This document shows positions 1 through 64,000 of a stretch of DNA of 64,000 nt, in pieces; position 1 is the stretch's first letter, and each line of letters opens with the position of its first letter. The DNA is taken from positions 434,001 through 498,000 of the forward strand of contig CANXME010001991.1 in the NCBI GenBank assembly GCA_948144175.1. Reading direction: 5' to 3'. The notes under the pieces are model-generated. The model was not told where the DNA came from. It saw only the letters and a program-made list of their open reading frames with translations, and did no database searches. The position numbers were made by a program, and so were the translations under genes. The DNA is from Closterium sp. NIES-65 (taxonomy: Eukaryota > Streptophyta > Zygnematophyceae > Desmidiales > Closteriaceae).

Positions 1-152
1 AGGGCGCGCGGGTAGTGAGAGAGGTGTGTGGGTGGTGGAGGGAGAGCAGGTGCGAGTGTTGAGGGTGGAGCTAGCATGATTAGGGAGTGATGAATTTCTG
101 CTCACCTTGATGGTCACAGTATCACAATGAAGCTCAATCACTCTGACATAAT
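1..152. other. Intron 9 of the glucosidase gene, no exon seen
   Basis: AT-richer sequence left of the 38-bp array. A diverged array unit (CACCTTGATGGTC) occurs near 102. I see no candidate for the last MRH exon here. Confidence 0.6.
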
Positions 153-532
153 CACCTTGATACTCCTGGCTGGTCCGTTCCAGCAGTGCTCACCTTGATG
201 CTCCTGGCTGGTCCGTTCCAGCAGTGCTCACCTTGATGCTCCTGGCTGGTCCGTTCCAGCAGTGCTCACCTTGATGCTCCTGGCTGGTCCGTTCCAGCAG
301 TGCTCACCTTGATGCTCCTGGCTGGTCCGTTCCAGCAGTGCTCACCTTGATGCTCCTGGCTGGTCCGTTCCAGCAGTGCTCACCTTGATGCTCCTGGCTG
401 GTCCGTTCCAGCAGTGCTCACCTTGATGCTCCTGGCTGGTCCGTTCCAGCAGTGCTCACCTTGATGCTCCTGGCTGGTCCGTTCCAGCAGTGCTCACCTT
501 GATGCTCCTGGCTGGTCCGTTCCAGCAGTGCT
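153..532. repeat. 38-bp minisatellite, 10 copies, seeded at the exon 9 donor
   Basis: Units start at 153, 191, 229 and every 38 bp to 495; all but the first look identical. On the minus strand each unit is the last ~34 bases of exon 9 plus GGTG, so each holds a copy of GPARSIK and an AAG-GTGAGC donor. The unit is not a multiple of 3, so using a distal donor would shift the frame. Confidence 0.95.
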
Positions 533-585
533 CGCCATCCTCAAACGCCATCACCGTGTGCTCCTCCTCAAACCGCTTGAAGTGC
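498..585 (-). CDS. Glucosidase II beta exon 9 (MRH sugar-binding loop)
   Basis: 88 bp after acceptor GCGCGCAG (ends 586). Encodes [17 protein letters not shown], then [12 protein letters not shown], the typical GxxCWNGPxRS loop. The donor AAG-GTGAGC at 497 is the first of ten identical donors in a 38-bp array. The remaining MRH strand (with the conserved Glu and Tyr) is not in the window. Confidence 0.88.
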
Positions 586-1821
586 CTGCGCGCCCGCCCC
601 GCCACACACACACACGGTCAGGGGGGGCCATGGAATGGAACGTAGCAGTCTTACACGTTTGGTCAGTTCCCCAACATCAGTTCCCTCTTGATTCTTTCCT
701 ACCTCCCCTCATGCCCCAACACGATTGCACCACCACCACGCAATGATGCCGTCACGCCATCATACGACAGTGCTGTCACAGTGATCATGCCGTCATGCAA
801 TGATGCCGTCACACTGACTCACCCAAGAGTCGTCTCGGAGTGCCCTTCCTTCTGCACCGCCTTCTTGTACGGGCAGATCTCATACGTGTACCTGCTCCGC
901 CCAGCCGCCCCACGCAGGACACACGGGTGGAAAGAAGCAAGTGCATGGTTACTAGTGCATGGTTACCAGTGCGCACCAACAAACCCGTGCAGGCGGGGGA
1001 TGCGGGACGGTCCCAAGCAAAAAGGAAAGTGAACCGCAAATAATGCAGGCAAAAGAGAAGACCGGCATGCAAGAGAAGCATGATAGAGAGGCTTGGCAAG
1101 GAGGCATGCAAGCGACTCCCTTAAAAGAGGGAAATCCGTTGCACACAGGGTGAACAACAGGGCATGAAGCAACCGAGGTGGGTAAGCTCGGCAAGTAACG
1201 AGAAAGTGTGTGCAGCGCTTTGGGGGGGCGAAAGGGGCCTCACTGGTTGGCGTTGAATGAGAAGCAGCGGTCAACGAGGTTGGAGAACTCCCCGTGTGGC
1301 CCTGCGAGGGGGCACATGGGGATGGGTGTACGTGAATGGGACGAGGGGGGTGTGAAGGGGATGAAAGAGCAAAGATTGGTGCTGAGGAGCAAGGAGGTTG
1401 AAGAGTGCGAGGAGTAGAGGCACGTCGTGTCCCCTCTGTTCCACTTCCTGAACCATCAGCGCCTTCGTTGCTGCCAAGTAAGAGGACGCAGAAACAGCAA
1501 AAGCAAGGAGCCTTCGTTGCTCCAAGGAGCAGAAAGCGGGGGGAGGGGGAAAAGCGTTGTGTCAGCAGTGCACAGTGCATGGAGGTGAGGTGTCAGGTTG
1601 CACAAGAAACGAAAGCACTTCCCCCCACACCTCTCACACCCGGTCACACGCGTCACAACTGACCGTAGTCGCGCTTGAGCTTGTCCCTCAGCACCTTGGC
1701 GCGGCTCCTCGCCTTCCTCAGCTGCTCCTCCACCCCCCTGTGCTCCTCCCGAGCTGCCTCCACGCCTGATATATGGTGCAGGCAAGGGCGTGCTCACCGC
1801 ACGCAAGCATGCACCCATGCG

Positions 1822-1874
<53 letters not shown>

Positions 1875-4800
1875 ACACGCACACACAGACACACACGCAC
1901 ACACACACACACACACACGCACACACACACACACACATGCACACACACAAACATGCACGCACGCATACACTCTCGCACGCACGCACACACGCACGCACGC
2001 ACACACGCACGCACGCACACATGGACGCACGCACGCACGCACACACACACACACACGCGCGCACGCACGCACGCACACACATGCATGAGGAGTAAAAGGA
2101 CAGAGTCAACAGAAGGCGAGAGGATGAAGACTTGGAAGCATCAACCAACAGCACACGTGCTGCACCCTCCACGCTACTCATACACTCTACGATAAAACGA
2201 TGCTTCTGTGTCGTGAGTAGAAGGCCACGTGCAAGCCATGCTGTGGCATGTGCTATGTGGCAACGCCATGATGCCGTGCTGGCAGTGCGCGAGGCAGCAC
2301 TCACGAGAGGCGTTGAGGGTGAGCGGTGGCGTGGGGGTGGCGAGGGAGTAGAGGCGCGAACACACGGCCATGGGCCAGTGGAGGGTGCGAGCCAACCAGA
2401 CACTGACAGGTGTCACGGCTGGATGAGAGGCACAGCGGAATGGGAGGCAAGAACGTTGAGAGAAAATGGTCAGAAAGCAGGCGCATGCACGTGAAAGCAG
2501 GCGCATGCACGTGAAAGCAGGCGCATGCACGTGAAAGCAGGCGCATGCACGTGAAAGCAGGAGAGGGAAGTGTTGGAAAGAGGCTGCTCATTATCCATCC
2601 AATAGCCCCACAATCTGGATGGATTCTCCTAGAGTTTTTGCTGATTGCACCTTATCCACCTGATCCCCTTCCCACATTGCAGCCATATTCCGTGAAGAAG
2701 CACGTGAGTGCATGTGCATGCATACTTTTCTCGAATCAGCCCTTCATCGCCCTCACGCTATCTCGTCTAGCCTACAGAATCATCTACCATCTCATTGCCT
2801 TGGTGTATCGTGTCATCTCTCACACGCCATGTCGTCTAACCCCCCGTGTCATCTCACCCGCCGTGTCATCTCACCCGCCGTGTCATCTCACCCGCCGTGT
2901 CATCTCACCTGGCGGGTCATCTGGGTTGAACTCCTCCAGCTGCTTCAACTCCTCCACACTCACCTCGCCCTCCTCCCCATCCCCCTCCTCCACTCCTCTT
3001 CCATCTACCCCTGCCCCTCCCTTGCCCTCATCCGCCTCCCCTCCCCCCGCGCCCATCCCTTGTTCCAAATCCGCTGCCTCCTCCTCCCCCTCACTCTCAC
3101 CATCCCCATCCGCGTCCTCCTCATCATCCTTGCTGTAGTCCTCATCCTCGTTATCAGCATCCTCCTTGTACTCATCGTCGTCATTGCCACTGTAGTCATG
3201 GTCATCATCATGATCATGATCACCGCTCTGCACCGCATCCGGATCAGCATACCCCAAATCAGGGGGTGGCAACCCCTCGTGCACCACACCTTGCTCTGCC
3301 GCATGCCCACTGTGCTCCTCGTGCTGCTCTCCTCCCTCCCCCCCGCCAGTCCATCGGGAGGCAATCCGCCGCCCCATCTCCTCTTTAGACAGACCTGACA
3401 AATCCTCGCTTCCACCTTCCCCCTCGCCCCCTGCTGCTCCCTCCTCTCCTTGCCCCTTCTCCTCACTTCCTGTGCCCGTCACTGCACTCGCCACACCATC
3501 GACACCATCCCCAGCTGCCCCATCAACACCACCAGCCTCAGCGTCCCCACCATTCCACAGCTCCTCCGCCTCTGCTGGCACCTTCCCGTCCCAACTAACC
3601 GCACTCCCCCCACCACCACCACCATCAGCACTGCCGCCGTCACCATGAGCAGCGGCGGTCCTCACCGGGCGGGTGTGCGCCACAAGGGCGTCCCTGGCGC
3701 GCTGCTCCCTCTCCAGCCTCGCCCTCCACGCCTTCTCCCTCCCCTCCTGCCGCTCCCACTCCTCCTTGCGCGCTGCACTCTCACATGGGTGCATGCACAC
3801 AGCAGACACGCACACACGCCCGCACGCAGGCACATATGCACTCACGCACGCACGCACACAGGCACACACGCACACGTGTACACATGCACGCACACTCACA
3901 TGCGCACATACGCACACGATGCACACACGCATGCACATGTGCACGCAATAACACACGGAGCAACAGCGGAGAGGTGTTGTGGGGGGCTGTTGCAGATGTG
4001 TGCAGCAGTAGCATATTGACGATGAGAGTGAGTGGTATTCAATGAGGAATGAATGGGTGTGAGGGTGAATGAGTGAGTGTGTGTGAGTAGAAGACAGCAA
4101 AGAGCACAGGAGGAGGAGAAAGACTGGGACCATAACTTGAAAGACTGGGACCATAACTTGAAAGACTGGGACCATAACTTGAAAGACTGGGACCATAACT
4201 TGAAAGACTGGGACCATAACTTCAAAGACTGGGACCATAACTTGAAAGACTGGGACCATAACTTGAAAGACTGGGACCATAACTTGAAAGACTGGGACCA
4301 TAACTTGAAAGACTGGGACCATAACTTGAAAGACTGGGACCATAACTTGAAAGACTGGGACCATAACTTGAAAGACTGGGACCATAACTTGAAAGACTGG
4401 GACCATAACTTGAAAGACTGGGACCATAACTTGAAAGACTGGGACCATAACTTGAAAGACTGGGACCATAACTTGAAAGACTGGGACCATAACTTGAAAG
4501 ACTGGGACCATAACTTGAAAGACTGGGACCATAACTTGAAAGACTGGGACCATAACTTGAAAGACTGGGACCATAACTTGAAAGACTGGGACCATAACTT
4601 GAAAGACTGGGACCATAACTTGAAAGACTGGGACCATAACTTGAAAGACTGGGACCATAACTTGAAAGACTGGGACCATAACTTGAAAGACTGGGACCAT
4701 AACTTGAAAGACTGGGACCATAACTTGAAAGACGAGGGTTGGGGTGGAGGGGAGAGCGACGAATGTGGAGGGCAGGGAAGTGGGAAGACAAAGGCAACGA

Positions 4801-7800
4801 GCAGGAGGAAAAGAGAGGGCATGCGAGGAGCAAAACAGGTAAGCAGAAAAGAGAGAGGTGCCAGTGTCATGACAATCATAGTAGCCAAACAGACAGAACT
4901 GAACTCGTTCAAAAACAAGTTCATTTGAGACGAATCTACAAGGTGGCGATTCTGAGTCCATTGCAGGTGATGAGCAAACCAAGTCTCAGCTGGGCACATC
5001 CAGCTAGCAGAGGCGATTGTACTCCTATGCAGGTTGCTAGCTAGCTGGCTGTTATGGCACATGCAAGTAAGTCATTAATGGCAGTGGCTGGTCTGCTTTC
5101 TCTCCCCCATTGGCCGCTGCGCATTCTAGTGGACGACACCGTGGGGCTGAGCAGCAGGGCAGCGGCAGCGGCAGCGGCAGCGGCAGCAGGCACGGGCGAT
5201 GGAAGCATTGGCAGAGCTGGTGGCCCGGCAGCAGCACGGTCGTCACTGCAGCAGCTTAGGGCGCCGCCGCCCAGAGGGGTGGTGGGGGTGGCGCCTGCGG
5301 GTAGGCGTGAGGGCGGCAAGGCAGGGGCAGAGCGAGGCCATGGTGCGGTGGCACAGGCGCAGGCAGGCGCAGGGGGGGGCGAGCAGCAGCGCACGCAGGG
5401 GGCGGTGGCAGAGGAGGAGGGCGAGCAGGGCGAGGAAGAGCAGCAATGGCGGCAGAGAGGCCGAGGCGAGCAGCGAGTGCATGTGCTCTGACATGCCATG
5501 CCCGCACGGTGGGGGGGGTAGTGGCATGGTGGCGGTGCCGAGTCGGGCAGCAGGACAGCGAGTGGGCGGCAGCAGGATGGGCAAGCGGGCGGCAGGTCGG
5601 GCGGCAGATGGAGGCGATGCAGTGAGGCAGGCACGTTGCGTAGCCAACGGCGAGGAAGAGATACGCACACAAGGACACACGGACAGGGGGTTGGGTTGGG
5701 GTGCAGGATGGGGAGGAGAAAGAGGTGGGGCAGGAGTGGACAAGAGGTGGGGCAGGAGTGGACAAGAGGTGGGGCAGGAGTGGACAAGAGGGCAGGCAGG
5801 TAGAATGAGGTCAAGCACGGTGAGGTGGTCGGGGCACGGTGAGGTGGTCGGGGCACGGTGAGGTGGTCGGGGCACGCATGCGTGTGATGGGTGACCTGTG
5901 AGAGAGCAACGACCATTCACCTTTGAGCGCCTTCTCACCTTTGAGCGCCTTCTCACCTTTGAGCGCCTTCTCACCTTTGAGCGCCTTCTCACCTTTGAGC
6001 GCCTTCTCACCTTTGAGCGCCTTCTCACCTTTGAGCGCCTTCTCACCTTTGAGCGCCTTCTCACTAGGGATGAGCATAGGGACCCGGCGGGTCGGGTCGA
6101 CCCGACCCGACCCGGGTTTTGACCCGGGTCGGGTCAGGAGTTCTGAACCACTGACCCGGCCGGGTCGGGTCGGGTATACCCGGCCGGGTCGGGTCGACCC
6201 GTGACCCGATTCCGGGTCGGGTCGGGTCGGGTCGGGTTTTGACCCGATTATGGACTCGACCCGGTTTCGGGTACCGCGCCCTATCTCGGGTTGGGTATCT
6301 GGCCCGACCCGAGGGTTTCCTCTCGACAATGTTATCCAGATCGCAATCGCGCTTGCTTGTTTTCCCAGCAACTAGCATTTCGATCTGGATTAAGTTAGGT
6401 TAACTAGCTAGTGACGCCAGCAGCCACCCACCAAGCAACATTGGCGTACTAATCTACCCTAGAACCCACGATAATGTTTAGTTAGTACTCAGCCAATCGC
6501 ACTTCGCACTTCGCGCCATCCATCCTAGGGTTTCTTTTAAATCCAAAATTTACAGGTCGCGCTCCCACCCTAGGCGCGCGCATTGCAGGCCCGCGTTTTA
6601 GGGCATCTCGGCGCGCCGTGCAGGCGCAGGTCGCTAGACCCGCGCCCCTACACATTATTAAGGAGAACCTCTAACCCTGCCTATGGGAGTCGGCCCGACC
6701 CGACCCGACCCGGCCCCGACCCGACCCGACCCGGGGGCGGGTCAAGCCTGACCCGGCACCCGATACCCGGGTCGGGCCAGAGATCTCAAAAGTTCCGACC
6801 CGACCCGACCCGACCCGGAACCCGGCTGGCCCGCCAAAGTCGGGTCGGGTCGGGTCGGGTCGGGTCATTTGATCATACCTAGAACTTCTCACCTTTGAGC
6901 GCCTTCTCACCTTTGAGCGCCTTCTCACCTTTGAGCGCCTTCTCCTGCTCCACCAGGTGTGCGCGCCGCTCCTCCAGGTGCGTGACCTCGCGCTCCCACT
7001 TGTCCCTCAGCGCCACGTGCCCCACCACCGCCTTGCCTCGCAGCTTCACGCCCTCCCTCACCGCCGCCACGTCAGCTGCCAGCTGGCTGCGCGTCTCGGC
7101 GCCCATCTGGACACACGTGTTGTTGCAGCCCGCCCCGCTGGCGTACTCGTCCGACCCGTCACAGCAGTCTGATGGGCGCGGGGGAGGGAGGGGGGGCGGA
7201 GGGCGAGAGAGAGGGATGGGGGGGCGAGGCCACAGCATTGGTGGAGCGTGAGGTGAGGCATCTGGGAGAGGAGAGGCATGCTCACGCAGCCTCATGCTCT
7301 TGACGCATGCCCCAACACACATCCCATCCCAGCACATGCCCCTCGAGACTGCAGTTAACCCACAGGGCATCCAGCCAAGCCACAAAGGGCATCACTTCAC
7401 AGCGGATGGATGAATGGAGACATGACAGTGCACTGACCGCAGATGCACAAGAGCATGACAGTGCACTGACCGCAGATGCACAAGAGCATGACAGTGCACT
7501 GACCGCAGATGCACAAGAGCATGACAGTGCACTGACCGCAGATGCACAAGAGCATGACAGTGCACTGACCGCAGATGCACAAGAGCATGACAGTGCACTG
7601 ACCGCAGATGCACAAGAGCATGACAGTGCACTGACCGCAGATGCACAAGAGCATGACAGTGCACTGACCGCAGATGCACAAGAGCATGACAGTGCACTGA
7701 CCGCAGATGCACAAGAGCATGACAGTGCACTGACCGCAGATGCACAAGAGCATGACAGTGCACTGACCGCAGATGCACAAGAGCATGACAGTGCACTGAC

Positions 7801-9769
7801 CGCAGATGCACAAGAGCATGACAGTGCACTGACCGCAGATGCACAAGAGCATGACAGTGCACTGACCGCAGATGCACAAGAGCATGACAGTGCACTGACC
7901 GCAGATGCACAAGAGCATGACAGTGCACTGACCGCAGATGCACAAGAGCATGACAGTGCACTGACCGCAGATGCACAAGAGCATGACAGTGCACTGACCG
8001 CAGATGCACAAGAGCATGACAGTGCACTGACCGCAGATGCACAAGAGCATGACAGTGCACTGACCGCAGATGCACAAGAGCATGACAGTGCACTGACCGC
8101 AGATGCACAAGAGCATGACAGTGCACTGACCGCAGATGCACAAGAGCATGACAGTGCACTGACCGCAGATGCACAAGAGCATGACAGTGCACTGACCGCA
8201 GATGCACAAGAGCATGACAGTGCACTGACCGCAGATGCACAAGAGCATGACAGTGCACTGACCGCAGATGCACAAGAGCATGACAGTGCACTGACCGCAG
8301 ATGCACAAGAGCATGACAGTGCACTGACCGCAGATGCACAAGAGCATGACAGTGCACTGACCGCAGATGCACAAGAGCATGACAGTGCACTGACCGCAGA
8401 TGCACAAGAGCATGACAGTGCACTGACCGCAGATGCACAAGAGCATGACAGTGCACTGACCGCAGATGCACAAGAGCATGACAGTGCACTGACCGCAGAT
8501 GCACAAGAGCATGACAGTGCACTGACCGCAGATGCACAAGAGCATGACAGTGCACTGACCGCAGATGCACAAGAGCATGACAGTGCACTGACCGCAGATG
8601 CACAAGAGCATGACAGTGCACTGACCGCAGATGCACAAGAGCATGACAGTGCACTGACCGCAGATGCACAAGAGCATGACAGTGCACTGACCGCAGATGC
8701 ACAAGAGCATGACAGTGCACTGACCGCAGATGCCGTCGTTGACTCGCGAGGAGAAGAGCGTGAGTGGCATGTGGCCGCGGTTGGCGCAGTAGAAGCGCGC
8801 CAGCGCGCATGCTGACGTGCCTGCAGGGGGACCAAGGGTGCGGTGGAGAGAGGGCAGCGTGGAGAGGGGTGGACGGGGTTGAAGCGGGCGGGGTAGGGAG
8901 GAGTGAAGGGAGGAGGCCAGAATGGAAACACACGCGGAGCCATGGTAACCTGGTAACCTGGTAACCAGGTCCCTCCTCACGAGCCCCAGTGGTGAGGTGG
9001 GGTGGCACCCACCCGGCTCGTCGGTGCCATCAGCGCAGTCACAGAAGTCGTCGTTCACCCGCTGCACCGCCACTGACCGCGACCCGTCGCGGCACCGCAC
9101 CTCGCTGCCCGAGAAGTACGCCACGTCTGCCGCGCGTGACGCGCGTGAGGCGTGGCGCATGCGAGGCGGGGCGCGGCAAGGCGGATGGGCGCAGGGCAGG
9201 CGGACATGGAGAGGGAGGGAAAGGGCAGAAGCGGGGGGGGGGTGGGGAGTGGGGAGAGATGAGCGGGTGGAAAGGGTGGGGGTAAGGGAGGCGAGCGACC
9301 GGCGGGAACAGCGCCGGGCGGCTGACGAAGCCGCGATTCGCCTCTCCACTCCATGCGATCCCCACTCCGTGCGATCCCCACTCCGTGCGATCCCCACTCA
9401 TTCCGCCGCTTCGCTGTCGCTGCGGGCTAAACGGCTAAGTGGCTACACGGGTCTCGGCGCGCAGTGGGCGAGCGGACAGATGCGCGCGACGCAAGCTGCA
9501 GCGACATTCACGTTCAATTACGCCCGCGCTCGCGCGCCCGCTCGCTCGCGCGCGCTCGTGCGGGCGGGACGGCAGCGTGCGCTGGACTTGTGAGTCATCT
9601 TGGACCATGACCGCAGCGCCATGGACTTGCCTTGAGGGGCGACGCCGCGAATTGACGGAGGAGCGGCCGCGAGCGAGCCGATTGCGAACAACACCAATGC
9701 GACGACTGCGATCGCGAGTGCTTGCGGGAAGCAGGCGAGCGACCTTGGCGATGCGCGAAGCAGTGCCAT
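498..9769 (-). CDS. Glucosidase II beta subunit (PRKCSH/PSL4-like), nine exons visible, 3' end outside window
   Basis: Non-catalytic subunit of ER glucosidase II, which trims glucose from N-glycans; in this family the beta subunit retains the alpha subunit in the ER and its MRH lectin domain binds mannose branches. Joining nine exons by GT/GC-AG borders gives 590 codons with every phase matching (1,1,1,1,1,1,2,2,0). Seen in order: signal peptide (about residues 1-33); [10 protein letters not shown]; Cys-rich module with [16 protein letters not shown] (70-85); second module [16 protein letters not shown] (110-125); charged coiled coil (about 140-240); Gly/Glu/Asp-rich region with a plant-like [15 protein letters not shown] segment; a second helix; MRH domain with [12 protein letters not shown] and [11 protein letters not shown] (578-588). 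The final MRH residues and ER-retention tail must lie left of position 1. The start is the ATG at 9769, directly before the hydrophobic leader. Introns are swollen by minisatellites and one MITE. Identity is very likely; exact borders are by eye. Confidence 0.92.
823..891 (-). CDS. Glucosidase II beta exon 8 (MRH domain)
   Basis: 69 bp between acceptor GAGCAG (ends 892) and donor GTGAGT at 822. Encodes [20 protein letters not shown], the second MRH strand pair with its cysteine. Phase 2 at both ends. Confidence 0.87.
1244..1301 (-). CDS. Glucosidase II beta exon 7 (MRH domain start)
   Basis: 58 bp between CCTCGCAG (ends 1302) and donor GTGAGG at 1243. Encodes [18 protein letters not shown], carrying the first MRH cysteine. 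Exits in phase 2. Confidence 0.85.
1664..1765 (-). CDS. Glucosidase II beta exon 6 (helix before MRH)
   Basis: Acceptor ATATCAG at 1766 and donor G-GTCAGT at 1663. Encodes [15 protein letters not shown], then a basic helix ending KLKRDYG, the conserved helix before the MRH lectin domain. Confidence 0.88.
1826..2085. repeat. CA-rich microsatellite in intron 5
   Basis: About 260 bp of (CA)n with interspersed CG steps, forming (CACG)n blocks. It lies about 60 bp upstream (in gene orientation) of the exon 6 acceptor. Open frames through it are low-complexity artefacts. Confidence 0.95.
2468..2560. repeat. 20-bp tandem repeat, ~4.5 copies, intron 5
   Basis: Direct repeats of GCAGGCGCATGCACGTGAAA in the middle of intron 5, not at a splice site. 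Confidence 0.9.
2812..2913. repeat. 17-bp tandem array seeded at the exon 5 donor
   Basis: About six units; those at 2846-2896 are identical and the two at 2812-2845 are diverged. On the minus strand the founding unit ATGACCCGCCAGGTGAG is the last 11 exon bases plus GGTGAG, and later units keep GGGTGAG. The unit is out of frame. Confidence 0.9.
2909..3772 (-). CDS. Glucosidase II beta exon 5 (coiled coil and acidic region)
   Basis: 864 bp. Starts after GAGTGCAG (acceptor at 3773) with [16 protein letters not shown], continuing the helix of exon 4. It runs through a Gly/Ala/Glu-rich stretch, the plant-type segment [16 protein letters not shown] and a long Asp/Glu tract, then ends [16 protein letters not shown]. 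The donor CCAG-GTGAG at 2908 lies in a 17-bp tandem array. Phase 1 at both ends. The acceptor is inferred from phase; its polypyrimidine tract is poor because a CA-rich microsatellite abuts it. Confidence 0.85.
3781..3950. repeat. CA/CG-rich microsatellite next to exon 5
   Basis: Imperfect (CACG)n and (CACA)n in intron 4, abutting the inferred exon 5 acceptor on the upstream side of the gene. Confidence 0.85.
4123..4735. repeat. 21-bp minisatellite, ~29 copies, intron 4
   Basis: Unit GACTGGGACCATAACTTGAA plus A, essentially invariant except for one TTCAAAG copy near 4222. It is open in several frames on both strands because 21 is a multiple of 3; I do not treat it as coding. Its unit does not match a flanking exon. 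Confidence 0.95.
5040..5900. other. GC-rich segment inside intron 4, origin unclear
   Basis: GC-rich sequence with a (GCAGCG)n run at 5157-5190, three 22-bp repeats near 5725-5790 and three 19-bp repeats near 5818-5875. It is not needed for the spliced glucosidase protein, because exon 4 joins exon 5 in phase. Long frames exist on both strands, none with recognisable domains. It may be intronic, an insertion or an alternative exon. Confidence 0.4.
5919..6064. repeat. 18-bp array, distal part (8 copies)
   Basis: Unit CACCTTTGAGCGCCTTCT. On the minus strand it encodes EKALKG and carries AAAG-GTGAG. It continues the array at 6890-6943, from which it is separated by the MITE at 6065-6884. Confidence 0.95.
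6057..6892. mobile_element. hAT-like MITE with GGGTC/GACCC pentamer arrays (element 6065-6884)
   Basis: 820-bp element flanked by perfect 8-bp duplications CTTCTCAC (6057-6064, 6885-6892), the hAT signature. The ends are imperfect inverted repeats: TAGGGATGAGCAT at left against TAGGTATGATCAA reading in from the right, which has three extra terminal bases. Both subterminal zones are runs of GGGTC/GACCC, as in many plant non-autonomous hAT elements. There is no transposase. It sits inside the 18-bp donor array of the glucosidase gene, so it arrived after the array formed. Confidence 0.85.
6890..6943. repeat. 18-bp array, proximal part (3 copies) at the exon 4 donor
   Basis: Three units directly at the end of exon 4, each with an AAAG-GTGAG donor on the minus strand. 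The proximal unit is exon sequence. All units are in frame with EKALKG. Confidence 0.95.
6929..7168 (-). CDS. Glucosidase II beta exon 4 (CCDGSDEY and coiled coil)
   Basis: Acceptor CATCAG ends at 7169. Encodes [19 protein letters not shown] followed by a charged helix ending LVEQEKALK. Three AAAG-GTGAG donors follow at 18-bp spacing (GT at 6928, 6910 and 6892). The first is assumed here; each later one would add six residues (EKALKG) in frame. Confidence 0.88.
7421..8733. repeat. 33-bp minisatellite, ~40 identical copies, seeded at the exon 3 donor
   Basis: On the minus strand each unit begins GCATCTGCG-GTCAGTGC, the last nine bases of exon 3 plus the first 24 of the intron. About 1.3 kb of essentially perfect copies makes up most of intron 3 (7169-8724). 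The unit is a multiple of 3 and stop-free in the exon frame, so use of any donor copy would insert 11-residue blocks without a frameshift. Confidence 0.96.
8725..8820 (-). CDS. Glucosidase II beta exon 3 (start of second Cys-rich module)
   Basis: Acceptor CCCTGCAG ends at 8821. Encodes [16 protein letters not shown], then SSRVNDGIC. The donor G-GTCAGT at 8724 lies inside the first unit of a 33-bp tandem array, so the last 9 exon bases are repeated about 40 times in the intron. Phase 1 joins exon 4 to form [10 protein letters not shown]. Confidence 0.9.
9013..9126 (-). CDS. Glucosidase II beta exon 2 (first Cys-rich LDLa-like module)
   Basis: Acceptor GCGGCAG at 9129-9127 and donor GTGGGT at 9012. 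Encodes [16 protein letters not shown] followed by [17 protein letters not shown], with the Asp/Glu cluster expected for calcium binding. Phase 1 at both ends. Confidence 0.9.
9311..9420. repeat. 16-bp tandem repeat, three copies, intron 1
   Basis: CCACTCCGTGCGATCC repeated three times (near 9348-9395) within the GC-AG intron 1. Confidence 0.75.
9631..9769 (-). CDS. Glucosidase II beta exon 1 (signal peptide)
   Basis: Encodes 46 codons plus one base: Met, a short basic stretch, then the hydrophobic run [19 protein letters not shown], then [10 protein letters not shown], the usual plant start of the mature protein. The donor reads CAAG then GCAAGT, a GC-type 5' splice site; no GT donor preserves the frame here. 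It joins exon 2 as [14 protein letters not shown]. Confidence 0.82.
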
Positions 9770-10253
9770 CGGGAACAATGTGAACAGCACCGCCGCGAAT
9801 TGTGGCGGTCAGTATAAGTCTTGAAATTGAGATAGAGGTGACAATCTGGTCGTGCTGACCAGTCTGGCTGGCCTGCGCAGCTCTCAGAGCGCTGGGATCA
9901 TGGATAAAAGCTCGCAGAGCAGAGCAGAAGCTGTTTGCGGGGAACAGACCAGATGGCGGTGGATGTGGTGGAAGCGGAATCGTCACCCAAACTACACCAT
10001 ACTCAGTATCGCGTACAGAAATATTCATCTGCACCTTTTGTTATGAGTTGTGAAAGAAGAGTATGTACAGAATGCAATAACACGGAAGTGAGTACAACTA
10101 GCACAGATATAGCGAAAGGCTAGCTAGGTGGGGTCCGCGAAATAGCGACGGTTGGGTGCTCGTTCCGGGCTGTCAAACCCAAAGGCGACGTGAGGGACGT
10201 TGGCGAGGTGGTCGGACCGAGCCTTGTCTTTTGAAAGTTATGATGTACGCGAC
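9770..10253. other. Region upstream of the glucosidase gene (promoter/5' UTR side)
   Basis: About 480 bp between the start codon of the minus-strand gene and the TSD of copia-1. No clear TATA box or exon is recognised. Its far end is truncated by the copia-1 insertion. Confidence 0.4.
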
Positions 10254-10258
10254 CCAAG

Positions 10259-10688
10259 TGTTGGGCTGAGATAGCCCCTTAGGATCTTTGCAAGGGATAA
10301 CTCTAGGTGAAGTAGTTGTAATAGCGGAAGCGTTTAGTGAAGAATTTGAACCGACCTTGCACTGGTGTGTGAGAGCAAAGTTGATTGAATTAAACAAGCA
10401 AATACAAGGATTTATATAAGAGTACAGGGAATAGATAGATAACTGTATTGCTGTTGCGGTTCGATATAGCGCGACTCGGGCAACTGCTCTGTAACGAGTC
10501 AGTTGTGTGTCCTTAACTGTCGCGCTGTAATTGTCGAGTCAAAGGTCAGCGACCTTTGACTTTCTCGTAACCTCCAGGCGGTTACCCTAACCTCCGAGGT
10601 TGACTCGATGCTTCGATTGGGACTGCTTCGCTTGGTACCTTGGATTTTGATACGACAGAAGCGCACTTAGGACTTATTGTTTCCAACA
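10259..10688 (-). repeat. Copia-1 3' LTR
   Basis: 430 bp, TG...CA. Holds an 11-bp-arm inverted repeat at 10537-10561 and a TATA-like TTATATAAAT on the minus strand near 10411-10422. Confidence 0.95.
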
Positions 10689-13600
10689 CTCCCCTTCGCT
10701 TCTGGAGTGTTACTGCTGGTGACGTGGCCTTGTCCAGTCAGCATCATGCAGTATTCGAACTTCTGCTTGCCGAGTTTCTTGGTCAAGTAATCGGCTGCCA
10801 TCTCGGATGTTGGACAGTATGACAGATCGAGTTTCCCTTTTTCTATCTCGTCCTTCACGAAGAAATAGCGCAGGGCGATGTGTTTCGTCCTGTTTGCGAA
10901 GCCGTTTTTGTTGGCGATGCGAATTGCTGACTGGTTGTCGCAGAACACGGTGAAGCTGGGTAACTCGGCTAGCTTCGCTTCTTCCAGTAGTTCGCGAAGG
11001 TAAAGTCCCTCCTTGGTGGCTGAGCAGAGTGCAATATATTCTGCTTCTGCTGAAGATAGTGCGATTAACTCCTGCTTGCTCGACTGCCAGGAGATAGGAC
11101 CGATAGGCTCAAGGCGGTAGACATAGCCGGTGCGTGAGCGCCTGTTGTCGGTGTCGCCGGCGTGATCGGCGTCGACGTAGCCGATTAGCTTAGTCGGTGT
11201 AGCTGCGCTCTTGTGGTAGGTTAGCCCGATCGTCGCGGTGCTGACGAAGTAGTGGAGAGCGCGATCAAGTTCCGCCAGGTGTTCAGCTTCAGGCTTCTTG
11301 AGATAGGTGGCGAGCTGACTTGCGGAGTAGGATAAGTCAGGACGGCAGGTGACGGCGGCGAATAGCAGGCATCCGAGCTTCTTCTGATAGTCGCGTATGC
11401 CGGCGGGCTTGAGTAGAGTAGTTCGTTCCTTCTCGGTTCCTGATGTGTAGCGGTAGGGCGTGGAGATGGCGCTTGGTGTGAGGCTGAAGCGTTTCGCGAT
11501 GGTGTCGGCGTATTTCTCGGCGCTTAGATAGATGGCGTTTTCTTCTTCGCGAATGTTGAGCCCGAGGTACTGTGTAACGGTGGAGGAGACCGTGAGCGTG
11601 AGGTCTTTCTGGAGCTCTCCTTCGAACCACGTGGCGATGCCGTCGGTTGACCCAATGTAGAGGAGATCGTCCACGTAGACGATCAGGAGAACGTAGTCGC
11701 TTCCCTTAGTGAGGCGGTACATGCCTTGGTCGTGAGGTAGTTGACTAAAGCCGATGCGGATGAGACGGGCGTGCAGGTACTGCTGCCACAGTCGCGGTGC
11801 CTGCTTGATCCCGTAGAGCGACTTAAGTAGTTGACAGATTCGGTTGGGTTCGCCGTGGGAACCGTGCGGGAGCTCGACGTAGATTTCTGCATCCACAGGT
11901 GCGTAGAGGAAGGCATTCGCGACGTCGATCTGCCGTAACTTCTTCTTCTTCATGGCGGCAATGGCGAGGAGAATTCGGAGTGACGTGTGGCGGCTGACTG
12001 GAGCAAAGGTCTCGGTGAAGTCTCGTCCTTGCTCTTGGTCGAATCCACGTACGACCCAGCGTGCTTTGAATTTTTCGATCGTGCCGTCTGCTTTCGTCTT
12101 GATGCGGAAGACCCATTTCCCGGTAAGGATGGTTTTGTTCCGTGCCACGCTTACGGGAACAACCTTCCAAGTGTTGCGTTCCTCTAATGCCTTCAGTTCT
12201 CTATCCATGGCTTCACGCCATTTCTCCCTGTGTTCCCCCCCCAGAGCCTGCTGAACCGTTGCAGGCTCCTTAGGAAGCGAGCTGCGTGTGTTCCCGTGGA
12301 CTGCGGTGACGAGGCCGAGGATTTGCAGCCCAGTCTGTGAGTATCGAGGGAGTTCTGGATCCTCGGGATAAGCTGCTTCGTCTCCCGTTTCTGGGTCGGG
12401 CATGAAATTTGGCCCTACCCTTTCTGCTTCGTTGGTGTTGACTGTCACAGGTGTTACGTAACCATCGTCGGCGAAACGGTAGAAGATTTCGGCGTTGTTA
12501 CTGTCGCGAGGATTATCCTCATCCATGGGCACGTCGACGGAGCAGTATGGGAGAGGTCCGGCTTCTTCTGAGGCGTTGTCGACGTTCTGTTCATCCCAGT
12601 CTGCTTCGTCCGCTGCTGACGCGAAGGCTCGGTCACCACGAAAACCACTGGTGAGGTCCCGATTCTCGTGCAAGTTGGCGAGGTACGTCTGAAGGGTGAG
12701 TCTTTCGTAGAAGATCACGTCACGTGCTGCTACTGTTTCCTTTGTGTGGACGTCGAAGATTTTCCATGCGTTGTAATTTTTCTCGATGCCGAGGTGTAGT
12801 CCCCACTGTGCCCGTTGCGAAAATCTTCCCGCTCGTGCTTCTGGGGGTCTGTACTGTACCATGCACCCGAAAACTCGTAACATTTTCGTGCTGCCCTGCT
12901 TCCCTGTCCACAGCAGATGCGGTGATGCGTTGTTCGGGAGTGACGACGACGACAACAAGTTGTGTAGCATGACAGCGTGGTCCATTGCTGCTGGCCACTG
13001 GTGGTTGGGTAGCCGCATGCCACGTAATAGTTTGCGCATGCTGTTCTGCAGGGTCCTGTTCAGTCGTTCTGCAACACCTTGCTGCTGATGTGCGTAAGGA
13101 AGGGAGAGGAGTTGCTTGATCCCCCTTTCCGCCAAGAACTGCTTGAAGCGGTGAGAGGTGTACTCGCCACCTCCGTCTGACTGGAATTTTTTCAGTTGTG
13201 TTCCAGACTCTCTCTCTGCTATCGGTAGCCAGGCGGCGAATGCTGCGAGCGCCATGTCGCGGCTGGGTAGGTTGCGATGCCAGACGTATCGAGTGGCGGC
13301 GTCGATGAAGGTGATGGTGTAGTTGTAGTTGACTTGTCCTGGCTCGCGATTGTAGAGGATGTCGCTGTAGACTTTTTCGAGTGGTGCGTACGCTGGAGCG
13401 CTCGGGTTGTGATGTGAAGCAAACGGTCGATGAGGTAAGTCAGCTTCGGGACATATAAGGCAAGTCCCTCGTGCCTTCTGGAGTTCTCTGCCATCGGGTA
13501 GAAGTAGAGAATCTTTGTCAAGGACTCCTGCTCTTATCGTGTTATTCAAAACCGTGTTGCTTGGATGTCCTGTTCGTGCGTGCCAGATCTCTTCAGAGGC

Positions 13601-15844
13601 ACGGTGTCCAGGTGAACGCTGATATGCGTCGGAGTTGGAGTAAAAGCTGGCGACGAGGTTGGCGCTTCGGTGGACTTCACGTTGAGTCGGATTCAGCTGT
13701 TTCGCGGGTGTTGGTGGTGCTTCGTCGACTGTGACTGGTGTCGTTGTTCCTGCTGCTGCTGATGTTGTTGCTGCTGCCGATGTTGTTACTGCTGCTGATG
13801 TTGTTGCTGCTGCCGATGTTGTTACTGCTGCTGATGTTGTTGCTGCTGCCGATGTTGTTACTGCTGCCGATTGTCGAATTGTTGCTAATGCTCGTGTTCG
13901 TTCTGCTTCAGGAATGGTGTGCGAGTACCAGAAGCCTCCTGGGCTGAAGTCGGGGTCGAGATCCGGAGGGTGTGTCCAGTCAGTGAAATTCACGATGGCG
14001 TCGCTGTCTGCAGTGCCCAGGTCAGGAACGAAGTCGAGGACGAAGACGTTGTTCTTCAGCACTGCTTTCCCGATGTAGAGACCGCCTCTCCCGTGGTAAA
14101 GTTTGAACTCCTGGGTCGTGCTGTCGGCTTCCAGATGAATTCCTTTCGCCATCAACTGGCTAACGCTCAGTAAGTTGTAGCCGAGTCCTTCAGCGATGAG
14201 TACCTTAGACATGTGCAGTATGACATTTGTTTCTCTTGACTGAAGCTGTACCACTCCTTGTCTTCGTGTGCGCAGGTTTTGGTTGTTGGCAACCGTGATG
14301 ATCACTTCCCGTTGGAGTCGATGTTCGCGTTGTACGAAACGCCCGGACGAGCACATGTGTTGCCCGCAGCAACTGTCCAAGAACCAGGTGTCTTGGCCGG
14401 ACGGTTCACTTTGAGCGATGGCGGCGTACGTTGGATTCGGCTGGAGTAGCTCACGGCGAGGCGTTCTGTTGTCAAGCTCTTCTTCCGGTGAGTAGTGTGG
14501 TGGTGATTCGGTTGTACATGAATCGGTTATCTTCGTCATGCAGTTGATTATATTTCTTGCTCCTTGTGCAGGTTGTCCGGGTGAAGTCGTTGAAGCTTGA
14601 ATAGTGGTCGTCGCACTTGCTTGTGTTGAAGCCATTTGGGAGCTTGAAGGTCGAAGTTGTCGCTGTGGTGCCGTTGATTGCTGACGATTCGGGCAGTGTG
14701 TGCGCGGGTGCCCTGAAGTCTTGCAGATGTGGCAGAAGGGAGGTACTATCTTCGGTTGCTGCTGTCGGTTGTTATAATTGCTGTGTCGTCGTTGAGTGTG
14801 GAATGCGAACTCTGATACTGTCGTTTTCTTCCTGTGTCGTTCTTCCTGCAGGTCCATATCTTGCTGCTCGGCATGTATTTCGGCGCAGAGTGCAGCTTCA
14901 GAGATTCTTCCGTGGGCTCGAAGAATGGCTTTGGTGGCGCGCCACTGAGGACCAAGCCCACCAATGATGACTGTCACGAAGGCGTCTTCAGAGATTGACC
15001 CTCCGCATCGAAGCAGCTTGTCGCGCAGTTCGCGACATCGGCTGATATACGCCAGTCCTTTTTCTCCTGGTTTCATTTCGACTGTCGTCAACTGCGCCAT
15101 TAACCTGCTCTGGTTTACACTGTCTGTTGCTTGATACAGGTTCTTCAGATGGCTGTACGCGAGCTCCGCCGAGTTGCCGAAGGTCCGGTAAGAGCGAATG
15201 TTCTGCTGCTGAGTTGGTGTCACATTCCTCAATAGGATTGTATACGCCATCATTGATTGATACGTATACTGCTGCTTTTCATATTGTGTCCCGTTGGCTG
15301 GATACTGCAGGGACCCGTCGAAGAAGCCGAGTATCTGCGCGCCCTCCATCATCAGCTCGAATTCAAAGGACCAGGTAAAGAAGTCTTTGCCGTCGAAGGG
15401 TCTTGACGTTTGCAGTTTTAAGACGTGTGCAAACTGCGACTGAACTTGAAGTGCGTCCAGTGGTCTTTCTTGTCCAGGTGAAGGTTGCGGGTGGGGCACG
15501 AAGCTGATTGACCCGCGCTCGTACGGAGCAAAGGTAGGTTGCTGCTGCTGGTTTCCTCGCGCATATGACGACCCATCAAGACTCATGGGTGTCGCTCCGT
15601 TGTTGCTGTTGTGTGTTTGTGCAGGTCCCGACTGCTGGTGTTGTTCGTAGAAGGACATGAAGGAGAAAAATTTCTCCATCATGTTCTGGTCAAAGTCCGA
15701 AGGGTGGTTCATGGGGGTCTCGGTTGACGTTCCTCTTGGTCTTGTTGCCGTGCCTTCTTCTGTCTGCAGGCCAGAGGCTGGCGGTGGAGTAGGAGTAGTG
15801 CCCGAGGAGCCATTAGGGGAGCTCCTTTCCTTGTTTGTTGCCAT
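10667..15844 (-). CDS. Copia-1 gag-pol polyprotein, 1725 aa, uninterrupted
   Basis: Single frame encoding all functions needed for retrotransposition in cytoplasmic virus-like particles. In order: gag; CCHC knuckle FCHICKTSGHPRTHC (about residue 370); aspartic protease WFLDSCCGQHMCSS (about 485), where the usual DSG is DSC; integrase zinc finger with WHARTGH and CLIC (about 755-800); integrase D,D,E in YSDI, SDGGGEY and AERLNRT (about 829, 888, 924); reverse transcriptase with IDVANAFL and YVDDLL (about 1387); RNase H from YVDADHAGD (about 1555) to DYLTK. An Ala/Thr/Val repeat lies between protease and integrase. The start is the ATG at 15844, 57 bp inside the 5' LTR edge. No stop or frameshift seen. 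Confidence 0.96.
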   Translation of the reverse strand: MATNKERSSPNGSSGTTPTPPPASGLQTEEGTATRPRGTSTETPMNHPSDFDQNMMEKFFSFMSFYEQHQQSGPAQTHNSNNGATPMSLDGSSYARGNQQQQPTFAPYERGSISFVPHPQPSPGQERPLDALQVQSQFAHVLKLQTSRPFDGKDFFTWSFEFELMMEGAQILGFFDGSLQYPANGTQYEKQQYTYQSMMAYTILLRNVTPTQQQNIRSYRTFGNSAELAYSHLKNLYQATDSVNQSRLMAQLTTVEMKPGEKGLAYISRCRELRDKLLRCGGSISEDAFVTVIIGGLGPQWRATKAILRAHGRISEAALCAEIHAEQQDMDLQEERHRKKTTVSEFAFHTQRRHSNYNNRQQQPKIVPPFCHICKTSGHPRTHCPNRQQSTAPQRQLRPSSSQMASTQASATTTIQASTTSPGQPAQGARNIINCMTKITDSCTTESPPHYSPEEELDNRTPRRELLQPNPTYAAIAQSEPSGQDTWFLDSCCGQHMCSSGRFVQREHRLQREVIITVANNQNLRTRRQGVVQLQSRETNVILHMSKVLIAEGLGYNLLSVSQLMAKGIHLEADSTTQEFKLYHGRGGLYIGKAVLKNNVFVLDFVPDLGTADSDAIVNFTDWTHPPDLDPDFSPGGFWYSHTIPEAERTRALATIRQSAAVTTSAAATTSAAVTTSAAATTSAAVTTSAAATTSAAAGTTTPVTVDEAPPTPAKQLNPTQREVHRSANLVASFYSNSDAYQRSPGHRASEEIWHARTGHPSNTVLNNTIRAGVLDKDSLLLPDGRELQKARGTCLICPEADLPHRPFASHHNPSAPAYAPLEKVYSDILYNREPGQVNYNYTITFIDAATRYVWHRNLPSRDMALAAFAAWLPIAERESGTQLKKFQSDGGGEYTSHRFKQFLAERGIKQLLSLPYAHQQQGVAERLNRTLQNSMRKLLRGMRLPNHQWPAAMDHAVMLHNLLSSSSLPNNASPHLLWTGKQGSTKMLRVFGCMVQYRPPEARAGRFSQRAQWGLHLGIEKNYNAWKIFDVHTKETVAARDVIFYERLTLQTYLANLHENRDLTSGFRGDRAFASAADEADWDEQNVDNASEEAGPLPYCSVDVPMDEDNPRDSNNAEIFYRFADDGYVTPVTVNTNEAERVGPNFMPDPETGDEAAYPEDPELPRYSQTGLQILGLVTAVHGNTRSSLPKEPATVQQALGGEHREKWREAMDRELKALEERNTWKVVPVSVARNKTILTGKWVFRIKTKADGTIEKFKARWVVRGFDQEQGRDFTETFAPVSRHTSLRILLAIAAMKKKKLRQIDVANAFLYAPVDAEIYVELPHGSHGEPNRICQLLKSLYGIKQAPRLWQQYLHARLIRIGFSQLPHDQGMYRLTKGSDYVLLIVYVDDLLYIGSTDGIATWFEGELQKDLTLTVSSTVTQYLGLNIREEENAIYLSAEKYADTIAKRFSLTPSAISTPYRYTSGTEKERTTLLKPAGIRDYQKKLGCLLFAAVTCRPDLSYSASQLATYLKKPEAEHLAELDRALHYFVSTATIGLTYHKSAATPTKLIGYVDADHAGDTDNRRSRTGYVYRLEPIGPISWQSSKQELIALSSAEAEYIALCSATKEGLYLRELLEEAKLAELPSFTVFCDNQSAIRIANKNGFANRTKHIALRYFFVKDEIEKGKLDLSYCPTSEMAADYLTKKLGKQKFEYCMMLTGQGHVTSSNTPEAKGSVGNNKS
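13745..13870 (-). repeat. In-frame tandem repeat inside copia-1 pol
   Basis: About 3.5 copies of a 36-bp unit, encoding alternating TSAAVT and TSAAAT hexapeptides between protease and integrase. It keeps the frame and probably forms a flexible linker. Confidence 0.9.
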
Positions 15845-15887
15845 GTCTTGTAATGATATTAAAAAAAAAAGTAGAGTTTCCCTTGTC

Positions 15888-15900
15888 AGCTCTCATACCA
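15888..15900 (-). other. Copia-1 primer-binding site
   Basis: Minus strand TGGTATGAGAGCT, directly adjoining the 5' LTR. It resembles the initiator-Met tRNA site TGGTATCAGAGC with one change. Confidence 0.85.
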
Positions 15901-16330
15901 TGTTGGGCTGAGATAGCCCCTTAGGATCTTTGCAAGGGATAACTCTAGGTGAAGTAGTTGTAATAGCGGAAGCGTTTAGTGAAGAATTTGAACCGACCTT
16001 GCACTGGTGTGTGAGAGCAAAGTTGATTGAATTAAACAAGCAAATACAAGGATTTATATAAGAGTACAGGGAATAGATAGATAACTGTATTGCTGTTGCG
16101 GTTCGATATAGCGCGACTCGGGCAACTGCTCTGTAACGAGTCAGTTGTGTGTCCTTAACTGTCGCGCTGTAATTGTCGAGTCAAAGGTCAGCGACCTTTG
16201 ACTTTCTCGTAACCTCCAGGCGGTTACCCTAACCTCCGAGGTTGACTCGATGCTTCGATTGGGACTGCTTCGCTTGGTACCTTGGATTTTGATACGACAG
16301 AAGCGCACTTAGGACTTATTGTTTCCAACA
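15901..16330 (-). repeat. Copia-1 5' LTR (promoter copy)
   Basis: Same 430 bp as the other LTR. A TATA-like TATATAAAT (minus strand, near 16052-16061) would set the transcription start. A W-box-containing inverted repeat lies upstream of it at 16179-16203. Confidence 0.93.
16179..16203. promoter_or_regulatory. Inverted W-box pair in copia-1 LTR
   Basis: AGTCAAAGGTC and its reverse complement separated by AGC. Each arm contains a TTGAC core (WRKY-type W-box, TTGACC/T). It lies in the presumed U3, upstream of the TATA-like box. Function is inferred from the motif only. Confidence 0.45.
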
Positions 16331-16335
16331 CCAAG

Positions 16336-16440
16336 AAGTAATTAGGAAAAAACTCCTTGCATTACCCCCTCTTTTAAGAAGGTGGTCAATATCGGGCACG
16401 TGGCGGCAAGAGAGATAGACACGTGACGCACGTGTCATCT
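16336..16440. other. Short AT-richer flank with CACGTG motifs
   Basis: Sequence between the copia-1 TSD and the hairpin at 16441. No coding potential seen. Probably the edge of the gypsy relic to its right. Confidence 0.35.
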
Positions 16441-16506
16441 TTGCCCGCCCCAATCTCGCGCCAAGTGTTCGTGGCCGAACATTTGGCGCGAGATTGGGGC
16501 GGGCAA
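16441..16506. repeat. Near-perfect 31-bp inverted repeat (hairpin) with 4-nt loop
   Basis: Arms 16441-16471 and 16476-16506 pair with one mismatch around the loop TGGC. Each arm contains TTGGCGCGAGA and the GC box GGGGCGGGC. Confidence 0.93.
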
Positions 16507-17290
16507 TATCGGACGACTCAGGTGAGACGAAATGTCAGAGGAGATTGGCGAGGAATGCATCGTAGATTCGCCAGTCATCCGACAGCAGCATGGTGTGAAA
16601 GGTGTCAGCATCTTAACGAAGCGAAAAGGTCCCACGAATCTGGGACGGAGCTTCGCTGGCTGGGGCAACCGGAGGTTTTTCGTATACAAAAGGACCAGTT
16701 GCCATGCATTAAAGGGAAATTCTCTTCCGTGTTTATTAGCGTTGTGGCTGGCGACGGTATTCGCCTTGCAAATAAACTCGAATGCTTTGTCGCGGTAACT
16801 TGAAGTTTTGTGACAAACTGCTAAGAGCACAGTATCGGGTTTTAAGGTGTTGTTGACGAGGGTACCACTGAATCTGCCACGTAATCGATGTAAAATTGGG
16901 ATTGATTGGTCGTTGCCGAAGTTGCGTTGCTATACGGAAAATTTAGCATCGCGATTGAGTCTTCCTACCTGGACATTTTGGGGCAGTTGGTGCGGATCAG
17001 CGGTGTGATTTGTCAGTGTTGTTTGGCCGTTGCTTTGCGGGTGGTATGACAACAAAAATTGCTGGCGGGTGCCATTTTGTACCCACATCTCTTGCCAGAA
17101 CTTCGACAATTTCGGTTCTCGATCGCTGATGATCACCGAAGGTCACCCCTGAAGGCGAACAACGGTGGAGATGATCGTCATGCCGCATGGCGCGAGATGT
17201 GCCATTTTCTTAAGCGGTCAACGACGACCAGTCCCATAAGGAAATCTATCGTTACTTGTTGCCACGACCATTCTCTGAGTCGTCTGCAAT
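16507..17290 (-). pseudogene. Ty3/gypsy integrase relic
   Basis: Degenerate minus-strand pieces in order: WSWQQVTIDFLMGL (first catalytic Asp region, near 17250); SDREPKLSKFWQEMW and SYHPQSNGQT (second Asp and the Glu region, where Glu is lost, near 16990-17130); LLYTKNLRLPQPAKLRPRF (integrase C-terminal domain, near 16640-16720). Interrupted by stops and frame changes; no LTRs identified. It abuts an unrelated copia fragment at about 17290. Confidence 0.75.
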
Positions 17291-18277
17291 GATTGACCGT
17301 GTGGATTAGATGCTGGAAATGCAGTTCAAGTGCTCGGAGATGGGAGATGTGAACTACTACTTTGGGATGCATGTGGAGAGGGACCTTAACAAGGGAATAT
17401 TGAGGTTGCACCAGAGGAAGTACTGTGAGGGGCTGGCGGAGAAGTATGGGCTGCATGATGGAGGAAAGCCAGCTACCCCACTGCCTTCGGGGTTCACTGT
17501 GGAGCCCTGTGCTGATGAGGAGGTGGTGGGTGAAAGTGACGGGAAGCTGTTTCATTCCATGGTTGGGGCACTCAACTATGCGGCAAACCACGCGTGGCCT
17601 GACATAGCCTTTGCTACATCCACGCTTGCAAGTGTGGTCTCACGCCCCAGTCATGAGCAGATGGAAGCGGCCAAGAGGTTGGTCCACTATGTGAGTGCTA
17701 CAGCATCAGTGGGCTTGGAGTACAGTGCTGTGCAATAGAGGCTGCAATGAGGTGCAGCTGATCTGGGCAAGGGGGACATGCTCTTGACTTGCTACACCGA
17801 CGCTAGCTTCAACTCTGTGAAGGCGGATGGCACCAGTATTGGAGGCTATGTGTGCCTGTTTGGAGGTGGTGCAGTGAGCTAGAGCAGCACGAAGCAGAAT
17901 GAGGTGGGGCTGTCCTCATGCGAGATTGAGTTCATAGCCTTGCATCATGGGGCCAAAGAGGTGGTGTGGCTGAGACGTTTGTTGGAGGAGATCGCAGTTG
18001 GTCAGAAGGAGCCGACTGTGATGTTCTGTAACAATGAGTCGGCAGTGAATTTAGCCAAGAATGCTTGTCTTCATGGGCTGACAAAGCACATCAGGCCCAA
18101 GTGGCACTGGGTGAGGAGGCTCCTGGAGAAGTGGCATTGGGTGAGGAGGCTCTTGGACAAGAGGTGTGGCTGGAGATTGTGAAGACCCATCAGCAGGCAG
18201 CTGACATTCTCACCAAGCGCCTGGCTAAACCTGAGCATTGGAAGGGCATAAAGCTTGCTGGAATGAGTGTGCATTGA
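17291..18277 (+). pseudogene. Copia RT/RNase H 3' fragment
   Basis: Plus-strand remnant starting at MLEMQFKCSEMGDVNYYFGM in the RT. It continues through PDIAFATSTLASVV, a stop at 17736, the RNase H segments TCYTDASFNS and LSSCEIEFIALHHGAKEVVW (with another stop at 17880), and HQQAADILTKRLAK. A 30-bp local duplication repeats WHWVRRLL (18100-18160). A purine-rich AGCCCAAGGGGGAG at about 18318 looks like its polypurine tract. The 5' part is missing. Confidence 0.8.
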
Positions 18278-19160
18278 GGGTGCATGCTTGAGCTATGGCA
18301 TGTGCGATAATGGTAGGCAGCCCAAGGGGGAGTTTTTTATGTGATGCTATCATTTGCATTCACGTCTGTCTGCCTCCCATCATATTTTCGTGCGTTGCAT
18401 GCGTGGTGTGAGCGTGTGCAAGAATTTGTGTTCGGTGTGGTTTGGATTCTCTGAGTGTGTGTAAATTTTATTCTGCTTGAGCAGATATCCAAAATGACTC
18501 CTCTGCTCAAGAGCTTTCTGACGAACCAAGAATCGACGTAATCGGAGCAAGAACGAGAAAGATATGATCGTTCGAAGTTTTGATTGAGATGCGGCGACTA
18601 CAGGAATTTGTGGCATCACTCAATATGGGGTATAGACTTTCGGAGGTTGGAAAATTCGTCACTACTAATGTAGTTGCTACCAAATGGTTGGGAGAAGCCA
18701 AACCAGGTTGACAGGTGTGGCCAAGTTAGGTGAGGTGGATGGCATGGGTTGGGAAAGTGACAAATGTCAAAGTTGGAGTGCCTATAGGGAGGGAATTGTG
18801 TAACTATAAGGTTTTCTTGGTTGGGGACACCTTGAGGACCTTCCTCCTTGTCCTCCTCATCTCTACCTGCCTGGTTTCAATCTACTATGACTTTCTTGTG
18901 TGGTACTTGTGAGATAATTGTGATTGAGTTAAGTTTCTATGGCAGCATACCCCCTAGTGCGCCGAACATGATAGCTCGAGTTATACTTCATCGTTTAATA
19001 CGATTCAAAATGGGAAAGATATGCTACAACATAATCGGGTTTGAGAACATTCTAACGGTGAACTTTTCGTCGACAACATTTCTTGTGAAGTCGACGATTC
19101 TATCCATAATTATAGTCCAACAATTTTGAGATATTTTGGCCCCTAATCTTCATAGACTCC
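18278..19160. other. AT-rich stretch without recognisable gene
   Basis: About 880 bp after the copia fragment. It may include that fragment's decayed 3' LTR just after the polypurine tract, but I found no matching partner copy. Nothing else recognised. Confidence 0.4.
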
Positions 19161-20183
19161 GTCCTTAGTCTCTAACATTACTGTCATCTGTCTGTCGAGG
19201 GTGAGCTTGCCCTTGCCTGTGACGTCCTTGAGGATAGACAGCTTGAGCTAGAGTGCCTCGCGACTGCTGTATCACATATCGCTGCCATGTTGCTTGCCCC
19301 TGAGGGAGACCCGGATGCACTGGACATCCAGACCCCGCGCTCTTACGCAGTGGCGATCACGGGCCAATACTCCTCTTAGTGGCAGACAGACATGGATGTA
19401 GAGATGGTATCCTGGAAGTCCACAGGCACCTACGCCGATCTAGTTCCCCCTCTTAGAATAAACATAGATGATGAGATGTTCATTTTCAGGTTGAAGGTGC
19501 CGCCGGGTTCCCCGCCTGTCTTCAAGGCACGTTACGTTGCACGAGGCTTCAGTCAGTGTCAGGGGGTCGACTACTTCCAGACCTTCTCCCCCACCCCAAA
19601 GATGACCACTCCTTGGGTGTTACTGCACGTTACAGCACAACGTGACTATGAGCTGCACTGGCTTGACTTCTCCATATCTTGTAGGGCAGCCTCCACGAAG
19701 AGATCTAGCTGCGCCTTCTACTTGGCTTCACAAGGTCGTTTCCTAAGGGTACCAAGTGGAGGCTCCAACGGCTAGTCTATGGTCTCCGTCAGGCGCCTCG
19801 CGAGTGGCAGGACACACCAGAGACGACACTTGCGGCTCTTGGCTTCGCTCCTACAACTGCCCCCCGTCGTTGTTTCTGCACACCAAATCTACTTTGCCAA
19901 TGTTCTACATCTTTGTGTACGTCAACGACATGGTCTTTACGACTGTTGACACCAAGGCATTGGCCCTTGTAAAGGCTGAGCTCTAGAAGAGACACACCGG
20001 CACTAACGTGGGTGAGCTGCGGAGCTATCTTGGCTTGCAGATCACCCGAGACAAAGCAGCGTGCACCATCACTCTGACTTAGCCACACATGGTTCAGCAG
20101 GTCCTTGAGCGCTTCCGCTTCAGTTCTCCTCGCCACTATCCACTCCTCTACCTACAGGCCACTCGCTCTCAGCTCCACCTTTG
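19161..20183 (+). pseudogene. Copia-3 pol fragment, left half (interrupted by copia-2)
   Basis: Plus-strand relic matching copia-5 of this window: LAPEGDPDALDIQTPRSYA, STGTYADLVPP, FKARYVARGFSQCQGVDYF, then decayed RT with several stops. It ends at 20183 exactly where copia-2 inserted; the sequence resumes at 26760. The 5' part (gag, protease, integrase) is missing. Confidence 0.85.
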
Positions 20184-20957
20184 TGTTGTTCAGGATCCGT
20201 CACTTCGAAAACTTACGACGAACTCATTACTCAACTAAACGCAAATCCGCATAGTAGGATTGTGCGCCATAAGCTTAGCTACCATCTCCAACTAGAAACA
20301 CTTAAAAAGATGGTCTAGAGAGTGAGAACCATTTGAAAACGTCTAGTAGCCGCATGACTAGAAATAATGGTAGAGGAAGTACAAGCATGAAGGCATAAGA
20401 TGGTTGGAGTTGGGGACTCCAAGAGAACCATGAGAGGGAAGGGGTTCTCCAAGAGCTCGGGAAGGATGGTAGGAACCTTCCTAGTAGCAAAGATGCAACC
20501 CTCATCATGAGGTCCCTGAGGTGTCACATGCAAAATCCAATCTAGTTGGATTTTGCTTAGGTGTTGCAACATTTGCAACCCATGTTAGAAACTTCTGGCC
20601 ACCCCAATCCAAAAGTCAAAGTTGCCTTCCTAACCATCCAACCAAAAATCCCTTTATATTCATGTCCAAGTAACCACCCAAATTAGATATAACCCCAAAA
20701 GGTAATAAGAAATCCAAGTCTTGGAAATCTTGTAACTTAAGCGATCTTGGTCAGAATAAGGCGAGCTTGGTATCGTTGGAAAGCTCTGGATCTCTCCTGC
20801 ATGATCAAGAATTTAAACTTGGAGAGAAACACAAATGATAATATCCAACAGCCATGCACAATAACATATGCTCATGCAAATCATGCAATGACAAATAGCA
20901 CGAGCACTCTGCAGGGCGTTAGGATGACATGCACTCAAAAATGACGTGCATCCAACA
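20184..20957 (-). repeat. Copia-2 3' LTR
   Basis: 774 bp TG...CA; pairs with the right LTR at 25173-26759. Confidence 0.93.
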
Positions 20958-21093
20958 AACTCCCCCTCAGACTAACGGAGTGCATGCACACACACTCAGA
21001 CACATGCAAACTCTCATACATACAATCACACATGCACTCATGACACTTCTGCCCACACTAGTGCAATGCCATGCCACACATCCTAGCACACTT

Positions 21094-22886
21094 TCAATGT
21101 GCGCTCTCGGAAAGTCTCGTGGTGAGAAAATCTGCCGCTTGCTTGCTAGCCTTCACATGGTGAAGCTCAACAATCCCCTCCTTTACCATCTGCCTCACCC
21201 AGTGCCACTTAATCCTTGTGTGCTTGTTCAGCCCATTCAGGATAGGATTATTGGCCATGCCAATAGCAGTCTCGCTGTCGGAGAAAAGTGGTGTAGGTCC
21301 CCCCTGTTCAGCTCCCATGTCGTCCAGCAGCTTCCTCAGGAGCACGACCTCCTTACAGGCATGATACATTGCCATGTACTCTGCCTCTCCGGAAGACTAA
21401 GCAATCTCACTCTACTTCTTGGACCTCCAGCTCACTGGTCCACCTCTGACCATGCATACAAAGCCGCCAATTGATGACTGATCCTCCTCTTCTTAGGCCC
21501 ATGTGGCGTCGGTGAAGCACGACAGCTTCAAGGTTCCAGGCGTGATCCCATCTGCTCCAATCTGTTTCAGCAGGCCGCCAGCTGAAAACTGAACACAAGC
21601 AGATGCCGTTGATCCGAGGTAGTGCACCAAGCGCCTTGCCACCTCCAACTGCTCCTCAATGGGCCGCTGCACAACTCTGGCCAGCTGCCCCGCTCCGAAT
21701 GAAGCATCAGGTCGCGTATGCATAGCTGCATACATCACACTCCTAATGTGACTGGTACTCATTTTGCAGCTCATCCTGGAGTAAAACATCCTCCTCAGCT
21801 GCCCTCTTCAGTTTGAAGCCTGCAGGGAACGGTCTCATCACAGTGCGACCCCCAGTCATACCATAGCGCTCCCTGACACCACAGATGTAGTGTGACTGAT
21901 GCATCTTCAGCCACCTCCTCTCAACATCCCTCTCAATCTGCAGCCCCAAGTAGTAGTGGACAAACCCCAGCATCTTGCACTTGAAGTTGTCCATCAGCAG
22001 CTTCTGAGTCCTCTCAATCTGGTCCATGGAAGGTGAAAATAGTAGTATGTTGTCGACAAACACCAGCAGCAAGAGCAGCTGCTCCCCCTCTCCAAGCAGA
22101 AGCAAGCTGTGATCCGCTTGGGACGTCTTGAAGCCTCCACTCAGCAGCACCTCCTCCAGCTTCTCGTACCAGCACCTGGGCGCGCTTGCTTAAGGCCATA
22201 GATAGCCTTCTTGAGCTTGCACACCCGGCTGGTCCCATCCTCATAGTCGTCGGGCTGTGCCATGTATATATCAAGAGCAGTATTCCATTGAGAAATGCAG
22301 TGGTGATATCCATCTACTTCACGTGCCATCCCTTCATAGCTGCGCCAGTCAGCACAGTTCTCAATGTCACCGTCTTAACAATGGGAGCGAAGATCTCCTT
22401 GAAGTCAACCTTCTTTTTCTACTGAAACCCCTTAGCAACCAAGCGGCTCTTGAACCGCTCCAACGCACCATCAGCTCCACTCTTCACCTTGAAGACCCAC
22501 TTGCTGCTAATTGGTCATCGTCCCTCGGGTAACTCAACAATCTCCCGAGTCCCATTCTCACTGAGAATGTTGAACTCCACATCCATGGCAGCCTTCCACT
22601 TCTCCTTTTGGGGTCCACTCAGTGCCTCCTCCAATGTGGCTGGTTTTCCAAGCAGGGGTGTGAAGAAACAGAAGGCCATCTCCTCATCATCTTCCTCATC
22701 CGCTTGAACCGCCATGGCACCTTGCTTGGGTCCTCCCAAACGGCTAGACTTCACCCTTGAAGGTGCTGCTGCCACTCTCTTCTCGCGGGTTGCAGTCTGC
22801 TGCCCATGTGGTGAAGCTCCTCTCTGCACACTCCTCTTGGTGACCTTGGCGTTTGCAGCAAGCTCGGGCTGAGTTGGTGAGTCCAC
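21094..22886 (-). pseudogene. Copia-2 RT and RNase H remnants
   Basis: Minus-strand fragments in several frames: NILSENGTREIVELPEG (RT start, near 22530), DITTAFLNG (22300), LLLLVFVDNILLFS in place of YVDD (22050), MYAAMHTRPDASFGAGQLA (21700), FTDATWA (21500), YHACKEVVLLRKLLDDMG and KQAADFLTTRLS (21100-21370). Stops and frameshifts exclude function. Confidence 0.85.
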
Positions 22887-23451
22887 ACGTGCCTACTCAT
22901 CCTCCAACCCCTCCTCCGCAGCAGGACCAGAAACTTGCTGCTCACCACCGCCACTCTGGTCACGGGTCATACCTGACCCAGGGAGATCCTCAAGGTGCAG
23001 CTGAACCTCCTCCACTACAGACCGCTCAATCTCTTGCAGGCGCAAGCCAATCTGCACCTGCTGCTGCCAGTCCTTTTACATGACGTCCTCCACAAACTTG
23101 ACATCACGGCTGACCAGCGTTTTCTTGCTCTTGGGGTCCCACATCAGCCACCCCTTTGAGTCAGGAGCCATCCCAAGATGGACAGCCCACACAGCAACAA
23201 CTTCCAGCTTGTGCCTCTACTCCTTAGGCACCATCACAAGCCCCATGCAGCCCCACACCCGCAGCATGTCAATAGATGGCTTCTTCCCAAGCCAACGCTC
23301 GTACGGCACCCAGTTCTTGTCGCCAATATGCGTCAAGACCATGTTCTTGACCGTGATGACATGGCGAACGGCATTAGGCTAGAACTTGTAGGGCATCCCA
23401 GCAGCCCCTAACAGGGTCTTAGCCGCCTCGCCAATGGTCCTGTTGGCACGC

Positions 23452-24501
23452 TCAGCAATGATGTTCTGCTGCGGTGTTCCAGGGCAGGTCAGTTGGTGTC
23501 GGATAACGTTCCTCTTGAGGAACTTGGTGAATTCTGCTCCAAGGAACTCTCCACCTCAATCGCTTCTCAGCACCTTCACCGGCCGCATCGCTTGCCGCTC
23601 CGCCATGGGCAACCAATCCTCCCTGATCGCCGCTGCAGCATCGCTCTTCTTGGATAAGGGACGTGCCCATGTGAAACGGGTCCATTCGTCCACTATGGTG
23701 AGGAAGTACCGCACTCCCCCAGTCCCCTCAGTCCTCATAGGACCCACCAGGTCCATGTGCACCACCTCCAATGACGCCTTCGCTGATCCCTCTGCACGTG
23801 GAAACGGGAACCGCGCGAACTTGTTTTGCATTCACGCCTCGCTGCTGCCATAGTGAGCACCATCTCCTTGCAGTTGCAGCCCATGCACGCCTTCTACATC
23901 ACCTCCAATGTAGAAACATCTACGTGTGCGAGCCGCCGAAGCCAAGTCTCCCAATCCGCTTGGCCCGAAGTAGCCGAGGCCTTTACCACTGCGCTTCCTC
24001 CAATCAGCTCCCTTGCACACCTTGCTGCTCCTCATCAGTGACGCTCTCCTCCATAGATTCCGCGGCTGCCGCCTTGCCCGATTTCTGCCAAGGGAGGATC
24101 GGGATCTGCCACATCCGCTTGTGGACATCCCCTTTCTGCTGCAGGTCCCAAATTAGCTGCTCATCGTTGTAGGCACGATAGCACTCCGAGCCAATCATCT
24201 CGGTGTTCACACCCGCATCTCCCAACCGGCCGGTAGAAATCAGGTTCGCGCAAAAGTTCGGCACCCACAGCACGTTCTTCAGCCCCACGAGCTCTCCATT
24301 CGCTCCCATTAACTTGGTGCACCCCGTGCCCATGACCTTGGCCTTGGCGCCCGTCGGGGATGTGACTGTAGAGATGGGTGCGGGCTGAATCTGATTGAGT
24401 AAGTCCGCACGAGGAGTCATATGCAAGGATCTTCCCGAGTCAATCACCCAATGACTGGAATGGACTCTAGAGATGCTAATAGCATGTGTAGGTGAGTGCA
24501 T
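23452..24501 (-). pseudogene. Copia-2 protease and integrase remnants
   Basis: Protease WVIDSGRSLHMTP (near 24440), VPNFCANLISTGRLGD, then integrase HMDLVGPMRTEG with TIVDEWTRFTWARPLSKKS (23640-23760) and a downstream decayed catalytic part. Frames are broken. Confidence 0.85.
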
Positions 24502-24516
24502 ATCCAGAAGCTTCCT

Positions 24517-24936
24517 TCAAGCCTTGGGGCACCCAAGAGGATCACCCAAGAGGATCTTGATGTGGTCAAGTTGTCGTCCGCCAACCGCTTGCACCACGAG
24601 CACGTACGCGTCGAACGATCGCTTCATCCATGCTCCCTTCAGCACCGCGGCCTCCGGCATCTTCTCCTTCCCCTCCACCAAGTTCAATAGCTTGTACTGG
24701 GTGTACATCAGCCTCATGCGGAAGCTCCAGTGCTCATAGTCCTCCCCCATGAATTTCTCAATAGAGAAAGCCTTTACAGGATCCACGGTAGTAGGAGATG
24801 GCGTAGAAGAAGTAGGTAGTGTAGGGTTGGTTGGTTGGTGAGTCCCCACTCCACCACCAGCAACTCCCCTCTGCACTCCTGACTCTCTAGCTCCAGCCAT
24901 CTTGCCATTAGCACCTCTAGAGTCCGTTCCAGTCAT
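24517..24936 (-). pseudogene. Copia-2 truncated gag
   Basis: Starts with ATG at 24936 and contains FSIEKFMGEDYEHWSFRM, a typical copia gag motif, then stops after about 139 codons. The rest of gag, including the zinc knuckle, is missing before the protease at 24500. It resembles an internal deletion. Confidence 0.8.
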
Positions 24937-25172
24937 ATTGAGGCCTTATGAACGATGGAAACTTGAGAAATCTTTTGGAGAAAATTCTGTAAGAAATCTC
25001 GATTCTACAAAAAATGTCATCGCGGACTAGATACTTCTAACTAGAATGCGGTTCGACCACCAATCAAAAGTTCGCGAGCAGGGCTACCATAAAATGGCCT
25101 CACTTGTCAACATTGATTAAGTATTCATAACGATTCATCGTCTCAAAGTCGACTACCCGCTCCGATACCACT

Positions 25173-26759
25173 TGTTGTTCAGGATCCGTCACTTCGAAAA
25201 CTTACGACGAAAGCATTACTCAACTAAACGCAAATCTGCTAGGTAGGATTGTGCGCCATAAGCTTAGCTACCATCTCCAACTAGAATCACTTAAAAAGAT
25301 GGTCTGGAGAGTGAGAACCACTTGAAAACGTCCAATAGCCGCATGACTATAAATAATGGTAGAGGAAGTACAAGCATGAAGGCATAAGGTGGTTGGAGCT
25401 GTTAATGCAACCCTACGGTTTGCACTCGGCTTCTTGTCCATGTGCGTGCATGCGTGTGTGCATGGAATTGTATGAGGGCATGGGATAATATTTATTTCAT
25501 GCTTATAATAGTGTGTGAATGATGAGTCGTGATGTTGAGTGTGTGTGTGTGTCGAGTCATTAGTGAGTTATCGCTAGTCGCATGTCACGCGGTCTTTTGT
25601 GTCCCGCGCGCGGTTTGTGTGTGTCGCGCGGTTTTCTATTTTGTCGTGTGTGGAACGTTCGGCGTGTCGCAGGTGTGTGCAGCAGACCCACCAAGAACTC
25701 AAGGATGACTTTATGGTGAAGAACCAGAGCCTTGGCGTCAAGATACAAGTGATCAAGAAGCCCGCGAAAAGGGTATACCTCAAGATATTGAGAATAGTTA
25801 CATTATTTTGTGTGGTGTAACATTTCACTTGGTGTAGGCCCTTGTGAAGGGTAGTTTCGAGACCCTTCGTGGTTGGGGACAGTCTGGCACTGTTCCACAT
25901 CACTGTACATCAGCTTTTGAGGTTTGTAGGAGCTGGGAGTCATTCCCAACTCGTAACTCTTCCGAATTTGTGTTCTAAGACTAGAGTGGCAGCCATAGTG
26001 CCATTCGTTCACACCGACGCTATGTCGACAATACTTGGTGAAATCGTGCAATCTAAATTGCCTATTGTAGGTGACGTTAAGAAGCTCTAGATACAAGTTG
26101 AATCAGGTCATTTGAAGCCGTGACCAGAACGCTATGAACGTTTAAAGCCGTTGTGCAGAAATCCGATTGTGCACTCTATCTTCGTTTTAGGCACATTGAA
26201 GTCTGTTGTGACTACAACAGGAGTTGGGGACTCCAAGAGAATTATGAGAGGGAAGGAGAGCTAGGGAAGGATAGTAGGAACCTTCCTAGCAGCAAAGATG
26301 CAACCCTCATCATGAGGTCCTTGAGGTGTCACATGCAAAATCCAACCTAGTTGGATTTTGCCTAGGTGTTGCAACACTTGCAACCCATGCTAGATACTTA
26401 TAGCCACCCCAATCCAAAAGTCAAAGTTGCTTTCCTAACCACCAAACTAAAGATCCCTTTATAGTCATGTCCAAGTTATCACCCAAATTAGATATAACCC
26501 CAAGAGGTAATAAGAAATCCAAGTCTTGGAAATCTTGTAACTTGGGCGATCTTGGTCAAAATAAGGCGATCTTTGCATCGTTGGAAAGATCTGGATCTCT
26601 CCTGCATGATCAAGAATTTAAACTTGGAGACTTAGAGATGATAATATCCGACAGCCGTGCACAATGATATATGCGTATGCAAATCATGCAAGCACAAATA
26701 GCACGAGCACTTGGCATGACATTAGAATGACATGCACTCAGAATGACGTGCATCCAACA
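25173..26759 (-). repeat. Copia-2 5' LTR, interrupted by a solo LTR
   Basis: About 767 bp of LTR sequence flanks the insertion at 25400-26219. It ends CATCCAACA. Confidence 0.92.
25395..26224. mobile_element. Solo LTR inside the copia-2 LTR (25400-26219)
   Basis: 820 bp starting TGTTAATGCAACC and ending GACTACAACA, with flanks GGAGC and GGAGT (4 of 5 TSD bases identical). Removing it restores the copia-2 LTR. No internal retroelement sequence, so it is a solo LTR left by recombination. No second copy of this family in the window. Confidence 0.82.
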
Positions 26760-27706
26760 CTTTGGACGAGTCCGTAGAGCCGAATGGTCCGTAACCAGAG
26801 CTTGTGGGCTGCCTCATATACCTGATGACGTGCACTCGGCCTGACCTTGCGTACTCTCTCAGCATCTTAACGCTCTTCGTTGCGCCCGAGAGACACCGCC
26901 CTGAGCACTACGGGGCCGCTATGAGGGTACTGCGCTACTTGGCCAGTACATCAGCCATTGAGCTTGTACTTGGGGGACGGGGCTGATGTGTGCTCCGTGG
27001 GCACTCAGATGCTTGATGGGCTGATGATCAGACGACCCATAGGTCGTCGCAGGGCTACACTTTCAATCTTGTCACTGGCTCTGTTTCGTGGAGGTCCACT
27101 CGCTCATCTTCTGTGCTTAGCTCCAACTGTGAGGCCGAGATCTATGCTAGGGCTATGGCTGCGCATGAGTTACGCTGGCTGGCCTACTTGCTGACCGACT
27201 TGGGTGAGATGCCTAGTTTTCCTCCAGTTCTATACTCCAACAACAAGGCCATGATTTTCTTATGTCGGGAGCAGAGACTGGAGCACAGAATGAAGCACAT
27301 TGCCCTTTGTTGCTTTCTTGTGCGAGAGCTGCAGCAGCGTGGTCAGGTTCGCCTTTCTTGTGTGGCCTTAGAGACCAATACTGCTGATATCTTCACCAAG
27401 GCCCTTGGATCTAGTGATCATTATCCTTACTGCACTGCTCTAGGCCTTGTGCCTACTTTGCCTCACTTGCATACCTCTTGACTTTGCCTTGTACTTTGAT
27501 ATATATACCCGCATGCTTATTCTTGCTAGGTTGTTATCACTATACTGCTTGAGCTATTATAACACTACATGTGAACTGGGCGCTTGCTTGTTCTCGGACA
27601 ATGTGGTGATTTTGAGATCCACCCCAAGCTTTGTTTTGTTTCTTCTCTTGACTGGTCTTGTGACCATTTGTTGTTATTGCTACCCCCCACTTCACCTATG
27701 GGGGTG
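26760..27706 (+). pseudogene. Copia-3 pol fragment, right half (RNase H)
   Basis: Continues copia-3 after the copia-2 insertion: LDESVEPNG, ELVGCLIYLMTCTRPDLAYS, then SSNCEAEIYARAMAAHEL, LYSNNKAMIFLCREQRLEHR and ETNTADIFTKALG, ending LPHLHTS and a stop at 27481. Frame changes are present. After it come about 220 bp and the polypurine stretch CCTATGGGGG before the LTR. Confidence 0.88.
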
Positions 27707-27820
27707 TGTCAAAACTGTATTTGTATATTGTTAGGCTATAGTGGGGCTAGCCTTAGGGGGTACAACTTTCTAGGGTTTCCTATTTGTACTCAAATCTTGT
27801 TAGTCAGATCATTCCCGTTG
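27707..27820 (+). repeat. Copia-3 3' LTR, left part (split by gypsy-1)
   Basis: Starts TGTCAAAACTG after GGGGTG and shares GGCTATAGTGGGG and GGGGTACAAC with the 131-bp LTRs at 49009, 50778 and 58359. Interrupted at 27820; the last 15 bp are at 38698-38712 (CATACATTCTTCACA). Confidence 0.82.
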
Positions 27821-28168
27821 TGCGAGAGTACGACGGCTTATGCTGGCTTTGCTAGCTTGCAACTACTAGCTTAGGTTTTATATATCATGCATAGATATGC
27901 TTGATTTCATAGGTTAGGTGCATTCTTATAATCTATTATAGCTATAGCACTGAACCAGGTTACGTGTACCGAACTCAAGTCTTTTCGGTTCCCACCGAAT
28001 TGCTTTCTACCGAGTTCGGGAAGGTTCTGTTCGGGACGCTTCGCGACCTCCATAACATTCACGTAACACCTGGGTTACTGGCCTTGTTTTGAGACTATAT
28101 ATAGCCTCGTGTTGTACCCAGGTGAATCAATCATTTTACAAAATTTATGTGCTCGCTAGATCCTCACA
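27821..28168 (+). repeat. Gypsy-1 5' LTR
   Basis: 348 bp, TGCGAGAG...CCTCACA, with a TATA-like ACTATATATAG near 28093-28104. Confidence 0.8.
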
Positions 28169-28598
28169 CTTGGTATAAGAGCCTGTTTACACACGAAGTT
28201 TTTCGACCATTAAAGCATAGCTTTTAAAACCGCGGGGGCGATGGCGGAAAGCGCCAATTTCTGGTACGTAAACCAGTTTCGCGCTATTTTTTAACGTCCC
28301 CCTCGAACCGGTTTTCAAACACTTTTCAGGATTATTGGCGAAAAAGTTGAAATTTCGACCGTAAGATCGATTCGCATCTCAACGGCCCAGAGAATTTTGC
28401 CCAAAAAAATTGGAATTTGGAGTGTCGGATCGAATTTCTTCTCAACGGCCGAGGTTGGACGTGAATTTCGAGTAAGGGAGATTTGTGCGACATATAGGAA
28501 CAGCGCTCGACATTTCTACGGTCGATTCGACTCGCTGCAAGTCGACCAGCGCCTAGAATTTATATATTTTCGTCGCAAATCTTCCTGTAAATCGCCAA

Positions 28599-29560
28599 AT
28601 GGAGGAAAATGGTGATAATTCCATTCGAAAGTTACGCACCGACCTAGACCAGACGCGAGCGGCACTCCAGCGAATAGAGGAGCTTCTCGCGAACCAGTCG
28701 GCAGCTGCCACGGAAGCAGCGAACGCAGCAGCGACAGCAGCACCAGCAGCAGCGAGACCGACACTTCACCTAGCAGCAGTTATACTGAATCTTGAGGCGG
28801 CACGTCCGAGGCTACTGAAGACATTCAATCCAAATACGAAAGACACCAACGTCTGTCAATTTATTGTGACCCTCGAAATCTATTTTGAGGCTGTTGGCTG
28901 TACGACCCCGACACACGATGCAAAGCAGATTCAGCTTGCAACGACATTGTTGCGAGGGTCGACGCTCCAGTGGATTTACAACAGTAATAAGATCCGAGAC
29001 GAGGGGTCATGGACGCAATTTCGGGCAGCTTTAATTCAACGTTTGGGACCGATTCGTTTGAGCTACATGGCGCGGCAGCAGGTTCATCGGCATAAACAGT
29101 TTGGCAGTGTATCACAGTATACGCGGTAGACGGAGAGCCTCTTCAACCGAATTACCGACCTGATCGAAGGGGAAATAATCCAAGCGCATATTGAGGGGCT
29201 GAAAATGGAAGTCCGCTGACAAGTAATTGCCGTGAACTACAGCAACTACCACGGCATGGTATGTGCAGCAGAGAGATTCGATGCATTGACTCGAGGTCAA
29301 CCTGAAACACGATGACATGTGTCGACAGATCATTCGGCACCGAGCGATCGGCACCACCCAAGACCGCCGACCCGATGGATATCGACAAGATCGATGTGAA
29401 GCAGAGGCCGACAAAATATGAAAAAGTGCGATTTTTGTGGCGCAGCAGGACATCGATTCTTGGCGTACTGGAAAATGAAGAAGGCATGAGCGGAGCTACA
29501 GGGCAACAACAGTACCGCACCCCCGAAGTAAAAAAAAACGGGAATCATCAGTAGCTGCGG
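28599..29560 (+). pseudogene. Gypsy-1 gag remnant
   Basis: From the ATG at 28599: a coiled-coil start MEENGDNSIRKLRTDLDQ, a poly-Ala linker, then FNPNTKDTNVCQFIVTLEIY and STLQWIYNS, which parallel gypsy-2 gag. A TAG after VSQYTR (29127-29129) and later stops break it. A knuckle-like CDFCGAAGH is readable only in a shifted frame near 29430. Confidence 0.82.
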
Positions 29561-29885
29561 ATCGACCTGGCGATTACGAAAAGATCCAGAAAAGGCGAAA
29601 AGGCGACGGCGTGAGGACTTCGGAGCGAGCAAAAAAAGGAGATCATGATGGCGCGAATTTAAAACGGCACGACCGGCCGGCAACAGGGGTAATCGCCGAG
29701 ACAAATGGAGGCTCCGCAAAATAAGACTTTGCACCGAACGGGATGTCAAGATAGCAAGCAGGAATGAGAAGAGCAGAAGAGGGGTTGCACTAGCAGGCAG
29801 TTGAATACATTTAGGAAACCCTAATTTGGGCTATACTAGCTATAGAGTACCCCACTGTAGGCTAGACAAAAATCACATTCTAACA

Positions 29886-30648
29886 CACCCCCATTGTCGA
29901 AGAGGGGTATAAACAGCACAGCAAGCAATCATAGAGCAGGTTCACAAGTACAAGCAAAGCTGGAGGCATTCACAAAGGGCAACTGAGGAGGAGGCAAGAC
30001 TGTGAGAGGAGAGGAGATAGGAGGCGACGGTTGAAGCTGTAGACACACGGGCAACAGGAGCGGCTGGCACAGCGGCTACCGGAGCAGCGCCCCGGACTGC
30101 TAGAGTAATTGGCTCCGCGGCTAAGACGAGCGGCAGGAGCAACGGACCCACGTGTGACTGGCGCAGCAAGCTCACTTGGCTACCGGAGCAGAGCCACGAA
30201 CTACTGGTGCAGCTAACGACACGACGGCTGCCTCCGCTCAACCTCCCCCAACTGTCCCACCCCCCTTTCACACACCCCTTGTTGCATCCCTAGCTTCATT
30301 CCCACGACACCCCCTAGCACCACTCCCTCGGCTCCCACACACCCACCCCCCTCAGCGGCAGCTGCAGCAGTGGGAGACGGAGGAGGAGGAGGAGGAGGAG
30401 GAGCAGGGGACGGCTCACACATCCGCCACCCCCATACCCGCCACCCCATACCCAAAACGCAGGCGGCGCGCGGGTCCCTGGGGCGCTGCGACGGGCGACG
30501 GGCAGGGCGGCGCCCAGGCCCCCAGGGCGCCGCGACGGGCGATGGGAGGGGGGGGCGACGATCGGGCCCTCAAGGCGCCGCGGCGGGCGACGGGCAGGGC
30601 GGCGCGCGAGCCCCCGGGGCGCTTCGACGGGCGACGGGAGGGGGGCGG
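29886..30648. other. Cargo of the short-LTR element: GC-rich, non-retroviral
   Basis: Holds a plus-strand frame from 30176 (MATGAEPRTTGAANDTTAA..., a Pro-rich part, a Glu8 run, KRRRRAG), antisense to the element, then GC repeats containing GGCGACGGG (30480-30640). No retroviral domain. It may be captured host sequence or low-complexity leader like that of the related copia elements. Confidence 0.5.
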
Positions 30649-31050
30649 TGTGAGAGGACGTCCCCGTTATAATATTTTCTCACTATTATATTTTTCCGTT
30701 ATCCCATTCTCCCTTTTCTCCTTTTTATTTTGGTCGTTATCTCATCTCAATCGGCCCACTATTCTATTCTCTAGAGCCTTCTATTTATTTCTCTTATTTC
30801 CTACTTTTCCCACCGACATACCTAATATACGGCACCGACAGCGCCGACGGTGGTGTATACGGTGTAATCTGGGCGTAATCCCAAGTGCCAATAGACTTGC
30901 GTGCTTATGCGCACTTGTGATTGTAGTATCGGGAAGGGTGTGTTCCCGAAGGTTCGTTTTATCTCGTTCATCCTTGTACTTTCTGAGTATAAATAGGCCT
31001 TGTATTCAGTTTTAGTGACAAGTTTCGATTGAGAATTCGATCCTGTGACA
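30649..31050 (+). repeat. Gypsy-2 5' LTR
   Basis: 402 bp, TGTGAGAGG...CTGTGACA. Contains a good TATA box, GAGTATAAATAGGCC, near 30988-31000. Confidence 0.95.
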
Positions 31051-31205
31051 CTTGGTAATCAGAGCCGTTCTCACTCGACAACTCTCGGCTAAGCAGCGGT
31101 CGCGGAAAAAATCGCCTCGAAAAACCGCCGGGGGCGACCAATTCGACGCCGATTTCTGGTAAGTACCAGTTCCGTGCTTTTCGAATTAACCCCCTCGCGT
31201 GGTTT

Positions 31206-32177
31206 TTGAACAGGATGGGTTCGCCGGCGAACAACGACGTTACGCAGCAGCACTTCGCGCAAATCGCCAAGATGGAAGCGGAGATGCGAGCGACGACTGA
31301 ACGGTCGCGATTGGAGAACGAGCAGATGCGAAACGAACTGCAGCGCGTTACGCGGCTCCTCTCGACCATGAACATTCCTGCTTCGACGACTTCGCAGCAG
31401 TCGCAGCGTCAGTTCGAGGTTCCGAAACTTCGCTCGCCGGAATCGTTCGACCCTAGCGATCGAAAATCCGACGTCAGGCGGTGGCTCGCGACGATGGAAA
31501 TTTATTTCGCGGCGATCGGATGGACGACAACGGAGTACGACGGCGAGAAAATTCGTCTCGCGACAACGTTGATGCGCGGTCCAGCTCTCGAGTGGCTCGG
31601 AAGCAACAGTAGCATTTTCCAGGGCGAAGCCACGTGGCAGCAGTTCCGGGCAGACCTTCTCAAACGTTTTGAGCCGATTAATTCCACTTATATTGCGCGC
31701 GAAAAATTACATCACCATAGGCAATACGGGAGTGTCGCGCAATACACGCAGCAGATGGAGGAATTTTATAATCGCATTCCCGACATTACCGAAGGCGAAA
31801 AAATTCAGTCCTACATCGCGGGGCTGAAAACTGACATTCGGCGCCAGGTTGCAGCAGCGAATTGCAGCAGCTACAGCGAAATCATATCGGCCGCGGAGCG
31901 TTTTTACTTGGTCAACTCCGGGACACGACGACCCCACGTCGTCGGATCACGACAAGGGGATCGCTCGGCTTCAACCACGTTCGCCGACCCCATGGAAGTC
32001 GACAAATTCGACGCGAGTTCACGTCCTGCAAAAAACAAAACACTTTGCGAATTTTGCGGCGGAAACGAACATCGGATTGTCGACTGTTTTCACATGAAAT
32101 CTGCACGTGCGGCATTCCGAGCTCGTGGGAGTGGCGAAACTAAAGACAAAAGGTCAAAAAACGGATCTCGCCAGTGA
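31206..32177 (+). CDS. Gypsy-2 gag
   Basis: Structural capsid protein of about 320 residues. The likely start is ATGGGTTCGCC at 31215 (an upstream in-frame ATG is at 31206). It has an N-terminal coiled coil, a retrotransposon gag core with RRWLATMEIYFAAIGW and LEWLGSNSSIFQGEATWQQF, and near the end the zinc knuckle CEFCGGNEHRIVDC (32045-32086). It stops at TGA 32175-32177; pol starts in the -1 frame overlapping this stop, suggesting a -1 frameshift or reinitiation at ATG 32174. Confidence 0.92.
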   Translation: MNRMGSPANNDVTQQHFAQIAKMEAEMRATTERSRLENEQMRNELQRVTRLLSTMNIPASTTSQQSQRQFEVPKLRSPESFDPSDRKSDVRRWLATMEIYFAAIGWTTTEYDGEKIRLATTLMRGPALEWLGSNSSIFQGEATWQQFRADLLKRFEPINSTYIAREKLHHHRQYGSVAQYTQQMEEFYNRIPDITEGEKIQSYIAGLKTDIRRQVAAANCSSYSEIISAAERFYLVNSGTRRPHVVGSRQGDRSASTTFADPMEVDKFDASSRPAKNKTLCEFCGGNEHRIVDCFHMKSARAAFRARGSGETKDKRSKNGSRQ

Positions 32178-35100
32178 TTGCGGATCGTGCTGGCGAGAAA
32201 AAACAGATCCGAAAGCGTCAGCGCAATCTGGACCGAATCGAAATTGAAGGACAGCATTGGGCGCGAGATTTGGAGAATCAAGGGCGAAATCCCAAGCCCC
32301 TTGACCGAAATTTGTCAGAGGAATTCGCCGAGGAAAAGAAAACCTCCGCGAAAACAGACTCGACCAAGACGGGAACTCTCCAATTCGACCCCGGAAAAAA
32401 ACAGAATTCGTTAAAGTTATCTTTCAAAGATGCTTTAATGAAGACTGGCGATTTTGGCGGGTCCGGAGCCATAAACAAATTCCGGGAAGAACTCCAGAGG
32501 AAGCAAACAATTAAAGAAGTGGTACCGGTGCCTACGGAGCTGGGGAAAAAATTAAGGAGTGTGGAAAGGAGTAGACCTTTTCACGGCGTCAACGTCCTCT
32601 CCCGGAACCAGCCCAAGACGACTCTCCACTCCCCAGGGAAGAAGTCTATGGAGCTGAAGCAGCTGAAGAGGCAGCTGGGAGTTCAAAAGAAGCTGCAGAA
32701 ACTCCAAAAACCCCTCCAGGATGCATCCAGTGGATCGCAGGCGTCGACCGGATCCACCCCCTCAGGGTCAACTTGTACGGTTACTACCTCTACTCCTGGC
32801 GTTGGAGAAGAGCCTTTCTCCACGTAGCCCAGGCCAGCTAGTTGTCCAGAAGAAAGCAGTGGAACCACGGTGTGTACTGAATATTGGGATGTACCCTATG
32901 ATCCTATTAATGAGACTATTTTTGGGTACTCCGAGCAACGCTCACCACTCCTGCTCGAGGTGATCTGCAACGGACAGCGCCTCCAAGCACTCGTGGACAG
33001 CGGGGCGTCGCACAGCGTCTATGACAAAAAGGCAATCGATCGACTCGGAAGTGACATCAAGTCCTCAAGCTTCTCGGCAACGATGGTGGATGGCAGTAAG
33101 CTACCTATCTACGGGGAAACACGGTTGCTACTCCAGATTGGACCCCTTCGATGGAAGCCTGCTCTCCCCATCACAAATATCAAAGGACTCGACATAATCT
33201 TCGGGAGAGACTTTCTTAAAAAGTTCAACCCCGAGATCAACTGGGTTAACCAGACGGCCAACATCAACAACAACGGGAGAAAAATCAGCCTTCCCAAATG
33301 GGACGACACGGGAAATATTCCAGTCGAGACACTCGCACGCTTTGAAAAGGACGTCAAACGGACCACGGCGGGATTCATGGCGATAGTCAACGAGGCAGAC
33401 AACGGAGAGAAGCAGACCCAGGAACTTCCTCTAGCAGTCGAGAAAATTCTTGAAGAGTTCCAGGACGTTCTCCCCGACGATTTACCTGATCAACTACCGC
33501 CATACCGGACACATCAACACGAGATCGTAGAAGAGCCGGGGTCCAAGCCAACATTTCGAGCACCATACCGGCTGAGCCCGACAGAGCTTGCCGATATGAA
33601 AAAACAAATAGAGTATCTCCTGGCGAAAGGGCTGATTCGACCTTCGACTTCGCCGTACGGAGCTCCAGTTCTCTTCACTCCGAAGCCAGACGGAAGTCTG
33701 TGAATGTGCATCGACTATCGAGCCTTGAACAAGCAGACTGTAAAAAATAAATACCCGATACCACGGATCGACGACTTACTCGATCAACTTTGCGGTGCTA
33801 CGGTATTCTCCAAGCTCGACCTCAGATCGGGATACTGGCAAATTCGTATGGCGGACAACTCTATCCATAAAACCGCTTTTCGAACTCGGTACGGGTCATA
33901 CGAGTATCTCGTGATGCCATTCGGACTCACTAACGCACCAGCCACATTTCAGGCGGAAATGAACCACATCCTTCGGCCCCTTCTGGACGAGTGCGTGGTG
34001 GTATATTTGGACGATATCCTGATCTACTCGAAAGATATGAAGCAGCACGTTGAGCATCTACGACGGGTGTTTGAAATTCTTCGACGAGAACGCTTCTACG
34101 TGAAACTATCCAAGAGCGAGTTTGCGTTGAAAAAAGTCCAGTTCCTTGGACATATGGTGAGCGCTCAAGGAGTTCACGTGGATCCTAAAAAGATCGAAGC
34201 AGTGCGAACGTGGAAGACCCCTGAGAACGTGAAGGAGTTACAACAGTTCCTTGGATTCGCCAACTACTACAACCGGTTCGTACCGAACTACGCCAAGATT
34301 GCCGCACCATTAACGAACCTGTTGAAGAAGAATACACCATATCAATGGGAGGCGAAGCACCAGGAAGCCGTGGAACAACTTAAAACCGCACTCACGTCCG
34401 CACCTGTTCTTATCCTGCCAGACACTGAACTTGACTATGTCATCGAGGCCGATGCTAGCGATCAAGCAGTGGGCGCAGTACTCATGCAGGATCAAGGGAA
34501 GGGACTGCAACCCATTGCATACCTCAGAAAAAACTTCACGCGGCAGAACTCAATTACCCCATCCATGACAAAGAGGCCCTCGCCATCGTCAACGCATTTA
34601 AGGCATGGAGGTGTTATCTCGAAGGAAGAAAAACGACTGTCTACACCGACCACTGCAGCCTCAAGTACCTGAAGACCCAACCAACACTCTCCAGGCGGCA
34701 GGTCCGGTGGATTGACTTTCTCGAAACCCACTTCCATTACGACATCGTGTATAAGCTGGGGCACAAGAACAAGGCAGACGCACTGAGTCGCCCTGCACAC
34801 GTTGCCGCCTTACAAATCGATGGCATGAACCCACTTTTGAAGGGACTCTTCACGCATGGATACACCATCGACCCCGAAGTCTCTGTAGCAGAAAAGCGCC
34901 ATCTTCTACATTGGGATCAAGACATCGCATACCGCAAGGGCTCCACAAAAATATGGGTACCTAATTACCCTCCCTTGCGCCAGTTACTGCTCGAAGAATA
35001 TCATGATGTTCTCTACGCGGGCCACTTCGGTAGTAACAAGACGCTTGCCGGTATTGCGAAGCATTATTATTGGCCCCACATGGCGGATGACGTACAAAAA

Positions 35101-36273
35101 TTCGTCACCTCATGCGACACATGCCAACGGATGAAGAGCAGCAAACAGAAGAAAGCAGGATTACTACAGCCTCTTCCAGTCCCTGAACAGCCTTGGCAAG
35201 TGGTTAGCCTCGACTTCATCACCGGGTTACCACCTACAAAAGCTGGTTACGACGCCATTCTAGTCGTCATCGAAAAATTCTCCAAAATGGGACACTTCAT
35301 TCCGACACACACAATGGCTCGCATCGAGGAGACAGCGCACATATTCTTCCGCTACGTCATCTCGCAACATGGCATTCCAACCACGCTGATCTCCGACAGA
35401 GACCCGAAATTCACGAGTAAATTCTGGAAGGAGCTCATGTCGCTCATGGGGACCAAACTCGCCATGTCATCAGCCTATCATCCCCAAACGGATGGTCAGA
35501 CAGAGCGCCTCAACCAGATTGTCGAACAGCTTCTGCGAGCAGCGTGTAAGGACGATATCTCTAAATGGGATGCACATCTGCCGGTTCTCGAGTTTGCGTA
35601 TAACAACGCCACGCACGGCGCAACAGGGCAAACTCCTTTTTTCCTCTGTTACGGTCGCAACCCACTCACGCCTCAGAAACCAACAGTACCCGCCACGGTG
35701 CAACCCGCACATGACTTCATTTCCACTATGCACCAATTGTGGGAGCGCACGCATAAACGTCTTCTGACTATCCAGCAGCAACAAAAGAAGCTCGCTGATC
35801 GGAGTCGCAACGATCATTCCATCAAGATTGGCGATCAAGTGCTTCTGGATACACGCAATCTCGACATTAGCCATCTTCCGTCTAAGCTCCGACCTCGCTT
35901 CTGCGGACCTTTTCTCGTCGAGGCGCAGGTCACTCCAGTAACCTTCCGCTTGCGTTTACCAGCTACCTGGAGAATTCACAATGCCTTCCATGTTCAACTT
36001 CTCAAGCCCTATCGGGACCCAAACACGGTCTTCAAAGGTCGCCAGCCGCCGCCGCCACTGCCAATGATCGTTAATGGGGAACCCGAGTACGAAGTCGAAG
36101 CCGTTCTGGCGCACCGACGACGACGTAGCGGCACCTTGGAGTTCTTGATTCGTTGGAAAGGCTATGATCCTTCCGAGGATACCTGGGTACCTGAACACAA
36201 CATGGATAACGCCCGCCGTCCTCTACAGGACTACCTTGTCAAGCAGGGTGTTACTTCTACCACCCAGCTTTGA
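32174..36273 (+). pseudogene. Gypsy-2 pol (protease, RT, RNase H, integrase, chromodomain), interrupted
   Basis: Read in one frame up to about 34525 apart from TAG (32825-32827) and TGA (33701-33703, probably a mutated Arg codon before MCIDYR). An indel in the A-run near 34528 then shifts to the frame that ends at 36273. Protease LVDSGASHSVYD (near 32990); [21 protein letters not shown] to [11 protein letters not shown] (33999-34030); RNase H with [14 protein letters not shown] and [11 protein letters not shown]; integrase zinc finger with YHDVLYAGHFG and CDTC, then D,D,E in VSLDFITG, SDRDPKFTSKFW and DGQTERLNQ; chromodomain YEVEAVLAHRRRR, LIRWKGYDPSEDTWVPE (about 36087-36250). The chromodomain typically directs integration to histone-marked heterochromatin. 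Three lesions make it a pseudogene as read, unless the bases are sequencing errors. Confidence 0.93.
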
Positions 36274-36283
36274 GGGGGGGAAG

Positions 36284-36685
36284 TGTGAGAGGACGTCCTC
36301 GTTATAATATTTTCTCACTATTATATTTTTCCGTTATCCCATTCTCCCTTTTCTCCTCTTTATTTTGGTCTTTATCTCATCTCAATCGGCCTACTATTCT
36401 ATTCTCTAGAGCCTTCTATTTATTTCTCTTATTTCCTACTTTTCCCACCGACATACCTAATATACGGCACCGACAGCGCCGACAGTGGTGTATACGGTGT
36501 AATCTGCGCATAATCCCAAGTGTCAATAGACTTGCGTGCTTATGCGCACTTGTGATTGTAGTATCGGGAAGGGTGTGTTCCCGAAGGTTCGTTTTATCTC
36601 GTTTATCCTTGTACTTTCCGAGTATAAATAGGCCTTGTATTCAGTTTTAGTGACAAGTTTCGATTGAGAATTTGATCCTGTGACA
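36284..36685 (+). repeat. Gypsy-2 3' LTR
   Basis: 402 bp; about ten substitutions against the 5' LTR by eye, mostly C/T or G/A. Confidence 0.95.
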
Positions 36686-36690
36686 GGCGG

Positions 36691-37087
36691 CGACGCTTAG
36701 GCCCAAGGGCGCCGCAGCGGGCGACGGGCCGGGCGGCGCGCAGGCCCCTGGGGCGCTTCGACGGGCGACGGGAGGGGGACGCCGCGGCGGGCGACGGGAG
36801 GGGACAGCGTGCGGGCCCCGGAGCGCCGCGTCGGGCGACGAAATTACCTCGCGCGCCCGGGTCGCGCGGCGGGCAGGAAACCGCCACGCGCCCCGAGCGT
36901 GTGGCGGGCAGAAAACCGCCGTGCTCGGGGCACGCGGCGGGAAGAAAAAAAACGCCACGCGCGCAGGGCGCACGGCAGGCAGAAGACGTCACGCGCCCGA
37001 GGCGCGCGATAGGTAGGACAGCAGCGGAAGCATTAGGTGGGCCCATCCACAGGATCGACCAGGGAGGGTCGACCTGCTCTGATAGCA
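36691..37087. other. Right part of the short-LTR element interior (GC-rich leader)
   Basis: GC-rich imperfect repeats (GGCGACGGG, GGCGCGC, GCGGGCAG). On the minus strand this lies directly after the 5' LTR and primer site, the same position as the GC-rich leaders of copia-5 and copia-6. No coding domain. Confidence 0.6.
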
Positions 37088-37235
37088 TGTCATTAAATAG
37101 GAATCAAGAATGAAACAGAGAAAGAGGGTTTGCATTAGCAGACAGTTGAGTACATATAGGAAACCCTAATTTGGGCTATACTCGCTACAGAGTACCCCAC
37201 TGCAAGCTAGACAAATATCATATTCTGACACGGGA

Positions 37236-38332
37236 AACTCAATCCGAACACCCACAAAAGTAAGACTTTGCTAGAGTTGTCCTAAAAAGATAGTTTGACT
37301 AAGAATATTACTTCTCGTGGTTTTCAAGCCTTTGAGAAATTTAGGGGAGATTTAGAGGCTAAGAAAAAGAACTTAGAGATTATTCAAGTACCTGAGAAGT
37401 TGGGCAAACCACTCCTGAGCGTTGAAAAGGGTCGTTCGTTCCGAGGAGTTAATATTCTCTCCCCGCAGCATAGTGTTTAGGCTCCCCATTGCCACAGGTG
37501 AAGCCTATACAGCTGCAAAGGCTTAGGGGAAGGTTCCAAGCCAGACAAAACTGAATCAGCCTCGAATAAATCCTTCTAACCCTGCCCAGTTGGAAACTGA
37601 TATTGAGTCAGCAGCTTCGAGCGCAGGACCTAGAGATGATCTATTCGACGTACCCTATGATCCTATAAGCGAGACCATCTACGGCTACTCGGAGCGGCAA
37701 CAACCACTACTGCTCGAGGTGATCTCCAAAGGGCGACGCCTCTAGGCGATGGTGGACAGTGGTGCGTCCCACTCAGTGTGCGACCGCGGGATGTTGGAGA
37801 AACTTAGAGAACCTTCGGAGGAGACCAAGTTTACGGCAACGATGGTGGACGGTACAAAACTTCCCATCTACGATAAAGCATCACTGCAACTCCATATAGG
37901 GGCGCTAAGGTGGAAGCTGACGTTGCCGATCACGGAAATCAAGAGTTTAGATTTCATCTTGGGGCGAGATTTCTTGAAGCGGTTCAACCCCGAGATTGAT
38001 TGTCTCAACAGGAAGGCATGCATCTACGACAACGGGAAACGTGTGGAGCTGCAGAGCTGGACAGATACAGGGTACGTTCCTGACATGACACTGGCGCGGT
38101 TCGAATGGACGGTGAACGAGAGTAACATGGGTTACTTAGCACTGGTTATAGCAGCAAAAGAGAAGCCGAATGCAGAGCTACCTGCATCAGTGAAGGAGGT
38201 ATTGGAGCAGTACAAGGACATCATGCCAGATGACCTACCTGCAGGAGTACCTCCAGCACGAACCCACGAGCACGAGATCGTGGAGGAACCAAGTGCGAAT
38301 CCCGTCTCACGTGCACCATACCTCTTTAGTCC
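37236..38332 (+). pseudogene. Gypsy-1 protease region, fused to the 3' LTR
   Basis: Collinear with gypsy-2 pol: FQAFEKFRGDLEAKKK, VPEKLGKPLLSVEKG, a stop at 37480, then DVPYDPISETIYGYSE, VDSGASHSVCDRG (37750), FILGRDFLKRFNPEID, and EHEIVEEPSANPVSRAPY (38270-38320). There the sequence jumps into the 3' LTR (PTAYAGF... is LTR read through). Everything from RT to integrase is deleted. Confidence 0.88.
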
Positions 38333-38692
38333 GACGGCTTATGCTGGCTTTGCTAGCTTTCCTGGACTTTATTATGCAATTACTAGCTTAGGTTTTATAT
38401 ATCATGCATAGATATGCTTGACTTCCTAGGTTAGGTGCATTTCTATATTCTTTTGTAGTTATAGCACCGAACCAGGTTACGTGTACTAAACTCAAGCCTT
38501 TTCGGTTCCCACTGAATTGCTTTCTACCAAGTTCGGGAAGGTTCTGTTCGGGACGCTTCGCGACCCTCAAAACATTCGCGTAACGCCTGTGTTTGTGGCC
38601 TTGTGTCGAGACTATATATAGCCTCGTGTTGTACCCAGGTGAATCAATCATTTTACAACCCACTTTTCTGTGCTCCATCCTACATCTTCACA
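38333..38692 (+). repeat. Gypsy-1 3' LTR, 5'-truncated
   Basis: Starts CGACGGCTTATGCTGG rather than at the LTR edge and ends ACATCTTCACA before TSD CGTTG. Diverged from the 5' LTR by substitutions and a small insertion (CCTGGACTTTATTATG). Confidence 0.82.
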
Positions 38693-38712
38693 CGTTGCAT
38701 ACATTCTTCACA

Positions 38713-39560
38713 GTGTCGATGTAGGGGTCCACTAAAGATATTGCGTGGCATTGCTTCTTGGGTGGGCTTATCGCCCATGCGTTCAGAATCTTGGATCGTG
38801 CATTAGGTGGCAAACCACGAGGTACTAGGCGGTTCGCACATGCTCATCAAGCACAACCTCGTGCGCTATGGGTCGACGCGCGAGATGGTGGAGCGTTTCG
38901 TGCGGGTGAAGCCATTCATCATGTTCCTCTTGGTGGATCAAGTATATTTGTTTGGAGCTTGAGCGTGTTGTGACAAGCAATGTTCATACATGCGAGCATA
39001 TGTAGAACCCGTCTTCTAAACTGTTTACCGCATGCACTCATCCCCTTTCATCCCCAACCTTCCTCTCCACGGCAGGGGGACATCTCATGCGGAACATGAG
39101 AAGTTTAGGGCTTTGCACGTAATCGACACGGAGAGGGAGGGCTTGGAGGCTCTAGAAGGATTCCTTTTACCCTTTGTTAAAGTCTCCAAAGGGGCTAAGG
39201 GGTTGGCTTACCCCATAGTGTCAGTAATGCTGGATAACGACCTCATCGACCTAGGCCTGCCAACTCTGGTATGCCCACTCATGGAGGTTGCATTGGCGCA
39301 TTTGAAAATGTGCGAGTTTTTATTTGGGGACACGTACTCACATGCCACCTTCTTGGATCTTGCACATGCCCCTTTCATAGCAGCAGGGCCCAGAGCTAGT
39401 GGCGGAAAGTGTGGGGGAAGGAGGGCGCTTCCATGTGTGAGCGCAGAGAGAGTCGTAACTTTGGTGAGGAGGCGTGTGATAGAGTATCATTCTCGGGCAA
39501 TATCCCCGTAACAGCTGCTATAGTCACTGAAATGGACGACAATGACGAAGGGTTCCTCCC
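38713..39560 (+). pseudogene. hAT-like transposase remnant
   Basis: Frames around 38840-38965 read LIKHNLVRYGSTREMVERFV then RVKPFIMFLLVDQVYLFGA and stop. This resembles the hAT transposase block that usually reads TRWNSTYxMLERxLxxK. The frame from about 39080 continues EREGLEALEGFLLPFVKVSK, YPIVSVMLDNDL and VCPLMEVALAHL, as in the helical region of hAT transposases. Stops and frame changes show decay; no terminal repeats found. Family assignment is by pattern only. Confidence 0.5.
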
Positions 39561-39569
39561 AAAAAGGCT

Positions 39570-40190
39570 CGACTTCAGGCACGGGCAAGGGAGTGGGAGG
39601 TCAAGATGCATATCTACAGCATTACAGCGCTGTATTACTCACAACAGGTCCAGAACATGACATGTGCAAGCTCCTCCACAATCAACAGCGCTGTATTACT
39701 CAGCAGATGGCACGGGATGATCTAACGATTGTATAAGCGAAGGGAAATATATCAAGGTCGCCTGGTCGATTATGGAGGAGCTTGCACAAATATGGGGTGG
39801 GGGAGGTAGGTGTGTCGAGGGTAGCGACATGGCAGGGGATGGAGGAGCTAATGCTAGTAAGGGGGCTTGGGTGGGCACGGGCTGGCATAAAATTAGATCC
39901 CTTGCTGCTAGACTATGATGTTATTGTTGTGGATTGTTTTCCAACCCTAAATTTCTTTTAGGTAGGCACACTTTATAAAAGCATGCATGTCTCCAAGAAT
40001 TGCTTTTGTTTCACATTATCATTCTTCTTTATTAATGGTATCCTATGCTCCCTTCTCTTCCTTTTCACTTTCCCAATCCACTTTACATATCTTGGCAATT
40101 GCTTTGTTTTTTTTTTTTTTTTTTTTACGAGTTTACCATGAACAGTGCTATGTTTGTACAAACAATAGTGCGTTTGCTCGCCCATGAGGG
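39570..40190. other. Non-coding stretch with small inverted repeat and poly-T
   Basis: CAGCGCTGTATTACTCA occurs twice (about 39627 and 39689). GTGCAAGCTCCTCCACAATC (39663-39682) is nearly the reverse complement of 39770-39789. A run of about 24 T lies at 40110-40133. No gene recognised. Confidence 0.5.
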
Positions 40191-40195
40191 CCTCG

Positions 40196-40333
40196 TGTCA
40201 GAGGTCTACTGGTGATCCCCGATTGATCCTAGGGAAGGGTTACAGGCATGCTGGCCTGGGGGGTTATGGGCGCACTGACCCGCTACTTAACAAGCCCTTT
40301 TATCCCAATGGTCTAGTGGTTGGGATTCTAACA
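40196..40333 (+). repeat. TRIM 5' LTR
   Basis: 138 bp; ends directly at primer site TGGTATCAGAGC. Confidence 0.95.
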
Positions 40334-40366
40334 TGGTATCAGAGCGAAGGTCTCGGGTTCGAATCC
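40309..40366 (+). promoter_or_regulatory. Putative Pol III internal promoter (A and B boxes) across the TRIM LTR/primer-site junction
   Basis: A box TGGTCTAGTGG at 40309-40319, as in tRNA D-arms, and B box GGTTCGAATCC at 40356-40366, 47 nt apart start to start. The T-arm-like TCGGG-TTCGAAT-CCCAG pairs 4 of 5. I see no matching acceptor stem, so it is not a tRNA gene. Confidence 0.55.
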
Positions 40367-40402
40367 CAGTGTGTGCACTTCGGGCATCCCAATGTGAGGG
40401 GG

Positions 40403-40540
40403 TGTCAGAGGTCAACTGGTGATCCCCGATTGATACTAGGGAAGGGTTACAGGCATGTTGGCCTGGGGGGTTATGGGCGCACTGACCCGCTACTTAACAA
40501 GCCCTTTTATCCCAATGGTCTAGTGGTTGGGATTCTGACA
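40403..40540 (+). repeat. TRIM 3' LTR
   Basis: 138 bp; keeps the A-box-like motif but is followed by host sequence, so it has no B box. Confidence 0.95.
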
Positions 40541-40545
40541 CCTCG

Positions 40546-41548
40546 AACAACCCCTATGAGAAATAAGGTTTGCCACAAATCGAACATGTTCTAAGTTCAT
40601 GGCCAAAGTTGGGTTCAGCGACGTTCAAACCGAATATGTTCACTGACACAATCTCAGGTCGTGGAGGCCATGGTAGACGCAAAAGGCGGTAGTATACTCT
40701 GGAGGCCGCCACGGTTACGACGGGGCAGCAATTGCAATATGCGGAGGTCGCGTTGCCGGATCTGAGAACCGCTGAGGTCTTGACAAGCCGACAGAAGCAT
40801 CGCTACAGCTGCAGGTAGGCCGCAGCTGCCACAACGATACGCTTGCAGATTATGGAGGACGTAACCGTTATGGCGGCCGCGGCAACGTAGTTGCTTGGCG
40901 GTGAGGTCGTGCTAGTGGTGGCAGGCCCCAAAAGGTTTCCACTATTTTGTCGGACGGCTCCATAGCACGAAGGTCATCCCGTACACCCTAACCCGTTTGC
41001 ATACAAGTATAGATATATATTGTTGCAATGTGCAGCGGCACTGCCCCACCCTCAATAACATGCGATCATCGCGACCTGCAACTAAGACACAATAAAGGCA
41101 TCCTTAGCCATAATGTCTTGGCCTTCGCAAAGATTTACCACTCTACCAATAGAGCTCTCTGTAGAAATGTTACATGTTGATGGAGAGTTCACAATACGTT
41201 AACAAAATAAATGTTACGTGGTTGGGTTTTTTAGAAGACAACAAATGATAAAAATTGTGGATACTAGTACTGAGCGAGAACAACTTCGTTGAACAATTGG
41301 TGAGAGCAATGTACTGTTGGTGCATTATTTTGATAGAGCAAATGTTCATTTTTTACTCTATCTCATTGAAATATGTCATCGCAATCATGACCAGTTTGCA
41401 TTGATTTATTTCAACCGTAAAGCATTTCTTAGCATTTGTCAATTTATTGAAAACCTGTAGGATTCTATGAACTACTTTTGTGACTTCGTGCAATGCGAGT
41501 CTTTTATATCAAAATTAAATAGATTGACAATTCAAGTGCTTCGAGAAA
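40546..41548. other. About 1 kb with no recognised feature
   Basis: AT-rich in its right half. No LTR, transposase or exon recognised. Confidence 0.5.
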
Positions 41549-41553
41549 GTTGT

Positions 41554-41678
41554 TGACGAGAAACGAGAATGAATGCATTGAGCAGAAAGGGGAGTACAAG
41601 TGGCAAACCCTAGAGTGTTGTACCCCATATGAACTGCCCCACTAGAGCCTACACAGACTATAGCATATATGCCTGTCA
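41554..41678 (-). repeat. Copia-5 3' LTR
   Basis: 125 bp; nearly identical to the copy at 48638-48762. Confidence 0.93.
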
Positions 41679-41877
41679 CACCCCCATAGGCAGAGTGGGG
41701 AAGAACAAGGGGTGACAAGACCAGTCAAGCAAAGCAAAGCAAGCTCAGGGTGGATCACAACGTCACCACACAGTCCGAGCACAAGAGAAAGGCCACAAGG
41801 CCAGTTCACATGCAAGATCATATATATAAAGGTAAACAAGCAAGTGCAGGTATAGAAAGAGGACAGTACAAGCAAGG

Positions 41878-43182
41878 TCAAGAAGTGAGCAAGTGAGGCC
41901 AAGTAGGCACAAGACCTAGCACAGTACAGAAGCGCTGATGATCACAAGGCGGAAGGGCCTTGGTGAAGATATCAGCAGTGTTGGCCTCAGAGGCCACGTA
42001 GGTGAGGCGGAGCTGACCACGCTGCTGCAGCTCACGAGCCAGGAAATAGCGGAGAGCAATGTGCTTCGTTCTGTGCTCCAGTCTGTGCTCCCGACACAAG
42101 GCCAGCATGGCCTTGTTGTCTACGTACAGAACTGGAGGAGAACAAGGCGGCTCTCCTAGGTCAGTCAGCAGGTAGGTGAGCCAGCGTAACTCCTGTGTAG
42201 CCATGGCCCCTGCGTAGATCTCAGCCTCACAGCTAGAGCTGAGAACAGAAGACGAGCGGGTAGACCGCCACGAAACAGAGCCGGAGCCAAGGCTGAAGGT
42301 GTAACCCTGTGACGACCGCTGCAGAGCCTGGTCGTCAGCCCAAGAAGCGTCAGCGTGACCTGTGAGGACCACTCGACGCCGCCCTCCAAGCACTAGCCCC
42401 ATGCCCGACGTACTGCACACGTAGCGCAACACCCTCTTCGCTGCAGCCATGTGCTCTGGTCGGTGTCTCCCAGGAGCAACATAGCGTGCGAGAATGCTAA
42501 GAGGGTATGCAAGGTCAGGTCGTGTGCAGGTCATCAGGTACATGAGGCAGCCAACAAGCTCTGGGTACGGGCCACTCGGCTCTACGGACTCATCCGAAGG
42601 CAGAGCTGAGAGCGAGTGGCGAGTAGACAGAGGAGTGGCCTGAGGCGAGGAGTACGTGAAGCCGAAGCGCTGAAGGACCTGCTGCACCATGTGTGACTGA
42701 GTCAGGGTAATGGTGCGCTGTGCTCTGTCCCGGGTGATCTGCAAGCCAAGGTAGCCGCGCAGTTCACCCAGGTCTGTGCACGTGTGTCTCTTCTGCAGCT
42801 CGGACTTCACGTGGGCGAGTCCAGCAGTGTCAGCAGTGGCAAAGACCAAGTCGTCGACGTACACGAGGATGTAGAACGGCGGCAAAGAGGTGTCGGTGCG
42901 CAGAAACAGCGACGGGTCGGCTGTAGAAGGAGCAAACCCAAGAGCCGCAAGTGTAGTCCTCAGTGTGTCGTGCCACTCACGGGGCGCCTGGCGGAGACCG
43001 TAGACTGGCCGCCAGAGGCTCCACTGGGTACCAGGAGGAAACGACCCAGTGAAGCCAGGTGGGCGGCGCAGCCAGATCTCCTCGTGCAGGCTGCCCTGCA
43101 GGAAAGCTGTGCTGAAGTCAAGAGAGTGAAGCTCGTAGTCGCGCTGAGCAGCTATGTGCAGCAGCACCCAAAGAGTGGTCAT
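41878..43182 (-). CDS. Copia-5 RT C-terminal half and RNase H (open part of pol)
   Basis: 434 codons open from TTLWVLLHIAAQRDYELHSL through DFSTAFLQGSLHEEIW, VYGLRQAPREWH, LVYVDDLVFAT, VGCLMYLMTCTRPDLAYP and TGHADASWADD to TNTADIFTKALPP and the stop after LLTS. The YVDD and RNase H motifs are intact. It is the 3' end of a polyprotein, so the first ATG is not a true start; the upstream RT segment lies in another frame (43214-43954). Confidence 0.88.
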   Translation of the reverse strand: MTTLWVLLHIAAQRDYELHSLDFSTAFLQGSLHEEIWLRRPPGFTGSFPPGTQWSLWRPVYGLRQAPREWHDTLRTTLAALGFAPSTADPSLFLRTDTSLPPFYILVYVDDLVFATADTAGLAHVKSELQKRHTCTDLGELRGYLGLQITRDRAQRTITLTQSHMVQQVLQRFGFTYSSPQATPLSTRHSLSALPSDESVEPSGPYPELVGCLMYLMTCTRPDLAYPLSILARYVAPGRHRPEHMAAAKRVLRYVCSTSGMGLVLGGRRRVVLTGHADASWADDQALQRSSQGYTFSLGSGSVSWRSTRSSSVLSSSCEAEIYAGAMATQELRWLTYLLTDLGEPPCSPPVLYVDNKAMLALCREHRLEHRTKHIALRYFLARELQQRGQLRLTYVASEANTADIFTKALPPCDHQRFCTVLGLVPTWPHLLTS

Positions 43183-43213
43183 CTTTGGGGTGGGAGAGAA
43201 GGTCTGAAAGTAG

Positions 43214-44770
43214 TCAACTCCCTGCCGCTGACTGAAGCCTCAAGCCACGTAACGCGCCTTGAAGAACCCGGGGCTGCTTCACCCTGAATATCCACATGCC
43301 ACTGACGATGTTCGCCCCAAGTGGGGGAACCTCGTCAACGTAGGTGCCTGTGGACTTCCAGGAAGCCATCTCTGCGTCCATGGCCGACTGCCACTTAGAG
43401 GAGTAGGGACCCTCGATCGCCTCAGCGTACGATGGAGAAGTCGGGATGTCTGGTGCATCCGGGTCTCCCTCAGGGGCAATCAGCGTGGACACGAGATGGG
43501 GCAAAGCAGCAGCAAAGCACTGGAACTCCTCCTGCCTGTCCTCAAGGACGTCGGTGCTAAGAGCACACTCACCCCCGACGGACGGAGGACAGACAGACTC
43601 AGACTCAACAACGAGACTAGCAGCGTAGTCTAGACGACAGCGAGCAGCGAACTCAACAAGCTCAGCAACTAGGGCAGACGCAGCAGTGGACTCAAAGGAA
43701 GGGTCAGTGACAACAGTAGCCACGAGACGCGTGACAGAAGGACTAGCAGCACGAATAGAGTCAGACTCCGGGTCAGCAAGAGTAGGAAGAGAGGACTCTG
43801 GAGGAGACGGTAACGGGACACGCAAAGGAAGGATGCAGCGCCATCTGGTGTGTGCCGGGGACCGCAGAAGGACGCGGACGCGCAGTACGACCACTAGTGC
43901 GAGCAGCACGAACAGGCGACGCAGGACGAGACGCAGGCTCACGACGCTCAGCAAGACCTCTAGTAGGACCAGTGTAGGGAGAAGGAGCAGGTAGAGGGGA
44001 GGCGGGCTGTAACTGTGACTGGGACTGGACTGGCTGTGGACACTCTAAGGGAGGAGCAGGACCAGTAGAGGGCGGGAGACCAAGAACCTGCTCCAGGAGC
44101 GGAACGAAGTACGGCCTCAACCGCGCAGCGCCTCCAGAACCAGCAAGGACAGCACTAGTACCCTCAGCGGCAGCACCAGCGCCAGCAGCACCTCCAGCTC
44201 CAACAGCGCCAACTCCAGCACCCTCAGAAGCACTAGCGCTAGCAGTACCGCCAGCGCCAACACCCCCAGCAGCTCGTGCTCTAGCAGCTCCAGCTCCAGC
44301 AGCCTCAGCAGCACCCCCAGACGCACCAGCGCCAGTAGAAACACTAGCGCCAACACCCCCAGCAGCTCCAGCTCCTGCAGCACCAACACCGCCAGCAGCT
44401 CCAGCATGACCAACTCCAGTGGCCCCAGCAGCTCCAGGACCGCCAGTACGAGCACCTCCGGGACCAGCAGCAACAGGAGCACCTCCAGCTCCAGAAGCAC
44501 GTCCCTAGCGGCGGGCAAACCACTCGCGCAGCTCCTGTGGAGAGAGCGGCTCCCGCCTCGACGAAGCACCGCCGGCGGCCACACGAGCAGACCCAGCGCC
44601 CCCACGCTCCGCACCCCCAGGCTCCACACCCCCAGACCCAGCACCCCCAGGCTCAGCACCCCCAGACTCAGCACCCCCAGACTCAGCACCCCCAGTCTCA
44701 GCACCCCCAGTCTCAGCACCCCCAGACCCGGCACCCGCATGCTCAGCACCTCTAGCAGCACCAAAGTCAA
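43214..44770 (-). pseudogene. Copia-5 RT N-terminal part and low-complexity spacer
   Basis: 43214-43960 holds LEDRQEEFQCFAAALP, PEGDPDAPDIPTSPSYAE, MDAEMASWKSTGTYVDE and GANIVSGMWIFRVKQPR, after which the frame breaks before RT proper. Upstream, to 44770, are Gly/Ala-rich repeats with a 15-bp periodicity at 44590-44750 (SGGAE/TGGAE units). Frame changes at about 43960 and 44500. Confidence 0.8.
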
Positions 44771-44797
44771 CAGCTACCTCGACAGGCTCGACTGCGT

Positions 44798-46438
44798 CTA
44801 CCTGGGACACACCTGGCGGGGCAGGACCCTGAGGGGGGAGGGGGTTAACCGAGGGAGGACCTGGCGCAAGGAAGAGCGGCGGCGGGGGGAGGGGCGCAGT
44901 GCAGTAGGGGAAGAGACGGTAGTAAGGCACCGACTCGTCAAAGGTGACGTCCTGGGAGGACAGAACACGGCGCGAGGTGGGGTGGTAAAACTGCCACCCA
45001 GGCGCGTCAGGTGGGAAGCCAAGGAAGACGCAGGGAACAGCACGGGGGGACAGCTTGTCCGCAGACAAGTCGCGGACAAACGCCCGAGATCCCCAGACCC
45101 GAAACGCAGACGCATCGCCAACCTTCCCAGTCCTCCGCAAGGCGGGGGAGGTCTCTGGCAAGGAGACCCGGCGCTGAAGGTTGAGCTGATGCGCGGCGTA
45201 CTGAACTGCAAACGGCCACAGAAAATGGGGTCAGCCGCATGCATCATGGACGTACGAGCGACGTCCATGACCATGCCAATGCGGCGCTCAGCAATCCCAT
45301 TTTGCTGTGGAGAGGCCGGAAGCGTGAAGGTCTGGCGGATGCCCTGCGCACGACAGTAAGCTCTCAGACGGGCAGAGGAAAACTCCCCGCCTCTGTCCGA
45401 GTGCAAACGCAGAACAGGAAAGTCCGAGCCGAAACTCTCCCTGAGCTGGAGACGAGCTGCGCGGATCCAATCGATCAACACCTCAGTGACGTCACCCTTT
45501 GCTGCGCAAGGGGAAGACTGTGGTGTAACGCGAGTAGTCGTCAACCACCAGTAGGAAGTACCGCTCGCGCCCCTGCCCACTGACGCGGGCGGGGCCCCAC
45601 ACGTCCATGTGGAGAGTCTGCAGCGGAGCCTCTGTCGGAGGAAACTCGGAGGAGTGAGGGGTGGCGCGCTGTCGCCCCTCGACGCAAGGGACGCAGGTAG
45701 GGCCAGGCCCCGGAGGTAGGGCAGGGAGAGACCGAGGGAGACCAGAGACAAGGACACGGGAGGCCATGCCTCGGAGACGAGGCAGGGTGGGGTGACCAAG
45801 GCGGTGGTGCCAAAGGAGAGTCTGGTGGGACAGTAGACGACACGAGCAGACTCAGGACCAGACCTGGACGCTGCAGAAAACACCTGACTCGACGCAGCTA
45901 CCTGGCCATACTCAGCAACCGGAGGAGACTCAGTAGTAAGGGTGTACAAGCTCGACCCTGGCCGACGGGTGAACGTGGCCAAGTGTCGGCCTGTCCGAGC
46001 ACACGTGCAGTGGGTCACCCGCTGACTCGCAGGAGTGAACTGGTCAACCCCCCTATCCTGTAGGTCCGCTCCACTCACCAAGTTCGTAGAGAACGAGGGG
46101 AGGTAGAGACTTGACAGGGTGCCCGAGGGGGCTGCGGGGCACGGTAAGACAGTGGAGAAGCTAGCAGGGACAAGACCCCCAGAGGAGTCCGCCAGGGAGA
46201 CTGCAACCAGCCGACTGAGCGGCGTAAGAGTGGTGCGGTCTCGAAAGAAGGAGGGGGACGCACCCGAGTCAAGGGTGAAGGTGTGTAAGGCCTGAGCGGA
46301 CGTAGTACCTGAGAGCGCAGACTCACCAACACCTAGGGCAGCAGACGCACTAGCACCTAGAGCAGCAGCCTCAATGCCCGGGTCAGGCGGTACACACAGG
46401 TAACAGTCACCCGCAACACAATCATCAACATCATACAT
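44798..46438 (-). pseudogene. Copia-5 protease and integrase region, frame-broken
   Basis: Protease TFTLDSGASPSFFRD (about 46255-46300). The frame is then interrupted: integrase zinc-finger-adjacent RVLVSGLPRSLPAL, HMDVWGPARVSGQGRERYF (first Asp) and LVVDDYSRYTTVFPL are in the 45492-45767 frame, while LRLHSDRGGEFSSARL and SPQQNGIAERRIG (Asp, Glu) are near 45260-45420. The chain continues as VWGSRAFVRDLSADKL at 45060-45100. At least two frameshifts. Confidence 0.82.
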
Positions 46439-46551
46439 GGCAGCAAGAATAGCATCAAAATCAAGATCAAAGATAGCAACACCCGCCCTAGACAGCTCTC
46501 CCCAGCGAGGGATCTCAGAGGCCCCAGGGAACTGGTGACGCCACGCGTCCG

Positions 46552-47240
46552 TCAGGCGGCCGAAGCAGCGCTGGGTGGAGTGCGGGCCCCCGCACTGCTC
46601 ACCAGCGCGGTCGCCGGTGCGGAGAACGTAGGTGCAGGGACCCGTACCCCTACCGCGCTGACGCGCAGCGTACCACTCACGAAGCTGCTGAGGGGACAGG
46701 GTCTCACGACTGCTTTGCTACTACTGGCGCGTACCACCACCGGAGCCACTCCTCTGCGCAGAGCCGCGACCAGGTCCACTGTTGCCGCCGCCGCCTCCGC
46801 CGCCTCCTCCACCTCCGCCTCCTCCGCCACCTCCGCCGCCTCCGCTCCCTCCGCCACCACCGCCGCCTCCTCCGCCTCCACTGCTGCCACCGCCGCCGCC
46901 ACCCCCGCCACCACTCCCACCACCACCCCCACCCCCTCTAGTGCCTCCACCACCACCTCCACCGCCCCCGCCAGCCCCTCCAGCGCCCTTGCCCCCCCTT
47001 GCCCTTGCCGGTGCGGCGTCTCCCGCTAGGGGCAGACGCAGCGCCGACCGACTCGAAACCAACGAGGTTGGCCGCAGCAGCAGAAGCAACAGAGGGCAAG
47101 AGGGGGGAGGGGGAACACCCCTCAAAGACGGGGGTGCGAGGGTCACCACGAGAGGCTCCTACAGCGACTATGCTCTTCTCTGCTGCTAGGAGGCCCTTCT
47201 CGAGGAGGTCAACGGTGAGAGTGGTGGGGCAAACTGAGAG
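46552..47240 (-). other. Copia-5 Gly-rich spacer after gag
   Basis: Imperfect CCG/CCT triplet repeats (46780-46990) read as a poly-Gly/Ser tract on the minus strand; the same tract reads poly-Pro on the plus strand. A Cys/His region follows toward 46440. This Gly-rich insertion separates gag from protease in this copia lineage. Confidence 0.7.
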
Positions 47241-47778
47241 GAAGTGGTCCCTGACTACGCGAAGAAGTCAGGGAGCCGGGTGACTATGTAGTAGAGGGTG
47301 ATGTACATGGCGGGGGGGTTCTTGGCGCAGAACTCAGCAGGAAGCGCAGCGCGGTAGCGAGTGTCACTAGTGCGGAGGTGCGTAATGAGGTCAGTGACTG
47401 TGGGAAAGGCAGCAAGGTCAGGGAAGAGGTACGGTAGCATGAGTGGCTTAGTGCAGCAGTGGTAGGGGAAGAGTAGCGTGCAACTACAGCGTCGTACAAG
47501 GTCTGAGCACTCTTGTACTGGCTAAAGTGTGCACGCTCAGTGGTCGGTAAGTGGCGACGCACAGCAAGGCGAGCAGCAGCATCGCGTGTGGCCCACTGTG
47601 AGCGAACAGTGCTGTCAGCAGTGGCAGGCGGGGCAGGAGAGACACCAGAGGTGAGATCGAACTGAGAGAGTCCGTCTGCCCTATCGCACTGGAGAAACAG
47701 CTGGAGGTCATCGACCCAGACCTCAAAGTCAACGGCACGGCCCTCAGCATTAAAAGTAAGGACACTAGGGGTAGCCAT
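47241..47778 (-). pseudogene. Copia-5 gag
   Basis: ATG at 47778: MATPSVLTFNAEGRAVDFEV, then VWVDDLQLFLQCDRADGLSQ, ATRDAAARLAVRRHLPTTER, QYKSAQTLYDAVVARYSSP. A frame change near 47440 precedes LPYLFPDLAAFPTVTDLITH and CAKNPPAMYITLYYIVTRLP. The N-terminal half is clean, but gag as a whole is frame-broken. Confidence 0.82.
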
Positions 47779-47789
47779 GACTGCAGTCG

Positions 47790-48620
47790 CCTAGCAGGAA
47801 GTGAGCTAACCAGTCCGAGAAAGGAGGGCCGGGGAGCACCGGTAGGAACAGCAGCGGCTTGACAGTAGGGCGGCTCGCCGGCTCGGCGGCTCGGCGGCAG
47901 GGCCGCTCGGCTGCTGGGCGGCTCGGCTGCTGGGCGGCTCGGCGGCAGGGCGGCTCGGCTGCTGGGCGGCTCGGCTGCTGGGCGGCTCGGCGGCAGGGCG
48001 GCTAGGCTGCTGGGTGGCTCGGCGGCAGGGCGGCTCAGCTGCTTGGCTGCTCGGCGGCTCGGTCGCTGGGCGGCTGAGCGGTGACAGGGCCGCTAGGGGA
48101 GGGCGACGTGGCCGCAGGTGACGGCGACGGGGCCGTAGGTGGCGGCGAGGCCGCAGGTGGCGGCGACGGGGCCGGACGTGGCGGCGACGGGGCCGCAAGG
48201 GGCCTAGACAGGGCCGCGAAGGGGCCGTAAGGGGCCTAGACGGGGCCGTAGCGGGGCCGCAAGGGGCCTAGACGGGGCCGTAGCGGGGTCGCAAGGGGCC
48301 TAGACGGGGCCGTAAGGGGCCGGAAAGGGCGCCGCGAGGGGCCGAAAGGGGCCGCGCGAGGGCCGTAAGGGCGACGCGAGGGGCCTTAAGGGGTCGTAAG
48401 GGGCCGTAAGGGCAGCGCGAGGGGCCGTAGAGGGCAGCGCGAGGGGCCGTAAGGGCGGCGGGAGGGGCCGTAAGGGCGGCCAAAGGGGCCGTGAGAGGGG
48501 CCACTAAGGGCGGCTCGAAGGTAGGGAGGGCACACAGAGCGCGACTTGGGCAGGAGTGAAGCGCGCTCCAGGCAGGAAAAAAAAGTATCGTGGTGGGCCC
48601 TAGGTAGCGTTCCCACTAGG
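47790..48620. repeat. GC-rich degenerate repeats in the copia-5 leader
   Basis: 47860-48060 is built of GGCGGCTCGGCTGCTG-like units; 48100-48500 of GGGGCCGTAAGGGGCCTAGA-like units. Together they fill the 5' leader between primer site and gag. Confidence 0.85.
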
Positions 48621-48637
48621 GAACCTGCTCGATACCA

Positions 48638-48762
48638 TGACGAGAAACGAGAATGAATGCATTGAGCAGAAAGGCGAGTACAAGTGGCAAACCCTAAAGT
48701 GTTGTACCCCATATGAACTGCCCCACTACAGCCTACACAGACTATAGCATATATGCCTGACA
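48638..48762 (-). repeat. Copia-5 5' LTR
   Basis: 125 bp, next to primer site TGGTATCGAGCA on the minus strand. Confidence 0.93.
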
Positions 48763-49008
48763 GTTGTTTGATATGAAATTTGATAGCATTTTTTATGAAA
48801 GAACTCAATGTCATTTCTCCCACATACGGATCATCTTTGGCCATCTACGCGATACACCGAGGAAAAAAAATATCGTATATAATTCGTTTAATATTATGTT
48901 TTTTATTACTCCTCGAGTAATTTGTTGATTACTAGCTGTTTTGAACGTGTTACATTGTTGAATTTTGATGGTTTACCATATTTTGCAATGACTGTCAAAG
49001 TATGTTTA

Positions 49009-49139
49009 TGTCAGATCATTATAGCTTATGCTTTTGTGTAGGCTATAGTGGGGTATCCCATAGGGGGTACAACCCAATTAGGGTTAGTACTTGTACCCAC
49101 TTCATTCATAGTCCATTCATTCTCGTTCTCATTCTCACA
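49009..49139 (+). repeat. Copia-6 5' LTR
   Basis: 131 bp, TG...CA; almost identical to the copy at 50778-50908 and to the solo LTR at 58359-58489. Confidence 0.94.
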
Positions 49140-49249
49140 TGGAATCAGAGCAGGTCCCCTCCTATGGACTGTTTCTTGGGCCCACCGAAGCGCGCCCCGA
49201 GGCGCGCGTTCTTTTCTTAGCGACCCGTAGTGTCGCCCTCCCCCCTCTC

Positions 49250-49660
49250 CCAGCGGCCCGTCGCGTCGCCTTTCGGTAGCGACCCCGCCGCCCTACTCTA
49301 GCGGCCCCGCCGCCCTACGTCGCGGCCCCGCCGCCCTACCCATCGACGGCGCCGCCGCCCTAAGTCGCAGCCCCGCCGCCCTACTTCGACGGCCCCGCCG
49401 CCCTACGTCGCGGCCCTGCCGCCCTACCCTACGTCGCGGCCCCGCCGCCCTACTTCGACGGCCCCGCCGCCCTACGTCGCGGCCTCGCCGCCCTACTTCG
49501 ACGGCCCCACCGCCCTACCCTATGTCGCGGCCCCGCCGCCCTACCCTTCGACGGCGCCGCCGCCCTACGTAGCGGGCCCGCCGCCCTACCCTTCGACGAC
49601 GCCGCCGCCCTACATAGCGGCCCCGCCGCCCTACCCTTCGACGGCCCCGCCGTCCTACGT
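49250..49660. repeat. GC-rich leader repeats of copia-6
   Basis: Tandem variants of GGCCCCGCCGCCCTAC with spacers such as GTCGC and TTCGAC. Same position as the GC-rich leader of copia-5 but a different unit. Confidence 0.9.
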
Positions 49661-49664
49661 TGCA

Positions 49665-50563
49665 CAGACCTGGGTGAACTGCGCAGCTACCTTGGCTTGC
49701 AGATCACTCGGGACAGAGCACGCCGCACCATTACCTTGACTCAGTCACACATGGTGCAGCAGGTCCTTCAGCGCTTCGGCTTCACGTACTCCTCGCCTCA
49801 GGCCACTCCTCTGTCTACTCGCCACTCGCTCTCAGCTCTGCCTTCGGATGAGTCCGTAGAGTCTAGTGGCCAGTACCCAGAGCTTGTTGGCTGCCTCATG
49901 TACCTGATGACCTGCACACGACCTGACCTTGCATACCCTCTTAGCATCTTGGCACGCTATGTTGCTCCTGGGAGACACCGACCAGAGCACATGGCTGCAG
50001 CGAAGAGGGTGTTGCGCTACTTGTGCAGTACGTCGGGCATGGGGCTAGTGCTTGGAGGGCGGAGTCCAGTGGTGCTCACTGGGCACGCGGACGCTTCTTG
50101 GGCTGACGACCAGGCTACGCAGCGGTCGTCGCAGGGTTACACCTTCAGTCTTGGTTCCGGCTCTGTTTCGTGGCGAGCTACTCGCTCGTCTTCGGTTCTC
50201 GGCTCCAGTTGTGAGGCTGAGATCTACGCCGGGGCCATGGCTGCTCAGGAGCTTCGCTGGCTCACCTACCTGCTGACTGACCTTGGAGAGCCGCCTCGTT
50301 CTCCTCCAATGCTGTACGTAGACAACAAGGCCATGCTGGCCTTGTGTCGAGAGCAGCGCCTGGAGCACAGAACGAAGCACATTGCTCTCCGCTACTTTCT
50401 TGCTCGTGAGCTGCAGCAGCGTGGTCAGTTGCGACTTGCATACGTGGCCTCTGAGGCCAACACTGCTGATGTTTTCACCAAGGCACTTCCGCCTTGTGAT
50501 CATCAGCGTTTCTGCACTCAGCTGGGACTTGTCCCAGTCTTGCCTCACTTGCTCACCTCTTGA
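49665..50563 (+). CDS. Copia-6 residual pol (RT tail and RNase H), open frame
   Basis: An open frame of about 290 codons from TDLGELRSYLGLQITRDRAR through SHMVQQVLQRFGF, VGCLMYLMTCTRP, TGHADASWADDQATQRSS, SSCEAEIYAGAMAAQELRW and VDNKAMLALCREQRLEHRTK to ANTADVFTKALPP and LLTS stop. It lacks the YVDD block and any proper start, so it is a truncated polyprotein end kept open, consistent with a young deletion derivative. Confidence 0.88.
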
Positions 50564-50777
50564 CCTTGCTTGTACTCTTGCATATATATATACCTGCTCT
50601 TGCTTGTTTAGACTTATATATATATGTGTCTCCTCCTGCTTGTGAACTGGCCCTGTGGCCTTGACCTTGTGCTCAGACTGTGTGGTGACGTTGTGATCCA
50701 CCCTGAGCTTGCTTTGCTTTGCTTTGCTTGACTGGTCTTGTGACCCCTTGTTCTCCCCCACTTTGCCTATGGGGGTG

Positions 50778-50908
50778 TGTCAGATCATTATAGCTTATGC
50801 TTTTGTGTAGGCTATAGTGGGGTATCCCATAGGGGGTACAACCCAATTAGGGTTAGTACTTGTACCCACTTCATTCATAGTCCATTCATTCTTGTTCTCA
50901 TTCTCACA
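50778..50908 (+). repeat. Copia-6 3' LTR
   Basis: 131 bp; preceded by polypurine tract CCTATGGGGGTG. Confidence 0.94.
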
Positions 50909-50913
50909 GTTTA

Positions 50914-51650
50914 TGTTTCCAATTGTACATTTTGGTAGGCCATGTTGGGTTTGTGCTGGACAGGCTAGGGTTTACAGTTTGTACCCATGCATGCTCTCCA
51001 CCCCATCCGCCCTAGCTATTATGCCATGCCCAGCCCATGGCCCCCTTGTGCCCCGACGTGCCTAAATTAGCCGCCAGTCGCACCCTCCCTATCCCGCCCA
51101 GCATGCCTCTGCCTAAGCCGTCAATTGCACCCTTGCCTAGGCCGCCCAACGCACCCTACATTTTGCCGTCCTTGTGCCATACCTATGCCACCCGCCGCGC
51201 ACTTTCTTAGGCTACCGACGCGTCCTACCTAGGCTGTCTTCCCGCCCTACGTACGTCGCCCGTCGTGCCCTACGTTATACCTCCGCTGTACCCTTGCCTA
51301 AGCTGCCCAGCGTGCATTGTCTAAGCCGCTCGTCGCGCCCTACCGTAGGCTGTCGTCGCGCCCTACCTTAGGCCGTCGTCGCGCCCCTGCTTAGACCGCC
51401 TGTTGCGCTCTGCCTAGGCCGCCCATCATGCGTTGCCTAAGGCCGCCGTGGCGCCCCTGCCTAGGCCGCTCGTTGTGCCCTGCCTAAGCCACCTGTTGTG
51501 TCTTTCTTTAGCTCGCCGTCGTGCCCCTGCCTAGGCCGATCGTCGCGCCTTTCCTAAGCCCCTATCTCGCCCTGCCTTAGACTGTTATCACGATACTTCC
51601 TAGGCAGCCCGTAGCTCCCTACCTAGGCCGTTGTTGCTCCCCTGCCTAAG
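50914..51650. other. Likely decayed copia LTR and leader
   Basis: 50920-50990 has GGCTAGGGTTTAC and TTTGTACCCATGC, similar in layout to the short copia LTRs. 51060-51650 consists of degenerate repeats of GCC-TAGGCCGCCC type, like the GC-rich leaders of copia-5 and copia-6. No coding domain or TSD found. Confidence 0.45.
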
Positions 51651-52078
51651 CCGCCCAGCTGCACGCCATGCCACTTGACCTACTGCCCGTACTGCCACCC
51701 AACCCTCCACTTGAACTGCCTTGGTTAGAGTGGCCCCAGAGGCCAACACCGCATCCAACAAATCAACAAGATTCGCACATAAATTCACTATTAATGGGTT
51801 ACACATGCATAACTTAGGGAATTTGGGGGAAGGCATATATTCATCGACAAGCAAATGATACTCGTCCTTATCCACCTCCACATCCCCCTCCTCCTGCAGA
51901 ATGTACCTTCTCCGGGACCGGGGGGTCCAAGATGTTGCCTTCAATGATCCCGGCCCCTTCCTCCTCAGCAGGATGCTTATGCAGATTATGCACCACAAGC
52001 TAGTTGTAGGCCACGAACACCAATTCACGGCATTTCTCATACCCTAGCCAGATCTGGCGAGCCGTGTGCACCCCCGCC
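51650..52078 (-). pseudogene. Possible transposase C-terminal remnant
   Basis: Minus-strand frame near 51890-52045: YEKCRELVFVAYN, stop, LVVHNLHKHPAEEEGAGIIE, GNILDPPVPEK. The RELVFVAYN pattern recalls the C-terminal dimerisation region of hAT transposases, but the match is weak. Truncated at 52078 by copia-7. Confidence 0.3.
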
Positions 52079-52288
52079 TGCGAAGATAACTACTACAACG
52101 GGAGCTAGACTACAGGCTAGGCACGGGTGCTTGTGTGATCTGTGCGTTCGTTGGTCCTTAGTCGTTTTCCTAGTGCACACACAGCTTGCTAGTTCACGGG
52201 GAGAATTGGCAAGAGTTTCACAAGAGAAAGTTGACAACAATGGTACAATGAAGTTGGCATGGCAAGACTACATCAGAGCTAGCATTCA
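52079..52288 (-). repeat. Copia-7 3' LTR
   Basis: 210 bp; pairs with 58674-58883. Confidence 0.92.
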
Positions 52289-53440
52289 GTCGGTCGACTG
52301 CCAGCACAGCATGGTCGACCGCGTTCCAGCACGACTTGGTCGACTGCGCTCCAGCAGTGCAAAGTCGACGGCGTGCCAACGCTGCAGGTTGGCGGCGTGC
52401 CAGCATTGCTCCCGCAGAACAGCAGCGCACCTACTTCGCAGGTGCTTGTAGATGATTGGCGGGCTAAGCCTCGTCACCTGAACAGCGCACGCACCAAGTC
52501 ATCCTCGTGCTGACAGCTCCACCTGATCCGCCACGTCGACCTCGGGATACCACCACCGAGGTTGGACTCGCCAACTTCGCCTAGGCGACCGTCGCACTCC
52601 TTCGCAGAACCTCGTCACCAAGGTATCCTGGTTGACCGGGCAACCATGTCGACCAGCTGCTCCTGTATGTACTCGTCGACCTCCCAAGTCAACGACCACA
52701 CCAAGTCGACCTCACCAGGTCGACCACTCCTCTGGTCGACCAGCTCCAGGTCGACGTCACTCCTGGTCGACTAGCTCCACGTCGACCAGCGCAGTTGTCA
52801 GCCGACCACCTAGGTTGGCTACCCGAAATCGGCGTCACCAAGTCGGCGCCGACTTCCAGGCCGACCTCTTGAAGTCGGCGACCTCCCAAGTCGGTGACCT
52901 TGCAAGTCGGCGCCGACTTCCAGGTCGACGTGCCACATCGCCGACCACCAGTTGAAGTCGGCCGCCGGCTTCCCAAGTCGGCGGCATTGCAGTGGCCCCG
53001 TGCAAGTCGACCAACCCCGTCGACCAGCTCGCCCAAGTGGGCGTCGCCCACTACTGCAAGTCGGCTGTACCTTCCGTACACCCCACCACGAAGTCGGCTC
53101 CGCCCAAGCGTGGACGGGGCCAACACACAACTCCCGTTGACACTCCTCTGCCGCGTTCACGCTTGGCCCCCCCCCCCAAGTCCACTCGGCAGTACTCCTC
53201 GGAGAATAGCTCGTCGACGTGCACCCAACACACAGCACGTCGTCCACCGCACCAGCCATGCAAGAGGGCATGGCACCTACTACTGCACATCGTCATCTTC
53301 GTCACCCACGTCGGCCAAGCGCACCTGGCCGATGGCGACGGAGCACCGGTTGAAGGCCGGATAGTGCAGCGCCTTCGTCAGGAAGTCGGCCGGCTGCTCA
53401 GTGGTCCGGATGTACCTCAGCGAGAACTTCCCGCGCTTCA
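52289..53440. other. Copia-7 3' untranslated region rich in GTCGAC and AAGTCGGCG motifs
   Basis: About 1.1 kb between RNase H and the 3' LTR with dense, irregularly spaced GTCGACC and CAAGTCGGCG motifs (52480-53060). No clean tandem unit and no conserved domain. Confidence 0.6.
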
Positions 53441-54704
53441 CCATGTGTTGCAGCTAGGCATGTCGCCGCTCCATGTGCTTGAGGTTGCCCGTCAACCCCA
53501 TGCCCTCGGCGACTGTGATGGCCGACTTGTTGTCCACCCGGAGGACGGTCGGCTTCCCGGCATCCAGCTGCCGGAACTCTGCAAGGAGGAAGCGAAGTCG
53601 GCGTCCTTCATTGCCGGCTTCGATGGCTGCCACGTACTCCGACTCTGTCGATGACAACGTCGCGCACTTGATGCGCTGGCTCGACCAGGAGACTGCGGCC
53701 CCTCCATAGACGAACACGTACCCACCCGTGCTCGTCCTTTTCTGCTTGTCACCGGCGTCGTCGGCGTCCACGTAGCCGACCAGCTCCAGCGACTCAGGTC
53801 CACCGCCAAACTCCAGGGTGGTGTCACGCGTGTTGGCGAAGTAGGCGAGGCAGCGGTCGACCTCACGCCAGTGCTAGTCGCTCCTCACCGTGAGGCCGCT
53901 CCCCAGCTTGCTGCAGGCGAAGGCGATGTCTGGCCTCGTCGTCGTCGCCGCGAACTGCAACGAGTCGACCTTCTGCCGGTACTCCTCCTCCTGTCGCTCC
54001 TGTGCCTCCTCGTCATCGAACGTGAGCTCGGCGTAGGTATCGACCGAGACCGGCGTCTTCGGGGTGCGCCCGGTCTGCTCCTCGTCGATGAAGCGCCTAC
54101 GCAGCTTGTCGGCGTAGCCCTGCTGGTGCAGCCACAGCTTCCCCGCCGACCTGTCGCGGACGATCTCCAGCCCGAGGTACTTCTGCACTGGTGAGATCTC
54201 ACGCAGCTCGAAGGCGGACTCCAGCAGCTCCTTCAGCTCCTTCAGCATCTCGGTGCTGCTGCTGGCGGCAAGCAGGTCATCGACGTAGACCACCACCCAG
54301 CAGGCCACTCCGTCCTCTCTGACCTTGAAGTAGAGAGCCTCGTCGTCCTGGCTCTTCTTCCACCTGGCGCCGACCAGCACGTCGTTGAGCGCCAAGTACC
54401 ACAGCAGCGGCGACTGCTTAGGCCCGTACAGGCTCTTCAGCAGCTTGCACACCCGGCCGGTCCCGTCATTGAAGTAGTTCGGCTGGGACATGTAGAGCAC
54501 CCTGTCGAGGTTGCTCTGCAAGAAGGCGTTCTTCATGTCGAGCTGCATGAGGTTGAGGTTGAGAACGGCGACAATGCTGAGGAAGATCCTCAGCGTGACG
54601 TAGCTGCCCACCGGCGCAAACGTCTCGTCGTAGTCGGCGCCGTACACCTGCGTGAAGCCCTTCACAACCAGCCTCGCCTTCTCGCGCTCGACAGGTGTCG
54701 TCAA
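53375..54704 (-). pseudogene. Copia-7 reverse transcriptase and RNase H
   Basis: An open stretch of about 277 codons (53874-54704) holds KARLVVKGFTQVYGADYDET, LDMKNAFLQSNLDRVLY, KLLKSLYGPKQSPLLWY, WVVVYVDDLLAASSS and TTTRPDIAFACSKLGSG. A stop near 53875 precedes the RNase H segment (53454-53771) with GYVDADDAGD, LSSTESEYVAAIEAGNEGRR and LRVDNKSAITVAEGMG. YVDD is intact, but the RT start is in another frame (54710-54909). Confidence 0.88.
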
Positions 54705-55960
54705 CGTGGTGCTTCGTCGTCAACACCCACCGGTTCTTCATGACGTTCACTCCCGGCGGGCGTTCGACCTGCTCCCAAGTCCCCATGCTGATGAGGCTAC
54801 GGATCTCCTCCTCCATGGCGGCCTTCACCGCCGGGCCCTTCCAGCTCGCCAAGGCCTCCTTCACTGTCATGGTCGAGATGTCCCAGCGGTGCTCGGGGTC
54901 GGCAAGCATGTCGGGGTCGAGCTCCGGAAAATCCTCATCCTCCTCGGCGTCGTTTTACGCCAGGTCGTCGTCGTCCACGTCGTACACCGTGGTGAAGGCA
55001 GCGGGGACGAAAAAGTCGGGTGGCCTCCGAAGTCGGCCTGGCTTCCGGGGTTCAGGCGGAACCTCCACCACGTCACTCTTGGTGGACTCCTCGGCGTCTC
55101 CTCCTTCGTCACGGTCTTCACTGCCCTCATCGTCCTGATGCTCCTCAGTCGATTTCCTGGTCGACCTCTTCCTTGTGGTCGGCTTCAATCCCACGTCGAC
55201 CTGCCTGGTTGCCGACTGCACTGCTGCCTGCTCTCCTGCCGGTTGCTGCTCCTCGACTTGCTCCTCCTCGGTCGACGTCGGCTTCAATCCCACGTCGACG
55301 TGCCTCTCGTCACGTCGGCCACCAGTGATGCCCTTGGCCGGCGCCGAAGGTGACGTCCCACTACTCCCCTCATCGCCGGAGGCCGACATAGGAGTCAGCA
55401 CGTGCAAGTCGGCTACGAGGGGAGGGGCAGGGGTCGTATGGGAGGGGGAAGGAGGACGGACGACCTCGGCGTCCTCAGCAGCAAGCTCACCGACCTCGGC
55501 AAGCAGAGGCAGCGTCGCCGTTGAGGTGTCGGTCGGCGGGGTAGTAGGCGTCTGACCTGACACCGGCCCGTGCTCCGACTTCCACACCTCCAGCGACATA
55601 TCCTCGTAGAACACCACGTCCGACGTGATGACCACCCGGTTGGCATCGATGTCGAGGAGCTCCCATCCCTTGCTCTCGGTTGACACGCCAAGGTGAAGGC
55701 CCCACCTGGCCTTCGGCTTCAGCTTCCCACCACGCTGCTGCTCGGGGACGAGGAACTGCGCCATGCAGCCCCACACCCGCGCCAGCGACAAGTCGGGTTT
55801 CTGCCCGGTGAGCAGCTGGTACGGCGTTGTCCCCGACGGCAGCGTCGACCTCTCAAGGCAGTTGCCGACCCAGACGGCCTGCAGCAGAGCGTGGTGCCAC
55901 CAGTGGTGCTGCACGCCCATGTGCAGCAGCATCATCGCACCGACTCCACCACTATCCTCA
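54705..55960 (-). pseudogene. Copia-7 integrase C-terminus, linker and RT start
   Basis: Contains HALLQAVWVGNCLERSTLPS, PYQLLTGQKPDLSLARVWGC and WGLHLGVSTESKGWELLD (integrase C-terminal region), then an acidic linker with two copies of VDVGLKPT (55180 and 55285). A TAA at 54955-54957 precedes DMLADPEHRWDISTMTVKEA and TWEQVERPPGVNVMKNRW. Frame changes at about 55950 and 54705 separate it from neighbours. Confidence 0.82.
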
Positions 55961-56939
55961 TCTCCCGCTCCGCCATGCCGTTCTGCTGCGGGGTGTATGG
56001 GCAGGTCCGGTCGTGGACGATCCCCAGCCCGTCCACGAAGTCGGTGAACTTCTTCCCGAGGAACTCCCCTCCTCGGTCCGAGCGCAACAGCAGCACTGAC
56101 TTCTTCGTCTGCCTCTCCACCAACACCAGCCACTTCTGGAACTCCAGCAGCACATTCGACTTCCTGGCGTCCGGCCTTACCCACACGAAGCGGGTCTTGT
56201 GATCCTTCAGCAGTAGGAAGTACAAGCTGCCGTCCTTGGCAGCCACGCGGAACGGCCCGCACAGGTCGATGTGCACGACGGCCAGCACGTCGTCGGCGTC
56301 GGAGCCTTGGTCGGGGAAGGTGTGTCGCGCCAGCTTCCCGCCGACGCACGAGACACACGGGGAGTCGGCGCCCGTCGCCGACGTGAGGTCCAGCCCAATG
56401 GCGACCTCGTTCTTCGCTGAGCTCCATATGGTGTCCATGCCGACATGTGCAAGCCTCGCATGCATTCGGTCCGGAGTCGACTTCGTCTTCGAGACGATCG
56501 CCCGCCGGGCCACAACCTCCAGTGTGGTCGACGTCGACCTCGTTGAGCAGGGACGCAGGTCGGTGCAGAGGACACGCCCGGAGTACGTCGCCCGACCGAG
56601 CACCTCTCCCGTTGCCGAGACGAGCAGCATTCCGTCGCCGTCCTCTTGCAGCTTCACGCCGTGCTCCTTCAGCTGGCCGGACGACAGCAAGTTCGCCCGC
56701 ACACCCGGGACGTACAGCACGTCAGGGATGAGCACCTGATTCCCGGCCTCCCCTTGCAGAGCGACAGTGCCGCGGCCCTGGACGTCCTGCAGTGCCCCAT
56801 TGAAGCCGCGCACGTGCTTGATGGAGCCGCTCGGCTGCAGGTCGACGAAGACTTCCTTCGTCCCCAACAGGTGGTGGGAGCAACCGCTGTCGAGCAGTAC
56901 CACCGCCGGGTTTGCCTGCACAGCTGCCGCCACCGCCTA
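55932..56939 (-). pseudogene. Copia-7 protease and integrase core
   Basis: Same frame as gag after one TAG (56937-56939). Protease VVLLDSGCSHHLLGTKEVF (near 56890); VPGVRANLLSSGQLKEHGV; integrase zinc finger RMHARLAHVGMD and CVSCVGGKLAR; catalytic HIDLCGPF, SDRGGEFLGKKF and PQQNGMAEREMR. The frame breaks just after the Glu. Confidence 0.87.
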
Positions 56940-57983
56940 GAAGTCCTCCCCGGCCTCTGGCGCCAGCGAGACGGTCGGCTCCACGATGCCGACCAGCGAG
57001 CACGATGCCGTCTTGTCGTCCCGCCCCTTGCCGCCTGCAGAGGAGTCGGCGTCCTTCGCCGAGGTCGACGTCGTCGACTGCTTCTCCTTGCGCGGCTTGT
57101 TTCCTCCTCGACGAGGAGGACGACTGCCAGACCTCCCGCGGCCTCCCTTGGCGTCGTCGTCGTCGGAGTCACTGCGGTCGGGGCACTTGAAGGAGAGGTG
57201 GTCGGGGTCGCCGCACAGCCAGCACTCCCGTCGTCGACCTCCTCCTCCTCGACCGCTGTCTTTGGTCGACTTCTTCTTGTCGACCTCCTTGGCCGGCTTC
57301 CAGCCACTGCTACTGCCACCGCCGGACTGTGCGCGCTGCCCCGGTCGACCTCCTTGCTTCGCCGGGGCGACGAAGTTTGCCTGCGCCAAGAGCTCCTGTG
57401 ACCGCTCAGCCTCCTGCATCGCCTCATCCTGCAGGATGTACGAGGTCAGATTGTCCTCGTTGAGCGTTGTCCTCGTGCTCGGCGCCATTGACAGCCGCTT
57501 CAGGAGGTTGTAGCTGCTCGAGAGTCCCTGCATAACGTGGGTGACGTACGACGCCGTCGAGTACTGCGCGCCGGCCATCCTGATGGTGGCGAGAATTTGC
57601 CGGGCCCGGTTGCAGTAGTCGGTCGCCGTCTCCTCGTCGCCCATACGCAGATGAGTCAGCTGCCCCTCCAGCTGGGCGATGAACAAGTCGTCGGTGACTT
57701 GGTAGGTCGACTCGATGAAGTGCCACACCTGGTGGCCGGCGTCGAGGTACTCTCGGCACCATTTCAAAGCGATCTGCACGCCTGGCGAGCAGCACCGCGA
57801 GATGACCGTGAAGGTCAACAACTGCACGGCGCGAAACTCTGCTCGTAAGTCGGCGTGGTGCTCCTCCGGCGTCGCCACGATCCCTCGGGCGAAGCCGATC
57901 AGCCCAGCCATCTCCAGCTGGGGCTCGATAGCTTCCTTCCAGGTGAGAATGTCAGGTCGATCAACGAGCGGCGGGGTGACCAA
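56937..57983 (-). CDS. Copia-7 gag
   Basis: 348 codons from the ATG at 57983: MVTPPLVDRPDILTWKEAIE, QVWHFIESTYQVTDDLFIAQ, LTHLRMGDEETATDYCNRAR, then a basic/Gly-rich tail with the zinc knuckle CWLCGDPDHLSFKC (57183-57224). It ends at TAG, after which the same frame continues into protease, so a single amber separates gag and pol: either a mutation or programmed readthrough. The codons after it do not match the CARYYA readthrough context. Confidence 0.88.
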   Translation of the reverse strand: MVTPPLVDRPDILTWKEAIEPQLEMAGLIGFARGIVATPEEHHADLRAEFRAVQLLTFTVISRCCSPGVQIALKWCREYLDAGHQVWHFIESTYQVTDDLFIAQLEGQLTHLRMGDEETATDYCNRARQILATIRMAGAQYSTASYVTHVMQGLSSSYNLLKRLSMAPSTRTTLNEDNLTSYILQDEAMQEAERSQELLAQANFVAPAKQGGRPGQRAQSGGGSSSGWKPAKEVDKKKSTKDSGRGGGGRRRECWLCGDPDHLSFKCPDRSDSDDDDAKGGRGRSGSRPPRRGGNKPRKEKQSTTSTSAKDADSSAGGKGRDDKTASCSLVGIVEPTVSLAPEAGEDF

Positions 57984-58353
57984 GATCCTGTCCGGCGTGA
58001 ACTTGAACTAGCCGTAGCTCAGTGCAATCCCGCGTGCCGTCATCTGGGTCGCCGACATCGGCGACAATCCGCTTCGTCGTCCTCCGACGTCGCCCTGTGA
58101 GGTGCCTGCAGCCACCGTCGACCGCATCCCTCGCGTCTGAACGCCGCCGACTTCATCGGCGTGTATCACTCCTCTCTGCATCGACATGCCTCCCGCACTG
58201 CTGCCGACCTGGTCACCACCGGCTTTGACGCCCACGTCAACGCCGACCTCTGTGTTCACCGGTCAAGGAGACGCCGGTCGAGAAGGGGGATGCTCCGACG
58301 CCCACATGGTGCGGAGTCCAGCCTCGACGACCGCCCACGGTATCGTCCCATAC

Positions 58354-58494
58354 TCCTGTGTCAGAACATTATAGCTTATGCTTTTGTGTAGGCTGTAGTG
58401 GGGTATCCCATAGGGGGTACAACCCAATTAGGGTTAGTACTTGTACCCACTTCATTCATAGTTCATTCATTCTCGTTTCAGTTTTCTCATCCTG
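58354..58494 (+). mobile_element. Solo LTR of the copia-6 family (58359-58489)
   Basis: 131 bp, TGTCAGAACATT...GTTTTCTCA, over 90% like the copia-6 LTRs by eye. TSD TCCTG at 58354-58358 and 58490-58494. Sits in the copia-7 leader. Confidence 0.93.
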
Positions 58495-58646
58495 GGCCTC
58501 ATGGCGTCTCCTCGCATCCTCCAGCCGTCCCTCCAGGGTGTCCATCACCTTGGCGTCACCTACGCCCACGCTAGGGACTGTACAGCTGCCGGCCTACGAA
58601 CAACTAAGGTAAGTGACCTCTACGTCGACCTGACTGAAAGGTAAGT

Positions 58647-58673
58647 CGTGTTCGATCCACGCTCACCGCACCA
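58647..58673 (-). other. Copia-7 primer-binding site, complementary to tRNA-Phe
   Basis: The plus strand over 27 nt equals the T-arm, acceptor strand, discriminator A and CCA of plant tRNA-Phe (begins CGTGTTCGATCC, ends CTCACCGCACCA), abutting the LTR at 58674. CCA is not gene-encoded in eukaryotes, so this comes from a mature tRNA. Farther upstream CTGAAAGGT also resembles the tRNA variable region. Confidence 0.85.
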
Positions 58674-58883
58674 TGCGAAGATAACTACTACAACGGGAGC
58701 TAGACTACGGGCTAGGCACGGGTGCTTGTATGATCTCTGCGTTCGTTGGTCCTTAGTCGTTTTCCTAGTGCACACACAGCTTGCTAGTTCACGGGGAGAA
58801 TTGGCAAGAGTTTCACAAGAGAAAGTTGACAACAATGGTACAATGAAGTTGGCATGGCAAGACTACATCAGAGCTAGCATTCA
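58674..58883 (-). repeat. Copia-7 5' LTR
   Basis: 210 bp, nearly identical to 52079-52288. Confidence 0.92.
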
Positions 58884-59647
58884 TGCCTAGCTTCTAAGAT
58901 CCAGCGCATGAACGGGGTCCCTCACATGGGTGCAAGCGGGGGGTTAACGGGATGAAATTTTCGGGAACCTTCGTCCCGATACCCTCGCATTCAGGGTCCA
59001 AAAAACGCGTACTCTACATAGACAGAGTCAGTAAGAACACTACTCTGAGACTAGTTACAATATTTCAGGGTTCGGTGAAGCACTATTCTGAATGGATCAT
59101 TGTTCACAAGTTAAAAATTCTGAAATTGCAGGGACCACCAGGTGAGAAGCCTGTAATCACCCTGAAATCAGGGTAATTACCTTAATAAAATCAGCCCTGC
59201 TTTCACACCACAAGATTCGCCCTGACACAACCCTGTCAGAGCATGTTCTCCCGGAAATCCCCTTAGTCTAGCATGTTTCGGTATCAGATGAAACATTGAA
59301 TACATTTCGGATGAAACATTGAATGCCGTACATTGGTCTTGAATGTTCAAACTTTTTTTTAAAGTCACTCTGAAATTTAAGCCTTTTTTAATACCAGCTC
59401 TGAGGGGTTTCAGACTAAACAGTGTACTAGTCTGATGAATCAGACAGGCCAAAAACGAATCTGAGGGTCTGCTCAGTAGGGTCGTTTTGTAATTTCTGAT
59501 TCATAAGACAAGAAATGCTTGAAATTCTGATGCATAAGGAAATTTTAAAATTTCTGATAAATCAGACAGGCCCGAAGGGCCCCTCTGATGCATCAGGGGG
59601 GTTCAGGGACTAGCGAGGGCCCTGATGTGCTTGTTGACAGGATTACG
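58884..59647. other. AT-richer unique-looking sequence, no gene seen
   Basis: Contains scattered CCCTGA/TCAGGG words, some as inverted pairs (for example CCCTGAAATCAGGG at 59160). No coding domain. Confidence 0.45.
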
Positions 59648-60114
59648 CTGTATATCGGTTAATGCACACATTTTCTTGGCAACAAGTGCCCAGCTACCGG
59701 TACTTGGCCAAAATGAGCGATTGATTGTGAAAGGCTGTCTTGGTGAAGAGAATCCAGACTCATCTGACCAGTTATTTACAACAGCCCCAATACCCAATGC
59801 GTGGCTTCCCCTCCAGGCCGTACACTGCCGCGCCCAAAAAATCAGGGTAAAATACAGCGTACAGTATTTCAACTGTAAATGTGTGGTTTCAACTGTACAT
59901 CGGTTAATGCACACATTTTCTTGGCAACAAGTGCCCAGCTACCGGTACTTGGCCAATGAGCGATTGATTGTGAAAGGCTGTCTTGGTGAAGAGAACCCAG
60001 ACTCATCTGACCAGTTATTTGCAACAGCCCCAATACCCAATGCGTGGCTTCCCCTCCAGGCCGTACACTGCCGCGCCCAAAAAATCAGGGTAAAATACAG
60101 CGTACAGTATTTCA
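59648..60114. repeat. Tandem duplication, ~220-bp copies at 245-bp spacing
   Basis: Copy 1 (about 59648-59872) and copy 2 (about 59894-60114) share CGGTTAATGCACACATTTTC, CAGCTACCGGTACTTGGCCA and GTACAGTATTTCA with few differences (an AAA indel after TTGGCC, AAT/AAC, ACA/GCA). Not obviously coding; no TSD or LTR structure. Confidence 0.92.
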
Positions 60115-60251
60115 GGAGCCCCAATGCTCACAGCATGCAAGCCTTGACTGCATCAGGCTGTGTGCTGTGCATGCTCATGCGGTATGTGGTTGGGTAGGGG
60201 TTGCCATTCAAAATAAGATAGCCGAATCAAAAGACTGGTGTGATCAATGCT

Positions 60252-61180
60252 CTACTTCCAGGTGTGCTCCTTGTTGAGGGATTTGCGGTTTCGCTTGAGT
60301 GAGTAGGTGATGAGGGGCTCCTGCTCCACCGCACCACCTGCATGCACCTCACTGGACGAGCCATCGTGTGGCACAGCGGGGACGCCTCCTCCACCTCCAC
60401 CCGCAGCGCCTACAACTCCCAATGCCCAAAGGGCTGTCTCGCTGTCTTGCGCTGCTGCATGCATCCCTGCCTCTCCACCTGCATGCATCCCTGCCTCTCC
60501 ACCTGCATGCATCCCTGCCTCTCCACCTGCATGCGCCTCCCCCACTCGCTCCGCCACTGCAGCAGCAGCACTGCTGCCGTCATGCCTTGCAGGCTGTGCA
60601 CTGCTGAGCACCGCCTGCCCTGCCCGCCCCGCATGCCCCCCAGCAGCCATCTGCCGCCGGTGCCACTCCTCCCACTCGTCCACCTCCCCCCTCCTCGTGC
60701 CCGCCCTCCCCTCCACCACCTCATCGCCACCGCGCCCTGCCTCCCCCGGCACCCACCCCTCCCGCACTCCCATTCCATCCCCCGCCCTCCCCTCCCCCCC
60801 ACCATCCCGTGCGCTCATCGCGTGCGCCCCATGGCACCCCTCAGGCCGCACCAGCCCGCGGGCAGCAAGGATGGGAGTGCGCCGCAGGATGTCGTCCATC
60901 GCCACCCCGCGCGCCTTCCTGCGACTGCGCTCGCGCTTGCCCTGCGCCCGCCACCTCACCGCGCCCCCACCTTCCTCTCCCTCCCCTCCCTCCCCACCGT
61001 CCCCTCCCTCCCTCCCGTGTCCGCCCTCCCCAGCGCCCCCCTGGGTGCAGCCAGCACTGCCTGTGCGCGGCAGCGGCAGCGGGGCAGGCAGCGCCCCCTG
61101 GGGCACGCGTGGCGGGGATGCCATGCGCACCCACCTGCTCTGCACTGCCACATCCGCGCATACATGCACATTGCCTTGCC

Positions 61181-61235
<55 letters not shown>

Positions 61236-64000
61236 AGGGCGCTGGGCGTGAGAGTGGGAGTGCATCTCGAGCCAACCAGTGTGACTCTCGCCTGGGCCCC
61301 CACGGTGCTCGCCTGGGCCCCCACGGTGCTCGCCTGGGCCCCCACGGTGCTCGCCTGTGCCCCCACGGTGCTCGCCTGGGCCCCCACGGTGCTCGCCTGT
61401 GCCCCCACGGTGCTCGCCTGTGCCCCCACGGTGCTCGCCTGTGCCCCCACGGTGCTCGCCTGGGCCCCCACGGTGCTCGCCTGTGCCCCCACGGTGCTCG
61501 CCTGTGCCCCCACGGTGCTCGCCTGTGCCCCCACGGTGGTCGCCTGTGCCCCCACGGTGCTCGCCTGTGCCCCCACGGTGCTCGCCTGGGCCCCCACGGT
61601 GCTCGCCCCAGTCACTGTGGTCGTGCGCGGGGCACTCACTCTGCCTCTCAGCACTGTGGTGCGGCTCAGTAGCGCATGGATGCAGCGCAAGCACATGAAA
61701 CGACTGAACCTCCTCATCCATCCCACTCTTGCTTCCCATAGCCCCACTGTGTTGTTGCGCTTTCTCTGCCGTTCCCCTTCGCTCCACCATCACCTCTTCC
61801 TGCATCCTGTCGCCCCTCTCCCCCCTCTCCTCTCTTTCCCCTTCTTTCCCCCTTTCCCCCCTCTCCTCCCGCTGTCCCCTTCCCCCTCTCTGCTCCCTGT
61901 CATCCCGCGCCCCCCACTGCCCTCGCTGCATGGGCACAGCACCCCACGCCTGCCTTTCCCCACCCACGCCCACGTTGCCACGCGTAGGGGGCAGGCAGGA
62001 GGCAGGTGGGAGGAAGGGGGGGGCGGAGAGGGGAGGGGGAGAGAGGGGGGGGACGGGGGGCAGGGGGGCGAGCGCCCAGGGGGAGGGGGAGGGGTCAAGG
62101 TCGCCGTGGGAGGCGTCCAGGTCGACCAGGTCCCACACGCCGCGCGCCCCCCTGCCCACCGCCTTCGCCTCTCTCTCGCCCCTCTCGCCCCTCCCTGCAC
62201 CCGCACTGCCTCTCACCTCGCCGCGTGAACTCGCCTCAGCTCGTCCCTCCTGCGCCACGGGCAGCACAGGTGGCCCCGCGCTCACCTCCACGCGCACGGC
62301 GCCACACATGTGTGGCAGCGCAGCAGCACGGCAAGGCGGACCACCATGCGTGCGTGCCGTGCCCACTGCGCCCCCACTACCACCATGGCGGTGGCTGTGG
62401 GCAGCAGGCAGCGTGGGTGGAGGCGAGGGCGATGTGCGTGCACGCGTGCTACTCACCACCGCGTCAGCTGCGTGTGCACAGGCGCTGGGAGGCGGGGCAG
62501 GGGTGGTGGCAGCGTGTGGTGGTGCAGGAGGCACGGGCACCATGGGCAGGGACGGACGCAGAGAGGTGGGCTCATCCAGTGGCGTGGCGGAGATGGCTGC
62601 ACACACATGTGCCGCCCGCACCTCCCCCGGTCCCCTTCCCCCACCTGCCACCTCGCCTGCTGCCACTGCTGGCGGTGTGGGAGGTGGTGGTGGTGGTGGT
62701 GGCGGCAGACGAGTGGGGGGCAGCGGCTTGGCGAAGATGAAGACAGCAAAGAGACCTGCCCAGAGGCACCGGCAGTGGGGCATGAGGGGCGCAGGCAGTG
62801 GGGCATGAGGGGCGCAGGCAGTGGGGCATGAGGGGCGCAGGCAGTGGGGCATGAGGGGCGCAGGCAGTGGGGCATGAGGGGCGCAGGCAGTGGGGCATGA
62901 GGGGCGCACGAGGAGGAAAACGCGAATGGTTGGTAAGCAAGTGCAAGGGAGGGCAGGGCTAAGGGCATTGAGCAGGGAGCACACAAATGTGGTGCACACT
63001 GGCACGAATGTGGTGCACAGTGGCACGAATGTGGTGCACACTGGCACGAATGTGGTGCACAGTGGCACGAATGTGGTGCACACTGGCACGAATGTGGTGC
63101 ACAGTGGCACGAATGTGGTGCACACTGGCACGAATGTGGTGCACAGTGGCACGAATGTGGTGCACACTGGCACGAATGTGGTGCACACTGGCACGAATGT
63201 GGTGCACACTGGCACGAATGTGGTGCACACTGGCACGAATGTGGTGCACACTGGCACGAATGTGGTGCACACTGGCACGAATGTGGTGCACACTGGCACG
63301 AATGTGGTGCACACTGGCACGAATGTGGTGCACACTGGCACGAATGTGGTGCACACTGGCACGAATGTGGTGCACACTGGCACGAATGTGGTGCACACTG
63401 GCACGAATGTGGTGCACAGTGGCACGAATGTGGTGCACAGTGGCACGAATGTGGTGCACAGTGGCACGAATGTGGTGCACAGTGGCACGAATGTGGTGCA
63501 CAGTGGCACGAATGTGGTGCACACTGGCACGAATGTGGTGCACACTGGCACGAATGTGGTGCACACTGGCACGAATGTGGTGCACACTGGCACGAATGTG
63601 GTGCACACTGGCACGAATGTGGTGCACACTGGCACGAATGTGGTGCACACTGGCACGAATGTGGTGCACACTGGCACGAATGTGGTGCACACTGGCACGA
63701 ATGTGGTGCACACTGGCACGAATGTGGTGCACACTGGCACGAATGTGGTGCACAGTGGCACGAATGTGGGACACACTGGCAGGATTCCCGTGAATGCATG
63801 GGTGGGCGCCCGCTTGCCACTGTGTGTCACAGTGGATGGCAGCACAACAGGTCGCCAGCAGCACTCACTCAGCAGGTCGCGTGCCGCCGCAGAGAGGCCG
63901 ACATGCACCGCAGCGTCCACAGGCCGCCCATCCGCCCCCTCGCCCGCTGCTGCACCCGCAGCAGCAGCAGCAGCAGCAGCAGCAGCGTCGCCACGCGGGT
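60252..64000 (-). CDS. Unidentified GC-rich gene, at least two exons, 5' end outside window
   Basis: I do not recognise the family. Exon A (63869 to beyond 64000) has a poly-Ala run, then GADGRPVDAAVHVGLSAAAR and DLL; donor A-GTGAGT at 63868. Exon B (60252-62755) starts after CTGGGCAG with LFAVFIFAKPLPPTRLPPPP and the phase fits (AGT joins as Ser). Exon B encodes about 830 residues of mostly disordered Pro/Gly/Arg-rich sequence, a Glu/Arg-rich helix (REERGERGKEGEREERGERG), fifteen GEHRGG(T/P) heptapeptides, a polyQ run, then a more ordered, perhaps conserved tail with RKARGVAMDDILRRTPILAA, four HAGGEAGM repeats and EQEPLITYSLKRNRKSLNKE before stop TAG at 60252. More introns inside exon B are possible. 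The intervening 1.1 kb is intron with two minisatellites. Confidence 0.5.
60463..60540 (-). repeat. 24-bp in-frame repeat (HAGGEAGM)
   Basis: Three to four units of 24 bp (plus strand GCATGCATCCCTGCCTCTCC...), encoding HAGGEAGM in the C-terminal part of the unidentified gene. Confidence 0.9.
61181..61236 (-). repeat. CAG/CTG triplet repeat, polyQ
   Basis: About 18 CTG triplets on the plus strand, read as a Gln tract in the unidentified minus-strand gene. Confidence 0.93.
61285..61612 (-). repeat. 21-bp coding minisatellite (GEHRGGT/P, 15 copies)
   Basis: Unit of GGTGCTCGCCTGTGCCCCCA plus C on the plus strand, with G/T variants that switch Thr and Pro at the seventh residue. In frame throughout. 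Confidence 0.92.
62771..62910. repeat. 23-bp minisatellite near the exon B acceptor, ~6 copies
   Basis: Unit begins GCAGTGGGGCATGAGGGGCG. It lies in the intron just upstream (gene orientation) of the inferred acceptor at 62756. As 23 is not a multiple of 3, the apparent protein repeat is a frame-cycling artefact. Confidence 0.92.
62985..63782. repeat. 21-bp minisatellite, ~38 copies, two variants, intron
   Basis: Unit GGCACGAATGTGGTGCACAC plus T (variant A) or with CACAGT (variant B). The left end alternates A and B regularly for about eight units; the rest is blocks of one type. Lies about 90 bp downstream of the exon A donor. Confidence 0.95.

Follow-up and report, generated by a model that had tools for sequence, protein, structure and literature searches.

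Tandem copies of exon edges in the introns of the alga Closterium sp. NIES-65, and a gene with minisatellites at four of its 5' splice sites

Among the described systems closest to the locus presented here are the amphioxus mirages, the original description of which is reportedly a 2002 paper on Adh3, and a case of intron gain by tandem genomic duplication that is said to be known from potato. For avian dot chromosomes, the term “exon stuttering” has been used for copies of exon edges, reported in chicken from 190 of the 5,572 dot-chromosome introns, with the source in chicken located within 1 base of the exon border in more than 90%; in the sections used here, this 2026 paper presents the phenomenon as novel and tied to avian microchromosomes (PMC12954441).

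We analyzed a stretch of 64,000 nucleotides (the window) of the zygnematophyte Closterium sp. NIES-65. Its minus strand carries a gene for glucosidase II beta, identified by the match of the joined protein to glucosidase 2 beta. Exon ends (Table 1) were placed using reading frame, phase, and splice consensus. The E5|E6 and E10|E11 borders agree with the published proteins of NIES-65 (P0002) and NIES-64 (P0001), which join at the first donor for E5 and E10; the published NIES-65 model does not cover E3 and E4. The part of the source that deals with the gene models of both strains describes them as built with RNA-seq hints (PMC10407611). Incidentally, the start of P0001 reads like a translated intron array, a warning to genome annotators.

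Table 1. Exons, donor arrays, and inserted element of the glucosidase II beta gene (positions within the window)
Feature	Positions	Strand	Basis
38-bp array, E10 donor; unit = 36 exon bases + GT	152..533	-	TRF, 10.1 copies, 99% match
E10, MRH part	498..585	-	
E9, donor without array	823..891	-	
E8, donor without array	1244..1301	-	
E7, donor without array	1664..1765	-	
E6, ends ...TLNAS(R), donor without array	2305..2418	-	P0002 placed on the sequence by eye
17-bp array, E5 donor	2818..2922	-	TRF, 6.2 copies, 88% match
E5, ends ...NPDDPP(G)	2909..3772	-	
18-bp array at E4 donor, intron-side part; last donor copy GTGAAT	5917..6064	-	TRF, 8.2 copies, 100%
Non-autonomous hAT-like element, ca. 820 bp, splits 18-bp array	6065..6884	.	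Sequence; genome copies
18-bp array at E4 donor, exon-side part; unit = 16 exon bases + GT	6885..6944	-	TRF, 3.3 copies, 100%
E4, ends ...EKALK(G)	6929..7168	-	
33-bp array, E3 donor; overlaps last 9 exon bases	7421..8733	-	TRF, 39.8 copies, 100%
E3, ends ...VNDGIC(G)	8725..8820	-	
E2, LDLa-like module, donor without array	9013..9126	-	Phase and splice consensus

A sequence-only reading of this DNA had described four minisatellites in one gene, each grown from a donor. TRF, together with the exon ends as placed above, confirmed all four, with units of 38, 17, 18, and 33 bp, at four of the nine donors of the window. They start within the last bases of E10, E5, E4, and E3, respectively, and the unit consists of exon tail plus intron start. 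This composition, also part of the reading, applies to the four arrays, but with two reservations: the exon's own copy in the 17-bp array agrees with the unit at no more than 10 of the 13 exon positions, and in the 33-bp unit 7 bases match neither flank, the others being exonic (9) or intronic (17). Past E3, there are 39 full and identical 33-bp units. In three of the four arrays the unit ends 2 to 4 bases into the intron, and the E10 and E4 junctions show GA microhomology. On the other hand, the 18-bp array is not the single array at 5919-6943 of that reading, as it is split by the hAT-like element. This element is multi-copy in the genome and is flanked on either side by CTTCTCAC, with 2-3 bases between the element end and the repeat on the right side. 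The same gene also has arrays off the known exon borders; examples detected by TRF are one of 29 copies of a 21-bp unit at 4118-4733 and one of 4.4 copies of a 20-bp unit at 2473-2561.

When the 874-Mb assembly was searched for the exact 33-bp unit, there were 53 matches, of which 14 belong to a second copy of this gene and 39 to the gene itself (the reversed unit, as a control, had 0); the doubled 18-bp unit had 10 matches, all within the same two gene copies. These two units arose locally. The comparison of the exons of the gene with its own introns gave adjacent copies for E3, E4, and E10, all of them donor-side, and missed the diverged E5 array; the ends of E6 were slightly off in this comparison. 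Weak matches of E6 (one, opposite strand, 67%) and E7 (two, non-adjacent, 65-68%) were dismissed as noise.

The second gene copy is located on another contig, and its aligned pieces are 99.3-100% identical. It has 14 exact units versus 39 in this gene at E3, 5 versus 8 at E10, and 4 versus 10 at E4. Similarly, a kinesin pair with 99.4% identity has 21.7 versus 4.7 donor units. Since near-identical gene copies, here compared inside one assembly, differ in unit number, the arrays appear to turn over fast. A diverged paralog, on C2202, carries copies of exon tails at the E3 and E4 donors and three copies of the exon 4 head at the E4 acceptor, all decayed and one with a stop. This is an independent recurrence of border copies, and the acceptor copies speak against the donor-specific process that the sequence-only reading had favored. 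The paralog has introns at the same positions as E3|E4 and the E4 donor, so these two introns predate the arrays, and the proposal that tandem duplication was giving birth to introns fails for E3 and E4.

Thirty-nine perfectly identical units could reflect polishing, and repeats might have been collapsed or expanded at random places during assembly. We consider such an artefact extremely unlikely, given that the second gene copy, on a different contig, has arrays of different lengths at the same borders, that its 18-bp array is likewise interrupted by the element (763 bases, 92% over the whole), and that decayed copies with substitutions do not resemble assembly errors.

At both E3 and E4, with units of 33 and 18 bp, all the copies are in frame and free of stops. 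Besides, the array donors of E10 and E4 are GTGAG, versus GTGATT and GTGAAT for the innermost, old donors. Both features would fit a function as spare donors, whereby splicing becomes more efficient with many identical donors in succession or, at E3 and E4, yields in-frame variants. Nevertheless, the use of a later donor leads to a frameshift and a stop both at E10 (38-bp unit) and at E5 (17-bp unit, no multiple of 3), near-identical genes have 39 versus 14 copies, the exon-edge copies of the paralog have decayed (including the one with a stop), and selection for efficiency would not put head copies at acceptors, all of which makes a functional role very unlikely. The broken frame at E5 and E10, where the annotated proteins use the first donor, was also counted for selection on the first donor.

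We compared full exons with introns (threshold of at least 35 bits) in 10 kinesin loci picked without regard to repeats, a small sample in which the analyst set the exon borders and chose the exonic member of each pair. The adjacent introns contained 20 same-strand partial exon copies and a single opposite-strand match, versus 0 matches of at least 35 bits in shuffled introns. Without exception (20 of 20), copies downstream of an exon came from its 3' edge and copies upstream from its 5' edge. With these analyst-set borders, the source was located at most 1 base from the exon border in 15 of the 20 (75%), and at most 15 bases in all of them. Copies were present in six of the 10 loci and 12 of the 52 introns, at 6/52 donors and 9/52 acceptors. 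Non-adjacent introns of the same locus gave no equally strong same-strand match. Introns of other loci gave 19, of which 17 were inside these same copies, as expected because the loci are paralogs; the other two may be overlooked exons. Direct-repeat pairs in the same loci were found across the donor (8) or the acceptor (11), with none exon-only. The 19 border-spanning pairs, versus 8 intron-only ones (five of them from one array), exceed a rough length expectation, bearing in mind that intron-intron pairs are harder to detect because both sides decay. At L035 there is an acceptor array (138 bp). As for the scoring, L037 4681-4779 was judged a decayed copy and omitted from the exon list; in L039, where no intron had been defined after the final exon of the list, the tail copies of this exon were left uncounted, as was a head copy of exon 749 in L033, below 35 bits. 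A previous comparison with 33 exon cores (same-strand copies downstream of 8 and upstream of 7, and one opposite-strand match) was superseded by this stricter full-exon scoring. Copies were present in all six loci with an intron GC of at least 0.52 and in none of the four below 0.50, a pattern spotted post hoc in 10 loci; the exon GC of a copy-free locus (L032) was 0.60, as high as in the others. Since donors and acceptors are both affected, what we see is a general tandem duplication over exon borders, of which the donor arrays represent the form with short units and many copies.

Short arrays were also counted at donors versus acceptors, as the sequence-only reading had proposed, in a noisy and partly selected sample of 167 arrays, from which the kinesin duplicates L041-L043 and all arrays of at least 1,500 bases had been removed. 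By predicted exon 3' ends there were 25 versus 13.4 expected (p 0.0025, ca. twofold), and by predicted exon 5' ends 12 versus 11.8, i.e., no enrichment. Under eight settings (400 shifts each), p was 0.0025-0.025 for donors and 0.20-0.83 for acceptors, uncorrected for the number of settings. In 179 unselected arrays outside this gene, including L041-L043, the donor:acceptor counts were 41:26, 29:15, and 22:7 at thresholds 6, 8, and 10. The automatic caller is noisy: at the loosest threshold, 15 arrays from pattern-selected sites gave 5 donor-adjacent and 4 acceptor-adjacent calls, and only 1 of 11 arrays of the glucosidase gene was called donor-adjacent, where five blocks really are at donors. 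Regarding motifs, AGGTRAG was present in the units of 10 of 136 unselected arrays (three of the 10 from the glucosidase gene) versus 1 of 136 for the reversed motif. Shorter versions gave 14 versus 10 (GGTRAG) and 29 versus 25 (GTRAG), and the acceptor-like YNGCAGG was as enriched as AGGTRAG (8 versus 1). Two procedures were dropped, namely, a fixed 90-bp flank test with almost no power (7 donor versus 1 acceptor of 164 at the loosest setting, 0 versus 1 at the strictest) and a bootstrapped codon model that drifted into purine-rich non-coding sequence, the successor of which was corrected for local composition.

Two donors 22 bp apart, searched as a genome pattern, had 2,799 matches versus 1,222 for its reverse, which was not used as proof because the pattern is dominated by arrays. 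We read by eye 18 loci taken because of this pattern and therefore biased. In seven of them the array abuts an exon end (L014, L017, L018, L019, L020, L022, and L025) and in three more it probably does (L021, with an offset, plus L016 and L026, where the opposite strand applies); one array is 25 bases within the intron (L027), four loci are ambiguous (L013, L015, L029, and L030), and three had no array at the site (L023, L024, and L028). Their genes we take to be gamma-tubulin and others. The claim that the arrays of the glucosidase gene, with unrelated units, grew from donors was upheld, and donor arrays do recur elsewhere, both in this biased sample and at kinesin loci L036 and L041, which were not picked for repeats.

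The excess at donors could derive from mutation targeted to the 5' splice site, where the duplications would be set off by an R-loop, a G-rich structure, nicking during transcription, or slippage on GAG/GTGAG microhomology. The AGGTRAG counts, the unit ends just inside the intron, and the donor-side position of all adjacent copies in the glucosidase gene are in line with it. However, arrays also occur within introns and elsewhere, the shorter donor motifs are barely above their reversed versions and YNGCAGG is just as enriched, and a better tolerance of short copies at donors would yield the same excess. The roughly twofold bias of short arrays to predicted exon 3' ends is in line with the targeted process of the sequence-only reading, but the longer duplications are found at acceptors as much as at donors, and we regard targeting to donors as unlikely.

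We think it likely that general local tandem duplication, together with selection against protein change, explains most of the pattern. Closterium genes, apparently the GC-richer ones, would undergo frequent local tandem duplication of segments from <20 to >100 bp, with slippage or microhomology-mediated repair as the presumed source. Exon-internal duplications would be lost because they change the protein, and border-straddling ones would persist if splicing keeps the outermost site (the first donor, presumably the one used in vivo, or the last acceptor). The spare copy would end up as intron and either decay or, as minisatellites turn over by slippage or unequal exchange, expand into an array. 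Selection would act as a filter and, through the coding copy, would pin each array to its exon, so that successive rounds would make introns longer and filled with dead exon-edge copies. Many copies of short units would be tolerated mainly at donors, probably because a short acceptor copy offers a premature AG to the spliceosome. Uniform duplication plus selection alone would not lead one to expect twice as many short arrays at donors, and the surplus of border-spanning over intron-only pairs in the kinesins also speaks against it. A doubtful alternative is that exon borders are where duplications begin, with a transcription- or splicing-linked process copying the edges outward; introns of GC-rich genes would then grow like a conveyor belt, with the oldest copies farthest from the exon and short-unit growth favored at donors.

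The anatomy resembles several known systems. As in avian exon stuttering, exon edges with their donor or acceptor are copied in tandem into the adjacent intron and exons stay intact, with units of tens to hundreds of bases, variable copy number (in Closterium, between near-identical gene copies), and other arrays that are purely intronic (PMC12954441, sections cited). Same-strand adjacent copies above a shuffled control, the mark of exon stuttering, were what we found in the 10 kinesin loci. The link to GC-rich genes reported in those sections may have its parallel in the six higher-GC kinesin loci, albeit post hoc. The frequency, 12/52 kinesin introns versus 190/5,572 in chicken, is not strictly comparable, as samples and thresholds differ. 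What sets Closterium apart is the zygnematophyte host, the perfect 39-copy short array, and the donor bias of short arrays; the sections cited give no donor/acceptor split. Human segmental-duplication genes also have minisatellites across exon-intron boundaries, variable among recent gene copies, but in these primate paralogs the repeats change exons or create alternative introns (PMC2812944), whereas in Closterium the coding copy stays and the extras appear intronic. When AGGT segments are duplicated in tandem and an intron is gained, the raw event is the same, the duplication of a segment with a splice-like site, with the new intron arising inside an exon (review PMC3443670); in Closterium existing introns are lengthened, and those at E3|E4 and the E4 donor, shared with the C2202 paralog, are not new. 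On the material cited, the most relevant earlier name for this anatomy is mirages, i.e., the minisatellite-like duplication of 5' and 3' exon/intron borders of amphioxus, with repeat numbers that vary between haplotypes (PMC3087553); mirages are also characterized by somatic instability and by regular splicing that goes on undisturbed. Here the anatomy is found in another kingdom, in a glucosidase gene and its diverged paralog as well as in six of ten kinesin loci. As far as the literature was searched, what is new in Closterium is the lineage and the high local frequency of border copies. This unicellular system, for which several strains are sequenced and near-identical gene copies exist, would allow the study of how introns become longer, how the spliceosome settles on the first donor among 40 identical ones, and whether exon borders are where duplications begin or merely where they survive. 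That an alga related to land plants shows the same anatomy, at a higher frequency (in a small sample), points to a hazard of a general kind, to which GC-rich genes may be especially prone, rather than a quirk of bird chromosomes.

The glucosidase II beta gene lies at the start of the window on contig C1693 of the 874-Mb assembly of the zygnematophyte alga Closterium sp. NIES-65. In a database search of its joined protein, the best named matches were proteins of Closterium and glucosidase 2 beta subunits of plants. Nine donors of the gene were counted in the window (exons E2 to E10; the E1 donor is not among them), and the sequence-only reading, by which four of the nine carry a minisatellite, proved correct, since all four arrays were recovered by TRF and each overlaps the 3' end of an exon. 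The units differ in composition, and a 2-base GA microhomology was found at the junction of both the E10 and the E4 arrays. At these two exons the inner copies read GTGAG and the innermost donors GTGATT and GTGAAT, as would be expected if the first donor were used and the original were free to decay.

Features of the window and of one kinesin locus (window positions unless stated otherwise)
Feature	Position	Strand	Description
Glucosidase II beta gene	~1-9200	minus	
E3 array unit		coding	9 exon bases + 17 intron bases + 7 bases matching neither flank
E4 array unit		coding	16 exon bases + GT
E5 array unit		coding	13 exon bases + GTGA; exon's own copy diverged
E10 array unit		coding	36 exon bases + GT
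21-bp array, 29 copies	4118-4733		within E4-E5 intron, not at a known border
Element in 18-bp array	6065-6884		~820 bp, non-autonomous
Retrotransposon-like open frames, many	10500-60000		stretches resembling integrase and reverse transcriptase, identified by eye
Probable second gene region	60200-64000	minus	
CTG/CAG run	61182-61235		in probable second gene region
21-bp array, 15 copies	61287-61607		in probable second gene region
21-bp array, 38 copies	62982-63781		in probable second gene region
Inverted partial exon-end copy, kinesin locus L034	3176-3250 and 3466-3538 (oriented locus)	opposite	adjacent intron, 62.5 bits

The proteins of NIES-65 (P0002) and NIES-64 (P0001) have DDPP joined to AVTPV and RSIK joined to VRFKC, which places the junctions of E5 and E10 at the first donor; use of a later one there would shift the frame and lead to a stop. 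According to PMC10407611, RNA-seq hints entered the Closterium gene models. At E3 and E4 every donor copy is in frame and without a stop, so that sequence alone cannot show exclusive use of the first one; two related Closterium proteins (P0004 and P0008) have no insert at E3. The N-terminal start of P0001 reads like a translation of the 29-copy array in the E4-E5 intron; this annotation artefact suggests that NIES-64 has the array too.

A second copy of the gene is found on contig C10, with aligned pieces 99.3-100% identical to the window copy. Exact units number 39 in the window versus 14 on C10 at E3, 8 versus 5 at E10 and, counted in doubled runs, 10 versus 4 at E4, and all 53 exact 33-bp units of the genome fall within these two genes. 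The same element splits the 18-bp array in both; we take it to be hAT-like, judging by its 8-bp flanking repeat. At least 17 element copies, these two included, cover at least bases 1-813 of 820, a lower bound, as 40 of 413 candidates were scored. A diverged paralog on contig C2202 (G000:C2202:163400-165050, locus L048) is 71% identical across the LDLa exon and 47% identical beyond it. Read by eye, the tail of exon 3 recurs twice, decayed, after that exon in the E3-E4 intron, and the head of exon 4 three times before exon 4, likewise decayed and once with a stop; one tail copy comes after exon 4. Thus, duplication struck the E3 and E4 borders here as separate events that involved different units and both sides.

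Ten kinesin loci (L031-L040) were chosen among 135 Pfam matches; the choice was based solely on coordinates and left out evident duplicates. We placed their exon borders by profile matches, coding score and splice consensus. Comparison of 62 exons with 52 introns (cut-off, 35 bits; matches of any strength in parentheses) gave 20 (36) matches in adjacent introns on the same strand, a single one (17), the inverted copy of L034, on the opposite strand, and none (259) in shuffled introns. The nine downstream matches without exception include the 3' edge of the exon, to within 15 bases; the 11 upstream ones all include the 5' edge, to within 9 bases. Copies were present at 6 of 52 donors and 9 of 52 acceptors, in 12 of 52 introns, and make up 13.3% of the intron bases. 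Non-adjacent introns gave 19 (226) matches on the same strand and 1 (398) on the opposite one. Seventeen of the 19 sit within copies already counted and represent the exon of a sister gene recognising the dead copy of its homologue; the other two, located elsewhere, may be overlooked exons, and none of the 19 fell in another intron of its own locus. Direct repeats were also paired within 900 bases, on the set of 51 introns that preceded the addition of one short exon; the pairs comprised 8 donor-spanning, 11 acceptor-spanning, 8 intron-intron (5 from one array), 1 exon-intron, 1 intron-exon, 1 inverted and no exon-exon pairs. Kinesin introns were shorter and GC-poor where copies were absent, and longer and GC-richer where present; intron GC, observed post hoc, was 0.52-0.58 in the six loci with copies and 0.39-0.49 in the four without.

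Among 167 short arrays, which were not selected by us although many come from loci picked because another part of the locus holds a donor-like repeat, 25 adjoined predicted exon 3' ends, where local shifts predict 13.4 (p 0.0025), and 12 adjoined 5' ends, where they predict 11.8 (p 0.49). These values correspond to a threshold of 8 and -15 to 40 bases; the direction was the same in seven other settings, and the method overlooks many known cases. In a clean kinesin case, a 21-bp unit at the same donor was present 4.7 versus 21.7 times in two loci 99.4% identical, and a 138-bp acceptor array differed by one unit between L035 and its duplicate locus L043. TRF rows cover 28% of 284 kb (window plus fetched loci L009-L030, repeat-picked ones included), and the genome looks unusually minisatellite-rich.

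The evidence fits a process in which tandem duplication would arise locally, selection on the protein would then act on the duplications, and minisatellite turnover would change the arrays. Border-spanning kinesin pairs exceed intron-only pairs beyond what length suggests, which is compatible with exon borders themselves attracting the initial duplication, but is not decisive because pairs confined to introns are filtered more and are expected to decay at twice the rate. At an assumed short-array donor rate of 4-6% (our rough kinesin reading, 2-3 of ~52), the chance of arrays at four of nine donors is 0.0003 to 0.0013. PMC10407611 gives 40,587 genes with an average of 5.0 introns each, the mean intron length being 485 bp; we took these figures as those of NIES-65. 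With nine donors each, some 11 to 52 genes would have such arrays, the true number being lower because of the mean of five introns. The glucosidase II beta gene need not be special.

This kind of phenomenon is already known. The closest description is exon stuttering in chicken, presented there as novel (PMC12954441). It affects 115 genes, which are GC-rich, with 236 introns between them; copies number 1-44, and in >90% of cases the source lies no more than 1 base from the exon border. Among other vertebrates, gerbil genes were the one instance found there. No other paper matched stuttering terms in the open-licence literature. Amphioxus mirages have an identical anatomy (PMC3087553); a related phenomenon in human is that of tandem repeats lying at exon-intron boundaries (PMC2812944). 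Among the matches listed from the open-licence literature there were no border arrays in algae or plants, the nearest plant case being intron gain by tandem duplication in potato (PMC4974935). As far as open-licence literature searches show, the lineage is new, as are the high frequency seen locally in Closterium and the preference of short arrays for donors.
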